From contig NZ_JAALJI010000004.1 in assembly GCF_011064595.1 (NCBI RefSeq), positions 62,001 through 126,000 of the forward strand: a stretch of 64,000 nucleotides of DNA, written 5' to 3'. A program made the translations under genes and the position numbers. Source of the stretch: Paludisphaera soli. GTDB taxonomy: Bacteria; Planctomycetota; Planctomycetia; Isosphaerales; Isosphaeraceae. This document shows, in pieces, positions 1-64,000 of this stretch. Numbering within the stretch: position 1 is the stretch's first letter; every line of letters begins with the position of its first letter. Under the pieces are notes generated by a model. It did not search any database. It saw nothing but the letters and a program-made list of their open reading frames with translations, and was not told where the DNA came from.

Positions 1-57
1 GGGCGGCCCGCCCGGACGTCGGAAATCCCCCGCCTTCGGCGTCCGGGCGGGCCGCCC
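1..57. repeat. Perfect 18-bp inverted repeat (hairpin)
   Basis: Positions 1-18 are the exact reverse complement of 40-57, with a 21-base spacer. The stem is almost pure G+C. No T-run follows on either side, so if it is a terminator it belongs to a gene lying left of the window. The left arm may extend beyond the window edge. Confidence 0.6.
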
Positions 58-133
58 GGACCACGAGGAGCTGGAACGCCGTGCCACCCCAGATCTCCGA
101 GGACGAGGGTGCCAGCCTCGGTCCCGTCTGAAG

Positions 134-162
134 TTGACGGTCCCGGCGGTTTGGCATACCAT
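134..162 (+). promoter_or_regulatory. Candidate sigma70-type promoter for the glycosyltransferase
   Basis: TTGACG at 134-139 and TACCAT at 157-162 are separated by 17 bases, the optimal spacing, and lie about 70 bases before the start codon at 231. This is a match by eye only; in DNA this GC-rich a TTGACG/TACCAT pair is nevertheless uncommon. Confidence 0.4.
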
Positions 163-230
163 CCGCGCGACTTCGGCCGGTCCCGCCGGGGGATGGAGTC
201 CGTCCACGTCCCGAGAGAGGATCACCGATC

Positions 231-1523
231 ATGGCGCGAACGCCGGGGAGGATCGCGAGGTTCGGCCTGCCGCCGATCCCGGCCCTGGCGATCGCGGTCG
301 AGGTCGGGCTGCTGCTGCGGGTCCTCGCGGCGGACGTGCTGGAATGGCGGGTGCGTCGGGGGGGCGGCGATCGGGTCTGCCTGCTGCCGGACGCGGAGTA
401 CTACTGGAAGCTCGCCGAGACGATCCGCGACGGCGAACTGTTCCAGATCGTCGAGTGGGGCGACATCCCCCACTTCGCCCTCCGCACGCCGGGCTATCCC
501 CTGTTCCTGGCCGCGTGCCGCTGGCTCCTGGGAGACCGGCCGCTCGGCGCGCGGCTCGTCCAGGCCGGGCTCGGGGCGCTCTCCGTCTGGCTGGTCTTCC
601 GGCTGGCGCGGGCCGCGACGGGCGAGGCCGATCGCCGCGCGGCGCCGGTCGCCTCGGCGTTGACGGCGATACATCCGTATTTCGTGATCATGTCGGTCCT
701 CCTACTGTCCGAGGCGTTGTTCGTCCCGCTCCTGCTGGCTTTCCTTTGGGCGATGGCCGTCCTCTGGGACCGCGACGCGACCCGGGCGATGCTCGCGCCG
801 GCGATGGGGGCGGGGGTCGCGGCGGGGGCCTCGGTGCTGGTGCGGCCGTCGTGCCTGCTCTACTTCCCGGCGGCGACGGCGGCCTGGCTGGCGTGCCGCG
901 CCGTCTCGAAGCGGCCGATGCGGCCGGCGGCGGTCGCGGCGCTGGTCGTCGCGATCGGTTTCGCGGGCGTGATGGCGCCCTGGTGGGTCCGCAACGCGAG
1001 GATCTACGGCGCGTTCGTGCCGACGGCCCTCTGGATGGGGGCCAGCCTCTACGACGGCCTGAACCCGAACGCGACCGGGGCGAGCGACATGCGGTTCCTG
1101 AACGAGCCCGACGTCTGGCCGAACAGCGAGCAGGACCAGGACGAGTTGTTGAGGCGGCGGGCCTTCGCGTTCGCCCGCGAGAATCCGGGGCGGGCGCTGG
1201 AGCTGGCCGTGGTGAAGCTCGGCCGCTACTGGAGCCCCTGGCCCAACGCCGAGGGGGTGCGGTCGCCCTGGCTCACGATAGCCTCGGGCCTGGTGATGAC
1301 GCCGCTGCTGGGGCTGACGGCGTTCGGCCTCTGGACGCTGCGCCGGGACCCCCGAGCCTGGATCCTGCTGGCGGGGCCGATCCTCTATTTCGCCGTGATC
1401 CATGCGGCGTTCGCCAGCTCGATGCGCTATCGGACCCCGGGCGAGGTCCCGGCGATGGGCCTGGCGGCGGTGGGGCTGCTGCGGGCGGCCGACGGGATTC
1501 CGGGGCGTCGGAAGCCGGCCTGA
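231..1523 (+). CDS. PMT/ArnT-like membrane glycosyltransferase (GT39/GT83-type fold)
   Basis: A 430-aa polytopic membrane protein with about ten hydrophobic segments. Near residues 50-60 it has PDAEYYWKLAETI, the acidic first-loop signature of the dolichyl-phosphate-mannose/ArnT (GT-C) superfamily, followed by RTPGYPLFLA as in family members. Known relatives move a sugar from a polyprenyl-phosphate donor to a protein or lipid on the outer face of the cytoplasmic membrane; substrate here cannot be told. It begins at ATG 231 and is followed 29 nt later by the AsmA-like gene on the same strand, so the two may be co-transcribed. A second, longer GT-C enzyme lies at 48501. Family assignment is reasonably sure, specificity unknown. 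Confidence 0.75.
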   Translation: MARTPGRIARFGLPPIPALAIAVEVGLLLRVLAADVLEWRVRRGGGDRVCLLPDAEYYWKLAETIRDGELFQIVEWGDIPHFALRTPGYPLFLAACRWLLGDRPLGARLVQAGLGALSVWLVFRLARAATGEADRRAAPVASALTAIHPYFVIMSVLLLSEALFVPLLLAFLWAMAVLWDRDATRAMLAPAMGAGVAAGASVLVRPSCLLYFPAATAAWLACRAVSKRPMRPAAVAALVVAIGFAGVMAPWWVRNARIYGAFVPTALWMGASLYDGLNPNATGASDMRFLNEPDVWPNSEQDQDELLRRRAFAFARENPGRALELAVVKLGRYWSPWPNAEGVRSPWLTIASGLVMTPLLGLTAFGLWTLRRDPRAWILLAGPILYFAVIHAAFASSMRYRTPGEVPAMGLAAVGLLRAADGIPGRRKPA

Positions 1524-1552
1524 TCGAAGTTCGAGGTCGAGGGGGGGATGGC

Positions 1553-4500
1553 ATGAGGTTCGGACGTCGCCTGGCGAAGATCCTGATCTGGGGGACGGTC
1601 GTCGGCCTGGGGCTGGCGGCGGCGTCGGTCTGGTTCGCGTACGCCTTCGTCACCGACAGCGACACCGTGACCCGGCTGATCCGCGCCGAGCTGCGGCGGT
1701 TCTTCCCCCGCGCCGAGTTCGAGTTCGGCAACGTGGAGTTCCGACCCCTGCGCGGCAAGGCGACGCTCAAGCAGATCACGGCGATCCAGCAGGTGGACGG
1801 CCGCCCGTTCACGTCCGCGACCCTCCCCTGGCTGGAGGTCCGGTTCAACACCTGGAAGATGATCCAGGGCGAACAGTCTCCGAGCGAGGTGGTCGTCACC
1901 CGCCCCACGCTCCGGCTCCTGCGCAAGAAGGACGGCGGCTGGAACCTGCTGGACCTTCCGGCGCGACCCTGGCCCAAGGCGGCCATCGAGAACCCGCCCC
2001 CCATCGAGATCCTCAACGGCACCGTCGAGATGATGGTCGACCGCCAGGGCGAGCGGGGCGCGGCCGCCGGCGAGGGCCAGGTGGCCGCGGCGATCCTCCG
2101 CGACGTCGCGCTGCACATCGAGCCGATCGAGGGGGGCCGCCTGCAATTCAAGGGCTCGGCGCGGGGCGACCTGTTCAACCGCGTGGACCTGCACGGGACG
2201 GTCGACCCCGCCACGGGCGAGGTCGAGCTGGCCGGCAACCTGGTCGACCTGGCGATCTCGGACACGCTCCGCCGCCGCCTGCCGGCCGAGTCCGTCGCCG
2301 GCTACGACGCGTTGGCCCTCAGCGGCGGCGACGTCGACGTGGACCTCAAGAAGCTGACGTTCCGGCCCGCCCTGCCGCCCGAGTCCCGACTCTCGTACGA
2401 GGTCGAGGCCCAGCTCCTGCGCGGGGTCTGCGGGTGCCCCCAGCTCCCGTTCCCGATCAACGACCTGTCGGCCCGCATCGGGCTGAGCGACGGCGTCCTG
2501 ACGATCCTCCACGCCGAGGGCTTCAACGGCGCGACCCGCGTGCGGGCCTCGGGCGCCATGACCATGACCGGGCCCCCCCACGAGGCCCCGATGGACCTCC
2601 GCCTGGAGGCCTTCGACCTGGACTTGGACCAGCGCCTCGAGGAACGCACGCCCCCGCAGTTCGCCGAGCTGTGGGACGTCTTCAAGCCCCGGGGGCGGGT
2701 GAACGTCCAGGCCCACGTCGAGCGCGCGGTCGCCGGGGGGCCGGTCGCGGTCGAGGCCTCGGCCGACCTGCAGGGAGTCTCGGCGCTCTACCGGCACTTC
2801 AAGTACCCGCTGAACAACCTCAAGGGGACCCTGGCGATGGAAGGGCGTCGGCTCACGGTCGACCTCGCCGGCCCGATCGGGGACAAGCCGGCGCGGCTGC
2901 ACGGGACGGTCGACGACCCCGGCCCCGACGCGCGGGTGAACCTGACGGTCGAGGCCGAGTCGCTGCCGATCGACGCCGCGTTCCTCGCCGCCCTGCCGGC
3001 CGACGCCCGCCGCACGGTCAACCGCTTCAAGCCGGGCGGCTCGGTCGAGGCCGAGGCCCGGATCTTCCGCGAGCCGATGGTCGGCCCCCCGCAGCTGACC
3101 ACCGAGGGCCTCCTGGCCTTCGAGAAGGGGCGCGTGACCATCGACTCGAAACTCGCATTGGACCCCCGCTCTTGCCACCTGACCTGGGAGGAACTCCCCT
3201 ACACCGTGCGGAACCTCTCGGGCGAGTTGGAGCTGCACAACGACCTCTGGATCTTCAAGAACCTCAGGGGCCGCAACGGCCAGGCCGTGCTCACCGGGTC
3301 GGGCCGGGTCGAGAAGCTCCCCGGCCCGGACCTCCCCAACGGCGAGCCCCCGCTGAAGATCGGCATGACCCTGCACGCCGAGAACCTGCCGTTCAGCGAG
3401 GAGCTGCGGCAGGCCCTGCCGAAGGCCTGGGAAAAGTCCTGGAAGTTCATCAACCCCGACGGGGCCAGCGACGTCCGCGCCGTGATCGCCGTGGAGACCG
3501 GCAAGCCGGACCAGACCCGGGTGACGATCGTGCCCAGGCCCGGGTCGAGCGTCCGCCTGGTGGTCCCGCGCTCGCCCGGCCCGGACGTCGTGCCCGGCTC
3601 GACGATCGAGTTGAGGATGGAGGACGCGCTCGGGAACTTCGAGTTCGTCAACGGCAAGGTCGACATGAGCGACGTCAAGTTCACGTTCCACAACGCGCCG
3701 GTGGACTTCCCGAAGGGGAGCGTGGTCGTCGAGGACAGCGGCCGCTTCGACCTGGCCGTCGAGGGCCTCTCGGTCCGCGGCCTGCGGTTCGACGCCAGCC
3801 TTCGGAAGCTCATGCCCACGCTGATGGCCCAGTTCGCCATGCGGCTGGACGACGGCAAGCCGTTCACCGCCCACGGCGACATCCAGATCGGCTGGAGCGG
3901 CGAGCCTGACGTCCCGGCCTGGTGCAAGTGGGCGAACACCCAGGTCATCCTCGTCGACAACAAGCTCAAGACGAGCGTGCCGCTGGAGCACGTCAACGGC
4001 GCCTTCAAGAACGTCTGGGGCGAGTCCAACGGGCAGTACCTCCGGGTTAAGGGAGTCCTGGACATCCACAGCGCCAGCGTCCTCGGTCTGCAGGTCACGC
4101 AGGTCCAGGCTCCCCTGACGCTGGGGAACGGCGAGGCCCGGCTGGAGAGCCTCCGCGGCAAGTTCCTGGGGGGCGAGATCTACGGCGAGGGGGCGATCAC
4201 GCTCGACCAGACCCCGCGCTATAGCGGCTCGCTGCAGATCTCGGCGGCCAACCTCCAGGACTACGCGATGAGCCTGCTCGGCCGGCAGTCGTTCAAGGGC
4301 CTGGTCAACGCCAAGGTGGCGTTCAACGGCCTGGGGACGGACCTGCGCAGCCTCCAGGGGACGGGCGAGGGCCACGTCGTCGACGGCGACCTCGGCGAGC
4401 TCCCCTTCGTGCTCAAGTTCGCCAAGGCCGTCAACCCCCTCTCCGTCCGGGCGTCGGGGCGGGACGGCAAGTCGATGTTCGACGCGGCCGACATCGAGTT

Positions 4501-4777
4501 CCGGATCGTCAACGGCACCACCCATTTCGACCTGATCCGGCTCACCGGCAGCCCCATCAGCCTGGAAGGGGACGGCACCCGCGACCCGTTCGACAACATC
4601 GACCTGCGGCTGCAGGTCCTCTACGGCCGCAACCGATTCGACGTCCCCGTCCTCAGCCCGATGATCCGCGAGGCCAGCGGCCAGCTGGTCAACGTCCGCA
4701 TCCGGGGCACGCTCTCGCAACCGCGCGCCGACGTGAAGGTCGGCCCCCAGTTCCAGCCCGCCGGCGACCGCCGCTGA
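1553..4777 (+). CDS. AsmA-like / TamB-YhdP-type envelope protein
   Basis: 1,074 aa. One N-terminal membrane anchor (residues about 8-32) is followed by a very long beta-rich region without further membrane spans, built from repeated strands of the AsmA type (for example LQISAANLQDYAMSLLG and VAFNGLGTDLRSLQGTGEGH near the C terminus, which resemble the AsmA C-terminal domain). Proteins of this group (AsmA, YhdP, TamB) are inner-membrane-anchored periplasmic bridges implicated in moving lipids to the outer membrane. The same frame stays open upstream to 134, but that part has shadow composition and overlaps the glycosyltransferase, so ATG 1553 is chosen; a purine-rich GGGGGGG stretch at 1541-1547 sits just upstream. 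Exact subfamily uncertain. Confidence 0.75.
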   Translation: MRFGRRLAKILIWGTVVGLGLAAASVWFAYAFVTDSDTVTRLIRAELRRFFPRAEFEFGNVEFRPLRGKATLKQITAIQQVDGRPFTSATLPWLEVRFNTWKMIQGEQSPSEVVVTRPTLRLLRKKDGGWNLLDLPARPWPKAAIENPPPIEILNGTVEMMVDRQGERGAAAGEGQVAAAILRDVALHIEPIEGGRLQFKGSARGDLFNRVDLHGTVDPATGEVELAGNLVDLAISDTLRRRLPAESVAGYDALALSGGDVDVDLKKLTFRPALPPESRLSYEVEAQLLRGVCGCPQLPFPINDLSARIGLSDGVLTILHAEGFNGATRVRASGAMTMTGPPHEAPMDLRLEAFDLDLDQRLEERTPPQFAELWDVFKPRGRVNVQAHVERAVAGGPVAVEASADLQGVSALYRHFKYPLNNLKGTLAMEGRRLTVDLAGPIGDKPARLHGTVDDPGPDARVNLTVEAESLPIDAAFLAALPADARRTVNRFKPGGSVEAEARIFREPMVGPPQLTTEGLLAFEKGRVTIDSKLALDPRSCHLTWEELPYTVRNLSGELELHNDLWIFKNLRGRNGQAVLTGSGRVEKLPGPDLPNGEPPLKIGMTLHAENLPFSEELRQALPKAWEKSWKFINPDGASDVRAVIAVETGKPDQTRVTIVPRPGSSVRLVVPRSPGPDVVPGSTIELRMEDALGNFEFVNGKVDMSDVKFTFHNAPVDFPKGSVVVEDSGRFDLAVEGLSVRGLRFDASLRKLMPTLMAQFAMRLDDGKPFTAHGDIQIGWSGEPDVPAWCKWANTQVILVDNKLKTSVPLEHVNGAFKNVWGESNGQYLRVKGVLDIHSASVLGLQVTQVQAPLTLGNGEARLESLRGKFLGGEIYGEGAITLDQTPRYSGSLQISAANLQDYAMSLLGRQSFKGLVNAKVAFNGLGTDLRSLQGTGEGHVVDGDLGELPFVLKFAKAVNPLSVRASGRDGKSMFDAADIEFRIVNGTTHFDLIRLTGSPISLEGDGTRDPFDNIDLRLQVLYGRNRFDVPVLSPMIREASGQLVNVRIRGTLSQPRADVKVGPQFQPAGDRR

Positions 4778-4868
4778 CGACCGCCGGCGCCCCCCGCCGC
4801 GATTCCGGCGTGCGTCCTTCCCCCCGGCGGTGCGCGCGGGGTATCCTCGGATGCGGGAGGAACACCGC

Positions 4869-5957
4869 ATGCGACCGAGCCGACGCCGATCCGCCTTCGC
4901 CCTGTCGTTCGCCGCCGCCTGGGCCCTCGCGGGGGCTCCCCGCGCCGAGGAGCCGCCGCCGGCGAAGCCGCACCCGCTCATCGCCCCGATGAAGGAGGGG
5001 CTGAACATCACCGGGATCAACTCCCGGGGCGACGTCGTCGGCTTCCACTGGGAGCCGGAGAACGGCAACCCGGACATCCTGTACGAGGCCCCGTTCCTCG
5101 CCCAGGGCGAGAAGATCACCCGCCTGCCGCTGCTGAAGACGTACACCGCCACCTTCCCCGTCGCCGTCAGCGACGACGGCGTGGTCGTCGGCCGGTCGAG
5201 CAAGCCCGCGCCCCCCAACACCTACGTCTACCTGCGGAACCAGGCGTTCGTCTGGACCGCCGACAAGGGGATGCTCGGGCTCGGCGCCCCCGAAGGCGAC
5301 GGCGCCTCGTTCGCCACCGGGATCAGCCGCGACGGCCGCCGCATCAGCGGGATCAGCGTCGGCGACTACCGGCTCCGCGGCGTCCTCTGGGAGCGCGACG
5401 GCGACGCCTGGAAGGCCGTCCTCGTCCCCGAGGCCGACCAGCTCGGCTCGAACGTCCTGGCCATCAGCCCGGACGGCAAGCGCCTGGCCGCCATCCAGAA
5501 GGGGGAGACCTCGCTCTGGACCGAGACCGGCCCCGGCGCCTGGAAGCGCGAGTCCCTCCCCAACCAGCCCGGCGCCCTCATCCCCCGAGCGGTGAACGAC
5601 GCGGGGACGGTCGCCGGCTTCCGCAACGAACCGGACGGCGCCCTCACCGCCCTGATCTGGTCGCCCGAAGCCGGCGTGCTCAAGCTCCCGATCCCCGCGG
5701 GCTTCGAGCACGGCCAGGCCACAGGCGTCAACAACGCCGGAGCCGTCGTCGGCCAGGTCGACGGCCCCCACGGCCGACTCCCCGGCCCCCGAGCCTTCGT
5801 CTACGAGGACGGCAAGCTCCGCCTCCTCGACGAGCACGGCCCCAACCTCGTCTGGGCCACCGTCATCAACGACGCCGGCCAGATCTCCGGCGTCCTCGAA
5901 GAACCCGAGATCCCGGCGGAGCAGCCCGCCGCCGACGAGCCCGCTAAGCAGCCCTGA
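4869..5957 (+). CDS. Secreted HAF-repeat (beta-propeller-like) protein
   Basis: 362 aa with a Sec signal peptide (MRPSRRRSAFALSFAAAWAL, cleavage near AGAPRAEE). The body carries about six copies of a short repeat of the form IN(x)xGxVVG: INSRGDVVGF, VSDDGVVVGR, ISRDGRRISG, VNDAGTVAGF, VNNAGAVVGQ and INDAGQISGV. This is the HAF extracellular repeat, which is predicted to fold as a propeller; no enzymatic function is known. ATG 4869 was chosen because GGGAGGA precedes it by about 8 bases and it opens directly on the signal peptide. The tail ends in a Pro/Glu/Ala stretch. It is probably an exported, envelope-facing protein of unknown role. Confidence 0.75.
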   Translation: MRPSRRRSAFALSFAAAWALAGAPRAEEPPPAKPHPLIAPMKEGLNITGINSRGDVVGFHWEPENGNPDILYEAPFLAQGEKITRLPLLKTYTATFPVAVSDDGVVVGRSSKPAPPNTYVYLRNQAFVWTADKGMLGLGAPEGDGASFATGISRDGRRISGISVGDYRLRGVLWERDGDAWKAVLVPEADQLGSNVLAISPDGKRLAAIQKGETSLWTETGPGAWKRESLPNQPGALIPRAVNDAGTVAGFRNEPDGALTALIWSPEAGVLKLPIPAGFEHGQATGVNNAGAVVGQVDGPHGRLPGPRAFVYEDGKLRLLDEHGPNLVWATVINDAGQISGVLEEPEIPAEQPAADEPAKQP

Positions 5958-6054
5958 GAGCGACCGGTCGAAGACCCCCCCGCGAGCGGCGGCGGAGCCG
6001 CCCTCGGCCTCCGTCCGGTCCTGAGCGAGTCCCCGCGACGAGTCCGCGAGAACG

Positions 6055-7008
6055 ATGACCGAGGCCGCCTTGAATCCCGACCTGATCGCCCTGCTGCGCT
6101 CGCCCAAGACGAAGACTCCGCTGCACATCGACGGTTCAGAGCTGGCCTCGGCCGACGGCTCCGAGCGGTTCCCGGTCGTGAACGGCGTGCCCCGGCTGGC
6201 GGGCGAGACCTACGTCGGCAGCTTCGGCCGCCAGTGGAACCGCTACGACGTGGCGCGGGCCGAGGAGGACGAGGCGACCTTCGAGGCCAAGACGGGCGTC
6301 CCCCCCCGCGAGCTGGCGGGCAAGCGGGTCCTCGACGCCGGCTGCGGCGGCGGACGGTACGCGAAGCTCCTGGGCGAGCACGGCGCCGAGGTGCTCGGCG
6401 TCGACCTCAGCAGCGCCGTGGACAAGGCCGCGGCGCTTTCGGCCGGCCTGCCCAACGTCCAGATCGTCCAGGCCGACCTGCTGGACCTGCCGGTCGCCGA
6501 GGGGGCGTTCGACCTGGTCTTCTCGATCGGCGTGCTGCACCACTCGCCCGACCCGCGCCGAGCGTTCGCCGAGATCGCCCGCCGCGTGAAACCGGGAGGG
6601 CGGCTGGCGGTCTGGCTCTATCGCAAGAACACGCCGCCGCAGGAGTGGCTCAACTCGGGCGTCCGCGCCCTGACCACCCGCCTGCCGGCCCGCGTGCTGG
6701 AGCCCCTGTGCGTTGGCCTGGGGGCGGTCGGCAGCGTACCGGTCCTGAACCGGACCTTGAACAAGCTCGTCAACTTCTCCGCCCACCCGGACTGGACGCT
6801 CCGCGTCTGCGACAACTTCGACTGGTGGGCGCCGACGTATCAGTCGCACCATTCCCTCGCCGAACTCCGCTCCTGGTTCGCCGAGGAGGGCTTCGAGGAC
6901 CTCGTCGACCTCCGCCCCATGAAGTCCGGCCGCCTCTACGAATGGACCTATGACCGCAACCTCATCATCGGCTCCGGCGTGAACGTCGCGGGGCGGAAGC
7001 GGGGATGA
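6055..7008 (+). CDS. SAM-dependent class I methyltransferase with Trm112p-like N terminus
   Basis: 317 aa. Residues 10-48 (LLRSPKTKTPL to FPVVNGVPRL) resemble the Trm112p-like segment often found before methyltransferase domains, but without its zinc cysteines. SAM-binding motif I is VLDAGCGGGRYAKLL (about 92-106), motif II GVDLS, and a motif IV-like FSIGVLHHSPDP follows, as in Methyltransf_11/25 proteins that act on small molecules or lipids. The C-terminal 100 residues are family-specific and include LYEWTYDRN. Such proteins are often in glycan or natural-product gene sets; here the neighbours do not reveal a substrate. Methyltransferase activity is well supported, target unknown. Confidence 0.8.
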   Translation: MTEAALNPDLIALLRSPKTKTPLHIDGSELASADGSERFPVVNGVPRLAGETYVGSFGRQWNRYDVARAEEDEATFEAKTGVPPRELAGKRVLDAGCGGGRYAKLLGEHGAEVLGVDLSSAVDKAAALSAGLPNVQIVQADLLDLPVAEGAFDLVFSIGVLHHSPDPRRAFAEIARRVKPGGRLAVWLYRKNTPPQEWLNSGVRALTTRLPARVLEPLCVGLGAVGSVPVLNRTLNKLVNFSAHPDWTLRVCDNFDWWAPTYQSHHSLAELRSWFAEEGFEDLVDLRPMKSGRLYEWTYDRNLIIGSGVNVAGRKRG

Positions 7009-7016
7009 TCGACGCC

Positions 7017-7361
7017 TCACGCCGGCACGACGTCGGCGAGTTGCCCGAGCCAGGCGAGGACGGGGATCGAGGTCAGGATGACGAGGATTTGCAGGAGCAG
7101 CATCGAGCCGCCGGAATAATTCATCAGGCCCAGACGCGTGGCGAGCCAGGCGGAGACGGCGAACGAGATGAAGACGGGCGCGAGGATGAGCAGCGCGAAA
7201 TAGGCCAATGGGTTGCGGGGCACGGGGATCGGCCCAGCTTCTCCGCCTCGGGGGCCGGCGAGGGCTATCGGCAAGCCGATCGCAAGCGTCGTCAGGGCCG
7301 AGGTCGTCGCGACGACGGACCAGCGGGCGGCTCGCGCCAGCGTTGGCTTCAGCGTGGTCAT
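7017..7361 (-). CDS. Small integral membrane protein, function unknown
   Basis: 114 aa with three predicted membrane segments (about 15-35, 50-72, 84-108). No recognised domain. It lies 8 nt after the convergent methyltransferase and downstream of the SMP-30 gene (22-nt gap) on the same strand, so it may be the last gene of that short transcript. Support is the open frame plus its hydrophobic pattern; the reverse-strand frame here has no sensible composition. Confidence 0.55.
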   Translation of the reverse strand: MTTLKPTLARAARWSVVATTSALTTLAIGLPIALAGPRGGEAGPIPVPRNPLAYFALLILAPVFISFAVSAWLATRLGLMNYSGGSMLLLQILVILTSIPVLAWLGQLADVVPA

Positions 7362-7383
7362 ACAGGTCCCCGGCGGTCCGCGG

Positions 7384-8307
7384 TCACCGCCGCGTGACGC
7401 GATACCCCGTCATGGTGGTGGGGATGCGGTAGAGGCTCTTGCCGGCGAGGATGTAGAGGATCTGTCCGTCGTCGCCGCCGAACTCGACGTTGGCGGCGGC
7501 TTCGGGGGTGGGGATCAGGGCGAGGCGCTTGCCCTCCGGGGAGAAGACGACGGCGCCCTTCGCCGTGGCGGCGACGATCCGGCCGTCGACGGCGATCGTC
7601 ATGCCGTCGATCCCGGCGTCGGGGCCGAATTCCTGGAGGACGCGGGGGTTGGAGGCGTCCCCCTTCGCGTCGAGGTCGACGGCGAGGAGCGCGCGGCGCT
7701 GGCCGCCGTTATCGGCGATGTACAGGGTCTTGCCGTCGGGGCTGACGACCAGGCCGTTGGGCTTCGTCGCCGTCGTCTCCAGCCTGGTCACGCGGCCGTC
7801 GGGGTCGATGCGGAAGACGCCCTCGAAGTCCAGCTCGCGGGACTCGTCGCCGACGTAGCGTGGGTCCGAGAAGTAGACCCGCCCCTTCGCATCGATGGTC
7901 ACGTCGTTGGGGCTGTTGAACCGCTTGCCCTCGAAGCGGTCGGCCAGGGTCCGGCATTCGCCGTCCAGGTCGGTGATCGAGATCCGCCGCCCGCCGCCGG
8001 TGTTGGCGCCCTCGGCGACGATCAGCCGTCCCTGGCCGTCGAAGATCATGCCGTTCGCCCGGCCGCTCGGCTCGCGGAAGACCTTCGTCTCGCCCGTGCT
8101 GGGGTTGAACCGCATGATCCTGTCGCCGATGTCGGAGAACAGGATCGAGCCGTCGGCGGCCGTCGCCCCCCCCTCCGTGAACGTCCCCAGGTCCCAGAGC
8201 TTCTCGACCCGCTCCAGCGGCTCGACCACCTCGTCCGGGTCGTCGCCGTGACGGACGCCCCCGAAGGCCGATAGCAACGCGAGCAGCAAGGCGGCGGACG
8301 CGGACAT
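7384..8307 (-). CDS. SMP-30/gluconolactonase-family protein
   Basis: 307 aa with an N-terminal signal peptide (MSASAALLLALLSAFGG), so it is exported. The six-bladed propeller pattern of SMP-30/gluconolactonase/LRE proteins is clear: GGATAADGSILFSDI, RANGMIFDGQGRL, FNSPNDVTIDAKGRVYFSD (the metal-binding N-D pair) and KPNGLVVSPDGKTLYI with its conserved Asn. Relatives hydrolyse sugar lactones such as gluconolactone using a divalent metal. GGAG about 6 bases upstream supports ATG 8307. It sits 30 nt after the DUF1501 gene, so the two are probably one transcript; this fits periplasmic carbohydrate breakdown, but the substrate is not known. Confidence 0.85.
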   Translation of the reverse strand: MSASAALLLALLSAFGGVRHGDDPDEVVEPLERVEKLWDLGTFTEGGATAADGSILFSDIGDRIMRFNPSTGETKVFREPSGRANGMIFDGQGRLIVAEGANTGGGRRISITDLDGECRTLADRFEGKRFNSPNDVTIDAKGRVYFSDPRYVGDESRELDFEGVFRIDPDGRVTRLETTATKPNGLVVSPDGKTLYIADNGGQRRALLAVDLDAKGDASNPRVLQEFGPDAGIDGMTIAVDGRIVAATAKGAVVFSPEGKRLALIPTPEAAANVEFGGDDGQILYILAGKSLYRIPTTMTGYRVTRR

Positions 8308-8337
8308 GGCGGGCTCCGGGAGAGGAGTCGGTTCGGG

Positions 8338-9795
8338 TCAGGTCAGGATGTCGCGGATGACGTGTCCGTGGACGTCGGTCAGCCGGCGCTGGGCGCCGTT
8401 GTTGTAGTACGTCAGGCGCTCGTGGTCGAGGCCCAGCAGGTGGAGGATGGTGGCGTGGAAGTCGTGCACGTCGACCACGTTCTCGACGGCCTGGTAGCCG
8501 AACGGGTCGGTCGCCCCGTAGCTGAACCCGCGCTTCACCCCCGCGCCGGCGAGCCAGGCGGTGAAGCCCTTGGGGTTGTGGTCGCGGCCCTGCGTCCCCT
8601 TCTGGAACGTGGGCATCCGTCCGAACTCGGTGGACCAGACGACCAGGGTGTCGTCCAGCATCCCGCGCTCCTTCAAATCGATGAGCAGCGCGGCGGCGGG
8701 CTTGTCGAGGATCGGCCCGTGGCGGTCGTAGTCCGACTTGATCCGCCGGTGGCCGTCCCAGTTGAGCGCGCCTTCGCCCATCGCGAAGGCCCCGTTGAAC
8801 AGGGTGACGAACCGCACCCCGCGCTCCAAAAGCCGGCGCGCCAGCAGGCAGTTGCGGCCGAAGCCGGCGAGGATCGGGTCGGCGTCGTCCAGGCCGTAGA
8901 GCGAGCGCACGGCCGGGCTCTCGCGCGAGAGGTCGCCGACCTCCGGCGCGCTGAGCTGCATCCGCGCCGCCAGCTCATAAGCGGCGATCCGCGCCGACAG
9001 CTCGTCGTCGCCGGGGTTGCGCGCCAGGTGCTCGTCGTTGAGGACGCGAATCAGGTCGCGGGTGGCGCGGTCGTCGTCGGGGTTGATGCGGTCCGGCCGG
9101 GCCAGGTGGCGGATCGGCTTGTCGGCGTTGAACGAGGTCCCCTGGTAGACGGCCGGCAGGAAGCCGTTGGTCCAGTTGGCCGGCCCCTGCTGCGGGTCGC
9201 CGCGGGGGTCGGGGATGGCGACGTAGGCCGGCAGGTCCTGGTCGTCGGTCCCCAGCGCGTAGCTGACCCAGGCGCCCATGCTGGGGAAGCCTTCGAGCGT
9301 GAACCCGGTCGACATGAACATCTCGCCGGGGCCGTGCGTGTTCGTCTTCGAGGTCAGCGAGTGGAGGAAGCACATGTCGTCGACCCGTTCCGCCAGGTGC
9401 GGCAGCAGGTCGGACGCGTACTTGCCCGACTCGCCCCGGGGCTTGAACTCCCAGGGGCTCCTCGCCAGGGCGCCGTTCTCGCCCTGGAAGGTCAGCAGCT
9501 TGTCGGCGCCGGGCATGGGCTCGCCGTGGTGCTTGATCAGCTCGGGCTTGTAGTCCCAGGTGTCCAGGTGGCTGACGGCCCCGGTGCAGTAGATGTGCAC
9601 GACGCGCTTGGCCTTGGCGGGGAAGTGGGGCGGCTTCGCGGCGAGCGGGCCGGCCTTGGCGTCGGCCGCCAGCAGCCCCTTCTCCGCCAGGATCGCGCCC
9701 AGCGCGATCCCCCCCACGCCCGTCGCCATGTGCGACAGGAACCCCCGACGGTCGAGCAAGTGTCGGCCCAGCGGTGCGTCGTGTGTGTGGCTCAT
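8338..9795 (-). CDS. DUF1501 protein, Tat-exported
   Basis: 485 aa. The N terminus has the twin-arginine pattern [15 protein letters not shown] followed by a hydrophobic stretch, so Tat export is expected. DUF1501 hallmarks follow: [34 protein letters not shown], the [20 protein letters not shown] block and [21 protein letters not shown], all typical of the alkaline-phosphatase/sulfatase-related proteins that are strongly expanded in planctomycetes. These are usually encoded beside a DUF1549/DUF1553 cytochrome-type partner, which is absent from both flanks here. ATG 9795 is used; an in-frame ATG at 9804 would add three residues, and neither has a good ribosome site. Family certain, biochemical role unknown. 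Confidence 0.85.
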
Positions 9796-9886
9796 GACCG
9801 TCATCTTGACGGACCGTCGGGCCGTCCGCCAGAGCATCGTCGACCCGCGCCCCGAATCCCCCGGGCCGCCGGGCCTCGGCCTTCGA

Positions 9887-10465
9887 TCAAGGATAGACGA
9901 TGACCCTGGGATGCCACGACTCGCCCGGCTTGCCCTCGACGTAGACCCAGCCGGCGTCGGTGCGGCGGTAGGTCTCTTCCAGGTAGCCGACCTTGGGGTG
10001 GCCATGCTCCAGCGAGCTGAGGGAAGGGCTGATCGTGATCCGGGCGATCGCGCCTGCGGGCGTCTCGCGGACCTCCTGGACGATCCCATTCCAGCCCTGG
10101 AGGCGGAGGTCGGGGAATTCCTTCAGCCATTCGAAGCGGGCGAGGCGTTCGGGCGGGACCGGGGCCTGGCGCGTCAGCTCCTCGGCCGCGCGATCGCGCG
10201 CCGGATCGGGATGATCGGGGTCCCCGCTGAGCCGCACGCCGAGGTCGGCGAAGTGCTGGCGGCGGTGCTCTTCGTTCAACCAGGCGGCGAACTGCTCGGG
10301 AGGGACCCCCCGGCCCTTGCCGGCCGGCCTGGGGGGCGGGGCCTGGCGTGGCTCGGGCTTCGGGCTGACGGACTTCGCCGGGTGGGGCAATGCCGCCGCG
10401 CCGCCGCCGACCGCCAGGGCCACAAGGCCGCACATCCAGAACCGCGAGGCGAGGGCGTTCGACAT
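9887..10465 (-). CDS. Small secreted protein, function unknown
   Basis: 192 aa beginning MSNALASRF with a clear signal peptide (hydrophobic [17 protein letters not shown]), then a Pro/Lys-rich linker and a compact domain ending [20 protein letters not shown]. That ending looks like a small alpha+beta fold with a beta-sheet edge, but I do not recognise the family. The frame is open further upstream to 10600, but the signal peptide fixes the start at 10465. It is about 90 nt upstream of the DUF1501 gene on the same strand and may be co-transcribed. Confidence 0.6.
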
Positions 10466-10714
10466 GGTTCGGTTCCCGGGGCGCGCGACGCACTGGATGT
10501 TCGGACAGGTGCACCCAGTCCTACGGGATTGGTTCCGTCGAGTCAAGCGAGGGGATGAGGCCTCGTCGGCCGGGCACCCTCCGGTCGGTATCGAAACCAT
10601 GATGAATCCGATAGGCTCGATCGAGGATCGGCCGGCCTCGCCAGGGCGCGCCTCGGGGCCGATGCGGAGGGTTGATCAGGCGTGCGTGCGGGACGGTTCG
10701 CGGGAGGAGACGGG

Positions 10715-12898
10715 ATGCCGAGCATTCGCGGGGCGCTGGTGGGCCTGTTGGGGCTGGTCGGGGTCGGGACGGCGGCCGTCGCCGAGGAGCCGGGAAAGAG
10801 GCCCAACATCGTGCTCATCATGAGCGACGACATGGGGTTCTCGGACCTGGGCTGCTACGGCGGCGAGCTGACGACGCCGAACCTCGACGCCCTGGCGGCG
10901 GGGGGCGTGCGGTTCACGCAGTTCTACAACACGGCGCGGTGCTGCCCCACGCGGGCCTCGCTGCTGACGGGGCTGTATCCCCACCAGGCGGGGGTCGGCC
11001 ACATGATGAACGACCGGGGCCACGACGGCTATCGCGGCGTGCTGAATCGAAACTCGGCCACCATCGCCGAGATCCTCAAGCCGGCCGGCTACCGGACCTA
11101 CATGACCGGCAAGTGGCATCTCTCGCGGTTCACCGGCCCCAACGGCGACCGCGCCACCTGGCCCCTGGGCCGGGGGTTCGAGAAGTATTACGGCACGATC
11201 ATCGGCGCGGGGAGCTACTTCGACCCGGGCAACCTCTGCCGTCAGGAGACCCTCATCACCCCCGAAAACGATTCGGAATATAAGCCCGAGTCGTATTACT
11301 ACACCGACGCGCTGTCGGACAATGCGGTCAAATATCTCCGCGAGCATGAGACGGAATCGCCCGAGAAGCCGTTCTTCCTGTACGTCGCCTACACGGCCGC
11401 CCACTGGCCGATGCACGCCCCGGAGGAGGACGTGGCGAAGTACAAGGGGAAGTACGACGCCGGCTACGCGCCCGTCCGCGAGGGTCGCCTGAAGCGCATG
11501 AAGGCGATGGGCCTGGTCCCTGAAGACGCCGAGATGACGCCCGCCTCGGACGACTGGGACGACGTCGAGGACAAGGCCCGCGAGGCCCGCTGCCAGGAAG
11601 TGTACGCGGCGATGGTCGAGAAGATGGACGCCGGCATCGGCCGGATCGTCGCGCAGTTGAAGGAGTCGGGCGAGCTGGAGAACACACTCGTCCTGTTCCT
11701 CCAGGACAACGGCGCCTGCGCCGAGGAGACCGGCCGGACCCAGCCCCAGCCGCCGGCCGGCGACCTGAAGCCGCTAGGCCCGGACGACCTGCAGCCCCGG
11801 GGCGGGCCGCCGATGCAGACCCGCGACGGCCGCCCCGTCCGCACCGGGCCGGGAGTCATGCCGGGGCCGGCCGACACCTTCGTCGCCTACGGCCGCGGCT
11901 GGGCGAACGTCAGCAACACCCCGTTCCGCGAGTACAAGCACTGGACCCACGAAGGGGGGATCTCCACTCCCTTGATCGCCCACTGGCCCTCGGGCGTGAA
12001 GGCCGAGCGCCGCGGGAAACTGGAGCCCCAGCCCGGCCACCTGATCGACGTGATGGCGACGTGCGTCGACCTTGCGGGTGCGACGTATCCCGCCGAGATC
12101 GACGGCCGCGCCATCAAGCCTCGCGAGGGGGTGAGCCTCCGCCCGGCGTTCCAGGGCGAGCCCCTGAACCGGACCTCGCCGATCTTCTGGGAGCACGAGG
12201 GCAACCGCGCCGTGCGCGAGGGGGACTGGAAGCTCGTGGCCAAGGCGAACCGGCCCTGGGAGCTTTACCACATCGCCGAGGACCGCTCCGAGCTGCACGA
12301 CCTGGCCGCCGAGCACCCCGACCGCGCGCAGGCCATGGCCTCGGCCTGGGACGCCTACGCCGCGCGGGCGAACGTCCTGCCGCTGGGCGCCTGGCGGGGC
12401 GATCGGGCCCAGGACGCGCCGGCCCGCGAGCGGCGGTTCGAGCTGAAGGCCGACGCCGACCTCCGGGGCGGATCGGCCCCGTCGATCGAGGGCAAGTCGA
12501 TCGCCGTCGTCGCGAAGGTCGTCGTCCCGGAGAAGAAGCGCGACGGCGTGATCGTCGCCCACGGCGGGACGGCCGCCGGCTACACGCTCTTCATCGAGGA
12601 CGGCCGCCCGTGGTTCCTCGTCCGCACCGGGACCGGCCGCGCCAACGCGTCGCGGATCTCCGGGCCCGAGCTGGCGCCCGGCCCCCACAGCCTCACCGCG
12701 GCGATCGACGCGGCCGGCAAGCTGACCCTGGAAGTCGACGGCCGGGCCGCCGAGCCCGTCCCGGGCCGACTGATCGGCCGCCAGCCCGTCGACGGCCTCC
12801 AGGTCGGCCGCGACGCCGCCGGCACCGTCGGCCCCTACGCCTCGCCGAACGCCTTCGCGGGGACCATCGAGTCCGTGGTCGTCGAGATCGGCGAGTGA
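10715..12898 (+). CDS. Type I sulfatase (arylsulfatase) with C-terminal LamG-like domain
   Basis: 727 aa. Signal peptide (1-24), then RPNIVLIMSDDMGFSDLGCY, which supplies the metal-binding Asp pair. CCPTRASLLTG at 76-86 is the sulfatase signature C-x-P-x-R, whose first Cys is converted to formylglycine by a sulfatase-modifying enzyme. TGKWHLS and the later QDNG and HWPSG blocks fit the same S1 family. Residues about 590-727 form a beta-rich concanavalin/LamG-like module, so the enzyme may bind a sulfated polysaccharide. GGGAGGAGA lies directly before ATG 10715. Planctomycetes carry many sulfatases for algal or animal glycans; substrate cannot be read from sequence. It is transcribed alone. 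Confidence 0.9.
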   Translation: MPSIRGALVGLLGLVGVGTAAVAEEPGKRPNIVLIMSDDMGFSDLGCYGGELTTPNLDALAAGGVRFTQFYNTARCCPTRASLLTGLYPHQAGVGHMMNDRGHDGYRGVLNRNSATIAEILKPAGYRTYMTGKWHLSRFTGPNGDRATWPLGRGFEKYYGTIIGAGSYFDPGNLCRQETLITPENDSEYKPESYYYTDALSDNAVKYLREHETESPEKPFFLYVAYTAAHWPMHAPEEDVAKYKGKYDAGYAPVREGRLKRMKAMGLVPEDAEMTPASDDWDDVEDKAREARCQEVYAAMVEKMDAGIGRIVAQLKESGELENTLVLFLQDNGACAEETGRTQPQPPAGDLKPLGPDDLQPRGGPPMQTRDGRPVRTGPGVMPGPADTFVAYGRGWANVSNTPFREYKHWTHEGGISTPLIAHWPSGVKAERRGKLEPQPGHLIDVMATCVDLAGATYPAEIDGRAIKPREGVSLRPAFQGEPLNRTSPIFWEHEGNRAVREGDWKLVAKANRPWELYHIAEDRSELHDLAAEHPDRAQAMASAWDAYAARANVLPLGAWRGDRAQDAPARERRFELKADADLRGGSAPSIEGKSIAVVAKVVVPEKKRDGVIVAHGGTAAGYTLFIEDGRPWFLVRTGTGRANASRISGPELAPGPHSLTAAIDAAGKLTLEVDGRAAEPVPGRLIGRQPVDGLQVGRDAAGTVGPYASPNAFAGTIESVVVEIGE

Positions 12899-12952
12899 CC
12901 ACGCGACGCGGGTCCCGCCTCGAGTCCGGTGGAGCGATCCCCGGGCTCGGGG

Positions 12953-14827
12953 TCATCCGCGGACGCGGTCGCGGTTCTCTTCCGTCATCGGGGTCTTGAG
13001 GGTCTCGACCTCCCCCTCGTCGTCCTCCAGGCCCAGGATCACGTCCCACCGGGGTTCGTGGCCCATCTTCGACAGGACTTCCACAAGGTCCTCGGCCAAC
13101 CGCTTGCGGGCCACGTCTCCGAACTCCCGCCGCGCGAAATCCAGGATGCGGCCGATCGGGATTCCGTCGATCGAGGCGAGCCGGCGCCAACGGCCTTGCA
13201 CCTGGACGATCGGGCGGCCCGCCTCCCAGCGGACGCCCGTGTACGGGGCGACCCTGGCGTAGCCGCGCTTCGTGACCAGCTTTCGGGATTCGGGGGCGTA
13301 CACCTGGACGAGCGCCTTGAGGATCTCTCTCGCCATGTCGTCGACGCTGATGGCCGTGTTGGAGAGCACGAAGACGCCGAACCGACGGTCCGCCGTGAAT
13401 CCGAGATACGTCCGGAACCCGCCGGTCCCGCCGTTGTGCCAGACGACCTCCTGTGAGAGGGAGGGCTCATACGAGCGGAACCAGTTCATCCCCACGGACC
13501 TATCCTTGCTCTCCCGGAAAAGCTCCTGGTGCGACCGCCGGATGGCCGCGTCGATCGGAGTCGGGACGAGGCCCATGTTCGCCTTGAGGAACGTCATCAT
13601 GTCGCGGCCCGTCGATCGGACGGCCCCCGCGCCGGCGAGATGGTTGGGGAGCCGCCAGGAGTCGGACCCGAGCGCCAGGCTCGCGGGGCCCAGCGTGAGG
13701 GCCGACCGGTATTTCGCGGCCGTGCGTCCTCGCGTCGGCTCGTCGTCGACCGTCGTCGTGTCGGCCATCCCGAGCGGCCCGCAGATCCCGCTTCTGACGA
13801 GCCTCTCGTAGTCCGATCCGGCCTGCTTCGCCAGCACGAATCCCAGGAGGCCGACGGCGAAATTCGAGTAGGCCAGCTCAACCCCCGGCTCGCGATCCAG
13901 CTCGACCGTCGCCAGCGCCTCGCGGAACTGCTCCTCGCTGTAATCCCGATAGGGATCGCCGCCGAACAGCAATTCGAACACGCCCGAGACGCTCATTAGG
14001 TTCCCGGGGAGTCGCGGGAGCCCCGACGTGTGGGTCGTGCAATGCCGCAGCGTGATCGCCCGCGCGGGCCCCGGCAGCGACCAGCCTTCCGGCAGCAGGT
14101 CCGCGACGCGGTCGTCGAGCTTCGAGGTCCCGTCCTCGATCCGACGAGCCAGGAGGATCCCCGTGAAGACCTTGGAGAGGGAGCCGACCTCGAACACCGT
14201 GTCGGCGTCGGGAGCCTCCGGGCTCCCCACCCGGCGGGCGCCGAACCCCTGGAGCATCGCCTCGCCGTCGGCGACGGCGCCCACGACGAGCCCGACGCGT
14301 CCCCCCTCCTCGAACGCCCGCCCCACGCGCTCGGTCACGATCTCGACGAGGCGGCCGTCCCCGTCCCTCGGCCGGGGAGTCGTCGTCGCCAGGCCGACGT
14401 GGATGCCCGAGAAGGAGGCGATGGCGATCCCCAGGCCGAGCAGCAGGGCAGGGCCCAGCCACCGGACCGCCGTCCGTCCCCGCGTCCTGGCGATCGGCTC
14501 GGCCGGTCGCCCGGCTACGGCGGCCCGTCCGCCGCGACGGAACGTCGAGAGGAACCCCCAGCCGCCGCCCAGCGCGGCGAGGAGGCCGAACGCCGCCGAG
14601 AACCAGGAGGTGCGGACGTCGACCGAGCGAAGGACGACGACGCCCGCGACGAACCAGAAGAAGCAATCGATGCGGGCGTTCCGGAGCGCGACGCGGCGAT
14701 CCGCCTCGTCGGCCCCCGCAGCGTCGGCCCCGCGCCCGATGCTCAGCGGTGGGAGCAATCCGCTCGCTCCCCGCACCATGCAGTACAGCCCGAAGCCGGC
14801 CACGTAGAAGGGGAGCAGTTTCTCCAT
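12953..14827 (-). CDS. Beta-lactamase-fold serine hydrolase with N-terminal membrane domain
   Basis: 624 aa. Three N-terminal membrane segments (about 5-20, 52-92, 125-145) place the catalytic domain outside the cytoplasmic membrane. Class C/penicillin-binding motifs are in order: VGSLSKVFTG (S-x-x-K, near residue 215), AYSNFAVG (Y-x-N) and HNGGTGGF (H/K-x-G). This group (Beta-lactamase, PF00144) includes carboxypeptidases, esterases and true beta-lactamases; the membrane-fused form suggests a peptidoglycan or ester substrate rather than resistance. GAGAGG precedes ATG 14827. The C-terminal 90 residues (after KALVQVYAPESRK) are extra to the fold and unrecognised. Activity not predictable beyond hydrolase. 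Confidence 0.85.
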   Translation of the reverse strand: MEKLLPFYVAGFGLYCMVRGASGLLPPLSIGRGADAAGADEADRRVALRNARIDCFFWFVAGVVVLRSVDVRTSWFSAAFGLLAALGGGWGFLSTFRRGGRAAVAGRPAEPIARTRGRTAVRWLGPALLLGLGIAIASFSGIHVGLATTTPRPRDGDGRLVEIVTERVGRAFEEGGRVGLVVGAVADGEAMLQGFGARRVGSPEAPDADTVFEVGSLSKVFTGILLARRIEDGTSKLDDRVADLLPEGWSLPGPARAITLRHCTTHTSGLPRLPGNLMSVSGVFELLFGGDPYRDYSEEQFREALATVELDREPGVELAYSNFAVGLLGFVLAKQAGSDYERLVRSGICGPLGMADTTTVDDEPTRGRTAAKYRSALTLGPASLALGSDSWRLPNHLAGAGAVRSTGRDMMTFLKANMGLVPTPIDAAIRRSHQELFRESKDRSVGMNWFRSYEPSLSQEVVWHNGGTGGFRTYLGFTADRRFGVFVLSNTAISVDDMAREILKALVQVYAPESRKLVTKRGYARVAPYTGVRWEAGRPIVQVQGRWRRLASIDGIPIGRILDFARREFGDVARKRLAEDLVEVLSKMGHEPRWDVILGLEDDEGEVETLKTPMTEENRDRVRG

Positions 14828-14893
14828 GAGGGGCCCTCTCTCGGCCTAGGGGACCAGGCGGGCCGACGCCCGACGACGGGACGCCGCAGGGGC

Positions 14894-15661
14894 TCAGTTC
14901 GCGTACCGGATCGCGTGGAAGAAGACGCCTTGGGGCGACTTGAGGGCGCAGATTCGGCCGACGCCGGGGACGTCGGTGGGCGGCAGGCAGACCGAGCCGC
15001 CGAGTTCGACGGCCTTCGCGGCGGCCGCGTCCGGGTCGTCGACGAGGAAGTAGACGGTCCAGAACGGGGGGACGTCGCCCATCTCGGGCTTGATCGTCAG
15101 CATCCCAGCGACCTCGGACCCGTCGAGCTTGAAGACGGTGTAGTCGGTCCCCGGCGTCGAGGCCGGCTCGGGCGTCCAGCCGAAGAGGTCGGCGTAGAAC
15201 TTCCGCGAGCCTTCGGGGTCGCGGGTCAGGCATTCGAACCAGGTGGGCGCTCCGGGCAGATCCGGGTCGAGGTCCGTGCCGGGCATGCCCTTGGGCTGCC
15301 AGACGTCGAGCGCCGCGCCGTCGGGGCCGGTCAACTCGGCCATCCGCCCCTGGGGGCCGATGTCGAACGCCGGCTTCGCCCCGCCGCCGAGTTCCCGGGC
15401 CCGCGCGCCGATCGCGTCGGCGTCGTCGACCTTCACCATCAACCCGATGCCGGGCGGCGTCCCCGGCGGCGTGTTCGGGCCGTCCAGGTCGAACAGCCCG
15501 CCGACCGACCGGCCGCCGACCTGGATGAACCAGCCCATGCCGGGGATCGCGCCGTACGTCCAGCCCAGCAGCTCGCCGAAGAACGCGCGGGCGGCGTCCG
15601 GGTCGGGCGTCAGCATGTTGATCCAGCAGAACTCGCCCGGCTTGCGCGCGGCGTGGGCCAT
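14894..15661 (-). CDS. Two-domain VOC (glyoxalase/bleomycin-resistance-type) protein
   Basis: 255 aa made of two VOC modules, about 8-125 and 135-253. Both begin with the typical pattern of beta strand then ARAFFGELLGW / SRKFYADLFGW and end with a strand carrying the metal-binding Glu region. This architecture matches PhnB/glyoxalase-like proteins that act as monomers with both modules forming one site. No signal peptide, so it is cytosolic. GGGAGG precedes ATG 15661 by 8 bases. It is separated from the beta-lactamase-fold gene by 66 nt on the same strand. Substrate unknown. Confidence 0.85.
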   Translation of the reverse strand: MAHAARKPGEFCWINMLTPDPDAARAFFGELLGWTYGAIPGMGWFIQVGGRSVGGLFDLDGPNTPPGTPPGIGLMVKVDDADAIGARARELGGGAKPAFDIGPQGRMAELTGPDGAALDVWQPKGMPGTDLDPDLPGAPTWFECLTRDPEGSRKFYADLFGWTPEPASTPGTDYTVFKLDGSEVAGMLTIKPEMGDVPPFWTVYFLVDDPDAAAAKAVELGGSVCLPPTDVPGVGRICALKSPQGVFFHAIRYAN

Positions 15662-15775
15662 GGATTCGACCTCCCTCTTGATCGTTCGTTCAGGAACGGC
15701 CGGGTATCATGTCGGGGGTCGGATCATGGGTCAAGGGAGACCGATGGGCCGGGGCCGATCGTCGGAGAATCCGCC

Positions 15776-16762
15776 ATGGAAACGACCTATCGCCGACCAC
15801 CCGTGAACTTGTATCTGGGGATCGGCAGCGTGATCTTCTCCCTGTTCTTCGGCCTCGTCATGCTGATCTTCCTGCCCGAAGGGGCGAACCGCGCCGCCCG
15901 GTTAGCGTTGAGCATGTTCCTGGCGCTCATGTTCCTGGGAGCCTCGGCCTGGATCGTGCTGGACTACCGTCGGGCCTCGCTGACGTTTCGAGGGTCGCGG
16001 ATGATCGTGCAGGGCGTCGCGCGGCGGGTGGAGATCGACCTGGCCGACGTGGTGGAGGCCCGATGGAGGTCCGAGCCGACCGGCGGGGGCCTCGTCCTCC
16101 GCGACGGCGCGAACCGACTCGCGCTGGGGTTCGGCGCGTACGAACTGGCTCGCGACGAACGCGAGGCCGTCGTGGCGAGGCTCCGCGAGGCGATCCGGCC
16201 CGAAGTCCAGGAGGGCTGGAACCTCTTCGCCTACAAGACGCGGTTCGGCGAGACGACCCCGCGCCCTGGAGACGTCCTGGCGACCCGGGCGGACTGGACG
16301 CGGATCTTCATCCCGGCGCTCCTCGCTTCGGCCCTGCTCGCGGCCGTCGGCTGGTGGTGGACGCGGCATCCCTCCCTCTTCGGCGTCGTCCCGATCGTCG
16401 CCGCGCTTTGGCTGCTCTTCCGCGCGGTGACGCCGGTCGATGGGGTTTTGGCCCGGGATCTCTCCCGTCGCTCGGACCCGGATTTCGCCCTCTACCTCGC
16501 CTTCCTCGCGGCCTGGCTGGCGATCGCGGTCGTCGGCATCGCGGCGTTCTCGCGATTCGGCCGGTGGCTTCCGCATTCGACGATCTGTGGGGCGGCCGGG
16601 CTCGTCGCGTGGTTCGCGGGGCTCTTCCTCGCCTCCCATCGGCAGGAGCGTCGCGAGGCCCGTCGCGTTCACGAGGCGGCCGAACTCGCGGCGGCGGTGC
16701 GAAGCCAGTCCGAAGGTCCATCGAGCCGGACGGCTCATACTCCGCCGGCCCCGGCCTCGTGA
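15776..16762 (+). CDS. Membrane protein with PH-like middle domain, function unknown
   Basis: 328 aa. Two N-terminal membrane segments (about 12-32 and 42-60) are followed by a beta-rich soluble part, SLTFRGSRMIVQGVARRVEIDLADVVEARW, which resembles the bacterial PH-like domain of membrane proteins. Four further hydrophobic segments lie between residues 185 and 300. I cannot name a family with certainty. GGAG at about 15764 precedes ATG 15776. The frame is open far upstream but overlaps the VOC gene on the other strand and has no coding character there. Confidence 0.6.
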   Translation: METTYRRPPVNLYLGIGSVIFSLFFGLVMLIFLPEGANRAARLALSMFLALMFLGASAWIVLDYRRASLTFRGSRMIVQGVARRVEIDLADVVEARWRSEPTGGGLVLRDGANRLALGFGAYELARDEREAVVARLREAIRPEVQEGWNLFAYKTRFGETTPRPGDVLATRADWTRIFIPALLASALLAAVGWWWTRHPSLFGVVPIVAALWLLFRAVTPVDGVLARDLSRRSDPDFALYLAFLAAWLAIAVVGIAAFSRFGRWLPHSTICGAAGLVAWFAGLFLASHRQERREARRVHEAAELAAAVRSQSEGPSSRTAHTPPAPAS

Positions 16763-16963
16763 CGCGACGCGCGCCGATTCCAACCGAGCGGGCCGTGGAT
16801 CAACGTCCCGATCCCTGGGGATCACCGCGGCGTCGCAAGCGTGAAACCATGGGTTAGAATCCTAAGGAATTCGGCTAAAAGCGTCTCCATCGGGAGGCCG
16901 ATCGGCCGCTCGCCAGTCCGGCGGGCGGGGTCGGGCCGCCGATCGACGAGGGAGACCCTGCGG

Positions 16964-17494
16964 ATGCACAAGGTTCTCGGAAAGCTCGGCCTCTTCGCCC
17001 TGGTCGCGGGCCTCGTCCTTGCGGCCGCGCCGGCCCGGGCGGGGAGCGTGACGTTCAACATCGACGGCGGCGACACCCTCAGCCTGACGCCGTACGTCAC
17101 CTATGATTCGGTCTTGATCTCCGGATTCGGCTCGTACGACGGCCTCTTCGACGTGACCGGCGGGAGGATCCAGCTCACCAACCCGTTCCTGGGCGAGTTG
17201 ACCTTCAGCGCGACGGGGCCGCTGCCGTTCTCCATCGTCGGGACGATCGTCGACCTGACGTTGACCGGGCTCACGACGGGATACGGCGAGATCGCCTTCG
17301 CCAACCCGCCGTTCGCGAGCCGGTTCGGGTCGTTCACGTATGACATCGACTACAACTGGCGGCTGCGGCCCGACGGCGGGACGTTCACGCTGACGAGCGT
17401 CGCGGTCCCCGAGCCCTCGGCCCTGGCGATGGGCGCCACCGGCCTCGCCGGCCTGTTCGCCGTCCGCCGCCGGCTCGCCCGGCGCGTCGCCTGA
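16964..17494 (+). CDS. PEP-CTERM sorted exoprotein
   Basis: 176 aa. Signal peptide MHKVLGKLGLFALVAGLVLA at the start. At the end there is the PEP-CTERM sorting tag: VPEPSALAMGATG, a hydrophobic helix and the basic tail RRRLARR. PEP-CTERM proteins are processed by exosortase and usually end up in the extracellular matrix; no exosortase is in this window. The middle is beta-rich (GSVTFNIDGGDTLSL, GTIVDLTLTGL) and short. ATG 16964 gives the shortest sensible signal peptide; an earlier ATG at 16841 would add 41 residues before the signal. Ligand or role unknown. Confidence 0.8.
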   Translation: MHKVLGKLGLFALVAGLVLAAAPARAGSVTFNIDGGDTLSLTPYVTYDSVLISGFGSYDGLFDVTGGRIQLTNPFLGELTFSATGPLPFSIVGTIVDLTLTGLTTGYGEIAFANPPFASRFGSFTYDIDYNWRLRPDGGTFTLTSVAVPEPSALAMGATGLAGLFAVRRRLARRVA

Positions 17495-17548
17495 TCGGCC
17501 GGCCGAAGCCCGCGGCGGGATCGGTGTTCCTTTCCGCGGGGCTCCGGT

Positions 17549-17561
17549 TATGATGCCGGCA
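17549..17561 (+). promoter_or_regulatory. Possible -10 element placing the start codon at +1
   Basis: TATGAT at 17549-17554 lies six bases before the ATG at 17561 with no ribosome-binding site between. If it is a -10 box, the transcript would be leaderless. The -35 match (TTCCTT at 17527-17532) is weak. Confidence 0.25.
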
Positions 17562-18001
17562 TGGCGAATCCAAACTCCCCGACCACGCTCGAACGGCTCC
17601 TGGATGCGATCGTCGACCAGCTCTCGCCCGAAGGGGCGAGGGCGGTGGCGGACCTCTACGCCCCCGACGACGTCAAGGCCCGGATCGACGCCCTGGTCGA
17701 GAAGATCATGCAAGGCGGCCTCGAGCCCGCCGAGCAGGACGAATACGACGGCCTCATGCAGATCGTCCACACGATCTCCATGATCCAGGACCGGCTCGAA
17801 GCGAGGGGCTCCGGCCCCCGGCCGGCGGTCGAAGCGGAAGCCTCGCCCCCCCCTCCGGCGACCTACATCGAGAGCATCGACCTCGGCGTCCCGTCCCGCA
17901 TCCCCCGGCCCGGCGGAGGCCCGGCCCTGCCGCGCCTCGACGGCCTGGAGGCCATGCTCGACGACCTCGACGACAACATGCGGCCCGGCTGCGACGGCTG
18001 A
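17561..18001 (+). CDS. Helical protein, function unknown
   Basis: 146 aa, acidic. Residues 1-85 are predicted mostly helical (TTLERLLDAIVDQLSPEGAR, QDEYDGLMQIVHTISMIQDR). A Pro/Glu-rich linker follows, then a short tail RLDGLEAMLDDLDDNMRPG. There is no signal peptide or membrane segment. I do not recognise a family; the helical part could be a dimerisation or adaptor module. It stands alone between the PEP-CTERM gene and a convergent small gene. Confidence 0.55.
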   Translation: MANPNSPTTLERLLDAIVDQLSPEGARAVADLYAPDDVKARIDALVEKIMQGGLEPAEQDEYDGLMQIVHTISMIQDRLEARGSGPRPAVEAEASPPPPATYIESIDLGVPSRIPRPGGGPALPRLDGLEAMLDDLDDNMRPGCDG

Positions 18002-18020
18002 GCCGCGCAGGTCGTCCGCG

Positions 18021-18266
18021 TCATTCAGGCCGATCGACGGGCCTCTCGCCCCCGGTCGGCTCGTCGCCCGATTCCGGCTCGGCCAGGAGCGTCAGGAACG
18101 GCTCCATCTCCTTCTGGAACTCCGCCATGCGCCCGATCAGGGCGGACAGGCTGTCGGCGATCCGGGCCATCTCGGCGGCCTCGTCGCCGATCGGCTCGCC
18201 GGGCGCTGCGGTCGCCCCGGACGGTTCCGCATCCTCGGCCTCCGGTCGCGCGGGCTCATCGTTCAT
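18021..18266 (-). CDS. Small acidic coiled protein, function unknown
   Basis: 81 aa, acidic, with one amphipathic helix (MARIADSLSALIGRMAEFQK) between disordered Pro/Glu/Ala-rich ends. AAAGG five bases before ATG 18266 is a plausible ribosome site. It follows the broken subtilase gene by about 40 nt on the same strand and may belong to that transcript. No recognised domain. Confidence 0.45.
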   Translation of the reverse strand: MNDEPARPEAEDAEPSGATAAPGEPIGDEAAEMARIADSLSALIGRMAEFQKEMEPFLTLLAEPESGDEPTGGERPVDRPE

Positions 18267-18305
18267 CGGCGCCTTTCGGACGGGCGTGGGGGAATCGGGG
18301 GCGGC

Positions 18306-19471
18306 TCACGGCCGGAACAGCCTCATCATATCCAATCGGCCGCCGCCGATGACCCCCTCCATCCCCGGGGCGGCGACGGACGCCTCGCGCAGCCGCGCGA
18401 TCACCTGCGACGGCGTCAACTCGGGCTCCTGGGACAGGAGCGTCGCCGCGACGGCCGCGACGATCGGGGCCGCGAAGCTCGTGCCCGGCCCCTTCTGCCG
18501 CTCGTAGCCGTCCCACGACGGGGCGACCACGTCCACGCAGGGGGCCGCGATCCCCACGCGCCGCCCGGTGTTCATATGAGGCGCCAGGCCGCCGTCGCGC
18601 CCCGTCCCGCCGACGATGAGGACGTTGGAGTGCCGGGAGAGGAACTCGGAGACCTTGGCATGGCCGAACATCTCGGCGGTGTCGATGTTCCGCCCCTGGT
18701 TCCCCGCCGCGTAGACGAAGAGGACGCCTGCTTCTTCGGCCTCCCTCAACGTGGCGCCGAAGTGCCTCTCGGGGGGTCGAGATTCACGGCGGTGCAGACG
18801 ACGACCCGCGCGCCATGACGGATGGCGTAACGGATCGCCGCCGGGAGCGTCGTCGTCAGTGGGGTGGACGTCTCGCCTTCGGCTTCCGGGGTCCCGAAGA
18901 CGCGCAGGTTCATGACCTGGATGTTCCGCCCGACGCCCGCCGTCCCGATGCCGTTGTCCGGCACGGCGGCCATCAGGCTTGCGAGCACGGTGCCGTGGTC
19001 CGCCTGGTCGGGGAACTTCCGGCTGCGGCGATCGGTCGGGCTGTTATCCGCGTAGGCGAAATCCCAGCCGTGCAGGTCGTCGACGTACCCGTCGCCGTCG
19101 TCGTCCTTGCCGTTGGGCGTCTCGCGTTCGTTCCGCCAGATGTTCGCCGCGAGGTCGGGATGCGCGTCGTTCACCCCGGCGTCCAGCAAGGCCACGACGA
19201 CGGGCGGGGCCGGTCGGATGCGGCGCCAGGCCTCGATCGCGCCGAGGCTGCCGGGCTCGCCCCGCTCGTCGCCCGGGGAGAAGAGATACCACTGCTCGCC
19301 GAGCATCGGGTCGTTCGGCACGCGGGGGTCTCCCGGCGGGCCGGCGACGGTCGCCGGCGTGAAGGAGAGGGCGAGCAGGAGGACCCGGGCGGCTGTCCGG
19401 AGGTCCGCCCTCGCAAGGGCCGACCCCGGCCGGCCCTTGCGCGCGTCCGTGATGGTGGAGCACATCGCCAT
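18306..19471 (-). pseudogene. Subtilisin-like (S8) serine protease interrupted by a one-base frameshift
   Basis: The upstream part (19471 to about 18770) encodes a signal peptide (LRTAARVLLLALSFTPATVA) and the S8 catalytic Asp (VVALLDAGVNDAHPDLA) and His (DQADHGTVLASLMA). It then runs out at an early stop after NLDPPRGTSAPR. The downstream part (to 18306) in another frame carries the missing continuation GVLFVYAAGNQG, with the oxyanion Asn, and the catalytic Ser block GPGTSFAAPIVAA. Reading one extra C in the C run at 18771-18776 (GGGGGG on the + strand) joins them seamlessly as NLDPPERHFGATLREAEEAG. Either a sequencing error in the homopolymer, a real mutation, or slippage. The start is ATG 19471, or 19465 (GGAG six bases upstream). 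Restored length would be about 388 aa. Confidence 0.85.
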
Positions 19472-19669
19472 CTCCAGGGGCCTCCTGCGCGGGCGCCTCG
19501 CGGCCCTCGGCCGGCGTTCGGCTCTCCTCGCAGGCCCGGGAACCAGGAGCTCCAGGATACCGGCGCGGCGTCGATCTGCTACGCTGATTCCGTGGCGCCT
19601 CGTGGGATTCGGAGACGCCCGCCGCGGTTCGGCCGGGATCTCGTCGGGGACAACAGGAAGGATGTCGTC

Positions 19670-20680
19670 ATGAAAGCGATCGTGCTGCGCGACCTGGGGG
19701 GCCCGGAACTGCTGAGGCTGGAGGACCAGGCCGACCCGACGCCCGGGCCGGGCGAGACGGTGATCCGGCTCAAGGCCGCGGCGCTGAACCATCGCGACGT
19801 CTGGATCCGCAAGGGGCAGTACGCCGGGATCAAGCTGCCGACCGTCCTCGGCTCCGACGGCGCGGGGGTCGTCGAGGCGGTGGGCGACGGGGTCGACGGC
19901 GCGCTCGTCGGCCGCGAGGTCGTCGCCAATCCGAGCCTGGACTGGGGGCCCGACGAGCGGTTCTTCGGGCCGAACTTCCGCATCCTGGGGATGCCCGACG
20001 CCGGAACCTACGCGCAGTTCGTGAAGGTCCCGGCGGCCAACGTGCACGCCAAGCCGCCCGGCCTGGGCTGGGGCGAGGCCGCCGCGATCCCGCTCGCGGG
20101 CCTGACCGCCTACCGCGCGCTCGTCTCGCGGGCGAAGGTTCAGGCGGGCGAGACGGTGTTCATCCCGGGCATCGGCGGCGGCGTCGCCACGTTCGTGCTG
20201 TTGTTCGCGAAGAAGCTCGGGGCGAAGGTGCTCGTGACGTCGGGGAGCCGCGACAAGCTCGAACGCGCCCGGGAGCTGGGCGCCGACGGCGGGGCGAATT
20301 ACAAGGACGCCGGCTGGGTCGACGAGATCCGCAAGCTGAGCGGCGGCCAGGGTCCCGACGTGGTGATCGACTCGGTCGGAGGCGAGACCTACGCCGCGTG
20401 CGTCGACCTGCTGCGTCCCGGCGGCCGGATGGCGAGCTTCGGCGCGACGACCGGCCCGGTGCCGAACCTGCTCAGCCGCCAGGTCTACTGGAAGCAGCTC
20501 AACCTGCTGGGCACCACGATGGGCTCGCCGGCCGACTTCGAGGCCATGCTCGCCCTCTTCGCCGACGGCTCCCTCCGCCCCGTCGTCGACCGGGCCTTCC
20601 CCCTCGCCGACGCCGCCGCCGCCCACCGCCACATGGACGAGGCCGGCCAGTTCGGCAAGATCGTGCTGGAGATCCCCTGA
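19670..20680 (+). CDS. Zinc-less alcohol dehydrogenase / quinone oxidoreductase-type (MDR family)
   Basis: 336 aa medium-chain dehydrogenase. N-terminal GroES-like half: LNHRDVWIRKGQYAGIKLP and VLGSDGAGVVEAVGDGV. Rossmann half: VFIPGIGGGVATFVLLFAKKLGAKVLVTSGS with a GxGGGV-type NADPH loop, then GPDVVIDSVGGETYAACVDLLRPGGR. The structural-zinc cysteines are absent, which places it with quinone oxidoreductase-like members. AGGAAGG lies about nine bases before ATG 19670. The likely reaction is NADPH-dependent reduction of a quinone or enone; the true substrate is unknown. Cytosolic, transcribed alone, convergent with the next gene. Confidence 0.85.
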   Translation: MKAIVLRDLGGPELLRLEDQADPTPGPGETVIRLKAAALNHRDVWIRKGQYAGIKLPTVLGSDGAGVVEAVGDGVDGALVGREVVANPSLDWGPDERFFGPNFRILGMPDAGTYAQFVKVPAANVHAKPPGLGWGEAAAIPLAGLTAYRALVSRAKVQAGETVFIPGIGGGVATFVLLFAKKLGAKVLVTSGSRDKLERARELGADGGANYKDAGWVDEIRKLSGGQGPDVVIDSVGGETYAACVDLLRPGGRMASFGATTGPVPNLLSRQVYWKQLNLLGTTMGSPADFEAMLALFADGSLRPVVDRAFPLADAAAAHRHMDEAGQFGKIVLEIP

Positions 20681-20723
20681 AGCCGATCGCCGCGCCCGGA
20701 CCATCCGCCTCGGCGGGGCTCGG

Positions 20724-21332
20724 TCACTCGGCCTCCCCTCGCAGCAGGACCTCGCGGCGCACGTCGTCGCTCGTCCCGCTGCGGCCGTCGGGCCCCATCG
20801 ACCAGACCAGGATCCGATCCGAATTCGCCTCGGCGCGGTACTGGTAGGGCCGTCCCCAGGGGTCCGTCAGCCGATCCGATCCGAGGTAGGGCCCGGACCA
20901 TCCCGCGACGCCCGGGTCGGAGACCAGCCCCGCAAGCCCTTGCGCCGGGGGCGGCGCGTCGCCGCAGTCTCGCGCGTAATCCCCACAGGCGACCGCGATC
21001 TCCGTCGCACCGTTGAGGGCCCAGACCGCGGGCGGGACGTACCACCGGGACCGCGCGACGGCCTCATGCCAGGCGATCAGGACGCCGGAAGCCACGCCCC
21101 AGAGCACCAGGAATGCTCCGAGGCCCGCGCGAGGCCGGATCGCCGTCTCGTCGAGGGCGCCCGAGCATCGGACGAGCACCAGCATCGCGTAGGCCATGAC
21201 AAGCCCCACGACGACGTCCGCGCGTTGGATGAACCGGAGTTCCGCCTCCGAATCGATCCGGCTGGCGGCGAGGACGAGCAGCAGGCCGAACGCGAGCAGC
21301 AAGGTCGCGACGACCCCGCCGAAGAATCGCAT
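20724..21332 (-). CDS. Membrane protein with type II secretion GspG-like C-terminal domain
   Basis: 202 aa. Three or four membrane segments (about 5-25, 38-54, 70-88) are followed by an exposed domain, DPGVAGWSGPYLGSDRLTDPWGRPYQYR and SMGPDGRSGTSDDVR. The order GPYL-DPWGxPYxY-SxGPDGxxGTxDD is the calcium-binding C-terminal signature of type II secretion major pseudopilins (GspG). The usual pseudopilin leader and N-terminal helix are missing, replaced by a polytopic anchor, so it is not an ordinary pilin. GGAGG seven bases upstream supports ATG 21332. Confidence 0.65.
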   Translation of the reverse strand: MRFFGGVVATLLLAFGLLLVLAASRIDSEAELRFIQRADVVVGLVMAYAMLVLVRCSGALDETAIRPRAGLGAFLVLWGVASGVLIAWHEAVARSRWYVPPAVWALNGATEIAVACGDYARDCGDAPPPAQGLAGLVSDPGVAGWSGPYLGSDRLTDPWGRPYQYRAEANSDRILVWSMGPDGRSGTSDDVRREVLLRGEAE

Positions 21333-21521
21333 GGCGGAACCTCCGAATCGGTGCGATGCGGCCCTCGTTACATCCGACGCTGTGTGGTAAGGGTTCTCCG
21401 AACCCGTGTCGCCCGGCGCGGGGGAGGCGGTGTGCCGACCCTGCGGGCCGTCTTCCCCGACCGGGCGAAGGACGTCGTCGGCTCTGAGTCCCGCCCGGCG
21501 ACGGGATCGAGACGACTGGGG

Positions 21522-21983
21522 TCATCGCCGAACCCCTGGACGGCCCAGGGCGCGGCGCCCGAGGTCGAGCAGGAACAACCCCGCGCGGATCGTCAGGCCG
21601 AGGAAGAGCCCCATCCCCGCGCAGGCCAGGATGATGACGGCTGGGGAGTTCCCCCGTTTCGCGAGGTCGAACGGCATGGGAAATGTCGCGGCCGGCAGGA
21701 TCGCGAGGACCTGACTCAGTCCGGTCAGGCCGCGCGTCGACCTGTGGAAGGCCAGTCCGCAAGCGACCTGGGCCGTCGCCGTCGTCAGGGCCAGCCCCGT
21801 CACGCTCCAACCGGACAACGACGCTCCACCCGGGCGGAGCAGGGCGACCGATCGATACACGATCGCGAACGCCGCCGTGCCCACAGCCCAGCCGAGGACG
21901 AGCGCCGTCAGCGAGGGCGCGGGAGCCTCCGATTGATCCGAGTCGTCTCGCGGAAGGCTCTCGGTGCGTTCCAAGAGAAGCAC
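21522..21983 (-). CDS. Integral membrane protein, function unknown
   Basis: 153 aa with four predicted membrane segments. No recognised family. A GTG at 21983 with GGGAG abutting it is the annotated start, but that spacing is too short and the true start may lie further in. It is one of four small membrane proteins in a row on this strand (20724-23000). Confidence 0.5.
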   Translation of the reverse strand: MLLLERTESLPRDDSDQSEAPAPSLTALVLGWAVGTAAFAIVYRSVALLRPGGASLSGWSVTGLALTTATAQVACGLAFHRSTRGLTGLSQVLAILPAATFPMPFDLAKRGNSPAVIILACAGMGLFLGLTIRAGLFLLDLGRRALGRPGVRR

Positions 21984-22026
21984 TCCCAGGTTGCGAGGGT
22001 GGGGACGAGATCGAGGCCGCGTCGCT

Positions 22027-22452
22027 TCAACCCTGGAGCGGCTGCGTACGGGATCGAAGGGGCTCGTGGATGACGCGGAGGATGACGCCCAGGATCAGGC
22101 CCATCGGGACGGCGACCACGATCAGCCGCTCAAGGAAATCCGCGCGCGAGACCGGGGGATGACCGACGAAGATCGGCATGATTCCGATCAGGATCGCCCG
22201 ATCCGTCGTCAGGAGCGACCGGACGAAGGGCAAGGCGACCAGCCCGCAGACCGTGGCCGAGACCGCCGAGCTGAAAGCACTCCAGGCGACGTGCACGGCC
22301 AGGGTGTCTCCCGACGCCGCAGCCTCTGGCTCGCCGCCCCATCTCTGGAGTCCACCGAGGCCGCCGGCGATGAGGCCTCCGACGAACCAGGCGGCGAGGA
22401 TCCCGCCGAGGATCCTGGACTTCGATCGTTCCCGGGTCGGCGTCAGAGACAT
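22027..22452 (-). CDS. Integral membrane protein, paralogue of the gene at 22560
   Basis: 141 aa with three or four membrane segments. The middle reads SGDTLAVHVAWSAFSSAVSA and later VPMGLILGVILRVI, which match the neighbouring protein at 22560-23000 (TGDTLAVHVSWRIFSATLAT and VAMGLFFGVLLRIV) at about the same positions. The two are tandem duplicates of unknown function; the shared G-D-T-L-A-V-H-V motif is the most conserved part. Confidence 0.6.
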   Translation of the reverse strand: MSLTPTRERSKSRILGGILAAWFVGGLIAGGLGGLQRWGGEPEAAASGDTLAVHVAWSAFSSAVSATVCGLVALPFVRSLLTTDRAILIGIMPIFVGHPPVSRADFLERLIVVAVPMGLILGVILRVIHEPLRSRTQPLQG

Positions 22453-22559
22453 CGGCGAGGTTCCATGTCGGACGGTCGGGCGCGCAAAGAGGCGTTCGCT
22501 TGCGACCGACCCGGCTCAGGCCGACTCGTGCCCCGAGGACGCCGATGCGGCGGAGAGGG

Positions 22560-23000
22560 CTAGCGCGACCGATAGCGTCGGATCTCGGCTGGATCGCCCG
22601 CGCGAGGGCCGAGATTCAGGACTATCCGCAGGAGGACGCCGAAAAACAACCCCATCGCGACCGCGAAGAAGAGCAACTCTCCCGGGAAGGACGCTCGCGA
22701 GAAGTCGCGGCCGACGACGGCGATCTGGGTGGGGAGGAGGGCCATCGCCCGCTCGGGGGTCAGCGGCCGGATGAAGACCGCGACGATCGACGCGGAGATC
22801 ACCGTCGCGAGCGTCGCGCTGAAGATACGCCACGAGACGTGGACGGCCAGGGTGTCGCCCGTGGGCACGCGGCGGGGGAAGGCCGTCCATTCGATGAGCC
22901 CGCAGAGGGTGCCCCAGATTAGCCCGCAGGCGATCAGGCCGAGGATCGCCCGCGGCACCATCCGGGGGTCGCTTTTCCAGTCCGAGGGCGGCGGGGGCAT
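22560..23000 (-). CDS. Integral membrane protein, paralogue of the gene at 22027
   Basis: 146 aa starting MPPPPSDWKS, the start preceded by GAGG seven bases upstream; in-frame ATGs at 23021 and 23093 would lengthen it. It has four membrane segments and the TGDTLAVHVSW motif shared with the downstream neighbour. The gap to that neighbour is 107 nt. Function unknown. Confidence 0.6.
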   Translation of the reverse strand: MPPPPSDWKSDPRMVPRAILGLIACGLIWGTLCGLIEWTAFPRRVPTGDTLAVHVSWRIFSATLATVISASIVAVFIRPLTPERAMALLPTQIAVVGRDFSRASFPGELLFFAVAMGLFFGVLLRIVLNLGPRAGDPAEIRRYRSR

Positions 23001-23307
23001 GGGCGGGCCTCGGCGATCCATGGGGCTGCTCGATTGTTCGGATCGAGGTCGGCGTCGTCCGGATCTCGCGTTCCGGGACCATGCTCTATTCAACCCGCCT
23101 TGCGCGTCAGGGGTGCCGACGCGTCACCAGAAGGCCGGGCGAGCTGCGTGCGAGGGACGGGAAAAGCGCGCCGAACGAAGCCAATTTCGAGGGCCGTCCT
23201 CCGTGTTCAAGTTTTTGCCTTGCAGGATCTTGCGTCGATTGGGTTCGTTTGCGGGTCGCGCGGACGAACCCAATCTGCGGCTCGACCGATCGGCCGCGCC
23301 TCGGACT
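23001..23307. repeat. Intergenic region with a dispersed-type repeat and an 11-bp inverted repeat
   Basis: No gene is seen. Positions 23238-23248 (ATTGGGTTCGT) and 23264-23274 are exact reverse complements with a 15-base loop. The surrounding text (GAACGAAGCCAATTT near 23175-23190, then the two ACGAACCCAAT-type sites) is the kind of sequence I associate with interspersed intergenic repeats in planctomycete genomes. That association is from memory and unverified here. Confidence 0.4.
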
Positions 23308-24252
23308 TCAGGCGCGTCCGGACGGGCCGGCCGGCCGCCAGGTGGGGCGATGGGGCCTGGCGGCTTTTCGGAGTTCCCAGGCCTGGGCGAAGACCTGCGC
23401 GGCTCGCGAAGAGAGGCCCGGGGTCGCGACGACGGGGAGGTAGAGGACGTTCTCCTCACGGCGGGCGAGCACCCGATCGGCCAGGACCGCGCGGAGGAGC
23501 CAGACGGCGTCTTCCTCGTCGGCGGCCTCGACGCCGAGCCAGCCGGCTTCGCGGGGCGGGAGGGGCGTCAGGCCGGCGTCGCGCAGGCCCTGCTCCAGCT
23601 CGCTCCGGGAGGCCTCGTAAGCGGCGGGGTCCGCGGCGGCCTCGGCGGGGCTCGCGGGCTCCCAGGTTTCGGCGGCGGCGAGGCCCTGCTGGGCGTCGGT
23701 GAGGTGGCCTTCCCAGTAGTGGACCGCCTTGGCCAGGGCCACGACGACGTTCTTGATCTCCTTCTCCGCCCGGAAGGCGGGCCCGGCCGGCAGTTGCAAA
23801 ACCTTGTCCCTGCGGCGGGCGGAGACGTTCTCGGCGGTGACGGCGAACTGGAGCCAGGCGGCCTCGGCGACCGACTGGCAGGGGAGGCCCACCCAGCCCG
23901 GGGCGTAGCCTTCGACGACCGGGAACCCGGAGGTTAGGCCGATGGCGCGATCGATCTCGGCGACCACCTCGGCGTACTTCGCCGGATCGGCCGTCGCCTC
24001 GGCCTCGGAGACCGGCTCCAGCAGCTTGCCCCGGTGGGGCGGGCCGCCGGCCAGGGCCAGGTCGCAGAACGAGGTCCAGATCTCGCCCCAGGCCACCTTG
24101 CCGTCCGGCCCGTAGGCGAGCCCGGCCGAGCCCATCGAGGTCGGCGAGACGGATTCGTAGCAGTGCTGGTAGCGGGGCGAGAGGAGGGCGTTGACCTTGT
24201 CGTCGAGCGCCCTCAGCTCCGCCGCCACGTCCCGATGGGGCCTCGCGTTCAT
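23308..24252 (-). CDS. Cytosolic protein of unknown function
   Basis: 314 aa, no signal peptide or membrane segment, rich in Ala and Glu. It appears to contain two related halves, because both contain a pattern of the form Glu-Gly/Ala-x-x-x-GWxGxxxxxxxEAxWLxxAVxAxxVxARRxxxVL (near 115-155 and 235-275). I know no named family with this pattern. The gene is 24 nt downstream of the nadK candidate on the same strand, so it is probably the last gene of that operon. Confidence 0.6.
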   Translation of the reverse strand: MNARPHRDVAAELRALDDKVNALLSPRYQHCYESVSPTSMGSAGLAYGPDGKVAWGEIWTSFCDLALAGGPPHRGKLLEPVSEAEATADPAKYAEVVAEIDRAIGLTSGFPVVEGYAPGWVGLPCQSVAEAAWLQFAVTAENVSARRRDKVLQLPAGPAFRAEKEIKNVVVALAKAVHYWEGHLTDAQQGLAAAETWEPASPAEAAADPAAYEASRSELEQGLRDAGLTPLPPREAGWLGVEAADEEDAVWLLRAVLADRVLARREENVLYLPVVATPGLSSRAAQVFAQAWELRKAARPHRPTWRPAGPSGRA

Positions 24253-24276
24253 GGGTCCGGTCCTCTCGGTCGTCGG

Positions 24277-25179
24277 TCAGGTCCTGGGGCCGCGGTCGCC
24301 GGCGGGGTAGGCGCCCCAGCCGAGCTTGTTGCGGAGGGTGCGGTAGAAGCTGTGGCCGGGGAGGCGGACGATGGGGAAGGGCGGGTCGCCGCGGCGGACG
24401 ATCACGCGGTCGCCCCCCTGGAGGGGGACCTGGATCTGGCCGTCGACGACGAGGATGGTGGCGATGCCCTCGCCGTGCACTTCCAGCTCGTAGGTCTTCT
24501 GGCCGCCGTCGACCAGCGGGCGCTGGGTGAGCGTGTGGGCGCAGATCGGGGTGACGACGAACATGTGGGCGGAAGGGGGCAGGATCGGGCCGCCGGCCGA
24601 GAGGCTGTGTGCGGTCGAGCCGACGGGCGTAGCCAGGATCAGGCCGTCGCCCCGGTAGGTCATCACGCTCTCGCCGTCGATCGACAGGCCGATCTCGACG
24701 ATCCGGAAGTAGGGCGCGGCGCGGAGGACTGCGTCGTTGAGGGCGCGGAAGACCCGCGTCGGCCCCCGGGCCGATTCGACGGTCACCGACATGGTCATGA
24801 GGTTCTCGACCGTGTACCGCCGCGCGACGAGGTCGGGGAGGTGCTCGACGAAGGTCTCGACGGTGAGGTCGGCGAGGAAGCCGAGGCGGCCGGCGTTGAC
24901 GCCCAGGATCGGGGTCGGCCGGTCGTCCATGCGTCGGACGGTGTGCAGCACCGTGCCGTCGCCGCCGACGACGATCGCGACGTCGGCCGGGCAGCAGGAG
25001 AGGTCGGAGTCGGCCGAGAGGTCGACGCCCGCGAGCGCGAAGTCGGGGACGGCCCGGACGGCGGCGGCCACGCGATCGACGTAGTCGTGCACCTCGTGGC
25101 GCGTGCCGTTGCCGAGGATCATGAGCCGGAGGGGGGGCCGGCTCGCCGGGGGCCCGGGTTCTTCGAGGGGCGTCGCCAT
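24277..25179 (-). CDS. nadK: NAD kinase (ATP-NAD kinase family)
   Basis: 300 aa. GGDGTVLHTVRRM (GGDGT at 72-76) is the NAD kinase active-site motif. GVNAGRLGFLADL, the ALNDAV diad and GDGLILATPVGSTAHSLSAGGPI (the loop that holds NAD) all match NadK. The enzyme phosphorylates NAD to NADP, the only known route to NADP. No membrane or signal segment. It sits downstream of dxs and ispA on the same strand, a common order, separated by 51 nt that contain a stable hairpin. The start at ATG 25179 has no clear ribosome site. Confidence 0.9.
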   Translation of the reverse strand: MATPLEEPGPPASRPPLRLMILGNGTRHEVHDYVDRVAAAVRAVPDFALAGVDLSADSDLSCCPADVAIVVGGDGTVLHTVRRMDDRPTPILGVNAGRLGFLADLTVETFVEHLPDLVARRYTVENLMTMSVTVESARGPTRVFRALNDAVLRAAPYFRIVEIGLSIDGESVMTYRGDGLILATPVGSTAHSLSAGGPILPPSAHMFVVTPICAHTLTQRPLVDGGQKTYELEVHGEGIATILVVDGQIQVPLQGGDRVIVRRGDPPFPIVRLPGHSFYRTLRNKLGWGAYPAGDRGPRT

Positions 25180-25199
25180 GAGCGGAAGAGTCCCCGGGC

Positions 25200-25220
25200 C
25201 CCCGGCGGGTCGCGCCGGGG
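25200..25220 (-). terminator. Hairpin between dxs and nadK
   Basis: CCCCGGCG at 25200-25207 and CGCCGGGG at 25213-25220 form an 8-bp stem with a 5-base loop, just after the dxs stop and 20 nt before the nadK start. There is no T-run, so it may be a processing or partial-termination element. Confidence 0.4.
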
Positions 25221-25230
25221 TCGTCTCAGG

Positions 25231-27249
25231 TCACTGCTGGGAGGGGGAGGCGGCGACGACGGTCGATCCGTTGGGGTGCGCCGCGGGGCCGACGGCCGAG
25301 TCCGGGCGGGCCGCGGCGGCGGCTTCCGGCTCGGGGCCCAGGTCGGTGAACTCCAGGCCGACGGCGCGGGCCAGCTCCAGGGCGGAGGCGGTGATGCCGT
25401 CGACGTCCAGGCCGACCTCGGCGAGCTGCTCGTCGCGCTCGGCGTGGAGGACGAAGCGGTCGGGGAGCCCCAGCCGGCGGACGTGCTGCGTCGGCAGCCC
25501 GGCGTCGTTGGCGGCCTCCAGCACGGCGGAGCCGAAGCCGCCGGGGAGGCAGCCCTCCTCGACGGTGAGGACGAACGCGGCCTCCTCGATCGCCTTGCCG
25601 ATCGTGGTGCGGTCCAGGGGCTTGGCGAACCGGGCGTTGATGACGCCGACGTGCAGGCCGTAGCGGCGGTGGAGCCGGGCGGCGGCCTGGAGGCAGGTCC
25701 CCAGGATCGCCCCGCAGGCGACGATCATGCCGTCGCTCTCCCACTCGATGACCTCGGCCTGCCCCAGCTCGATCGGCTGGACCTCGCGCTCCACCGATTC
25801 GAGGTTGGCGCGGGGGTAGCGGATGGAGACCGGCGCGTCGTGGCCGAGGGCGAACTCCAGCATCGGGCCGACGTCGCGGCGGTCGCCGGGGGCCATGACG
25901 ACCATGTTGGGGAAGGCCCGCATGTAGGCCAGGTCGTAGCTGCCGTGGTGCGTCGGCCCGTCGGCACCGACGAGCCCGGCGCGGTCGAGGCAGAAGACGA
26001 CCGGGAGGCTCTGGAGCGAGACCTCCTGGAAGATCTGGTCGTAGGCGCGCTGGAGGAACGTGCTGTAGATGTCGACCACCGGCCGGGCGCCGGCCTTGGC
26101 CATGCCGCCGGCCAGGGCGACGGCGTGGCTCTCGCAGATGCCGACGTCGAAGAACTGCTTGGGGAAGGTCTCGCGGACCTTCTGGAGCTTGTTCCCCTCG
26201 CACATCGCGGCGGTGAGGACGGCCACGCGGGAGTCGCGTCGGCAGGCGTCGAACAGGGCGGCGCTGAAGGCGTCGGTGTAGGTCTCGCTGCTCGAGACCT
26301 TGATCGGGACGTAGCCCCCCTCGGACTTGCGGAACGGGGCGGGGGCGTGGAACTTCACCGGGTCCTTGACGGCCGGTTCGAAGCCGTGGCCCTTGTTGGT
26401 CAGGACGTGGAGCAGGATCGGCCCGCTCATCTCCTTGACCTTCTCCAGGTAGGTCCGCAGGCCCTTCAGGTCGTGGCCGTCGATCGGCCCGAGGTAGGTG
26501 AAGCCCAGCTCCTCGAACAGCATGCCGTGCTGGAGCGAGGCCTTGATGGCGTCCTTGAACTGCTGGAGCCAGCGCTCGGCGGTCTCACCCACGAGCGGGA
26601 TGGTCGGCACGAGCGACTTCAGCCGCTTGTTCCAGTCGTGGTAGGTCTTGGACATCCGCGCCCGGTCCAGCGCGTTGGCGACGCCGCCGACGGGGGGGCA
26701 GATCGACATCTTGTTGTCGTTGAGGATCACCAGGAGCTTGCTCTGGGAGCCGCTCGCGTGGTTGAGCGCCTCGAAGACGATGCCCGAGGGGAAGGCGCCG
26801 TCGCCGATGACGGCGACCGAGTGGGCGTCGGTGCGGCCCATCAGCTCGTCGCCCAGCTTGAGGCCCAGGGCGGTCGACGGGGCGCAGCCGGCGTGGCCGG
26901 TCATGAACAGGTCGTAGGGGCTCTCGGCCGGGTTGGGGTAGCCCATCAGGCCCCCCTTGGTCCGGATCGTGTGCAGCTCGGCGGCTCGGCCGGTGATCAG
27001 CTTGTGGGGGTAGATCTGGTGGCCGGTGTCCCAGATCAGGCGGTCGGTCGCGAAGTCGAAGGTGAGGTGGAGCGCCAGGCAGAGCTCCACCACGCCCAGG
27101 TTGCTGGCGAAGTGCGCCGCGCGCCGCCCCACGACGCCGATCAGCTCGTGGCGCATCTCGTCGGCGAGCTGGTCGAGTTCCCTGTCGTTCAGCGCCTTGA
27201 GGTCCGCCGGGGAGCCGATCCGGGACAGGATCGTATCGGGGCTGAGCAT
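25231..27249 (-). CDS. dxs: 1-deoxy-D-xylulose-5-phosphate synthase
   Basis: 672 aa, a little longer than the usual 620-640 because of an Ala/Pro-rich tail. GHQIYPHKLITGR (76-88) has the catalytic His. GDGAFPSGIVFEALN and ILNDNKMSI form the GDG-NDN thiamine diphosphate site, and DVGICESHAVALAGG holds the catalytic Glu. It condenses pyruvate and glyceraldehyde 3-phosphate, the first committed step of the MEP isoprenoid pathway. GGGAG six bases before ATG 27249 supports the start. The ATG shares one base with the ispA stop (TGATG), so the two genes are translationally coupled. Confidence 0.95.
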   Translation of the reverse strand: MLSPDTILSRIGSPADLKALNDRELDQLADEMRHELIGVVGRRAAHFASNLGVVELCLALHLTFDFATDRLIWDTGHQIYPHKLITGRAAELHTIRTKGGLMGYPNPAESPYDLFMTGHAGCAPSTALGLKLGDELMGRTDAHSVAVIGDGAFPSGIVFEALNHASGSQSKLLVILNDNKMSICPPVGGVANALDRARMSKTYHDWNKRLKSLVPTIPLVGETAERWLQQFKDAIKASLQHGMLFEELGFTYLGPIDGHDLKGLRTYLEKVKEMSGPILLHVLTNKGHGFEPAVKDPVKFHAPAPFRKSEGGYVPIKVSSSETYTDAFSAALFDACRRDSRVAVLTAAMCEGNKLQKVRETFPKQFFDVGICESHAVALAGGMAKAGARPVVDIYSTFLQRAYDQIFQEVSLQSLPVVFCLDRAGLVGADGPTHHGSYDLAYMRAFPNMVVMAPGDRRDVGPMLEFALGHDAPVSIRYPRANLESVEREVQPIELGQAEVIEWESDGMIVACGAILGTCLQAAARLHRRYGLHVGVINARFAKPLDRTTIGKAIEEAAFVLTVEEGCLPGGFGSAVLEAANDAGLPTQHVRRLGLPDRFVLHAERDEQLAEVGLDVDGITASALELARAVGLEFTDLGPEPEAAAAARPDSAVGPAAHPNGSTVVAASPSQQ

Positions 27250-28187
27250 CAACACTCCCTTTCCAATAGAGCCAGCGCCAGCTCGCGGAGCCGTCCGCCG
27301 CGCGCTTCCAACGGGACCAGGGCGGCGACCGCCTCCTGCGCGAGCTGCCGGGCCTTGGCCCGGCTCCCCTCGACCCCCAGGAACCGGGGGTACGTCCACT
27401 TGCCGTGGCCCGAATCCTTGCCGACCCGCTTGCCCAGCTTGGCCTCGTCTCCCTCGACGTCGAGCAGGTCGTCGACGATCTGGAAGGCCAGGCCCACCGC
27501 CTTGCCGTACCTCGCCAGGGCGTCGCGCCAGGCGTCGGGCGCCCGGGCGATGACGGCGCCCATCTCCAGCGGGGCCCGCAAAAGCGCCCCCGTCTTGCGG
27601 CGGTGGATCGCCTCCAGCTCGGCCGCCGAGCCGTCCTCGCCGTCGCCGGCGCGGGTCTCGGCCTCCAGGTCGGCCATCTGGCCGCCGACCATCCCCGAGG
27701 GCCCGGACGCCTCGGCCAGGATCCGCACGCACTCGGCGGCCGAGGCCGCCGGCTCGATCCCCCGGACGATCAGCTCGAAGGCCAGGGTCAGCAGGCCGTC
27801 GCCGGCCAGGATCGCCGTGGCCTCGTCGAAGGCCTTGTGGCAGGTCGGCCGGCCCCGACGCAGGTCGTCGTCGTCCATGGCCGGCAGGTCGTCGTGGATC
27901 AGCGAGTAGGTGTGCACCAGCTCCAGCGCCAGCGCCGCCGGCATCGCCTCGGGCCACGACGCGCCGCAGGCCTCGGCCGCCATCAGGCAGAGGACCGGCC
28001 GCAGCCGCTTGCCGCCCCCCAGCAGGCTGTAGCGCATCGCCGATGCCAGGCGCTCGGGGCAGCCCCCGAGGTCGTCCGGGGCCGGGCCGGGCAGGGCGGC
28101 CGCCAGGGCCGCCTCCACGCGGCGGCGATGCTGGCCGAGATAGTCGTCGAGCGTCGACGCGGTCAAGGTATCTGAACAGCTCGTCAT
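27249..28187 (-). CDS. ispA: Short-chain polyprenyl (farnesyl/geranylgeranyl) diphosphate synthase
   Basis: 312 aa of the IspA/GGPS type. GGGKRLRPVLCL (57-68) binds isopentenyl diphosphate. The first aspartate-rich motif, DDLPAMDDDDLRRGRP (about 99-114), and the second, DDLLD (near 240), bind the allylic diphosphate and magnesium. It makes farnesyl or geranylgeranyl diphosphate from isopentenyl and dimethylallyl diphosphates; the exact chain length is not settled by sequence. It overlaps dxs by one base. The start at ATG 28187 lacks a ribosome site; the frame stays open to 28310. Confidence 0.92.
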   Translation of the reverse strand: MTSCSDTLTASTLDDYLGQHRRRVEAALAAALPGPAPDDLGGCPERLASAMRYSLLGGGKRLRPVLCLMAAEACGASWPEAMPAALALELVHTYSLIHDDLPAMDDDDLRRGRPTCHKAFDEATAILAGDGLLTLAFELIVRGIEPAASAAECVRILAEASGPSGMVGGQMADLEAETRAGDGEDGSAAELEAIHRRKTGALLRAPLEMGAVIARAPDAWRDALARYGKAVGLAFQIVDDLLDVEGDEAKLGKRVGKDSGHGKWTYPRFLGVEGSRAKARQLAQEAVAALVPLEARGGRLRELALALLEREC

Positions 28188-28483
28188 GGAGATGAATGTT
28201 ACACGGAGTGCCGGGGCGGACAAGTCTCTGGACGTCGCGTCGCCTCGCAAAGCGACCTCCCGGAGGGTTCCATCCTCCCAACTCCCCGCGCCCGCTGCTA
28301 TTGTCGACATTACCCCCGCCCTTGTCTACATGGCTGCCCACGGAACTTTGCGGAGCAAAGCGATTCCGAGGGCCCGCCGACCCCGGGGACGGGGTTTCGG
28401 CGGTAGGATGGGAAAGATGTGGTGAGATCGCGGCCCGGCGGCGCGTGCACCCAACCTTGCGGAATCGGGAGACGGTCCGAGTC

Positions 28484-29107
28484 ATGAGTCTCGTCGAGTC
28501 GGTCGAGGACCTGCCATTGCTCTCCCGGACGCCCGACGCCTGGGCCGAACGGGCCCTGCGCGAGCCGCTCGCGCTCCTGAACGATCACGCCTTCCTGGAG
28601 AAGAAGGCGGCGGCCAACGCGCTCGACCTTTTGAACCGCTGGCCCGAGCCCACGCCGCCGGACGTCTGGACGACGACACTGGCCTCGGTGGCCCACGACG
28701 AGGCCGCGCACCTCAACTCGGTGGTGCGGCTGCTCACGCGCCGCGGCGGCCGGCTGGAGCGGAACCACCGCAACACCTACGCCACCGCGCTGAGGGGGCT
28801 CGTGCGGACCGGCCGGGGGAACGAGGAGCTGGTCGACCGGCTCTTGATCTCGGCCCTGATCGAGGCCCGCTCCTGCGAGCGGTTCCTGGCCCTGGCCCGG
28901 TGCACGGCCGCTTCCGATCCCGAGCTGTCCCGGTTCTACGACCGACTGGGGGCGTCGGAGCTGGGGCACTATCGCGTCTTCCTGGTCCTCGCCGGCCACG
29001 TCCTGCCGGACGATGCGGTGCAGGCCCGCTGGCGCGAGCTGCTGGAGGCCGAGGCGAGGATCCTGGCCGAGCAGCCGCCGGGGCCGAGGATGCACAGCGG
29101 GGCGTGA
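28484..29107 (+). CDS. miaE: tRNA-(ms2io6A37) hydroxylase (MiaE family)
   Basis: 207 aa. Four-helix di-iron protein with two E-x-x-H type motifs: SVAHDEAAHLNSV (E-x-x-H) and GASELGHYRVF, plus the Glu in LIEARSCERFLALA. These match MiaE, which hydroxylates 2-methylthio-N6-isopentenyladenosine at position 37 of tRNA. GGGAG lies 11 bases before ATG 28484. It stands divergent from ispA. Its last codons overlap one copy of the 32-bp direct repeat that bounds the following low-GC segment. Confidence 0.85.
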   Translation: MSLVESVEDLPLLSRTPDAWAERALREPLALLNDHAFLEKKAAANALDLLNRWPEPTPPDVWTTTLASVAHDEAAHLNSVVRLLTRRGGRLERNHRNTYATALRGLVRTGRGNEELVDRLLISALIEARSCERFLALARCTAASDPELSRFYDRLGASELGHYRVFLVLAGHVLPDDAVQARWRELLEAEARILAEQPPGPRMHSGA

Positions 29108-29109
29108 CG
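29078..29109. repeat. 32-bp direct repeat, left copy (in the 3' end of miaE)
   Basis: Matches 30349-30380 at 31 of 32 bases (A versus G at one site). The copy covers the last codons and stop of miaE, encoding the C-terminal GPRMHSGA. Confidence 0.85.
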
Positions 29110-29141
29110 AGCCTGTGAGGCGGGCGGACGCGGGGGCGGTG

Positions 29142-29657
29142 ATGCGCGAAGCGGTCGAGATCCATGATTCCCGGCTCGTCGGCGTGTCGCGAGTCGGTCG
29201 GGACCTGGTGCTGCACCTGGCGCCGGCCTATGTACACCGTTCGGAAGGGAGGCCCGGCGTCGATCCGGGGACCGGGTGGCTCGTCGACCTGGACCTGATG
29301 GTCCTGGAGGTCGTCGTCGAATCGCTCCCCTCGAATTATCCCGTCAACCTGGCGGACGGGGATTTCCGGGCCGGCGAGCGGCGATGGGACAACCTGATCC
29401 CCCTGCCGCTCGACGTCGCCGGTGCCGTCTCGCTCGACGCGATCGCGGCCGAGAGCGAGCCCCTCGTCGTCCGGGGCTCCGGGGCGCGGATCGTGGTTCG
29501 GCAGGTAGCAGAGGCCGAGTCCGTCCTTGGCGACGACATCGTTTACAAGAGTAGGAAATGCTGGCCGCGAGCCGCAGAGAGCCGAGGTCCATGGCGAATG
29601 GAAAGCCTTGGCTCCCTTCTGCGCCTGCACGCTCGTCGGAACCCGAGCGACGGCTAA
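29142..29657 (+). CDS. Protein of unknown function, possibly chimeric at its 3' end
   Basis: 171 aa. Residues 1-130 have normal high-GC coding character with a compact alternation of strands and helices (HDSRLVGVSRVGRDLVLHLA, WLVDLDLMVLEVVVESL). After QVAEAESVLGDD the composition changes and the tail looks like read-through into lower-GC DNA. No recognised domain. It lies just inside the left repeat of the inserted segment. The true 3' end may have been lost. Confidence 0.4.
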   Translation: MREAVEIHDSRLVGVSRVGRDLVLHLAPAYVHRSEGRPGVDPGTGWLVDLDLMVLEVVVESLPSNYPVNLADGDFRAGERRWDNLIPLPLDVAGAVSLDAIAAESEPLVVRGSGARIVVRQVAEAESVLGDDIVYKSRKCWPRAAESRGPWRMESLGSLLRLHARRNPSDG

Positions 29658-29706
29658 CACACCGGCAAGATAGGTTGAGGCAGGGAACCACGCTGGAGAT
29701 CCGAAA

Positions 29707-30207
29707 TCATGTTGCCCGCAACCACTCCCTATCGAATGCACTCTGTATTTCGATGTCGTCAAATCCTTCCGGACACCAAGAAGTTCCTTCGACAGCCCCT
29801 TCCAAAGATTTCCAGACCGCCTTCAGTCGATCACGTACTTGCTCCTCGTTGACCGCGAATGATTTTATGCGACTACTCCAGGTGGCGTAACAGCTGGCCT
29901 TGACTCTCGACGAATGCTGGCCTTGCCACCATCCGCGTCTTTTGGTGCGTTCGATGACCGTCCTCGCGAGGCAGTCAGCCGCAGCCTCTCGGAGTCGTCC
30001 CGAAGCTTCGGCCTCTCGGATCTGCATGCCGTAGATCTGCATTGGGGCAAATCCAGGCGTCAGCTTGACGATGAATTCATGGTACGACATGTTCTTATTC
30101 TGAGCCAGCATGTCCGTGATTGAATTGTAACCGGACGTTTTGACCACGTCGCGAAGTCGGGCCTCCCAATCACCCTGCCAAGGGCTCGCCACGCATAAAG
30201 TACACAT
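29707..30207 (-). CDS. Low-GC protein of unknown function
   Basis: 166 aa with codon use clearly lower in GC than all neighbours. Helical start (WQGDWEARLRDVVKTSGYNS) and a Trp/Lys-rich C-terminal half (RRGWWQGQHSSR, WCPEGFDDIEIQSAFDREW). I do not recognise the family. It lies inside the segment bounded by 32-bp repeats and was probably acquired by transfer. AGGGGA about six bases before ATG 30207 is a plausible ribosome site. Confidence 0.5.
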   Translation of the reverse strand: MCTLCVASPWQGDWEARLRDVVKTSGYNSITDMLAQNKNMSYHEFIVKLTPGFAPMQIYGMQIREAEASGRLREAAADCLARTVIERTKRRGWWQGQHSSRVKASCYATWSSRIKSFAVNEEQVRDRLKAVWKSLEGAVEGTSWCPEGFDDIEIQSAFDREWLRAT

Positions 30208-30300
30208 GCTTCGTCCCCTGTGCCTTTCGCGTACCGAACGCGAGAACCAATCGGACGACCGCCGGCTGAAAGTCCAACCAGTGATTGAACCCTTCGCATT

Positions 30301-30343
30301 ATGACTCTATTGATTCGAGTCATGAAGACCTCGCTTCACGAGG
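30301..30343. repeat. Two small hairpins at the right end of the low-GC segment
   Basis: ATGACTC at 30301-30307 pairs with GAGTCAT at 30317-30323, and CCTCG at 30329-30333 pairs with CGAGG at 30339-30343. They lie directly before the right copy of the 32-bp repeat, where an integrase or transposase would act. Confidence 0.5.
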
Positions 30344-30348
30344 AATAT

Positions 30349-30380
30349 CCGGGGCCGAGGATGCACGGCGGGGCGTGACG
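30349..30380. repeat. 32-bp direct repeat, right copy
   Basis: Same sequence as 29078-29109 with one substitution; it would encode GPRMHGGA and a stop in the miaE frame. Together the copies bound a 1,239-base segment and are best read as a duplicated target or attachment site. Confidence 0.85.
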
Positions 30381-30388
30381 CGACCGGA

Positions 30389-30844
30389 TCAGAACGGCGG
30401 GTCGAAGCGGTCGTATTCCGGCTCGGGCTCGGGCGCGACCTCGGGCTTGATCGGCTCGGGATCGGCGGCGGGCTCGGGGGCCGGGGCGGCGGCCTTGGGG
30501 ACGCGCTTGCGGCGGGCGGGCTTGGGGGCGGGGACCTCGTCGGGTTCGACGTCGAGGGCGACGGACGCGACGATCGTCGCGGCGGCGGACTTGGCGAGGT
30601 CGAAGGTGGCGGTCGGGTCGAAGCCGGTCGTGATCGGCTCGCCGGCCTCGTCGAAGCCGGTCAGGACGGAGACGGACCGCTCGGCGCGTTCGAGGAGGCC
30701 GTAGCAGCGATTGAGCAGGGCCACCCCCTTCTGGTACTTCTCCAGGGCGGCGTCGAGCGCCGGCTCCCCGCGCTGGAGGGATTCGACGATCGCCTCCAGG
30801 TCGGCCAGGGCGGATTCGAAGCGGACTTCGGGTTCGTCGGGCAT
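30389..30844 (-). CDS. xseB: Exodeoxyribonuclease VII small subunit, with long tail
   Basis: 151 aa. Residues 1-75 match XseB: RFESALADLEAIVESLQRGE, ALDAALEKYQKGVALLNRCYGLLERAE. The usual XseB is about 80 aa; here a further 75 residues of Pro/Ala/Glu-rich disordered tail follow (KPARRKRVPKAAAPAPEPAA). XseB binds XseA to make the exonuclease that degrades single-stranded DNA. The gene is about 8 kb from xseA, unlike most genomes where they are adjacent. The start ATG 30844 is 25 bases downstream of the T-run of the preceding terminator. Confidence 0.88.
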   Translation of the reverse strand: MPDEPEVRFESALADLEAIVESLQRGEPALDAALEKYQKGVALLNRCYGLLERAERSVSVLTGFDEAGEPITTGFDPTATFDLAKSAAATIVASVALDVEPDEVPAPKPARRKRVPKAAAPAPEPAADPEPIKPEVAPEPEPEYDRFDPPF

Positions 30845-30868
30845 GGGCGTCGCCGCGTGGGTGGAACG

Positions 30869-30911
30869 AAAAAAAGGCGGAGGGGGCGGACTCGGGTCCA
30901 CCCCCCACACC
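30869..30911 (-). terminator. Rho-independent terminator of the giant extracellular gene
   Basis: On the minus strand a 16-base stem (30896-30911 pairing with 30876-30891, with some G-U pairs and one mismatch) with a 4-base loop runs into seven T residues (A run at 30869-30875). It separates the giant extracellular gene from xseB, so xseB needs its own promoter or read-through. Confidence 0.7.
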
Positions 30912-30951
30912 TTAGCGATTTCGCAGCGACGGGCCAAGCCGAGGGCCGGGC

Positions 30952-33900
30952 TCAGCGGGCCGGGCGCACGGGGCGGACCGGGGCGGGCCGGACCGGCCGG
31001 ACCGGGCGCACGGGGGTCGGCCGCACGGGGCGGGTCGGCGTGGGCCGGGGCCGGCCGGGGCCGACGGTCGTCTGGGGCGAGTAGACGCGGTTGTGGATCG
31101 AGTCCAGCCGCGCGATGAAGTCGCCGCCGTTGACGTTGTTGCCCGACGGGAAGGCGCCGTAGAACTCGCCGTCGAGGGCGTTCCCGGCCAGGTCCTGCAC
31201 GCCCGAGGGCGCGGCGGCCGAGCTGGACCGGGCGAGGATCTGGTACACCCCGCCCCGGATCGGCGTCCCGCCGTTGACGAGGATGGTCGTGAACTGCACG
31301 CCCGACGTGGTCCCCGGCGCGACGGCGATCGGCCCCACGAGCCAGCGGTTCGGCGGCCGGTAGCCGCGGACCGTGGTCGAGACGAACGCGAAGGCGTAGT
31401 TGGACAGGTCCTGCACGCTCGCGAGGTTTAGGCCCGCCCCGGCGTTCGCCGCCCCGCCGTAGTCCAGATAGTTCAGCTGGACCGAGCCCGACGAGGGGAT
31501 AAAGGCCGCGCCGGTCACCCGGGGCCCGACGGTGTCGATCGTCAGGACCTGCGAGAGGACGTTGGTGACGAGGATCGACGGGTTGAAGCGGTCGGTGGCG
31601 TAGACCGTGACGGTGTAGGAGTCGTCGGGGAGGGCGACCCCCGAGGTCACGTTCCACGCGCCGGCCTCGTCGGCCTGGGTGGCGCCGAGGAGGATCGGGG
31701 CGCCGGTCGTGTTGGAGACGGCGACGACCGCCACCGTGCCGCCGGGGGCGTCGGCCAGGCCGGAGTAGGTCGGCTGGACGACGTTGGTGATCCCGTCGGT
31801 CCGCGAGGCGCCCGAATCGCTCGCGGGGTTGAGCTGGCCGACGACGCTGGCGAGCGCCGCGGGGAGGATCGAGGCGGTCGAGACGGCCACCGCCTGCGCG
31901 CCGGGGCCGGCCTGGGGCGTGGCCGGGGGCGCCACGGCCACGGGCGGCTTGGTGATCAGGACCGTGATCGGATAGTTCCCGGGCTGGGCGTAGACGTGGT
32001 CGCCGAAGACGTTGTAGACCACACCGCCGGCGGTCCCGGTGGCGGTGATCTGCGTGGCCGGGGTCGGGGCGGAGCCGTCCCCCCAGTAGATGAGGGCGGT
32101 GTAGGCCGAGGGGGGCAGGTTGGTCCCCGAGTCGGTGAACGAGGCGACCTGCACGCCGCCGGCGGACGCGGCGAGCGGCGAGGTCGCGCGGCCCGACAGG
32201 GGGAAGCCCTGGGCGGCCAGGGGCGCCGCGTAGACGACGGCCGTGGAGTCGATCGTGGTGGTCTCGGCGACGCCGCTGTTGACCGTGATCGGCACGCCGC
32301 CGACGACGGTCGTCCCGCTGGTGCCGCCCCCCTGGCGGGTGACGGTGACGGTCACGGGGTAGGTCGCCGCCGTCGCGTAGGTGTGGGTGCCCACCACCTC
32401 GTAGTTGCCCGTGGCCCCCGCGGGGATGATCACGCCCCCCGAGGGCGCCGTGCCGTCGCCCCAGTCGATCGAGGCGTAGTAGCCGACCCCGGCGACCGGC
32501 GCGGCGTCGGTGAAGCGGGCGACCGTCTGCTGCACGAACGGCCGGGCCTCGACCGCATAGGCCGTGACCGGGATCCCGACCGGCGCGCTGGTCGAGAGGT
32601 TGAGCGTGACCTGCTCGATGCTGGAATACTCGATCGTCGGCTCGCCCGCGCCGAAGCTGAGGATCCCCGGGGTCGAGAAGTTCGCCGTCGGCAGGGTGGA
32701 GTTGACGACCAGCGTATCGGTCCCGGGGCCGCCGGCGATGACGTAGTTCTCGGCCGTGGTGGGGCCGCCGAAGCCGGTGAAGGTGAACGTGTCGTTCACG
32801 GTGCCGCCGCGGACCTCGACGTCGGTCACGCCGGCGGAGTAGTCGACGAACGTCCCGATCGGCCCGCCGGTGACGCGCGTGGGGGAGATGACGAAGGCGT
32901 CGGCGACGTTCCGCGCCGAGTCGTCGAGCTTGAGGGTGGTCGCGCCCCCGGTGGCCCTCGCGAAGACGTCGCCGAGCAGGCCGACGAGGCTGCCGGCGTC
33001 GCTCAGGTCGATCAGGTTCGCGGCCCCCGCGCCGACGTCGATGGTCGTGGCCACGCCGGCGGCCGAGGCCAGCAGGACGACCGTGTCGTCGCCCGCGCCG
33101 GTGTTGATCGCGACCGAGGCCAGGCCGACGGCCGGGACGCCGAGGTCGACCGAAAGGACGTCGGCGTCGCCGCCGGTGTTGATCGTCACCGCGCCCTTGT
33201 TGGCGAAGTCGATCTGCTCGAAGGCGTTCGTCGTGCTTCGGATCCGCGTCGTCTGCACGCCGCCGACGAGCGGGCCGGGCTCGACCTCGATCGACTGCGC
33301 GCCGGTCGGGGCGGAGAACGTGAAGCCGGCGACGGCCACCGTGTCGATGATCGGGCTGAGGTTCGCGAAGTCGACGACGTTGGTGATCGTGGCCGAGCCG
33401 ACCGTGCGGTTCGGGAAGGCGATCCGCCCGGCCCCGGGCGACGACGCGACGTAGGCCTGCTGCGTGAAGCTGCCGTTCTGGAGGATCAGCGTGTTCGAGC
33501 CCGCCGCGGCCGGCGAGAAGTCGACGCCCGGGCCGTAGGGGATCCCGCCGGCGTAGTCGATCGTCAGGGTGTTGCCGGCCGAGGTGCCGCCGATCGCGAA
33601 GCCGTCGATCGTGTTCTGGGGGAAGCTGTGGACCGGCCCCCCGGCCACCGCCGCCTGGATCACGCCGCCCGTGACCGAGAGGGTCGTCGAGAGCACGGTC
33701 GGGGTCGTGTAGAGGGTGTTGAGCTCCAGGTCGAGCGTGGCGCCCGAAGCGACGAGGTCCGGGAACGACGAGGCGTAGATCGGCTTGACCGTGTTGACGC
33801 TGATCAGGCCCGCGCCCGCCGCCGAGCTGAGGAAGGTCTCGCGGCCGAGGGCGCCGGTGGCGAAGGTCCCGTCGACGCCGCCGACGGCGTAATAGACCGT

Positions 33901-34395
33901 GTCGCCGTCGGACCCGCCGCTGACGGCGTTGTTCAGCGAGACGGCCGCCGCGATCGACTGCGTGGTGAAGAAGAACGAGTCGTTCCCGGCGCCCGTGCTG
34001 ATGTCCACCGACGCCTCCGTCGACGCGACGCTGACCACGTCGTTGAACGCGCCGGCGTCGCCGACGACGGCGATCGAGGCGAACGACGAGGCCGGGCCGG
34101 TGGCGGTGTGGCCGTCGCCCGAGAGGGTCCAGGCGCCGGTTCCGCCCCCCAGCGTGATCGCCTGGGTGGGGTCGCGGAAGGTGTAGACGTCGGCCCCGTC
34201 CACCGAGATCGACAGGTTCATGGCGCCGCCGACGGCCTGGAACAGGAGCGTGCCGCCGCTGATGTCGAGCGAGGCGGCGAGCAGGCGGCGGCCCTCCAGC
34301 GCCTCGACCCCGAGGCGACGCCGAGTCGGCCTCGCGCGCAACGGGCGAGGGAGGCCGAACCGATCCCGAAACGACGCGAGCAAATCCCGTTGCAT
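30952..34395 (-). CDS. Giant planctomycete extracellular protein with PKD-like and Ig-like domains
   Basis: 1,147 aa. The N terminus carries the planctomycete leader motif RRLGVEALEGRRLLA (27-40). The region 50-600 is a long beta-helix or sheet of irregular repeats (SVDGADVYTF, NTGAGDDTVVLLAS). Two PKD-like modules with the WGDGT/S core lie near 650 and 780 (SIDWGDGTAPSGG, IYWGDGSAPTPA). An Ig-like module (SDSGASRTDGITNVV to ILTIDTVGP) spans about 855-955, then a C-terminal module with NALDGEFYGAFPSGNNVN. It ends in a Pro/Arg repeat (PVRPTPVRPVRP). Probably cell surface or matrix. GGAGA lies about five bases before ATG 34395. Function unknown. Confidence 0.85.
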   Translation of the reverse strand: MQRDLLASFRDRFGLPRPLRARPTRRRLGVEALEGRRLLAASLDISGGTLLFQAVGGAMNLSISVDGADVYTFRDPTQAITLGGGTGAWTLSGDGHTATGPASSFASIAVVGDAGAFNDVVSVASTEASVDISTGAGNDSFFFTTQSIAAAVSLNNAVSGGSDGDTVYYAVGGVDGTFATGALGRETFLSSAAGAGLISVNTVKPIYASSFPDLVASGATLDLELNTLYTTPTVLSTTLSVTGGVIQAAVAGGPVHSFPQNTIDGFAIGGTSAGNTLTIDYAGGIPYGPGVDFSPAAAGSNTLILQNGSFTQQAYVASSPGAGRIAFPNRTVGSATITNVVDFANLSPIIDTVAVAGFTFSAPTGAQSIEVEPGPLVGGVQTTRIRSTTNAFEQIDFANKGAVTINTGGDADVLSVDLGVPAVGLASVAINTGAGDDTVVLLASAAGVATTIDVGAGAANLIDLSDAGSLVGLLGDVFARATGGATTLKLDDSARNVADAFVISPTRVTGGPIGTFVDYSAGVTDVEVRGGTVNDTFTFTGFGGPTTAENYVIAGGPGTDTLVVNSTLPTANFSTPGILSFGAGEPTIEYSSIEQVTLNLSTSAPVGIPVTAYAVEARPFVQQTVARFTDAAPVAGVGYYASIDWGDGTAPSGGVIIPAGATGNYEVVGTHTYATAATYPVTVTVTRQGGGTSGTTVVGGVPITVNSGVAETTTIDSTAVVYAAPLAAQGFPLSGRATSPLAASAGGVQVASFTDSGTNLPPSAYTALIYWGDGSAPTPATQITATGTAGGVVYNVFGDHVYAQPGNYPITVLITKPPVAVAPPATPQAGPGAQAVAVSTASILPAALASVVGQLNPASDSGASRTDGITNVVQPTYSGLADAPGGTVAVVAVSNTTGAPILLGATQADEAGAWNVTSGVALPDDSYTVTVYATDRFNPSILVTNVLSQVLTIDTVGPRVTGAAFIPSSGSVQLNYLDYGGAANAGAGLNLASVQDLSNYAFAFVSTTVRGYRPPNRWLVGPIAVAPGTTSGVQFTTILVNGGTPIRGGVYQILARSSSAAAPSGVQDLAGNALDGEFYGAFPSGNNVNGGDFIARLDSIHNRVYSPQTTVGPGRPRPTPTRPVRPTPVRPVRPVRPAPVRPVRPAR

Positions 34396-34437
34396 GAAAC
34401 TCTCCGGAGCGGTCGGGCGTCCCTGCGCGTGGAATGG

Positions 34438-34467
34438 CCGCGCCCGGGCGAAAGCGCCCGGGCGCGG
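34438..34467 (-). terminator. Hairpin after the second giant extracellular gene
   Basis: Positions 34438-34450 and 34455-34467 are exact reverse complements (13-bp all-G+C stem, loop AAAG). It lies 27 nt after the stop of the gene at 34495. No T-run follows, so termination is inferred. Confidence 0.55.
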
Positions 34468-34494
34468 CGATCAAGATATCAGATCATCAGGCGA

Positions 34495-37400
34495 TCAGGA
34501 ACCGAGGCGCGCCAGGCGGGCGGCGCCCCGGGCCGACGACAGCCTGACCGCCGAGCCCGCCGAGGGGAGCAGCGTGCCGTCGAGCCGGAGGAAACGGCCC
34601 GTCGCCGGGCGGCCCGGGGGGTCGACCGGGGTGGCCGTGCCGACCTGGGTCCGGGGGGGGAAGATCGTGTGGTGCCGCGCGTCGAGCCTGGCCTCGAAGT
34701 CGCCGCCGTTGACGTCGTTGCCGGACGGGAAGTAGCCGTAGTACTCGCCGTCCAGCGCGTTGCCGGCGACGTCGCGGATCCCCGACAGGTTCGCCGGGTC
34801 CACGGAACGGGCCGTGAAGAGGTAGCGGCCGCCCCGGATCCCGGCGCCGTCGTTGAACCGCACCGTCGCGACCTGCTCGCCGAGATTCGTCCCGGGAGAG
34901 ACCGAGATCGACGTGGCGAGGAACCGCCGGACGGGGGAGTTCGCGGCGGCGAGCTTCGCGAAGCGGAAGTTGTTGGCGTCCCGCAGGGCCGCCTGGACGA
35001 GCCCCACGCCGACGTTCGCCGCGCCGCCGAAGTCCTCGAACGAGGCGATCACCTGGCCGCGGAAGTTGTCGAACACCAGGTCCGTGACCTTGGGGCCGAC
35101 GGTGTCGATCACCAGCGACGCCGTCAGGGTGGTCAGGGCGCCGATGGTGTGGCCCGAGTCGTCGTACGCCTGGACCTGGATCCGGTAGCCGCCGTCGGCC
35201 AGGGCCAGGGCCGGGGTGACGCTCCAGGCGCCCGTGGCGTCGGCCGTGCTGGAGCCGATCAGGACCGGCGTCCCGCCGTTCAGCGAGGCGTACAGGTAGA
35301 CGACCGCGCCCCCCTCGCTCGCGACGCCGCTGTACGTCGGCGTGGCGTCGTTGGTCACGTTGTCGGTGTTGGAGATCCCGGTGTCGGACGTCGAGTCGAG
35401 CGCCCCGGCGATCGTCAGCGGCCGGTCTTCGACCGTCAGCTCGTTGAACAGGTTGACGGTCGAGCCGAAGGTGTCGCGGACCGCCATCGTGAGCCGGTAC
35501 GTGCCGTTCAGCGTGACCGGGCCCGCCACGGGGCCGGCCCCGGCCGTCAGCGGGGGAGCGCCGGGGGCCAGGGCGTCGGCGTAGGTGTGGGTGCCGACGA
35601 CGAACATGGTGGTCCCGACGCCACCGGGCTGGATCACCCGGCCCAGGCTGGTCGGCGAGCCGTCGCCCCAGTCGATCGTCACCGTGTACTGGTCGGTGGT
35701 CGCCAGCGGGTTGGCGTCGACGAACGAGCCGATCACCCGGTCGACGAACTGGATCCCTTCCTGGGCGTTCGCGACCGAGGGCTGCGAGGGCGTCCGGGTC
35801 AGCGGGGCGTCGGCGACGGCCGCCGTCGAGGTCCCGATCCAGGCGGAGCCGGTCTCCAGGTCGGTCACCACGACGGTGACGACGTAGCTCCCCGGGATCG
35901 CGTAGGTGTGCGGGGCGGCGGTCACCACGAAGCTGCTGGTGGTCCCGTTGCGGATGATCGTCAGGCCGCCGACGCCCGCCGAGCCGTCTCCCCAGTAGAT
36001 CGTGGCCGAGTAGTTCGAGGCCGGGGCGGCGTCGGTCGGGTCGATCCCCCCCACGTCGTTGAACGTCGCCACGACGAGCGGGCCGGTGGCGATCGGGATG
36101 TTCTCGAAGCCCCAGACGTTGTTGACGGCGACGGTGATCGGCGCGTCGTCCACGAACGCCTGGCTGGGAGTCGTGACCGGGGCGCCCGCCGACGCGACGA
36201 ACGTGACCGGGACGCCGCCGATGTACGTCGTGGTCGTGGAGCCCAGCGAGGCCACGGTGATCGCGGTCGCCAGCCCCTGGCCCGGCTCGTAGTAGGTGTG
36301 CGAGCCGTAGATATAGTAGATCGAGGGGTTCGAGGCGTCCTGGACGATCACGCCGGCCGTGGTCGTGCCGTCGCCCCAGGCCACGGTCGCGACGAAGTCG
36401 GACGCGCGGGCGGTGGCCGAGGCCGTGAACGCGCCCACCAGGCCGTCGACCAACCGCTGGCCCTCGACCGCGTGGATCGGGACCCCGTAGACGGTCGGCA
36501 CGATGGGATCCGCGCCGGTGACCACGACGCTCTCGTACCGCGTGTAGGAGATCGGCCCGCCGGGCAGGAGGGCGCTCGTGATGGTCGTCGTGCCTCCGGC
36601 GGCCGAGAAATCGGCCGCGGACAGCGGGAAGCCGTCGGCGATGATGGTCAGGGCGTCGACGCCCGGGCCGCCGTCGAGTGCCGTCGAGGACGCCCCCGCG
36701 CCGGCCAGGGTCAGAGAGGCCGTGTCGCTCCCGGCACCCTGCTGGAGGATGAAGGCCGCGCCGGGGGGGAGGTCGACGAGGCGCGCCTCGTCGTCGCCCG
36801 AGCCGGTGACCACTGAGAGACTGGCGAGGCCGGCGACGGGGGTCGCGCCGGAGTAGTCGACGAGGGTCGAGTAGTCGGACCCGCCGGCCGTCTGGTCGAC
36901 GACGATGGTCGCCTTGTTGCCGAGGTGGGTGTCGACGAACTCGGGGGGCGCGCCCGCCGAGGCGATCAGGAGCGTCTGGACGTTGCCGGTCAGGGCCGAG
37001 TTCGCGCCCGTTAGGACCTCGACGCCGACGCCTGGGTCGCCGGTGTAGACGAAGGTGTAGGAGGCGGCGGCCAGCGTGTCGTAGATGCTGTCGGACGCGA
37101 GCTGGGAATAGAGGATCTCGGTCGCGCCGTCGTCCTCGTCGGTGAACTGGATCTGGCCGGTACCCGGCCCGGACGGCATGTGCCGCTGGGCGACGATCCC
37201 GACTTCGGGGTCGCCGACGAGGATCAGGTCGCTCGCGGCGGTCGCGGCACCGACCCGGCCCCCTTCGTAGACCAGCGGCGAGCCGACGGGCAGCGGGTTG
37301 CCGCCGGCGAAATCCACCGTAAGCGACGCGGTCAGGTCCTCACCGTTGCGGAGCGTGACGACGTCGACCTCGTCGGGCCCGTAGTTCAGGGAGCCGCCGG

Positions 37401-38481
37401 CGCTGAAGCCGGTGAGGTGGGCGAGGAAGAATTCGCCGACGGTCGCCATCTCCAGGTTCCAGACGCCGTCGGCGGTCCCGGCCGAATGGTCGAGGGTCAC
37501 CTGGAAGGGGGCGGAGGCACCGTTGAGGACCGAGACGTCGCCGGTCACGCCCGAGGCCGACTCCAGGTTCGAGACGAGCAGGAGGTTCGTCCCCGTCCCC
37601 GCCCAGACGTCGACCCGCGTGGCGGCGGCCGCGACCGTGAAGATGCTGGTCTCGCCGCCGCCGCTGAGGCGCAGGCCGGTCAGCTCGTCCTGGACCGCGG
37701 ACGTGCCGGTGACCGTGAAGACGCTCGACGCCGAGCTCGTCGAGTCGTCCAGCCAGGTCCAGGTGCCGTCGGCGGTCCCGGATACCTCATACGTGTTCGA
37801 GCCTCCGGCGAGCGTCGAGGCCCCCTTCAGCGTCAATTCGTCGACGCCCGAGTAGGACAGGCCGCCGAAACCGCCGCGGGCCACGTCGGCGGCGGTGACC
37901 GTGTATGTGACCGACACCGGGGCCGCCCCGGAGTCGTCGAGGACCACCTGGTTGCCCGTGGGTGCGCCGGACTCCGAGACGGCGACCGCGGACGAGAGCG
38001 CGGCGAGGCCGGTGGGATTCGACGCCGAGCCCAGCGTCACCTCGTTCCCGTTGTCGAACAGGGTGATCCCCGTCGGGACGTTGGTGCTGGCGACGGTTAG
38101 GGTGCTGGTCCCGGTGTTCACGTCGACCTGGAGGCCGGTGATCGCCTGGACCGTCACCGTCATGCTCCCGTCGCCGCCCACGGTCAGGCCGGCGGCGTTC
38201 GAGACGACGTTGATCGGCACGTCCGAGGCGAACGTGTAGACGTTCCCCGAGACCGAGACCGTCAGGATCTCCGAGGTCAGCACGTCGGTGTCGTACGTCA
38301 GGAAGGCGGCGGCGTCGATGTTGATGGCAGCCGCCAGGAGCGTCCGGTGCTCCAGGGTTTCGAGCCGACGCAGGGTTTCCCCGCGGAGCCGACGCTTGCG
38401 ACGCCCGGCCGCCTCGCCCCGGTTCCAGGAGCCCCAAGTCACACGGGGTCGGTCCATCCGCGTCATCGTCGCCGGGATCAT
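34495..38481 (-). CDS. Giant planctomycete extracellular protein, paralogue of the gene at 30952
   Basis: 1,328 aa. Leader motif RRLETLEHRTLLAA at 38-51. The body is beta-rich with NTGTSTLTVAS and GSGDDEARLVDL repeats. Three PKD-like modules follow near 695, 825 and 940 (TVAWGDGTTTAG, IYWGDGSAGVGG, TIDWGDGSPTSLG), then an Ig-like module with SDTGISNTDNVTN and LVIDTVGPKV, and the shared C-terminal module NALDGEYYGYFPSGNDVN. The tail differs from its neighbour (no Pro/Arg repeat). GGAG 8 bases before ATG 38481 fixes the start. Both proteins arose by duplication and lie between xseA and xseB. Confidence 0.85.
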   Translation of the reverse strand: MIPATMTRMDRPRVTWGSWNRGEAAGRRKRRLRGETLRRLETLEHRTLLAAAINIDAAAFLTYDTDVLTSEILTVSVSGNVYTFASDVPINVVSNAAGLTVGGDGSMTVTVQAITGLQVDVNTGTSTLTVASTNVPTGITLFDNGNEVTLGSASNPTGLAALSSAVAVSESGAPTGNQVVLDDSGAAPVSVTYTVTAADVARGGFGGLSYSGVDELTLKGASTLAGGSNTYEVSGTADGTWTWLDDSTSSASSVFTVTGTSAVQDELTGLRLSGGGETSIFTVAAAATRVDVWAGTGTNLLLVSNLESASGVTGDVSVLNGASAPFQVTLDHSAGTADGVWNLEMATVGEFFLAHLTGFSAGGSLNYGPDEVDVVTLRNGEDLTASLTVDFAGGNPLPVGSPLVYEGGRVGAATAASDLILVGDPEVGIVAQRHMPSGPGTGQIQFTDEDDGATEILYSQLASDSIYDTLAAASYTFVYTGDPGVGVEVLTGANSALTGNVQTLLIASAGAPPEFVDTHLGNKATIVVDQTAGGSDYSTLVDYSGATPVAGLASLSVVTGSGDDEARLVDLPPGAAFILQQGAGSDTASLTLAGAGASSTALDGGPGVDALTIIADGFPLSAADFSAAGGTTTITSALLPGGPISYTRYESVVVTGADPIVPTVYGVPIHAVEGQRLVDGLVGAFTASATARASDFVATVAWGDGTTTAGVIVQDASNPSIYYIYGSHTYYEPGQGLATAITVASLGSTTTTYIGGVPVTFVASAGAPVTTPSQAFVDDAPITVAVNNVWGFENIPIATGPLVVATFNDVGGIDPTDAAPASNYSATIYWGDGSAGVGGLTIIRNGTTSSFVVTAAPHTYAIPGSYVVTVVVTDLETGSAWIGTSTAAVADAPLTRTPSQPSVANAQEGIQFVDRVIGSFVDANPLATTDQYTVTIDWGDGSPTSLGRVIQPGGVGTTMFVVGTHTYADALAPGAPPLTAGAGPVAGPVTLNGTYRLTMAVRDTFGSTVNLFNELTVEDRPLTIAGALDSTSDTGISNTDNVTNDATPTYSGVASEGGAVVYLYASLNGGTPVLIGSSTADATGAWSVTPALALADGGYRIQVQAYDDSGHTIGALTTLTASLVIDTVGPKVTDLVFDNFRGQVIASFEDFGGAANVGVGLVQAALRDANNFRFAKLAAANSPVRRFLATSISVSPGTNLGEQVATVRFNDGAGIRGGRYLFTARSVDPANLSGIRDVAGNALDGEYYGYFPSGNDVNGGDFEARLDARHHTIFPPRTQVGTATPVDPPGRPATGRFLRLDGTLLPSAGSAVRLSSARGAARLARLGS

Positions 38482-38899
38482 GGTGCATTCTCCAGCAGGG
38501 GAGGTCGAACGGTCGCCGCGGCGGAAGAGAGGGGCGGCGGGGGCATCGCGATTTCGATCCGGCCCGTGGCCGCCTGATCGTTCGATGACGTGATGGGATT
38601 TTTGAGTGCGAGCATCACGCCGGTCGATTCTGCCCAGAGTACCCATCTTTAAATTTCGGTGGCAAGCAGAAAAGTTGCGGAGTCGCCCTATTTCGCCCCG
38701 ACTTCGCCGTTTCTTCGTCGAAACTGGGCCAGGCGATCCTCGCGAAACAGAGAACCCCCTCGCTCGAGCGGCCAAACATGGCCGCTCCCTTGCTGCCGTG
38801 TTGTATCACACTGTCAAGGGCGGAGGATTTGGTGGAAGCGCGAAATTGCGGGTTTTCGGGCGAATCGCCGCGGGATTTCGGGAAGGGGAGAGTCGGGTT
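38482..38899. promoter_or_regulatory. Intergenic region upstream of the giant extracellular gene
   Basis: About 420 bases with no gene, less GC-rich than average. An 8-bp hairpin (38767-38774 with 38779-38786, loop AACA) lies about 115 nt downstream of xseA and could end its transcript. The rest probably holds the promoter of the gene at 34495, but I cannot place it. Confidence 0.35.
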
Positions 38900-40060
38900 T
38901 CAGGCCTCGACCCGTGAGGTGATCCGGCCGCCGGCCAGGACCGTCTGGATGAGGTTCCCGACGGGAGCCTGGGAGGGATCGCGGACGAGCGACTTGCCGT
39001 CGTCGGCGAGGGTCAGGCTGTAGCCCCGCGCCAGGACGGCCTCGGGGTTCAGGGCTTCGAGCGAGGTCTTGAGGCGGTCGAGCCGATGCCGGCGGCGTTC
39101 CAGGTCCTGCCCCAGCGCGGCGTTCAGCTCGCGGGCCAGGCGGTCGAGCCCGAGGCGGGCGTCGCGCAGGCGTCCCGAGCCGGCGTGGCGCAGGGCCTGG
39201 GCGAGACGGTCCAGGTGCATGGCCATCTCGGCGGCGTCGGGGACGACCAGCTCGCCGGCCTCGCTGGGCGTCAGGGCGCGGCGGTCGGCGGCCAGGTCGG
39301 CGAGGGTCACGTCGATCTCGTGGCCGACGGCCGCGACGACCGGCGCGGGGCAGCCGACGATCGCGCGCACGACCCGCTCGTCGTTGAACGGGCTCAGGTC
39401 CTCGGCGCTGCCGCCCCCGCGGGCGACGACGACGACTTCGACCCCCGGCGCCAGCCCGGCCAGCTCGATCGCGGCGGCGATCTCCTTGCCCACGCCGATC
39501 CCCTGGACGCGCGTGGGGACGATCAGCACGTCGGTCCCGCTCCATCGCCGGCCGGTGACCTGGAGCAGGTCGCGCACGGCCGCCCCGGTCGGGCTGGTGA
39601 CGACGGCGATCTTCCGGGGGAAACGCGGCAGGCGACGCTTCCGGTCGGGGTCGAACAGGCCCTCGGCGGAGAGGCGGGCGAAGAGCTGCCGGAAGGCCAG
39701 TTCGCCCGCGCCCATCCCCTCGGGCTCGACGGCCTGCGCGATGATCTGGTATTCGCCGCGCGGGCTGTAGACGGTCAGGCGGCCGACGAGCCGGACGGCC
39801 AGGCCGTCGGCCAGTTCGAACGGCAGCCGCTGGGCGTCGCTCCGCCACATGACCACCCGGACGCTCGCCGCCTGGTCCCGCAGGCTGAAGTAGAGGTGGC
39901 CGGAGCGGGGGCGGGAGAGGTTCGAGACCTCGCCCCGGATCGCCACCTCGCCGAACCCGGACTCCAGGGCGTCCTTGATCCGCTCGGTCAGGCCGGCGAC
40001 CGACTCGAAGACGACGCCGTACGGATTGTCGGAGGCCTGGAACCAGGGGAAGCTCGCCAT
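38900..40060 (-). CDS. xseA: Exodeoxyribonuclease VII large subunit
   Basis: 386 aa. N-terminal OB-fold domain (AIRGEVSNLSRPRSGHLYFSL) and the catalytic part: RFPRKIAVVTSPTGAAVRDL, VVVVARGGGSAEDLSPFND and AAVGHEIDVTLADLAADRRA. These are the diagnostic XseA blocks. The enzyme degrades single-stranded DNA from both ends with XseB. AGGA precedes ATG 40060 by five bases. The coiled-coil C-terminal region is short. The gene lies upstream of two giant extracellular genes, with its partner xseB beyond them. Confidence 0.92.
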   Translation of the reverse strand: MASFPWFQASDNPYGVVFESVAGLTERIKDALESGFGEVAIRGEVSNLSRPRSGHLYFSLRDQAASVRVVMWRSDAQRLPFELADGLAVRLVGRLTVYSPRGEYQIIAQAVEPEGMGAGELAFRQLFARLSAEGLFDPDRKRRLPRFPRKIAVVTSPTGAAVRDLLQVTGRRWSGTDVLIVPTRVQGIGVGKEIAAAIELAGLAPGVEVVVVARGGGSAEDLSPFNDERVVRAIVGCPAPVVAAVGHEIDVTLADLAADRRALTPSEAGELVVPDAAEMAMHLDRLAQALRHAGSGRLRDARLGLDRLARELNAALGQDLERRRHRLDRLKTSLEALNPEAVLARGYSLTLADDGKSLVRDPSQAPVGNLIQTVLAGGRITSRVEA

Positions 40061-40096
40061 GATCGTCCTGAGCTGAACGCCGGAAGGATGCGCGAA

Positions 40097-40125
40097 GGGG
40101 ACGCCCCCGCGGCGGAGGCGTCCCC
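40097..40125 (-). terminator. Hairpin between the oxidoreductase and xseA
   Basis: GGGGACGCC at 40097-40105 and GGCGTCCCC at 40117-40125 form a 9-bp stem with an 11-base loop, about 50 nt after the stop of the oxidoreductase and upstream of xseA. No clear T-run. Confidence 0.4.
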
Positions 40126-40175
40126 CTGCATCGTCCCAGGAATCGGCCGATCCGGCAACCGAGGTCGGGGCCGCG

Positions 40176-41300
40176 TCAGTCGCGGTTCTCGCTCGGGTCC
40201 TCGGCGTTGACCATCTCGACCGGTTCGGGAGGGGCGAGCCCCCTAACCTGGGTCGGCTCGACCCGGCGCTTGCGAGTGTACGGTTCGAGGGCCTGGGGGC
40301 GGCCGGTGATGAGGGCGCGACGGATCGCCTCGACGATCCGGACGTCACACCAGCCTTCCTCGCCGTCGGGCTCGGGGTCCAGGTCGTCGAGGATGCAGTC
40401 GGAGAAGTACTCGGCCTGGCTGCCGAACTGGTCGACCTCGGGGAAGGTCTGGTGCTCGGTCTCGTCGCCGATCGTCGCGTCGTATTCGAGGCCGTGGCCG
40501 TAGGAGAAGGCGGGCTGGAAGGACAGGTTCCCCTTCGTCCCCAGGATGGCGTAGTGCTCGAAGCTGTTCAGGGTGTACGAGACGACGAACGATGCGATCC
40601 GGTCGCCGGGGAAGCGCAGGGTGACGCTTACCGTGTCGTCCATGTCCTCCAGGCCCCACTCCGGGTTGCGCGCGCCGACGGCGTGGACCTCGATCGGCTC
40701 GGACCCGAAGAGCTGGCGGGCCGCGTTGATGGGATAGACGCCGATATCGTAGACCGGGCCGGCGTCGAAGCCGTGCTTGGCGCGGTGGTTGTCGGTCTTG
40801 ATCGCCTGGGTGAAGGTGGCGGTGAACAGGCGGGCCTCGCCGATGTCGCCGGCCCGCACGTGCTCGATGGCCGCGACGGTGGCGGGCTCGAAGTGGAGGC
40901 GGTAGGCGAGCATCAGCTTGGCCCCGCCCTCCTCGGCCGCGGCGATCATCGCCTTGCAGTCCTCCTCGTTCACGGCCATCGGCTTCTCCAGCAGGACGTG
41001 GATGCCGGCCTTCAGCGCGGGGACGACGAACTTGGTATGCAGGTGATTGGGCGTCGCGATGTAGAGGGCGTCGACCTCGTCGGCGGCGAGCAGCTCGTCG
41101 AAGTCGTCGTAGTGGTAGGTCTTCCGCAGGCCGAATTCCTGCTTGAGCGCCTCGGCCTTCTCGGGGTCGCCGGTGACGAGGACCGTCAGCTCCGAGTTCT
41201 TGGTGTTGCGCACGCCGGGCATGAAGTGCGCCTGCGAGATCATGCCCCCCGCGACGACGCCGTATCGCACCTTGCCGCCCATGACGTTCTTGGCGTTCAT
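40176..41300 (-). CDS. Gfo/Idh/MocA family NAD(P)-dependent oxidoreductase
   Basis: 374 aa. The N-terminal Rossmann part starts VRYGVVAGGMISQAHFMPGV, a slightly divergent G-x-G-x-x-x. DALYIATPNHLHTKFVVPALKAG and HVLLEKPMAVNEED include the E-K-P motif with the substrate-binding Lys, and GPVYDIGVYPINAARQL (D-x-G-x-Y) is the usual second block. These enzymes oxidise or reduce sugars and related cyclitols. No signal peptide, so it is cytosolic. AAAGAGG is about eight bases before ATG 41300. The gene stands alone. Substrate unknown. Confidence 0.88.
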   Translation of the reverse strand: MNAKNVMGGKVRYGVVAGGMISQAHFMPGVRNTKNSELTVLVTGDPEKAEALKQEFGLRKTYHYDDFDELLAADEVDALYIATPNHLHTKFVVPALKAGIHVLLEKPMAVNEEDCKAMIAAAEEGGAKLMLAYRLHFEPATVAAIEHVRAGDIGEARLFTATFTQAIKTDNHRAKHGFDAGPVYDIGVYPINAARQLFGSEPIEVHAVGARNPEWGLEDMDDTVSVTLRFPGDRIASFVVSYTLNSFEHYAILGTKGNLSFQPAFSYGHGLEYDATIGDETEHQTFPEVDQFGSQAEYFSDCILDDLDPEPDGEEGWCDVRIVEAIRRALITGRPQALEPYTRKRRVEPTQVRGLAPPEPVEMVNAEDPSENRD

Positions 41301-41457
41301 CGCGCCGGCCTCTTTCGATTCGGAGACTCGCGTTCCCGTTGGTCGACTCTGTTCGACGAGGGATGCAAATCGCATTCCCGTCGGAAAACGGCCGTCGCGG
41401 TTCGGAGGCTCGGCATCGAGATCGGTGAGAGGCCCGCGTGGGTCAGGTTCGTCGGGT

Positions 41458-41745
41458 TCAGGTCTCGCCCATGCGCTCGACGAGCGATACGAGCAACTCC
41501 TCCCATTCCGCCTCGACCTTTCGCCGCAACGGCGGGTTCGTCAGGACGACGCGGATGACGCTCGCGCGGACCTCCGGCGAGGTCAGGTCGACCAGCGCGT
41601 CGGTCTTCGGGTCGAAGAGGAGCGTTCCCAGCGCCGCCTTGCTCGCGGCATCGACCTCGGCGGCCCACCACGCGACCCACTGAACCGGCTTCGTGTAGCC
41701 GTTGATATACCCGGAGAGGATCTGATCGTCGACTTGATCCGCCAT
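41458..41745 (-). CDS. Small protein of unknown function
   Basis: 95 aa, helical, ending VEAEWEELLVSLVERMGET. It begins MADQVDDQILSGYINGYTKP and has a central TLLFDPKTDALVDLTSPEVR. No recognised domain. GGGGG six bases before ATG 41745 supports the start. It is close to the acyl-transfer genes but has no D-S-L phosphopantetheine site, so it is not an acyl carrier protein. Confidence 0.5.
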   Translation of the reverse strand: MADQVDDQILSGYINGYTKPVQWVAWWAAEVDAASKAALGTLLFDPKTDALVDLTSPEVRASVIRVVLTNPPLRRKVEAEWEELLVSLVERMGET

Positions 41746-41807
41746 GCAACGCCCCCGGCTGACATCGTCCCTCGCACCGTCACGCCCCCGGCTTTCATGT
41801 GACCGGA

Positions 41808-42842
41808 TCAGCGCCGTGCGGAGGATCGGGCGAGCGTCGCCGCGTCGGCCGCTCGCAGGGCCTGGGGCCGGGGGGGCGAGGGATCGCCGGCGTCGCGGCG
41901 CGGGGGATCGGCGTCGCCGGCCTCGGGGGCTTCGGTGTAGCAGGGCCAGGTGAGGTAGGCGACGGCCTCGGAGGGGTCGACGGCGACCTGGGCCTCGACC
42001 TCGGCGAGATAGGCCGCGAGGGCGTGCTCCGGCCGCGACAGGCTCTCGGGCGCGAGGGCCCGGAACTCCAGGGCGAACCGGCCCGCGGGGAGGTGGCGGC
42101 AGAAGATGAAGAAGACCGGGGCGCGGGTGAGGCAGGCCAGCTCGGCCCAGACGGCGAGGAACTCGTGGTCGCGGCCCAGCAGCCGGCAGGTGCGGGTGTT
42201 GGAGCCTTCCCAGACGATGTCGCCGTTCAGGTAGACGGCCAGGCCGTCGCGCAGGGCCGACCGCGCCTGCATCATCCGCTCGACGGCCGCGGCGGTCGTC
42301 AGGTCGCGCTTGAGGAAGAATTCGGACTGGGCGTAGGGGGCGGCGGAGGCGTCGAACCGCCGGTTCAGCTCGCGCGAGACGTGCTTCGGCCGCTGCACCA
42401 GGGCGCGCACCGGCAGCCCCCGGCGGAACAGCCAGTGCATGCCGGCGATGTGCGCGCCGAGGTGGCTGCCGACGAGGATCGCCCCCCGGCCCCGGTCGAG
42501 CGCCTCGCGGACGGCCTCGAAGCCGATCACCTCGAAGCGGGCCAGGGCGTCGTCGTCGCCGACGCCGTCGAGCGGGTAGTCGCGGGCGGTGAACCGCGCC
42601 GCGGTCTCGGCCAGGGCGGTCCAGCCGGCCTCGGCGGCCCCTCGGGTCCCGAGGATCGCCGCCGCGCGGGCCATGGCGGCCTTGAGGCGGGCGCGGCGGC
42701 CGGGGCGGAGGTAGGTGGAGGCCCATCCCATCGTGCGGACGATCGCGTCGGCCCGCGCCGGGGCGAGCGAGCCCAGGCTCGGGAGCAGCAGCTCGTAGAA
42801 GTAGAATTTCCAGGTGAGGATGCGACGCGAGATGTGCTTCAC
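41808..42842 (-). CDS. LpxL/HtrB-like acyltransferase with an altered active-site motif
   Basis: 344 aa, related to lipid A late acyltransferases (LPLAT). The block AILVGSHLGAHIAGMHWLF matches the position of the H-x4-D/E catalytic motif, but the acid is replaced by Ile (H-LGAH-I). Downstream GLAVYLNGDIVWEG and VFFIFCRHLPAG agree with the family. It starts at a GTG: 42842 has AGGAGG ten bases upstream, while a GTG at 42851 overlaps the stop of the ligase by four bases. The C-terminal 60 residues are disordered. It may acylate a surface lipid or be inactive. Family likely, activity doubtful. Confidence 0.65.
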   Translation of the reverse strand: MKHISRRILTWKFYFYELLLPSLGSLAPARADAIVRTMGWASTYLRPGRRARLKAAMARAAAILGTRGAAEAGWTALAETAARFTARDYPLDGVGDDDALARFEVIGFEAVREALDRGRGAILVGSHLGAHIAGMHWLFRRGLPVRALVQRPKHVSRELNRRFDASAAPYAQSEFFLKRDLTTAAAVERMMQARSALRDGLAVYLNGDIVWEGSNTRTCRLLGRDHEFLAVWAELACLTRAPVFFIFCRHLPAGRFALEFRALAPESLSRPEHALAAYLAEVEAQVAVDPSEAVAYLTWPCYTEAPEAGDADPPRRDAGDPSPPRPQALRAADAATLARSSARR

Positions 42843-42847
42843 GAGGT

Positions 42848-44431
42848 TCACCCCTCCTCGGCGGCCAGGACCTTCAGCTTCTGATAATCGACCTTGTCCG
42901 TCGAGGTCGCCGGCAGGCTGTCGAGGAACGTGATCCGGTCCGGGATCATGTAATTGGGCAGGTGGATCGAGCAATGCCGCTTCATCGCGATCAGCGACTT
43001 CTTGCCCTCGGGCTTGAGCGACACGAACGCCGCGATGGAGACCCCCGCGTCGTCGCTCTTGGCGATCACGGCCGCGCGGTCGACCCCCTCGTGGCGGTAG
43101 AAGGCGGACTCGATCTCGCCCAGCTCGATCCGGTAGCCGCGCTTCTTGACCATGCGGTCGCGGCGGCCGTGGAATTGGTAGCAGCCGGAGCCGTCGTCGA
43201 CCACGAGGTCGCCGGTCCGATACCAGGAGGTCCCGCGCTCGTCGGCGAAGAAGGCGGCCTCGGTCAGGTCGGGCCGGCCGAAGTACCCGCGCATCACGCC
43301 CGGCCCGGCGATGACCAGCTCGCCGAGCGCGCCGACGGGGAGCGTCCGGCCTTCCTCGTCGACCACCCGGCCGACGAGCGGCGGGCAGGCGAAGCCGATG
43401 GGGAAGGGCCCGGCCTGCGCCTCGTCGATGACCGCGGGGATCGCGAGCGCCGTGCAGACGTTGGTCTCGGTCGGGCCGTAGAGGTTCCAGAGCCGGGCGT
43501 CGGGCCAGAGCTTCCGCAGCCTGCGGAGCGGCGCGATCGGGAAGACCTCGCCGGCGAAGAGCACCAGCTTCGGGGGCGCGTAGCCGGGGCGGTCGAGCCG
43601 GCCCAGCTCGGTCATCATCGCCAGGATCGAGGGCGCCGAGTACCAGACGCTGATCCGCCGGTCCTGGATGTAGTCGGCCAGCGGCGCGGGCTCCTTCGCG
43701 AGCGTCTCGCCGATCAGCACCAGGGTCCCGGCGTTGAGGCACGAGACGAACAGGTCGAAGATCGACAGATCGAAGTGGAAGGGGGCGTGCGAGGAATACC
43801 GGTCGTCGTCGCTCCAGGGGCCGAGCGCGTCGCGGCACCATTCCAGGAACGTGAACGCGTTGGCGTGCGAGAGCATGACCCCCTTGGGCTTCCCAGTCGA
43901 CCCGGAGGTGAACAGGACGTACGCCAGGTCGTCGGCGTCGCGCGGGGGGGGCAGGGGGGAGGGGGCCTCGTCGGCCAGGACCTCGGACCAGGCGGCCTCC
44001 TCGGGGTCGAGTTCGCCCGGGGTCGAGGGGTCGTCGACGACGATCAGGCGGGGGGCGCCGTCGCGGCCGGCCCAGGCGGCGCGCAGGGCCGGGGCCAGCT
44101 TGGCGGCGACGACCACGGCCTTGGCGCCGCTGTCGGTGAAGATCCCCTCGGCTCGGCCGGCGGGCCCGGTCGGGTCCACGGGGACGTAGACCCCCCCGGC
44201 GCGGAGGACGCCGTGGATCGCGGCCACGGCCTCCAGGCTCTTGGGGAGCCAGAGGCCCACGCGGTCGCCCCGGTCGACCCCCCAGCGGGCCAGCCGGGTC
44301 GCCACGCGGTCGGCGGCGCGGTCCAGTTCGGAGAAGGTCAGCGAGCGGCCCTGCTCGTCCTCGACGGCGGGGTGGGCGGGCCGCCGCGCGGCGGCCTCGT
44401 CCAGGAGTCGGCTGAGATGGCGTCCTTCCAT
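42848..44431 (-). CDS. Adenylate-forming ligase (DltA/NRPS A-domain-like)
   Basis: 527 aa ANL-family enzyme. Core motifs in order: VLFTSGSTGKPKGVMLSH (A3), NLYGPTETNV (A5), YRTGDLV (A7), GRRDRMVKKRGYRIELGEIE (A8) and STDKVDYQKL with the catalytic Lys (A10). The pattern and size fit amino-acid-activating enzymes such as DltA (D-alanine:carrier ligase) rather than acyl-CoA synthetases. It activates an acid with ATP and loads it on a carrier, but no carrier gene is near. It lies between an SGNH hydrolase (55-nt gap) and the LpxL-like gene. Confidence 0.8.
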   Translation of the reverse strand: MEGRHLSRLLDEAAARRPAHPAVEDEQGRSLTFSELDRAADRVATRLARWGVDRGDRVGLWLPKSLEAVAAIHGVLRAGGVYVPVDPTGPAGRAEGIFTDSGAKAVVVAAKLAPALRAAWAGRDGAPRLIVVDDPSTPGELDPEEAAWSEVLADEAPSPLPPPRDADDLAYVLFTSGSTGKPKGVMLSHANAFTFLEWCRDALGPWSDDDRYSSHAPFHFDLSIFDLFVSCLNAGTLVLIGETLAKEPAPLADYIQDRRISVWYSAPSILAMMTELGRLDRPGYAPPKLVLFAGEVFPIAPLRRLRKLWPDARLWNLYGPTETNVCTALAIPAVIDEAQAGPFPIGFACPPLVGRVVDEEGRTLPVGALGELVIAGPGVMRGYFGRPDLTEAAFFADERGTSWYRTGDLVVDDGSGCYQFHGRRDRMVKKRGYRIELGEIESAFYRHEGVDRAAVIAKSDDAGVSIAAFVSLKPEGKKSLIAMKRHCSIHLPNYMIPDRITFLDSLPATSTDKVDYQKLKVLAAEEG

Positions 44432-44486
44432 GGCGTCGGTCCGTTCAGCTCGGTTGCGCGAAATGGGGTCATGAGAGGTCCGGGGG

Positions 44487-45719
44487 TCACGGCAGGTCCT
44501 CGGGCAGGGCCGCCTCGGCGACGGCCGACCGGCCCGGGAACAGCAGCTCGTAGCGGCCCTGATCGGTGACCAGCTTGTGGGTCAGGGCCAGGAACAGCCG
44601 GTGGTGGCCCACCGCGTTCGGATGGTCGTCCCAGGCGGCGATCTCCAGCAACGCCGGGTCGATCTGGTCGAACGTGTCGGTGAGGTCGTAGATGGGCAGG
44701 GCCTGCCGCCCGGCGATGGCCCTCAGGCGGGCGACCGGCTCGGCGCGGGCCGACGGGTCGGCGTCCTTCCCGACCCGGGGGATGATCACCATCATCAGGG
44801 GGACCTTGGCGGTCCGGCAGTCGGCCGAGAGCTTGGCGAGGGTCTCGTCGTACAGGTCCCAGTAGTGCGGCTCGAGCTTCTTCTTGATCGCCTCCTTGGC
44901 GACGAGCTGCTTGCGGGAGTCGACCCGGCGGTCGGCCTCGGTCACCCCGGCGCGCTCGACGGCCCGGCGGGCGAAGTCGAACGGGATCTCGGCCTGGGTG
45001 CGGAAGACGTCGCACAGGTGGATCTCGGCCAGCCGCGAGTCGAGCATGGTCGAGGCGAACACGACCAGGTCGGGCTGGAACTCCTTCGCCTTGCGGCGGA
45101 ACGACTCCAGCCGCTGGAGCGGGCTGTAGGCCGCCACGGCGAAGTTCAGGACCTCGAACCGGCGGTCGGACGCGAAGCCCTGATGGGCCGCGTGGGTGTT
45201 CAGCCAATCCTGGAGCTGATGGGCGTACGAGTCCTGGTACTTGACCCCCCAGCCCATGTCCATCGACGCCCCCAGGAGCGCGATCCGGAAGACGCCCGGC
45301 GGCTTCTCGAGGGCGACCTCGGGGCCGTGCATGCCGTGCGAGTTGGTGACGAACGGCTGGCCGAACAGGACGCTGTCGATCTTGGGGATCAGCTCGAACT
45401 GGAGGAAGTCGCGGTCGAGGTGGCGGACCACGCCGGCGTCGTTGAAGCGGACCCAGCCGTTGGGCTTGCCCATCAGCTTGAGGGTCAGCTCGCCGCGGCC
45501 GCCGGGGCCCTCGGCGCCGCCGACGAGCCCCTCGTAGTAGCCGGTGGCGTGGTGGTCGGCGTCGGCCCGGTTGGACGAGTTCGAGCTCGCCGAGGCCATC
45601 AGCCGCCGGGCGTGGGACCAGCCGGCGGGGATCGGGATGAGCGAGAGGGCCACGAGGGCCGCCGCCTGCGCCATGGCGACGCGGGCCGCGGCGATCGAGG
45701 GGGACTGGATGAGCGCCAT
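44487..45719 (-). CDS. SGNH/AlgJ-DltD-like hydrolase or acyl-esterase
   Basis: 410 aa. N-terminal membrane anchor (about 15-35). The SGNH pattern starts at IALLGASMDMGWGV (Ser in block I, G-x-S form) and ends at DDHPNAVGHHRL with the catalytic Asp and His. Such partners of MBOAT proteins (AlgJ, AlgX, DltD) transfer or remove acyl groups on surface polymers on the outer face of the membrane. Starts at ATG 45719, 22 nt after the MBOAT gene; GGAGAGG lies about 12 bases upstream. The cluster is one transcript. Confidence 0.75.
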   Translation of the reverse strand: MALIQSPSIAAARVAMAQAAALVALSLIPIPAGWSHARRLMASASSNSSNRADADHHATGYYEGLVGGAEGPGGRGELTLKLMGKPNGWVRFNDAGVVRHLDRDFLQFELIPKIDSVLFGQPFVTNSHGMHGPEVALEKPPGVFRIALLGASMDMGWGVKYQDSYAHQLQDWLNTHAAHQGFASDRRFEVLNFAVAAYSPLQRLESFRRKAKEFQPDLVVFASTMLDSRLAEIHLCDVFRTQAEIPFDFARRAVERAGVTEADRRVDSRKQLVAKEAIKKKLEPHYWDLYDETLAKLSADCRTAKVPLMMVIIPRVGKDADPSARAEPVARLRAIAGRQALPIYDLTDTFDQIDPALLEIAAWDDHPNAVGHHRLFLALTHKLVTDQGRYELLFPGRSAVAEAALPEDLP

Positions 45720-45741
45720 GGCGGGAGGGGTCCTCTCCGTG

Positions 45742-47160
45742 TCAGGAAGCCCGGAGGCCGCGGCCGAGCAATTCGAACCAGGCCGGGACGCTGGGGCTGT
45801 TCCAGAGCGACCACAAGAGCGTGATGGTCGCGAACGTGGCGGCGGTCTTCAGGCTGCGGACCGCCAGCGCCTTGTAGTCGAAGGCCGGCGGCGGCTCGTC
45901 CGCCTTCGGCCGGGGCTTGGGCCGCGCCGGGCCCTTGCGGGCGTCGAGCTGGACGTTCACCATGACCAGCCCGCCGAGCACGGTCCAGAAGACGGCGTCC
46001 GGGCCGGTGAAGCCCCAGGTCCCCCGGAGCCAGAACGACTGGTAGCCGTGCAGCAGCCAGGTCACGAAGAACACCACGGCCGTCGCCGCCGCCAGCGCCG
46101 CCGGCTGCGGCCAGCGCTTCAGGCGGAAGACCACCGGGTTGAACACCAGGCGGACCATGAAGTCCTTCCAGTAGATGTTGATCCGTCGCCAGTAGTCGGT
46201 GAACCCGGTCGCCAGCAGGTAGCGATGGTGCGTGTCCGGCAGCTGGTAGCCGAACATGTGCAGCATCCCGCAGGCGACGTGGAACTGCCCGGAGACCTGC
46301 AGGTACACCAGGTAGTTGAACACCAGGAAGCTCAGCAGGCTCAGCGGCCCGTTCACGTCCGACGACTGGATCAGCAACTCCTGGTCGATGATCCGATAGA
46401 GGATCAGCTGCACAGCCCCCCGGAAGGTCATCTCCAGGCCCCGGCGCTGGACGTCGTGGACGTCGGCGGAGAAGTAGCCGCGCTGCCAGGTCCGGTAGTC
46501 GACCACCGGGAAGAGCATGAAACAGTAGTTCGGCAGCAGGAAGAAGTACCCCACCGCGTCGATCAGCTTCTCGGGCTTCTTCGCGTGCTTCAGCTCATAC
46601 ATGTAGATGAGCAGGCGAAACATGAACATCGAGCCCAGCACCGGCCAGACGGTCGAAGGCATCCGTTCGAACAACGCCGCCGGCCGGCCGCAGGCCAGGA
46701 ACACGCCGACGGCCGCCAGCGTCCCGGCGCGGAGGTTCCACGAGATCGGCAGCCGGCTGACGCCGATCATGAGCGCCGAGAGGCCCATCACCGCCGCGCC
46801 GCAGTCCATCCCGAAGACCAGGAACAGCCCGGCGATCGAGGCCCCCAGGAAGATCGCCTTCTTCCAGCGGTAGGGGGCCAGATAGTGGACGGGGAACGCC
46901 ACCCCCGCGACCTGCATCAGGACCTGGAAGGCCCGCCCCTCGGTCTGGTACTGCCGGCAGACGGCGAAGACCAGGCCGAAGTACAGCAGGTTGCGGAGGA
47001 ACGGCACGAGGGCCCGCCGGCAGTTCGCCGGCTCGTCGGCGTACAGCCGCTCGATCCAGCCCGCCGGCCGCGGCGACCCCCCGCCCTCGGGCAGGGTGTA
47101 TTGCCGGTGGGGCGAGGTCGATGCTCGCGACGTGATCGGGTTCCCGACGTTCGGCCCCAT
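45742..47160 (-). CDS. MBOAT-family membrane O-acyltransferase
   Basis: 472 aa with about ten membrane segments. The conserved MBOAT block is present: TGFTDYWRRINIYWKDFMVR, then FVTWLLHGYQSFWLRGTW with the invariant His. Related proteins (DltB, AlgI, PatA) move an activated acyl group across the membrane to a surface polymer. AGGAAGG is 8 bases before ATG 47160. It is the first gene of the four-gene cluster running to 41808. The acyl group and acceptor are unknown. Confidence 0.85.
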   Translation of the reverse strand: MGPNVGNPITSRASTSPHRQYTLPEGGGSPRPAGWIERLYADEPANCRRALVPFLRNLLYFGLVFAVCRQYQTEGRAFQVLMQVAGVAFPVHYLAPYRWKKAIFLGASIAGLFLVFGMDCGAAVMGLSALMIGVSRLPISWNLRAGTLAAVGVFLACGRPAALFERMPSTVWPVLGSMFMFRLLIYMYELKHAKKPEKLIDAVGYFFLLPNYCFMLFPVVDYRTWQRGYFSADVHDVQRRGLEMTFRGAVQLILYRIIDQELLIQSSDVNGPLSLLSFLVFNYLVYLQVSGQFHVACGMLHMFGYQLPDTHHRYLLATGFTDYWRRINIYWKDFMVRLVFNPVVFRLKRWPQPAALAAATAVVFFVTWLLHGYQSFWLRGTWGFTGPDAVFWTVLGGLVMVNVQLDARKGPARPKPRPKADEPPPAFDYKALAVRSLKTAATFATITLLWSLWNSPSVPAWFELLGRGLRAS

Positions 47161-47842
47161 AGACGGTCCCTTCCTCGAACCTGCGGGCCCACGGACCTCC
47201 TCGCGGGTGCGGGGCGGCCGGGAGCCGTTCATCCTGAATTGCCGGGCCATCGGCCGCGCGGTCAGGCCGCGCGACGCCTACTCGCTCCGTCGAAAGGAGG
47301 ACGGTTCGTCCCGATCGGGAGGCGCGTCAGGGAGGGGTGGGGCAGCCCGGAACGTGGTCCCGGAAAAGTTGCGGGGACCGGCTCATCCTTGAACCGGGAC
47401 TCCCCGCAACGGTCACCATCCTTGGTACGCCTGGAAATCGAGTCGGATCCTCGTCCGAGATTCTCTAATCAAATCTCTTCATGATCCTGCGTGTTCGCTC
47501 GTCACGGGAGAATTCGTCGCCCCGGGGGCCGCGGCGGCCGATCGTCGGGATCGGCGGGCCGTCGGGTCGCTTCGGGGCCGGGCTCCGGATCGGTCGGGCG
47601 ATTTAACCGCGAGCGGGCGAGGCTGTCAACCCGACTGCTCGCTCGCCCCGAGACCTAGGCGTCGACCGGCCCCGCGCCGGCCCGGCTATTTCGCCCCGTC
47701 GCGCGAGTCGGCATCGCCGTCGCGGTCGGGGCTCCGGATCGGTCGGGCGATTCAAGGCGGGGGGGGCGGGGCGCCGATGACGCACCGAGTCAGGCCCCGC
47801 CTGAGTTCCCGCCGCGTCGTCCCCTGCTCGCGAGCCTTCTCC
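47161..47842. other. 680-base intergenic region with inverted and direct repeats
   Basis: Divergent promoter region between the MBOAT operon and the gene at 47843. Contains a 10-bp inverted repeat (47368-47377 with 47401-47410) and a 24-base direct repeat (47580-47603 and 47729-47752). No gene is visible. The repeats may be operators or remnants of an element; neither is proven. Confidence 0.45.
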
Positions 47843-48391
47843 ATGACCATGCTACGCCGCACGTTGCGCCGCCTCTCCGCCGCCGGGAGCCTCCTGCTGG
47901 CGGCGGTCGCGTCGATCGCCGTCCCCGCCGCTCGAGCCCAGGCGCCCGCCGCGGCGCTGGACGTCGCGGCCCTGCGTCGGATGGGCGAGGCCGAACTGCA
48001 GTCGCTCTATCGCCAGGGGACGGTCGTCGGCCTGCCTCCGGGGCGGGTCCGGGGGACGGTCCTCCCCGCTCCCGGCGCCCGGCGGAACGCGGCGATGTCG
48101 GTCGGCGCCCGCCTGGTCTGGCAGGGGAAGGTCGTTGACGACTCGGGCGCGATGGCGGTCAACCGCTTTTTCGGGGTCCCCTCGATCAAAGGGAAGCTCT
48201 ACCAGGCCGAGAGCTGGCTCGACGGCGGCCCGTCCTTGATCCTCGACTACGCCGAGACCTCGCGGGTCTACGCACGCAACCGCGACGAGATCCGCCTCAT
48301 CGCGCCGGGGCTCTACCTCGGACTCATGTACGCACGATCGGACGCCCAGCCGAGCCTGAGCATGTACTTCGTCCTCGAAGCCACGCCCTGA
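47843..48391 (+). CDS. Secreted protein of unknown function
   Basis: 182 aa. Signal peptide MTMLRRTLRRLSAAGSLLLA followed by AVPAARAQ. The mature part reads MSVGARLVWQGKVVDDSGAM, NRFFGVPSIKGKLYQAESWL and GGPSLILDYAETSRVY, which suggests a compact beta-rich fold. I do not recognise the family. ATG 47843 is used (47849 is equally possible). Confidence 0.6.
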   Translation: MTMLRRTLRRLSAAGSLLLAAVASIAVPAARAQAPAAALDVAALRRMGEAELQSLYRQGTVVGLPPGRVRGTVLPAPGARRNAAMSVGARLVWQGKVVDDSGAMAVNRFFGVPSIKGKLYQAESWLDGGPSLILDYAETSRVYARNRDEIRLIAPGLYLGLMYARSDAQPSLSMYFVLEATP

Positions 48392-48500
48392 CCCGGGGCC
48401 CCGTCACGCCCCTCGCCTTCCCCGAATCGTCACTTTCCGCTAGCCTCCCGGCGTGATCGAGCCGCCGTCCGCGGCGGGGTCCGACCGGGGAGGCGAACGG

Positions 48501-50312
48501 ATGTCGGGTGCGGTCGAAGAGGGGACGAACTCGGGGCCGTCTCGCCGGGGATGGGCCGTCGAGTCAGTCGTCGCGATCCTGGCGGCCTTGATCTTCCTCG
48601 CCTGCCTGGGCTCGGTCGAACTTTGGGGCAAGCGCGAGCAACGGCTGGCGGCCGAGGTGGTCGACACCCTCGAAAGCGGCCGCTGGCTGGTGGCCCGGAT
48701 CCAGGGCCGGCCCCGGCTGGAGAAGCCCCCCCTGCCGCGCTGGACGACCGCCGCGGTGGCGACGGTCGTCGGCCGATGCGACGAGGTCGTCGTCCGACTC
48801 CCGGGTGCGTTCGCGGCGCTGGGGACGGTCGGCCTCACCTATCTGCTGGGGCTGCGACTCGGCGGCCGGCCGCTCGGGCTCGCCGCCGCGATGATCCTCG
48901 GCACGACGCCGCTGTTCATCGCCGAGGCGAGGCAGGCCGGCCAGGACGTGCCGCTCGCCTTCTTCACGACCCTCGCCCTCTACGCGGCGGTCCGTTTCCT
49001 GGAAGCGGGGGGATCGACCGGACCTCGACGGCCGCTCGCCTTCCGGCCGTGGGCGATCCTCTTCCACGTCGCCCTGGGGCTCGGCTTCCTCTGCAAGGGG
49101 CCGGTGATCCTGGCGATCGTCGCGGCGACGCTCCTGCCCTACGGCCTGATCGCCGGCCGGGCCCGCGCGATCGCCCGGCTGGCGGTCGATCCCTGGGGCG
49201 GTTCGGCCTTCGTGGCGATCGCTCTCTCGTGGCCGCTGCCGGTCTGGCTCGCCGACCCGAACGCGGCCGGGGTGTGGGTCGCGGAGATCGGCCAGAAGAC
49301 CGGCGCGCTGCCGATCGTGCATCGCGAGCGGGCCTGGTTCCTCCTGGAGTGGCCGGTCCTGATCGCGCCCTGGGTGGTCGCCGGGATCTCGGGAGTGCTG
49401 CTGCCGTTCCGGCGCGATCGGGGCGGGGAGGACGCCTCGATCTGGCTGCCGTGGTGCTGGTCGATCGGCGTGGCCCTGATCCTGAGCCTGTGGGCGGTCG
49501 CGAAGCCCAACTATTACGTGCCCTGCCTGCCGGGGTTCGCGCTCCTGGCCGGATCGGCGTGGCTCCGCCTTGATCGCAGAGCGTTCGGCGGCGATCGACT
49601 GCGGTCCGCCCGGACGTTGTTGCTCCTCCAATGGGGGATCTGGTCGGCCGTGGGGGCGACGGCTCTGGCGCTCTCGGGCCGCGCGGTCGGCGCGGCGAAT
49701 CCGGGCTGGTGCGCCTTGATGGCGACCGGGGTGGTGATCGCCGGAGTGCTCGGGGCGATCGGCGGTCGCCGAGGCTGGGGCGCGGCGGCGTTCGTGCCGT
49801 CGCTGGCGGCGACGGCCCTGGCCGTCGTGATCGGATACGGCTGGGTCGCGCCGGCGGGGAACGCGACGCGGGGCCATCGCGAGATCGCGCGGGCCATCGA
49901 GGAATCCGTCCCCGCCGAGGTCGAGGCGCTTTCCTTCTTCCACGAGCTGGACGAGGGGCTCTGGTTCTATCTCCGAGGTCGTCGCCTTGAGGCCGTGCCC
50001 GGGAGCCAGCCCCGCTACAACGACGCCTACGATCAGATCGCCGGCCGGAACTCAGACAGCTCGGCGATGGCTCCCGGCCTGACCGCCCGTTCCAAGGTGG
50101 TCCTCGCCGACTGGCTCGCCCGCGAGGCTCGGGCGGGCGAATACCTGCTCCTTCGCGAGAAGGTCTACCGGGTCCTCGGCGAGCAACTGGAAGGCGCGGC
50201 GACGCCCATCCTCCGCGAATCCGCCTCCACGCGGAACGGATTGGTCCTCCTCCGGCTCGATCCCCGCCCCTCGCGGGCCGCCGAGGCGTCTCCGGCCCGC
50301 CTCATCCGCTGA
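48501..50312 (+). CDS. ArnT-like glycosyltransferase (GT83-type)
   Basis: 603 aa with about twelve membrane segments. The N-terminal loop shows the ArnT/PMT pattern ELWGKREQRLAAEVVDTLES and RPRLEKPPLPRW. ArnT moves an aminoarabinose or similar sugar from undecaprenyl phosphate to lipid A or other surface lipids; the sugar here cannot be inferred. Start chosen at ATG 48501 because GGGGAGG is 7 bases upstream; a GTG at 48453 would add 16 residues. No neighbours suggest an operon. Confidence 0.8.
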   Translation: MSGAVEEGTNSGPSRRGWAVESVVAILAALIFLACLGSVELWGKREQRLAAEVVDTLESGRWLVARIQGRPRLEKPPLPRWTTAAVATVVGRCDEVVVRLPGAFAALGTVGLTYLLGLRLGGRPLGLAAAMILGTTPLFIAEARQAGQDVPLAFFTTLALYAAVRFLEAGGSTGPRRPLAFRPWAILFHVALGLGFLCKGPVILAIVAATLLPYGLIAGRARAIARLAVDPWGGSAFVAIALSWPLPVWLADPNAAGVWVAEIGQKTGALPIVHRERAWFLLEWPVLIAPWVVAGISGVLLPFRRDRGGEDASIWLPWCWSIGVALILSLWAVAKPNYYVPCLPGFALLAGSAWLRLDRRAFGGDRLRSARTLLLLQWGIWSAVGATALALSGRAVGAANPGWCALMATGVVIAGVLGAIGGRRGWGAAAFVPSLAATALAVVIGYGWVAPAGNATRGHREIARAIEESVPAEVEALSFFHELDEGLWFYLRGRRLEAVPGSQPRYNDAYDQIAGRNSDSSAMAPGLTARSKVVLADWLAREARAGEYLLLREKVYRVLGEQLEGAATPILRESASTRNGLVLLRLDPRPSRAAEASPARLIR

Positions 50313-50862
50313 AATCCCGGCCCCGAGACGGCCCGGCCCCGCGCCCGATCGCCCGCCGACGCCTCTCCGCGTGCAATTCTTGCAGGCCAAGCCCGGGGAC
50401 GGGAACGGTGCGCGAAGGGAATCCGGCGCGCGGGCCGCTGCCGCCTCGGTCGACTGCCGGGGTTCGGCTGTCCGTTAGGCCTCGAAGAGTGGGGTCGTCC
50501 GGGATGCGCCGGCGTTCGATCTTGCGGTGCTTGCCCATCTTCGCGGACCCCGACGACCGGCATTGTCGTTGACGTAAAGCCTTGGTGCAAAAGGTGAAGC
50601 GGGTTCAAGGGTCCCGGCCCCGATGACGATACAACTAGTGACTCGCCGAGGGGAACACGAAACCTCGGAGCGAGATGCAGACGGGAGCACCGAAACCTGG
50701 TGGCGTCGGAATCGCGGGGGGGCCGCAAGGCCCCGGGTCCCGGGAAGACCTCGACCGCGGGATCGATGCCAATGGACGACCGAAACGAAAACGGGGTCGA
50801 AGCGAAACGGCCGGCCGGAATCGCGGTCCTCGTATAACGTTACTCAAGGAGAGTTTTCTCCC
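50313..50862. other. 550-base region with no gene
   Basis: I see no supported coding region, RNA gene or repeat. It probably contains the promoter of the secreted Gly/Cys-rich protein gene at 50863, but no convincing -35/-10 pair was found by eye. Confidence 0.3.
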
Positions 50863-51483
50863 ATGTCGAAGCCCTTGACGTTCAGCCTCAGCCTGGTCAT
50901 GGCTCTCGCGTTCTCCGGCCTCAGCAAGGCCGGCGCCTTCGACGCCGGCTGCACCACCTGCGGCCTGGCCTCGCCCCAGGGCGTGATCGCCAGCCCCCAG
51001 GGCTACCTCCCGACCGCCGGCTGCGACGACGGGTGCGCCCCGAAGAAGAAGTGCAACCTCTTCGGCCACCTTGGCGGCAAGCTCGACGGCCTGCACTGCA
51101 AGCTGAAGAGCGCCCTCCACCCGCCCGTCACCTACGAGTGGGTCCTGAAGAAGAAGCGGCTGTGGGGCCACAAGGGTGGCTGCGGCGAAGGTTGCGGCGA
51201 AGGCTGCGCCCCGGCCGCCGTCTACCCGACCAGCCAGGTCGCTCCTTCCGGCCAGGGCTACGCGGCTCCTTCCGGCCAGGGCTACGCCCCGGCCCCGACG
51301 GGCCAGGGCTACGCTCCGGCCCCGATCTACGGCGCCGGCCAGCACACCTACAACAGCAAGCCCACCGCGACCGTCGCTTCGGTCCCGGCCGAGCTGACCC
51401 CTTCGCTGACCGGCGAAGAGGCTCCTCCGGCCCCCGAGGTCCGCACCGGCGGCCTGCTCCTGCCGACCCCGGCCGGCGAGTGA
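50863..51483 (+). CDS. Secreted Cys/Gly-rich repeat protein
   Basis: 206 aa. Signal peptide MSKPLTFSLSLVMALAFSGL. The mature part has Cys clusters (GCTTCGLAS, GCDDGCAPKKKCNLFG, GGCGEGCGEGCAP) and a short repeat, APSGQGYA twice then APTGQGYAPAP. The DNA repeat of 24 bases is nearly perfect (51241-51264 and 51265-51288). Paired Cys in small exported proteins can form disulfides or bind metal. AAGGAGA is about ten bases before ATG 50863. The gene ends at a strong terminator (51524-51558). Function unknown. Confidence 0.7.
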   Translation: MSKPLTFSLSLVMALAFSGLSKAGAFDAGCTTCGLASPQGVIASPQGYLPTAGCDDGCAPKKKCNLFGHLGGKLDGLHCKLKSALHPPVTYEWVLKKKRLWGHKGGCGEGCGEGCAPAAVYPTSQVAPSGQGYAAPSGQGYAPAPTGQGYAPAPIYGAGQHTYNSKPTATVASVPAELTPSLTGEEAPPAPEVRTGGLLLPTPAGE

Positions 51484-51523
51484 CGCGAGTCACCTCCCTC
51501 GGCTGAATCGCCCCGCGATTCAA

Positions 51524-51558
51524 CGGCCCCGCCGACGCCCCGTGCGTCGGCGGGGCCG
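51524..51558 (+). terminator. Strong hairpin terminator after the Cys/Gly-rich gene
   Basis: CGGCCCCGCCGACGC at 51524-51538 pairs perfectly with 51544-51558 across a 5-base loop, 41 nt after the stop. The stem is 15 bp of mostly G+C. There is no clear T-run after it. Confidence 0.7.
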
Positions 51559-51723
51559 TCGCGTTTCGAAGCCTGGTCGACCGCCACGACCTTTCCCCCA
51601 CGCCCGCCGCAAGCTGGCCCCGACCCTCGGACGGGGTTAGACTGGCGGCGCTCGACGCGAGGCCCGCCCTCTCGCGACGGATCGCCCCGCCCACCCTCTC
51701 CCACCCGCCCAGGAGACTCACCC

Positions 51724-54456
51724 ATGCGACACCCCCTCGCGCTTCTCGGCCTCGCGCTGATCGCGGCGACCTGGACCGCCCGCGGATCCTTCGCGCAGGA
51801 GCCGAAGCCGCTCGCGGGCTTCGATTTCCGGTCGCCCGAAGCGTTGCGAGGTTGGGCGGGCCTCCACGACGTCCACAGCCTCGACGCCGTCTCCGAGGGG
51901 ATGGCCGTCCGCATCGACGGCCGCGACCCCTACTTCGGGAGCCCCGCGTTCGACCTCCCCGAGGGCGTCCCTCTGACGGCCAGGGTCCGCATCAAGGTCG
52001 AGAAGCCGGGCGAGCTTCAGGTCTTCTACATCCGCCCCGGCGAGCAGACCAATGAGGAGCGCTCCGTGCGCAAGCCCGTCCGCGCCGGAGGCTGGCGCGA
52101 CGTGATCCTCCACCTGCCGCCGCTCGGGCCGAGGACCGTCATCCGGATCGACCCGCCGGGAAGCTCGGGCGTCTGCCTGATCGAGTCGATCCGCTTCGCG
52201 CCCAGGCTCCTCATCGAGGCCGCCTGGCCGGAGCCGGGGATTCCGAGGCCGGCGGCCGACGCCCCCCGCGTCGAGGCCGGGACGTTCGTGCTCAAGCAGG
52301 ACCCCGCCCGGTTCGGCGGCTTCACCCTGAGCGTCGACGGCCGGGAGGTCGCGACGGGACACGACAGGCCGACGATCGCCTACCGCACCGTCGTCGACGG
52401 CCGACCGGCCGTGAAGTGGGTGGCCGCGCCGACCGATGCGAAGGTCGAGACGACCGTCGATCCGGCGGACGGGACCTTGCGCGTGGGGACGACGTTCCGC
52501 GACGAGCAGGGGGGCGCGTGGCGGTTGGAGCAGGCGTTCCGGCCGCACTCGCCCGGCGTGATCGCGTTCGAGGCCGAATGCGCGGTCGACGCCCCCCGGG
52601 CGATCTTCCACGCCCCGCTGCTGGTGACGCTCCCGGGCCACGGACAGGGCGCCTTCGGCGCGTCGAAGGGGCAGGGGCTCCTGGCGGGGGTCGAATACCT
52701 CGACGACGAGCCGAGCAGCTCGACGGCGGACCTGGGCGAGGCCGACGCCCTCCGCAAGGTCCCCTCGGCCCCGAAGCTCACGTTCCCGCTGATGGCCGTC
52801 CAGGCCCGGGGCCGCTACCTCGGCCTGATCTGGGAGCCTGGTCCGGGGGTCGCGCCGCTGTTCGATTCGCCCGACCGGACGCTCGGCGGCAGCGGCCACC
52901 TGATGGGCCTCATCGCCCCCGGGGCCGAGGCCGGCGACCGCGTCGAGGGGTCGCTGTTCCCCGACGAGCCGACGGCCCTCGCGCCCGGCGTCCCGCTCAA
53001 GGCGTCGGGCCTGCTGATCGCCGGCGAGGGGACGACGATCATCCCGGCCGTGCAGCGCTACGTCGCCTTGAAGGGGCTGCCGCCGATCCCGGCGACGCCC
53101 GGACTGCAAGACTACGTCCGGCTGGCCGCCGCCGGCTGGCTCGACTCGCCCATCCGCGACGGCGGCCGCTATCGCCACGCGGCCGGGGCCGGCGACTTCC
53201 GCGCCCAGCCGGCGGCCGACGCCGCCTGGATGACGAGCTGGCTCGCCGCGCTGACCGACGATCCGAAGCTGGCGGATCGCCTCCGCGCGGCGTCGACCGA
53301 GGCCGAGGCTCAGCTCCGCCCCGACCGCGATCTGCACTCCGCCGTGGGGCACAACCGCTATCCGGTCGCCCCACTCGTGCTCCCCGACGCCGGGACGGCG
53401 GACGACGGCGGCGCGGCGAGCTTCGACCGGGCGGTCGCGGCGGTCGTCGCCTCGTCGCGGATGTTCGAGCCCGACGGCACGCGCCGGTATCGGCCGGCTC
53501 GGGGCCGCCTCGATTACGGACGGACCCACTTCAGCGACGAGGCCAGCGGATACGCCGCCCAGCCGATCGACCAGATGCTCCGGCTGGCCGCCTACTCCGG
53601 CGACCGGGCGGCCGTCGACGAGGGCCTGCGGCTGCTGGCGATCCTCCGCGACCGCTTCCGCGACGGCGTCCCGCGCGGGGCGCAGACCTGGGAGATCGCC
53701 CTGCACACGCCCGACGTCCTCGCCTCGGCCTACCTCGTCCGGGCGTTCGCCCTGGGCTACGAGCTGACCGGCGACCCGTCGTTCCTCGACGCCGCGAAGT
53801 ACTGGGCCTGGACCGGCGTCCCGTTCGTCTACCTCGTGGACCCGACCGACGCGAGCGGGCCGGAGGCCGTCGGACCTTATGCGACGATCCCCGTGCTGGG
53901 CTCGACCAACTGGGTCGCGCCCAACTGGATCGGCCTGCCGGTTCAGTGGTGCGGGCTCGTCTACGCCGACGCGCTCATCGAGCTGGCCCGCTACGACGCC
54001 GAGGGCCCCTGGAGCCGCCTCGCCGACGGCATCGCCGCGTCGGGGATCCTCCAGACCTATCCGCTCGACGACCCCAACCGGGGGCTCCTGCCGGACTCGT
54101 TCAACCTGACCTCGCAGGCGCGCAACCCGGCCGACATCAACCCCGGCACCCTCCAGCCCGGCGCCGTCCGGCTGCTCGCCGGCCCCCTCGCCCGGCCCTA
54201 CCAGTTCCGGGCCCTGCGCGGGGCCGGCCTCTGGATCTGCGCCCCCGGCGCGATCGAGGTCGAGGCCGACGCCCCAGGCGAGGCCGCGTTCACCGTGCAC
54301 CCCTGGAATCCCGGGCCGTCGTTCGTCGTCGTCCACGGCGTCGCCCCCGAAGCCGAGGTGTCGGGCGAGGTCGTCGGCCGTCGCGACCAGGGCCGGACGA
54401 TCCGCCTCGAAGGCGGGGCGAAGCCGGCGCGGATCACGGTCCGGGCCCCGAAGTAA
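51724..54456 (+). CDS. Large secreted protein, possible alpha/alpha-barrel carbohydrate-acting enzyme
   Basis: 910 aa with a signal peptide (MRHPLALLGLALIAATWTAR). The N-terminal half is beta-rich (FDFRSPEALRGW, VEKPGELQVFYIRPGE), resembling a carbohydrate-binding beta-sandwich. The C-terminal half looks like alpha-hairpin repeats (YLVRAFALGYELTGD, WCGLVYADALIELARYD), a layout typical of alpha/alpha-toroid glycoside hydrolases and polysaccharide lyases. I cannot find a catalytic motif, so the enzyme call is an inference. AGGAGA about 8 bases before ATG 51724. It may work on exported polysaccharide. Confidence 0.55.
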   Translation: MRHPLALLGLALIAATWTARGSFAQEPKPLAGFDFRSPEALRGWAGLHDVHSLDAVSEGMAVRIDGRDPYFGSPAFDLPEGVPLTARVRIKVEKPGELQVFYIRPGEQTNEERSVRKPVRAGGWRDVILHLPPLGPRTVIRIDPPGSSGVCLIESIRFAPRLLIEAAWPEPGIPRPAADAPRVEAGTFVLKQDPARFGGFTLSVDGREVATGHDRPTIAYRTVVDGRPAVKWVAAPTDAKVETTVDPADGTLRVGTTFRDEQGGAWRLEQAFRPHSPGVIAFEAECAVDAPRAIFHAPLLVTLPGHGQGAFGASKGQGLLAGVEYLDDEPSSSTADLGEADALRKVPSAPKLTFPLMAVQARGRYLGLIWEPGPGVAPLFDSPDRTLGGSGHLMGLIAPGAEAGDRVEGSLFPDEPTALAPGVPLKASGLLIAGEGTTIIPAVQRYVALKGLPPIPATPGLQDYVRLAAAGWLDSPIRDGGRYRHAAGAGDFRAQPAADAAWMTSWLAALTDDPKLADRLRAASTEAEAQLRPDRDLHSAVGHNRYPVAPLVLPDAGTADDGGAASFDRAVAAVVASSRMFEPDGTRRYRPARGRLDYGRTHFSDEASGYAAQPIDQMLRLAAYSGDRAAVDEGLRLLAILRDRFRDGVPRGAQTWEIALHTPDVLASAYLVRAFALGYELTGDPSFLDAAKYWAWTGVPFVYLVDPTDASGPEAVGPYATIPVLGSTNWVAPNWIGLPVQWCGLVYADALIELARYDAEGPWSRLADGIAASGILQTYPLDDPNRGLLPDSFNLTSQARNPADINPGTLQPGAVRLLAGPLARPYQFRALRGAGLWICAPGAIEVEADAPGEAAFTVHPWNPGPSFVVVHGVAPEAEVSGEVVGRRDQGRTIRLEGGAKPARITVRAPK

Positions 54457-54492
54457 TACGGATGTGGTTTTCCGACGATTCCGTCGGGAACG

Positions 54493-54520
54493 TTGTACGC
54501 GCCGGCTTATGGGGTACGAT
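54493..54520 (+). promoter_or_regulatory. Candidate promoter of the DUF4065/zeta-like pair
   Basis: TTGTAC (54493-54498) and TACGAT (54515-54520), 16 bases apart, lie 48 bases before the start codon at 54568. By eye only. Confidence 0.4.
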
Positions 54521-54567
54521 TGAGGAGGAAGACAAGCGCCCCTTTCTCGATCGACGGAGACGACGTC

Positions 54568-55044
54568 ATGGGCCGGCAGTGCGTCCAGGGAGTGACCAAC
54601 TACATCGTCTGGGATTGCCACGAGGCCGGGTCGTACATCACCCTCGCGAAGCTCCAGAAGCTGCTCTATTTCGCCCAGGCGCGGCACCTGGCGATGCACG
54701 GCGAGCCTTTGTTCGCCGGCCGCTTCGAAGCCTGGTCGCACGGCCCGGTCCTGCGGTCGGTCCACCGGCGGTTCGAACACTTCGGCTGGCGCGCCCTCGA
54801 CGAGTTCATCCCCAAGCCGGAGCTGGACTGCCACACGATGCGGTTCCTCAAGGAGATGCTCGACGACCTGGGCTCCTACGACGCCCGCCAGCTGGAGGCG
54901 ATGATCCGCCGCGACGACGCCTGGATCGCCGCCCGCCAGGGCGCGCCGGAGTGCGTCGACGGTCGCTGGGAGGGCGTGATCTCAGAGGACCTGATGCGCG
55001 ACGTCCACCGTCGCATGTTGAACCTGGAACCCGCGGGGGTCTGA
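54568..55044 (+). CDS. DUF4065/Panacea-domain protein, probable antitoxin
   Basis: 158 aa. Fits the Panacea (DUF4065, SocA/GepA-like) domain: TNYIVWDCHE, YITLAKLQKLLYFAQARHLA and GEPLFAGRFEAWSHGPVLRS are the family's signature helices. This domain is known as an antitoxin that neutralises many unrelated toxins. GGAG is 8 bases before ATG 54568. It is followed after 7 nt by a zeta-toxin-like P-loop kinase on the same strand. The role as antitoxin is an inference from family and gene pair. Confidence 0.8.
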   Translation: MGRQCVQGVTNYIVWDCHEAGSYITLAKLQKLLYFAQARHLAMHGEPLFAGRFEAWSHGPVLRSVHRRFEHFGWRALDEFIPKPELDCHTMRFLKEMLDDLGSYDARQLEAMIRRDDAWIAARQGAPECVDGRWEGVISEDLMRDVHRRMLNLEPAGV

Positions 55045-55051
55045 CGCCGGC

Positions 55052-55759
55052 ATGGGCGGCCCGAACGTCATCGTGCTCGCCGGCCCCAACGGCGCCGGCA
55101 AGTCGACCCTCGCCCCACCGCTCTTGCGCGACGCCCTGGCCGTCCGCCACTTTGTCAACGCCGACGCGATCGCCGCTGGCCTCTCGGCCTTCGCGCCTGA
55201 GACCGTCGCCGTCCAGGCCGGCCGCATCATGCTGGCGAGGCTGAAGGACCTCGCGGCGGCCCGCGCCGATTTCGCGTTCGAGACGACCCTCGCCACGCGA
55301 TCGTTCGCGACCTGGCTTCGGACCTTGATCGCGGCGGGCTACGAGTTCCACCTCGTCTTCCTGTCGCTCCCCTCGGCCGAACTGGCCGTGGCGCGCGTGG
55401 CCGGCCGCGTGAGCCACGGCGGCCACCACGTCCCCGAGGAGGTCGTCCGCCGCCGCCACGCGGCGGGGCTGAGAAACCTCGAGGAGCTGTATCGCCCGCT
55501 GGCCGCGAGCTGGCGCGTCTACGACAACGCGAGGCCGGCCGGCCGCCGGTTCCTGAGGGGCGGGGGCGACGTCGGCCCGGCCTTTCGCGAAGTCTCCCTC
55601 GTCGACGCCGCCGTCGACGAGGCCGCGCGTGGGGCGGCGAGGCTCCACAAGAGCCTCGGCCTGCCGCTGGCCGCCTGGCGGGACGGCCGGGTCGTCCACA
55701 TCCCGGCCGAAACGGTCGACCTGGCGGACGGGGCTCGCGAGGTCGACCCGATGGGCTGA
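55052..55759 (+). CDS. Zeta-toxin-like P-loop kinase
   Basis: 235 aa. Walker A GPNGAGKS at 11-18, preceded by the hydrophobic strand VIVLA. NADAIAAGLSAFAPE and FAFETTLATRSF follow, as in zeta toxins, which phosphorylate UDP-N-acetylglucosamine and so block cell-wall synthesis. The C-terminal 60 residues are not conserved in zeta proteins. Because the usual epsilon antitoxin is absent and a Panacea-like gene lies 7 nt upstream, the pair could be a new toxin-antitoxin combination. Many chromosomal relatives are harmless kinases, so toxicity is not shown. Confidence 0.75.
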   Translation: MGGPNVIVLAGPNGAGKSTLAPPLLRDALAVRHFVNADAIAAGLSAFAPETVAVQAGRIMLARLKDLAAARADFAFETTLATRSFATWLRTLIAAGYEFHLVFLSLPSAELAVARVAGRVSHGGHHVPEEVVRRRHAAGLRNLEELYRPLAASWRVYDNARPAGRRFLRGGGDVGPAFREVSLVDAAVDEAARGAARLHKSLGLPLAAWRDGRVVHIPAETVDLADGAREVDPMG

Positions 55760-55760
55760 G

Positions 55761-57197
55761 TCACTCGGCGACCGCGGCCTTGGGGGCGGGGCGGCGGATC
55801 TCCGGCGTGTCGGGGATCTGCTCGACCAGGCGGTTGGCGCGGCCGTCGGGCTGCTTCTGGAGTTCGAAGGCGTCGTAGAGGTCGCCGAGCGCCGTGCGGG
55901 CTTCGTATCGCAGGACGTCGCCGTCGACGGCGACCACCTGATAGAGCTGCACGTCCTCGCCCGACCGCTTCATCCACTGCTCGGGGTCGAGGACGTACAT
56001 CTTGGGCCCGGAGACCGAGACGACGTAGACCGTGCCGGCGGTGGCGTCGGGATCGTCGCGCGCGGTGCCCCCCTCGGGGACGTTCTCATAGGACTTGAGC
56101 CCGGTCCGGGCGTAGGTGTGGTCGTGGCCCTGGAGCACGAGGTCGACCTTGCGGCGGTCGAAGATCGGCTGCCAGAGGCGGCGCAGCTCGGCGTTGTCGC
56201 GGTTCTTGGCCGGGGAGTAGATGGGGTGGTGGAACGTCAGGATCGTCCACTTCTGCGGGTTCTCGGCCAGGATCCGGTCGAGCCATTCGGCCTGCTCGGG
56301 CTGGCCTTCGTTGGAGTTGAGCGAGACGATGCGGACGCCCTGGTAGTCGAAGAAGTAGGCCGCCTCCTCCAGCCCGGCGGGCCCGTTCTCCGGCAGCGCG
56401 AACTGGGCCCGCCAGTGGGACGTGAGGACCCCCTTGGAGTCGGGGACGACGGTGCCGTCCGGGAGCCTCGGGCGTTCATACTCGTGGTTGCCGGGCGAGG
56501 GGACGCTGGGGACCATGCCGTTGATCCAGGCGCCGGCCCCGAACCACTCGCCCCAGAGGGCGTCGCTCGCGCCGCGGTTGATGAGGTCGCCGGCGTGGAC
56601 CAGGAACGCGGAGTCGGGGGCGTCGCCGTAGGCCTTGCGGATCACCCGCGACCACATCGACTTGACGTCGTTCTGGGCGTCGCCGAAGTAGAGGAAGCGG
56701 AACGGCTCGGGATTGTCGGACGCGGTCGACACCTGGAACCACTCGCTCCAGTCGACGCCGTCGCCCACGCGGTAGGCGTACTTGGTGGAGGGCTCCAGGC
56801 CGCCGAGCAGGACCGAATGATAGCGGGCGGGGCCGAGGTTCGAAACGAGGTCCTGCGAAACGGCCGCGACGGTCGTCGCCTTCTCGGCGAACCGCGGGCC
56901 GTGCTCCGCCTTGGCGACCTGCGCCACGGCCTGGACGACGGCGGCGTCGGTGCGCCAGGTGACGGCGATCGAACGCGCCGGGTCGGCCGCGATCGTGCGG
57001 ATGATGCGGTCCGGGATCGGCGACGGCCGGTGAGCCTCGGCCTCCGGCACGGGGGCGGTCCGCGTCGCGTTCGCCTGGGCCTGCGCCGGGGCGGGAGCGG
57101 CGGCGGCCGGGGCGGGCACGGGCGCCTGGGCTCGGGCGGCGGTCAGGGCGATCCCGAACGTGATCAGGGTCGGGAACGTCGAGCGGCTCGCGGTCAT
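55761..57197 (-). CDS. Purple acid phosphatase-like metallophosphoesterase, exported
   Basis: 478 aa with a signal peptide, then an Ala/Pro-rich linker. An N-terminal fibronectin-like domain (SIAVTWRTDA, STKYAYRVGDG) precedes a metallophosphatase with FLYFGDAQND, VHAGDLINRG, SPGNHEY, ILTFHHPIYS and LVLQGHDHTYAR, the five metal-binding blocks. Purple acid phosphatases hydrolyse phosphate esters outside the cytoplasm. AGGAGG is 6 bases before ATG 57197. It is transcribed divergently from the kinase. Family well supported; substrate unknown. Confidence 0.88.
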   Translation of the reverse strand: MTASRSTFPTLITFGIALTAARAQAPVPAPAAAAPAPAQAQANATRTAPVPEAEAHRPSPIPDRIIRTIAADPARSIAVTWRTDAAVVQAVAQVAKAEHGPRFAEKATTVAAVSQDLVSNLGPARYHSVLLGGLEPSTKYAYRVGDGVDWSEWFQVSTASDNPEPFRFLYFGDAQNDVKSMWSRVIRKAYGDAPDSAFLVHAGDLINRGASDALWGEWFGAGAWINGMVPSVPSPGNHEYERPRLPDGTVVPDSKGVLTSHWRAQFALPENGPAGLEEAAYFFDYQGVRIVSLNSNEGQPEQAEWLDRILAENPQKWTILTFHHPIYSPAKNRDNAELRRLWQPIFDRRKVDLVLQGHDHTYARTGLKSYENVPEGGTARDDPDATAGTVYVVSVSGPKMYVLDPEQWMKRSGEDVQLYQVVAVDGDVLRYEARTALGDLYDAFELQKQPDGRANRLVEQIPDTPEIRRPAPKAAVAE

Positions 57198-57456
57198 CGC
57201 GATCCTCCTGCGTCGGTGCGAAGGGGGGCGGCCGGGGACTTCCCGACGCACGGAACCGACTCTAGCCGGTCGGCCGCGTGGTTTCCAGTCGTCGCGAGGG
57301 CTCGCCTGATTGACGGGCGGGGTGCGGGGGGGCATCATGGCGATGTGGCCCGCGGCCCGACCCCCGACGGCGACGCCGCGCCTGCTCGGGCGCCGCTGCG
57401 ATCGCCGGGATGGGCGTCGCGGCCCGGATGGAACCCTTCGACGGCGGGGGTGCTCG

Positions 57457-59916
57457 GTGATCGGCCCAGGCTCGACGCTCAACGATCGATTCCTCCTCAA
57501 CACCGAGCTGGGCCGCGGCGGCATGGGCGCGGTCTACGCGGCGACCGACCTGGTCCTCCAGCGCGACGTGGCCATCAAGGTCCTGAAGGACCAGCAGGCC
57601 GGCGAGGAGGTCTCCAAGCGGCTCCGCCTGGAGGCCCAGATCGCCGCCCGACTCCTGCACGACAACGTCGTGCGGATCTACGACTTCGGCCAGGCCGGCG
57701 GGACGAGCTTCCTCGTCATGGAGAAGGTCGACGGCACCAGCTACGGCCGCCGCTGGCGCGGGATCTCCCTGGGCGAGCGGCTGAAGATCCTCGCCGGGGT
57801 GGCCGAGGCGCTCGACTACGCCCACCATCAGGGGGTCATCCACCGCGACGTCAAGCCGGGTAACGTGCTCCTGACCTCGGCCGACGTCCCCAAGCTCTCC
57901 GACTTCGGCCTCTCGCTGCTGGCCGAGCACGACGAGGCCGCCGGGATCGTCCGCGGCACGCCGCACTACATGAGCCCCGAGCAGGCCAAGGGGCAGAAGC
58001 TCACCTACCGGACCGACCTCTACTCGCTGGGCGTCATGCTGTACGAGTCGGTCTCCGGCGCGGTGCCGTTCGCGGGACCGCCGGTCACCGTCATGGCGCA
58101 GCACGCGAACACCGCGCCCCCGCCGTTGAACGCCCGCGCGGCCGGCGCGTCGCCCGAGCTCGAGAAGCTCATCTTCGCCCTGCTGGCGAAGAAGCCCGAG
58201 GACCGCCCCCCCGGCGGCTCGGCCGTGGCGAAGGTGCTCCGCGCCGAGGCGGGCAAGCTCCTGGGGGAGGCCGAGGCGGGCGTCGGCGAGGCGCCCCCGC
58301 CCGAGGAGGAGCCCGTCGAGCCGATGATGGACCTGGGCGCGCTCGCCGAGCTGGGCGAGGGGCGGGCCGTGACCCACGGCTCGGCGACCGCCGGGGGCCG
58401 GCCCGCGCGACGCCCCTCGACGGCCCCCGCCCGCATCACGGCCGCCGAGGCGGCCGACCTCGCCGCGTCGCCCCTCGTCCGCAAGATGCTCCGCACGATC
58501 CTGGCCGAGCCGATCTCGCTCAACCCCGACGAACGCTACCTCTCGGGCTACTACCTCGCCTACCTGCTGGTCGGCTCCCGGCGCAGGCCGTTCTACGCCC
58601 GCCGGCCGCTCGAACGCCTGAACGCGGACCGCGCGCGGCTGATCCTGGCCCTGACCTACGCCCTGACCGCGCACGATTCCGAGGCCGCCGTGCAGGAGGC
58701 CGCCCAGCTCCTCGACCAGCGCATCGAGGTCCGCCCGGCTCTCAACCCCGTAGTCCTCGCCAAGTTCCTGAGCTGGCGCGACAGCCCCAACCGTCGCCGC
58801 ATGCTCCGACAGGTCCGCAAGGCCCTGCAGGACGCCAGCGCCTACGCCCGCGAGCACATGACCGACCCGAAGGGTGTGCTCAACGTCGGACTGATCCCCC
58901 GCTCGCTCGAGGACCTCCGCAAGATCGCTCCGGAACGCGAGGTCGGCGACGAGCTGGTCGAGCGCTGGAACCGCCTGGCCGAGGCCTGGCGCGAGCACGC
59001 CGACCTCCGCGAGACCGTCCTCCGCTACGCCGGCGGCGCCGCCTACCGCGACCCTTCGGGTGCCGCCTTGTGGGCCGAGGTGGTCTACCCGCTCGTCGAG
59101 ATGGCCCGCTGGCAGCGGGCGCGGCGCGGCCGCCTGAGCGACGCCTGGCACTTCCTGGCGAGCCGCGTGCTCCACCTGCCCGACCCCGGCGAGAAGCTGC
59201 ACCGGACCCTGACGCGGCACCTCGCCCCGAGGGTCGTCGAGCAGCTCGACCGCTCGGCCGTGCAGCTCGACCGCGTGCTCGCGCGGGTCGAGCCCGACGA
59301 GGACGAACCGGCCGACGACCAGGACGCCCGCGCCGCCAGGCTCGGCCAGGGGTCCGAGGCCTCGCGGATCGAGGCGATCGCCGCCGAGGCCGACGCCGAG
59401 GTCGACGATTCGGACCAGGTCCTGCTCGTCGACGTCGACCCGATCCGGTTCCTCCAGGGGGAGCTTCACGAACTCTGGAAGGAGGCCGCCGGCGCGATGC
59501 AGAAGGCCGCCGCCGGGCCCGGCGCCCGGCCGGTGGGGCACCGGCACACGCCGCTGGGCCCGTATCGCCTGACCGTCGTCCCGTCGATGCGCGGCGCGTC
59601 GGCCGGGCAGGTCGTCGTGCAGGGCATGCCCAGCAAGCAGCTCGAACTGCTCACCCCGTCGCTCCGGACCGCCGGCTCGCGAAGCCGGCCGATCGTCGCC
59701 GCCTGGCCCTACGCGGACAACAGCCTGCTGCTGGCCTACCAAGACTTCAAGAGCGTCCAGCGCTACATCCTCTGGGACGCCCCCCGGGGCCGACAGTCGA
59801 GCTACACCGACCCGGCCGAGGTCTACCGCGAACTCGCCGCGCTCGGCATGGAGGTCCCCTCGGCGATGGAGGGCGCCCTCAGCAAGAGCTTCCGCCCCCA
59901 GGGCGGCCGGCGCTGA
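57457..59916 (+). CDS. Soluble Ser/Thr protein kinase with a long C-terminal region
   Basis: 819 aa. N-terminal Hanks-type kinase: LGRGGMGAVYAA (P-loop), VAIKVLK with Lys41, HRDVKPGN (129-136) and SDFGLSLL (148-155), all catalytic residues present. There is no transmembrane segment, unlike PknB types. Residues about 340-819 are unrecognised, with helical segments and an acidic stretch (ARVEPDEDEPADDQDA). The start is GTG 57457 with GGGGG about five bases upstream; ATG 57310 would add 49 residues of arginine-rich, poorly coding sequence. Convergent with the VWA gene. Targets unknown. Confidence 0.8.
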   Translation: MIGPGSTLNDRFLLNTELGRGGMGAVYAATDLVLQRDVAIKVLKDQQAGEEVSKRLRLEAQIAARLLHDNVVRIYDFGQAGGTSFLVMEKVDGTSYGRRWRGISLGERLKILAGVAEALDYAHHQGVIHRDVKPGNVLLTSADVPKLSDFGLSLLAEHDEAAGIVRGTPHYMSPEQAKGQKLTYRTDLYSLGVMLYESVSGAVPFAGPPVTVMAQHANTAPPPLNARAAGASPELEKLIFALLAKKPEDRPPGGSAVAKVLRAEAGKLLGEAEAGVGEAPPPEEEPVEPMMDLGALAELGEGRAVTHGSATAGGRPARRPSTAPARITAAEAADLAASPLVRKMLRTILAEPISLNPDERYLSGYYLAYLLVGSRRRPFYARRPLERLNADRARLILALTYALTAHDSEAAVQEAAQLLDQRIEVRPALNPVVLAKFLSWRDSPNRRRMLRQVRKALQDASAYAREHMTDPKGVLNVGLIPRSLEDLRKIAPEREVGDELVERWNRLAEAWREHADLRETVLRYAGGAAYRDPSGAALWAEVVYPLVEMARWQRARRGRLSDAWHFLASRVLHLPDPGEKLHRTLTRHLAPRVVEQLDRSAVQLDRVLARVEPDEDEPADDQDARAARLGQGSEASRIEAIAAEADAEVDDSDQVLLVDVDPIRFLQGELHELWKEAAGAMQKAAAGPGARPVGHRHTPLGPYRLTVVPSMRGASAGQVVVQGMPSKQLELLTPSLRTAGSRSRPIVAAWPYADNSLLLAYQDFKSVQRYILWDAPRGRQSSYTDPAEVYRELAALGMEVPSAMEGALSKSFRPQGGRR

Positions 59917-59925
59917 GGATTCGGG

Positions 59926-60975
59926 TCAGTAGCCCGCGGCCGACTTGGGGAATTTCGACGTGTCGACGTAGAAGTACGCGCCGCCGGTCGTGGTCGCCAG
60001 CCGCCGCAGGGGCGTGTTCTGGCCGAGGTCGCGACCGAGTCCGAATTCGATGGCCTGGATCCGGCTCCGCCCGGATTCGGACAGCAGGGTCGCGACGTTG
60101 TCATTGGTCATCGACGCGGCGTCGGTCAGGAAGAAGATCACCTCGGGCTTGTCGACCAGCGCCGTGCGCAGGGCCATCAGGTGGTCGGTGCCGCCGAACG
60201 GCGCCACGGCGGCGAGCTGCGCGCGGACGCGGGCCTTGTTCGCCCCGGTCGCCGGCATCAAACCCGGGCGGCCCTGGGCGTCGGTCAGCTTGCGGGCGTT
60301 CAGGTCGTAGAACGTGACCGAGAACCGCACGTCGGGCGGCAGCCGGTCCAGGCTCGCCAGCAGCTCGCGCTTGGCGATGTCCAGGGCGTTGCGCGTGCTC
60401 ATGCTGCCGGAGCAATCGATCACATAAGCGAACGAACGCCCGTGCTCGCGGCTGCCGAAGAACTCGGTCCCCGGCCCGATCCCCCGGCCGACGCCCCCGC
60501 CGGAGCCGCCCCCCTCGCCCCCGCCGCCGCCCGACCCCGAGCCCGGGATCAGCCCCGCGCCGGACGTGGGCAGTTCGGGGAGGTCGCGGAAGCGCGTCTC
60601 ATCCAGCTTGACGTCGCTGCGGGGGAGGATCTCGGAGAGCAGGGCGTCGGCCGTGGGGTCGCGCACCGGCTTGATCTCGGGGGCGTTGCGGGGCCGGGCC
60701 GCCATCTCGGGGTCGCCGAGCCCGCCGATGTCTCCCGGGCCGCCGCCGCCCCCGACCCCCGATTCCTTCTCCTGCCCCTTCGCCCGGTTGTCGACCGGCT
60801 CCAGCTCGCCCCGCATGGCCTTGCGCCCGCCGTCGTCCGCCGGCGAGGTCAGCGCCGTCAGGACCGAGAGCGAGGCCAGCGCGGCGAGCGCGATGTGGAA
60901 CAGCGCCGAGGTCCCCAGCGACCGCGGGTCGGTGAGCGGCGTCTCTCCCAGGCGGTGCTCATCGGCGATCGCCAT
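59926..60975 (-). CDS. VWA-domain envelope protein
   Basis: 349 aa. One N-terminal membrane anchor (about 22-43), then a disordered Gly-rich linker (145-165) and a von Willebrand factor A domain with the MIDAS motif DCSGSMS (187-193) and the later Thr/Asp sites (GGTDHL, FLTDAAS). It sits at the end of the ExbB-ExbD-ExbD operon with a 17-nt overlap with the gene upstream, so it is part of that complex. GGAGG precedes ATG 60975. VWA domains bind protein partners; its ligand is not known. Confidence 0.8.
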   Translation of the reverse strand: MAIADEHRLGETPLTDPRSLGTSALFHIALAALASLSVLTALTSPADDGGRKAMRGELEPVDNRAKGQEKESGVGGGGGPGDIGGLGDPEMAARPRNAPEIKPVRDPTADALLSEILPRSDVKLDETRFRDLPELPTSGAGLIPGSGSGGGGGEGGGSGGGVGRGIGPGTEFFGSREHGRSFAYVIDCSGSMSTRNALDIAKRELLASLDRLPPDVRFSVTFYDLNARKLTDAQGRPGLMPATGANKARVRAQLAAVAPFGGTDHLMALRTALVDKPEVIFFLTDAASMTNDNVATLLSESGRSRIQAIEFGLGRDLGQNTPLRRLATTTGGAYFYVDTSKFPKSAAGY

Positions 60976-61669
60976 CGTCGGCCTCCGGTTCCAGGAACTC
61001 GGGCGCGGGCCCGGGCGGGGCCGCCGATCGGCCGCCTCGACGACGATCCCGGCCGGCGGGGACGGCCAGCGAACGCCACGCGAGGAGCCCGGAGATCAGA
61101 GCGAGCCCGATGCACAATCCTACGATCGCGACCGGCCCCGGCCAGTCGGAAACCCCGGGACGGCCGACTACCGGCCGATCCTCCGCCGCCCGCTCCTCGA
61201 CGCTCGGCGCGGCGGGGCCGACGATCAGGGGGGCGAGGCGATCGCCGTCGGCCTGATAGCGCACGCGCCTCAGGTAGACGCCGGTGAAGGCCACCGCCGC
61301 CCCCTTCGCGACGCCCGGGTCGCGGTCGGCGGCCGGGAAGACCAGGCAGAGGAGGTCCCCAGGCGGCTGCTCGATCCAGGCCTCGACCAGCGCGGGGAAG
61401 CTGCCGACGGCGTCCTGGCGGAAGATGCGGACCACCCGCCCCGCCACGCGGACTCGCACGCCCCGGAATTCGTCCGGCCGTTCCCAGAGCTGGCGGAACG
61501 TCGCGGGCCGGGCGGGGGCGTCGGCGTCGGCCCGGCCCGCGAGCGCCTGGTGCTCGGCGGCGAGGTCCGACAGCCCCAGGGGCGAATCGTCCTGCCGGGC
61601 GAGGGCGGTCGGCCCGTGCGCGACGAGGAGCAGCGCGGCGACGAGGGCCCGGCCCCCGGGCCGGATCAC
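60959..61669 (-). CDS. Membrane-anchored exported protein of unknown function
   Basis: 236 aa. Signal peptide, a domain with OB-like beta strands ([33 protein letters not shown]) and one membrane segment near residues 180-200. It starts at GTG 61669, overlapping the end of the ExbD gene by 4 nt (GTGA), and its 3' end overlaps the VWA gene by 17 nt. Function unknown, likely a component of the same complex. Confidence 0.6.
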
Positions 61670-62211
61670 GGCGAGGCTCCGGCCGGGGCCAGGCGGACGG
61701 CGGCCACGCCGGAGGCCGAGCAGACGGCGATGATCCGCGCGGCGGGCTCGTACAGCAGGCGGTCGTCGGCGATCAGCCGGACGCGCATCGGGCGATCGCC
61801 GAGCAATTCGACGTAGCGGCGCAGCCGCTGGCCGAGCTGGGCCAGGTCGGGGACGGGGGCCTCGCCGAGCCTGAGCGTCTTCAGGTCGCCCAGGTCGTCG
61901 GCCTCGGCGCGGATCAGGACGTCGTTCTCCAGGTCCGCGTCGACCTTCCGCGAGGTCGGCCTCGCCATCCCGCGCGGGGCGCTGGGGAGGGCGGCGGGCG
62001 TCGTGGGCAGGTGCAGGTCGATGTGGGTCTCGGCCGTGGGGGGGCGGAAGGTCAGGATGAAGAAGGCCAGGAGCTGGAACGCCATGTCGAGCATCGGCGC
62101 GACCGGGAAATAGACGTCGTCGGGGGGGCCGGGGCGGTAGCGGCGCGACCGCCGGATCCCGTGCTCGTCCTCCTCGATGGGCGTGGTCGTCAGTTGCGGC
62201 GAGACGCTCAC
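61666..62211 (-). CDS. exbD: ExbD/TolR-family protein (second copy)
   Basis: 181 aa. After a 35-residue cytoplasmic lead, one membrane segment holds the proton-channel Asp: [21 protein letters not shown] periplasmic domain follows ([20 protein letters not shown]). It starts at GTG 62211, overlapping the first exbD by 4 nt (GTGA), with GGGAG five bases upstream. It works with ExbB to couple proton flow to envelope work. The pair of ExbD copies could form a heteromer. Confidence 0.85.
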
Positions 62212-62741
62212 GGCTGCTCCCGGTTCAGGACCACGAGGCTGAAGTTGGCGAAGCCCTGAGACTGGGCGTCGGTCAGCGTCCGCCTCACCGCGCCGTAGGA
62301 GGCCTCGCGGTCGGCGCGGAGGACGACGATGGTCGGCAGCTCGCCGCCTGGGTCGGGGGTCGGGGCGGGGAACTGCAGGCGCAGCGTCGGCGGCTCGGGG
62401 GGCGCCGGCCCGGCGGCCGGGGCCTCCTGGATCAGCTCGAGCCCCGCGCGCCGGGAGTCGGCCTGCCGCTTCCACCACGCCGAGGCCTCGGGCCCCTCGT
62501 AGGTCCGTCCGTCGGCCAGGAGGTTCCCCCGGGCGTCGATCGCGGCGGCGAGCCGATCCATCGCCAGGTCGGAGCCGGGCAGGGCGGCCGGGGCCACGGG
62601 CAGCCGCACCGCGCGGGTCTCCCCTTCGATCTGGTTGCCGAAGTGGATGAGCATCATGAAGAACGTGATGAGCTGCAGGACCAGGTCCAGCAGCGGCGTC
62701 AGGTTCGGGTTGAGCGAGTGCGACGTGGATGAACGCGGCAT
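62208..62741 (-). CDS. exbD: ExbD/TolR-family protein (first copy)
   Basis: 177 aa. Single membrane segment with the channel Asp: [20 protein letters not shown]. The periplasmic part ends [15 protein letters not shown] and includes an inserted segment near 70-115 not usual in ExbD. GAGG lies five bases before ATG 62741. It is 25 nt downstream of the exbB gene. Confidence 0.85.
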
Positions 62742-62766
62742 GGCGGCCTCGACCGGGGTCGCTCGA

Positions 62767-63714
62767 TCACTCGGTATGGGCCGGCGGCAGCGCCGAACGG
62801 GGCGGGCCGCCGGCCGACGCCGCGAGCGCCGCGTTGAGCGCGAACGGATGCGGGTGCGAGCCCGGCCCGGCGGGGCCGGGCGAGGGGGCCGGCGCGGGAG
62901 CCTCGGGCTTGACCCCGGGCGCGAAGAGTTCGAGGAGCGGCTCGGCGGCCTTCTCGGCCTCCAGCGACATCCGGGCGATGCGGTTGCGGAAGAGGGCGTA
63001 GAAGTAGATGGCCGGGATTGAGATCGCGATCCCCTCGAGGGTGGCGAAGAGGGCCGTCGAGATCCCCTCGGCCAGCAGGCTGGCCTGCGGCGCGGCCCCC
63101 CGGGTGGCGATGACCCGGAAGGCCTTGATCATGCCGTAGACCGTCCCCACCAGGCCGATCATCGGGCCGAGCGTGCCGACGGTCGCCAGGTAGGTCGTCC
63201 GGTGCTCCATCTCCATCGTGGCGTCCTCGTTCGCCATCTCCATCGCCCGACGCGCCGGAGCGATCCCCGCGGGGAGCTTCTGCACGCCGGCCGCCAGCAC
63301 CCTCGCGAACAGCGAGCGGTCGGTCGCGAGCCGGTTGTAGGCGTCGCCGTAACGCCGCTGGTCCAGCAGCTCGCGAGTCTCGCGCACCAGGAGTCGAGGC
63401 GCGGCGGCCGAGGTCCGGTAGTGCAGCGCCATCCAGACCACCAGGGCCACGAGGTAGAACGACATGACCGCGATGAGGACGCCGATCAGCCCCGACGCGC
63501 GGATCATCCAGCGCAGAAACGATTCGCCGTCGCCCTCGGGCTCAGCGGCCGTCGCGCCGCCGGTCGACGGGGGGGCGGAGGCGGCCGGGGGACTCCCCCC
63601 AATCCCGTCCTGCGCCGTCGCGCGCGACGGGGAGAGGGCCCAGCAGGCCGCCAGGAGCCAGATCCCGAGCAGGGACGCGATAGCCCGCACCCGGGCTCGT
63701 CGAGATATGATCAC
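62767..63714 (-). CDS. exbB: ExbB/TolQ/MotA-family proton channel protein
   Basis: 315 aa. Signal-like N terminus and three membrane segments; the ExbB core is GTLGPMIGLVGTVYGMIKAF and the C-terminal ISTALFATLEGIAISIPAIY. The signature includes the Thr/Gly-rich helices that line the proton path. It starts at GTG 63714 with GGGAGG six bases upstream. First gene of the operon running to 59926. In planctomycetes such genes are often in several copies; this one is linked to a VWA protein instead of TonB. Confidence 0.88.
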   Translation of the reverse strand: MIISRRARVRAIASLLGIWLLAACWALSPSRATAQDGIGGSPPAASAPPSTGGATAAEPEGDGESFLRWMIRASGLIGVLIAVMSFYLVALVVWMALHYRTSAAAPRLLVRETRELLDQRRYGDAYNRLATDRSLFARVLAAGVQKLPAGIAPARRAMEMANEDATMEMEHRTTYLATVGTLGPMIGLVGTVYGMIKAFRVIATRGAAPQASLLAEGISTALFATLEGIAISIPAIYFYALFRNRIARMSLEAEKAAEPLLELFAPGVKPEAPAPAPSPGPAGPGSHPHPFALNAALAASAGGPPRSALPPAHTE

Positions 63715-63918
63715 CGCCGGCCTCCCGCCTTCGTCGTCATCGATCCACCCCTCCCAACTTACTCGATCGACCCGGATGCGACAAACGCAACCGGCGAGGG
63801 CCCGGTCCGCCGGGCCTTGCGACCCCCCCCAAGCGCAAGCCTTCCCTCCTTCAGCGTCCTCGCGGTCGATCTCGTCCCGCGGATCCGCCCGCGCCGGGGC
63901 CGCGGGCGCAAGAGAAAG

Positions 63919-63950
63919 GCCCCCCCGCTCGCGGGGGAGCGGGAGGGCCC
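63919..63950 (-). terminator. Terminator of the gene at the right edge
   Basis: An imperfect stem of about 12 bp (63919-63930 with 63939-63950, one G-T pair) is followed on the minus strand by TTTCTCTT. It lies just after the stop of the truncated gene. Confidence 0.55.
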
Positions 63951-63954
63951 GGGA

Positions 63955-64000
63955 TCACGACTTCAGGCCGGGAGCGGCGACGCGGGCGGCGATCAGCGGC
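63955..64000 (-). CDS. 3' end of an unidentified gene, cut by the window edge
   Basis: Only the last 14 codons are inside: PLIAARVAAPGLKS and a TGA stop, followed by a terminator-like hairpin. Too short to identify. Another frame cannot be excluded. Confidence 0.35.
   Translation of the reverse strand, partial: PLIAARVAAPGLKS

Follow-up and report, generated by a model that had tools for sequence, protein, structure and literature searches.

Does the gene for a Panacea (DUF4065, SocA_Panacea) protein that directly precedes a zeta-like kinase gene in Paludisphaera soli encode the antitoxin of that kinase? An earlier note on this DNA had proposed the two as a possible new toxin-antitoxin combination. 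The window, by which we mean the whole 64,000-nucleotide stretch of DNA that was analysed, belongs to a draft genome of 7.97 Mb in 197 contigs, in which there is one Panacea match and, at E 0.001, one kinase match. The Panacea gene (positions 54568 to 55044, plus strand, 158 aa; Pfam 4.6e-15) is followed on the same strand, after 7 nt, by an ORF of 235 aa (55052 to 55759). The Panacea ORF scores 56.9 bits against Pfam SocA_Panacea (PF13274; cut-off 25.7), and the kinase ORF matches AAA_33 at 8e-11 and Zeta_toxin (PF06414) at 1.6e-10, with 41.2 bits for a cut-off of 22.3. The family signatures and the spacing described in the earlier note were thus both confirmed. The promoter-like pair that it placed just upstream was not recovered: a consensus scan of 54300 to 55900 found no sigma-70-like pair (shuffled sequences gave a mean of 0.1), and we discarded such a promoter as the driver of the two genes. 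Upstream lies a gene for a protein of 910 aa (51724 to 54456, plus strand) with no match in Pfam or NCBIfam; a homologue of this protein, seen by eye in translations, also precedes a solitary Panacea gene in another genome of the genus (G032). On the other side, a purple-acid-phosphatase/metallophosphoesterase gene, assigned by a domain match, is convergent (55761 to 57524, minus strand).

The kinase ORF ends in ~65 residues that belong to a second protein family, a feature overlooked in the earlier note. Against other genomes the match of the ORF is often split: residues 1 to roughly 172 align in one frame and those from about 173 to 232 in a different frame immediately downstream; the kinase begins at residue 1 of the fused ORF and the partner at about residue 172. 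In two other genomes of the genus (G029 and G031) the kinase ORF is ~197 aa long and shares an ATGA overlap with a separate ORF of 75-77 aa, and in a third (G028) kinase and partner are likewise two genes. In the window 89 nt of G029 and G031 (92 in G028) are missing, with the junction between 55563 and 55564; a loss of this length (89 is 2 modulo 3) has brought the kinase and partner frames together. The kinase part spans 55052 to 55563 and the small-partner part 55564 to 55756 (both plus strand), the latter corresponding to what is elsewhere mostly a separate downstream ORF of ~62 aa. The deletion took a conserved part of the kinase tail, and the acidic tail is also lost in the window copy. 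DNA resembling the end of the phosphatase gene also lies downstream of the kinase and partner in G029 and G031. Further fusions were found in G017/G019 and at loci L083, L117, L118 and L138, the one at L138 resting on a weak partner match (E 0.019). Judging from record names rather than a tree, we infer that the fusions arose independently in about five other lineages. Natural fusions of this kind suggest that kinase and partner work together.

How constant is the small partner among relatives of the kinase? One genome per species, about 85,000 species genomes, was scanned with the kinase alignment alone as query. The scan yielded at least 458 relatives; the best 80 of 458, no two of them near-identical, were used, so that the sample consists of closer relatives. 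These come from Planctomycetota, Nitrospirae, Deltaproteobacteria, Burkholderiales, Acidobacteria, Bacteroidetes, cyanobacteria, Dehalococcoidia and other lineages, and the close-relative kinases are ~195 aa long and followed by a small ORF. The window's bacterial family supplied 12 sequences, small ORFs or fused C-termini, for a first partner profile. At 68 of the 80 loci (four of them fusions) this profile located the partner immediately behind the kinase on its strand; at E 0.05 it matched nowhere else in the 80 loci. If the start codon closest to the stop of the kinase is used, kinase and partner genes overlap by 4 nt in 27 cases and by 8 nt in 11. Of the 64 separable small ORFs, 62 went into a second profile (the long ORFs of L098 and L103 were excluded), which recognised the partner at the remaining 12 loci with E values of 0.025 to 1e-13. 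Taking both profiles, the small partner lies downstream or is fused at 80/80 loci of this sample. An automatic position rule counts 79/80, because the kinase match of L132 is split between frames; there 12 nt lie between the final kinase match and the partner start. The window, with its partner fused to the kinase, belongs to the same module.

Within the window's own bacterial family, either profile finds the partner at 24 of 27 distinct kinase loci (not counting L054, where just the partner part matched, or L056 and L057, which are repeats), a count that is not independent, since 12 family rows went into the first profile. Neither profile matches at L050, L053 and L058, which hold more distant or partial family kinases. 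Positions 1465-2055 of both L050 and L058 encode a distant type of zeta-like kinase from the same family, ~31-34% identical. Among the phylum loci L139-L168 the partner is present at 29 of 30 (L167 is without it), a set that overlaps with four scan contigs (L060, L062, L069, L075) and includes the window (L142) and one family locus (L141). A zeta gene on an E. coli plasmid is arranged differently: a small gene precedes it. We therefore rejected the idea that the partner is universal to zeta-like kinases, given this arrangement and the three distant family matches without it.

The partner has a median length of 62 aa and the consensus MkaksekdIrelfekIDaAlkrAvrrAiErHkqaGnPlVVwRDGKVVeikPeei, with a conserved core HK..G.P.VVWRDGKVV. 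We found no existing name for it: no member scanned reached a cut-off in Pfam (four members) or NCBIfam (five members), and the two members compared with PHROGs gave weak matches, the best at E 0.048. The second profile also matches copies carried by plasmids of Synechocystis (pSYSG; 4e-13), Parabacteroides (5e-10) and Nostoc (4e-18), each annotated as a 'hypothetical protein' beside a 'zeta toxin family protein'. The neighbours of the pSYSG pair are PIN-like, DUF4433/macro-domain and restriction genes. At this locus (L174), in a defence island, a nucleotidyltransferase gene flanks the pair on one side and a DUF4433/macro-domain pair, presumably DarTG-like, on the other.

The fused ORF of the window could be the remnant of a decaying module, or its deletion an error of assembly, and we regard this as a real possibility though not the leading one. 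The loss of 89 nt that included a conserved kinase tail would fit it, as would the loss of the acidic tail and the state of the assembly, a draft in many contigs. Selection on the window lineage gave a mixed picture. Three-point branch estimates derived from pairwise values put dN/dS at ~0.18 in Panacea and 0.27 in the kinase part; the small part (65 codons) stood at 1.06, near 1 as decay would have it. However, the pairwise dN/dS of the kinase part is 0.17-0.21, and relative-rate tests showed no significant excess on the window lineage (p 0.34-0.68 for the kinase and small parts, p 0.15-0.63 for Panacea). A comparison in Panacea that does not involve the window, G029 against G031, gave p 0.035. 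A strong claim of decay was given up, as the relative-rate tests do not back the dN/dS signal; the fused partner may be decaying.

The sequence and predicted structure of the fused ORF also speak against a remnant. The kinase motifs are intact in alignment columns conserved among relatives: the P-loop GPNGAGKS (55082-55105), NAD (55157-55165), FETTL (55277-55291) and RVxxRVxxGGHxVPE (55394-55438). AF2 predicted the fused ORF with confidence (mean pLDDT 86.8, pTM 0.76) as a kinase core with a long helix at residues 176-202 and a hairpin at 206-217 behind it, the helix and hairpin blocks having pLDDT of 91-93. The longer natural fusion L083 is likewise predicted to end in a helix and then a hairpin, and the similar fusions found elsewhere argue in the same direction.

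What kind of kinase is this? The predicted fold is of the zeta type. The best Foldseek match was the zeta chain 1gvn_B (E 1.2e-7), followed by 3q8x and PezT 2p5t, and all of the top six matches were zeta or PezT chains. At the sequence level the G029 kinase scores 45.7 bits against Zeta_toxin; the window kinase matched no zeta or PezT among solved structures by sequence and reached only general P-loop proteins. We also considered whether the kinase and its small partner could form a metabolic or repair enzyme plus regulatory subunit rather than a toxin and antitoxin; we think this unlikely. Polynucleotide kinase is indeed among the best fold matches (VIA-align Z 16.7, rmsd 3.0 over 159 residues, against Z 15.6, rmsd 2.5 over 170 residues for zeta), and we treated the two scores for these predicted models as close. 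The GTxR motif of UNAG binding, searched as a literal string, is absent from 16/16 kinase members, and some copies stand beside housekeeping genes such as hemW. The distribution of the kinase, on the other hand, is patchy for such an enzyme, with matches in 26 of 45 family genomes and in 101 of 392 phylum genomes (weak P-loop-only matches included, eight candidates being scored per genome). Frameshifted or partial copies occur (L046, L047, L048, L052, G283), and others occupy plasmids and defence islands. A PADLOC defence assignment for the locus was rejected, the matches being weak and to the P-loop only, and so was a phage origin of the kinase, which just two phage records match.

The Panacea gene has a history of its own. 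We start it at the ATG at 54568 (158 aa), where the earlier note had used a TTG at 54493 (183 aa); homologues from four genomes of the genus, 73-85% identical, have an ATG at the equivalent place. Its score against NF047745, the SocA antitoxin proper, is 71.1 bits, below the equivalog cut-off of 190 bits, and a search by sequence for a relative of solved structure found none at E 0.1. Residues 9-150 match PHROG 1281 at 1.4e-30, better than Pfam. This match, together with 91 phage records that hold Panacea relatives, suggests from sequence comparison that Panacea may have been exchanged with phages; no kinase was found in the 2.5-kb flanks of Panacea relatives on 7 viral contigs.

In the 45 family genomes we obtained 28 Panacea match rows (20 genomes), and neighbouring Panacea-kinase pairs in three genomes, with gaps of 7 nt in the window (G000), 14 nt in G029 and 10 nt in G031. 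These three form one syntenic locus and were counted once. In the 392 phylum genomes, with 57 Panacea rows in 46 genomes, Panacea directly precedes a kinase at two loci (G000 and G283), although kinases may have been missed since eight candidates were scored per genome. The second locus, in another family, is a row of three genes: one for a different Panacea of 208 aa, then one for a kinase of 193 aa, then one for a small partner of 63 aa. Behind this trio (L173/L145, G283:C47) lie a partial kinase, an identical second small partner and a Panacea fragment, an arrangement that looks like a tandem duplication, and upstream is a gene with coiled-coil-like stretches. In our judgement this recurrence of Panacea with the kinase goes beyond what random scatter would bring, though such genes cluster in islands. 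No Panacea was found near the kinase at any of the 80 scan loci (best E 0.34; flanks of at most 3 kb on each side, often less), and the broad Panacea profile used recovers 28/28 Panacea loci as a check on its sensitivity.

Either gene also occurs without the other adjoining it within the genus. In G032 the upstream gene and Panacea lack an adjacent kinase, which is on another contig; in G030 Panacea is present and no kinase match was found; in G028 kinase and partner occur without Panacea. The solitary Panacea copies of G030 and G032 are intact and 73% identical to that of the window. In G030 (L016:1420-2578), 22 nt separate a Panacea gene of the same subfamily as the window's from a following gene for a HAD-like hydrolase (motif seen by eye), possibly a further Panacea partner. 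The combination proposed in the earlier note therefore stood in part: the gene order is kept in three species, but at one syntenic locus and at none of the scan loci. That Panacea binds and neutralises the kinase as its antitoxin, the small C-terminal part being incidental, is quite improbable to us: the short gaps in three species, the independent locus in G283 and the record of the domain as a promiscuous antitoxin (PMC8832971, openly available passages) favour it, whereas the absence of Panacea near the kinase at the scan loci (best 80 of 458), the presence of the small partner at every one of them, the separate occurrence of the two genes and the intact solitary copies of Panacea oppose it.

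The reading that we favour, and hold to be rather probable, is that the locus carries a module of zeta-like kinase and small partner, probably toxin-antitoxin-like, which is fused in cis here and has Panacea as an optional neighbour. It draws on the overlapping genes, the constant partner in closer relatives, the repeated fusion, the plasmid and defence-island sites and the zeta fold. The functional unit would be a P-loop kinase of zeta-toxin fold and a ~62-residue helix-hairpin protein, in the order kinase then inhibitor, the kinase probably acting on a small nucleotide-type metabolite. With the partner gene overlapping or abutting the kinase 3' end, both proteins would be made together, and the small protein would most likely bind the kinase and keep it quiet, as an antitoxin does. 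We infer toxicity of the kinase and its inhibition by the partner from these features. In the window the 89-nt deletion would have removed the kinase tail, the kinase stop codon and the partner start, so that the partner may now act in cis as the C-terminal domain of the fused ORF. Panacea is probably co-transcribed with the kinase, as a separable neighbour rather than its constant antitoxin. A bolder version, in which a widespread unnamed toxin-antitoxin family has repeatedly fused its partner and acquired Panacea as a layer at least twice, here in replacement of a decaying fused partner, strikes us as a long shot. Genes for 'zeta toxin family' proteins are common, and for many of them no antitoxin is recognised; should the small downstream protein prove to be one, many orphan-looking kinases would become a testable two-gene family. 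The locus is also a caution that a Panacea neighbour need not be the antitoxin and that the real partner may hide inside the next ORF.

The titles, abstracts and passages of the open literature that were covered gave no description of the downstream partner. No paper on COG4185 was found in the open literature, and the main text of Makarova 2009 does not contain 'zeta'. The pairings given for zeta in the openly available text of TASmania are with ParD-like, HTH_3 and phage-integrase-like neighbours. The available passages on the Synechocystis pSYSG island, which holds a kinase/small-partner pair, list ssl8003 and sll8004 as toxin-antitoxin-related genes that missed that paper's criteria (PMC4963859); by order and strand these two match the pair. 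The accessible part of the Panacea survey describes the same domain with a short same-strand gap to the next gene (Panacea/PanA), whereas the neighbour in the window has a partner of its own (PMC8832971). Loci in that survey had gaps of at most 100 nt and occurred in two or more species, which the three-species pair would pass, but as one syntenic locus; various ATPases were filtered out as spurious, and 'zeta' and 'kinase' are absent from the main text, datasets aside (PMC8832971).

AvrRxo1-ORF1:ORF2 (4z8q and other structures) resembles the module in combining a zeta-type kinase fold with a dedicated partner. Its kinase protein is much larger, 329-332 residues in structures, and no sequence match between it and the window kinase was found. 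Going by the names, we take the dedicated partner to be the product of the second gene. The mycobacterial zeta-like kinases (Rv0367c-Rv0366c, MHSD3) are closer in size, similarly ~195 aa, and are toxic on expression according to the available passages (PMC6362051, PMC5728571). GTxR, named there as the UNAG-binding motif, is absent from Rv0366c as it is here (PMC6362051). The mycobacterial antitoxin, however, is upstream, 119-129 aa long and ParD-like (PF11903) (PMC6362051, PMC5728571), whereas the gene upstream of the kinase in the window is Panacea. With epsilon/zeta and PezAT the window shares the zeta-fold P-loop kinase, above the Zeta_toxin cut-off and with these systems as its top Foldseek matches; it differs in having a ~62-aa partner of predicted helix plus hairpin that is downstream or C-terminal, and in lacking a literal GTxR. 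The earlier note was right that the usual antitoxin is absent, Pfam scans finding neither epsilon nor PezA beside the window kinase, but the kinase does not lack a partner, its neighbours being Panacea and the small-partner part. EzeT likewise has a zeta-type kinase and partner in one chain; its antitoxin domain is N-terminal, whereas the partner in the window is C-terminal, and its openly available description shows that restraint of a zeta kinase in cis is feasible (PMC4826407).
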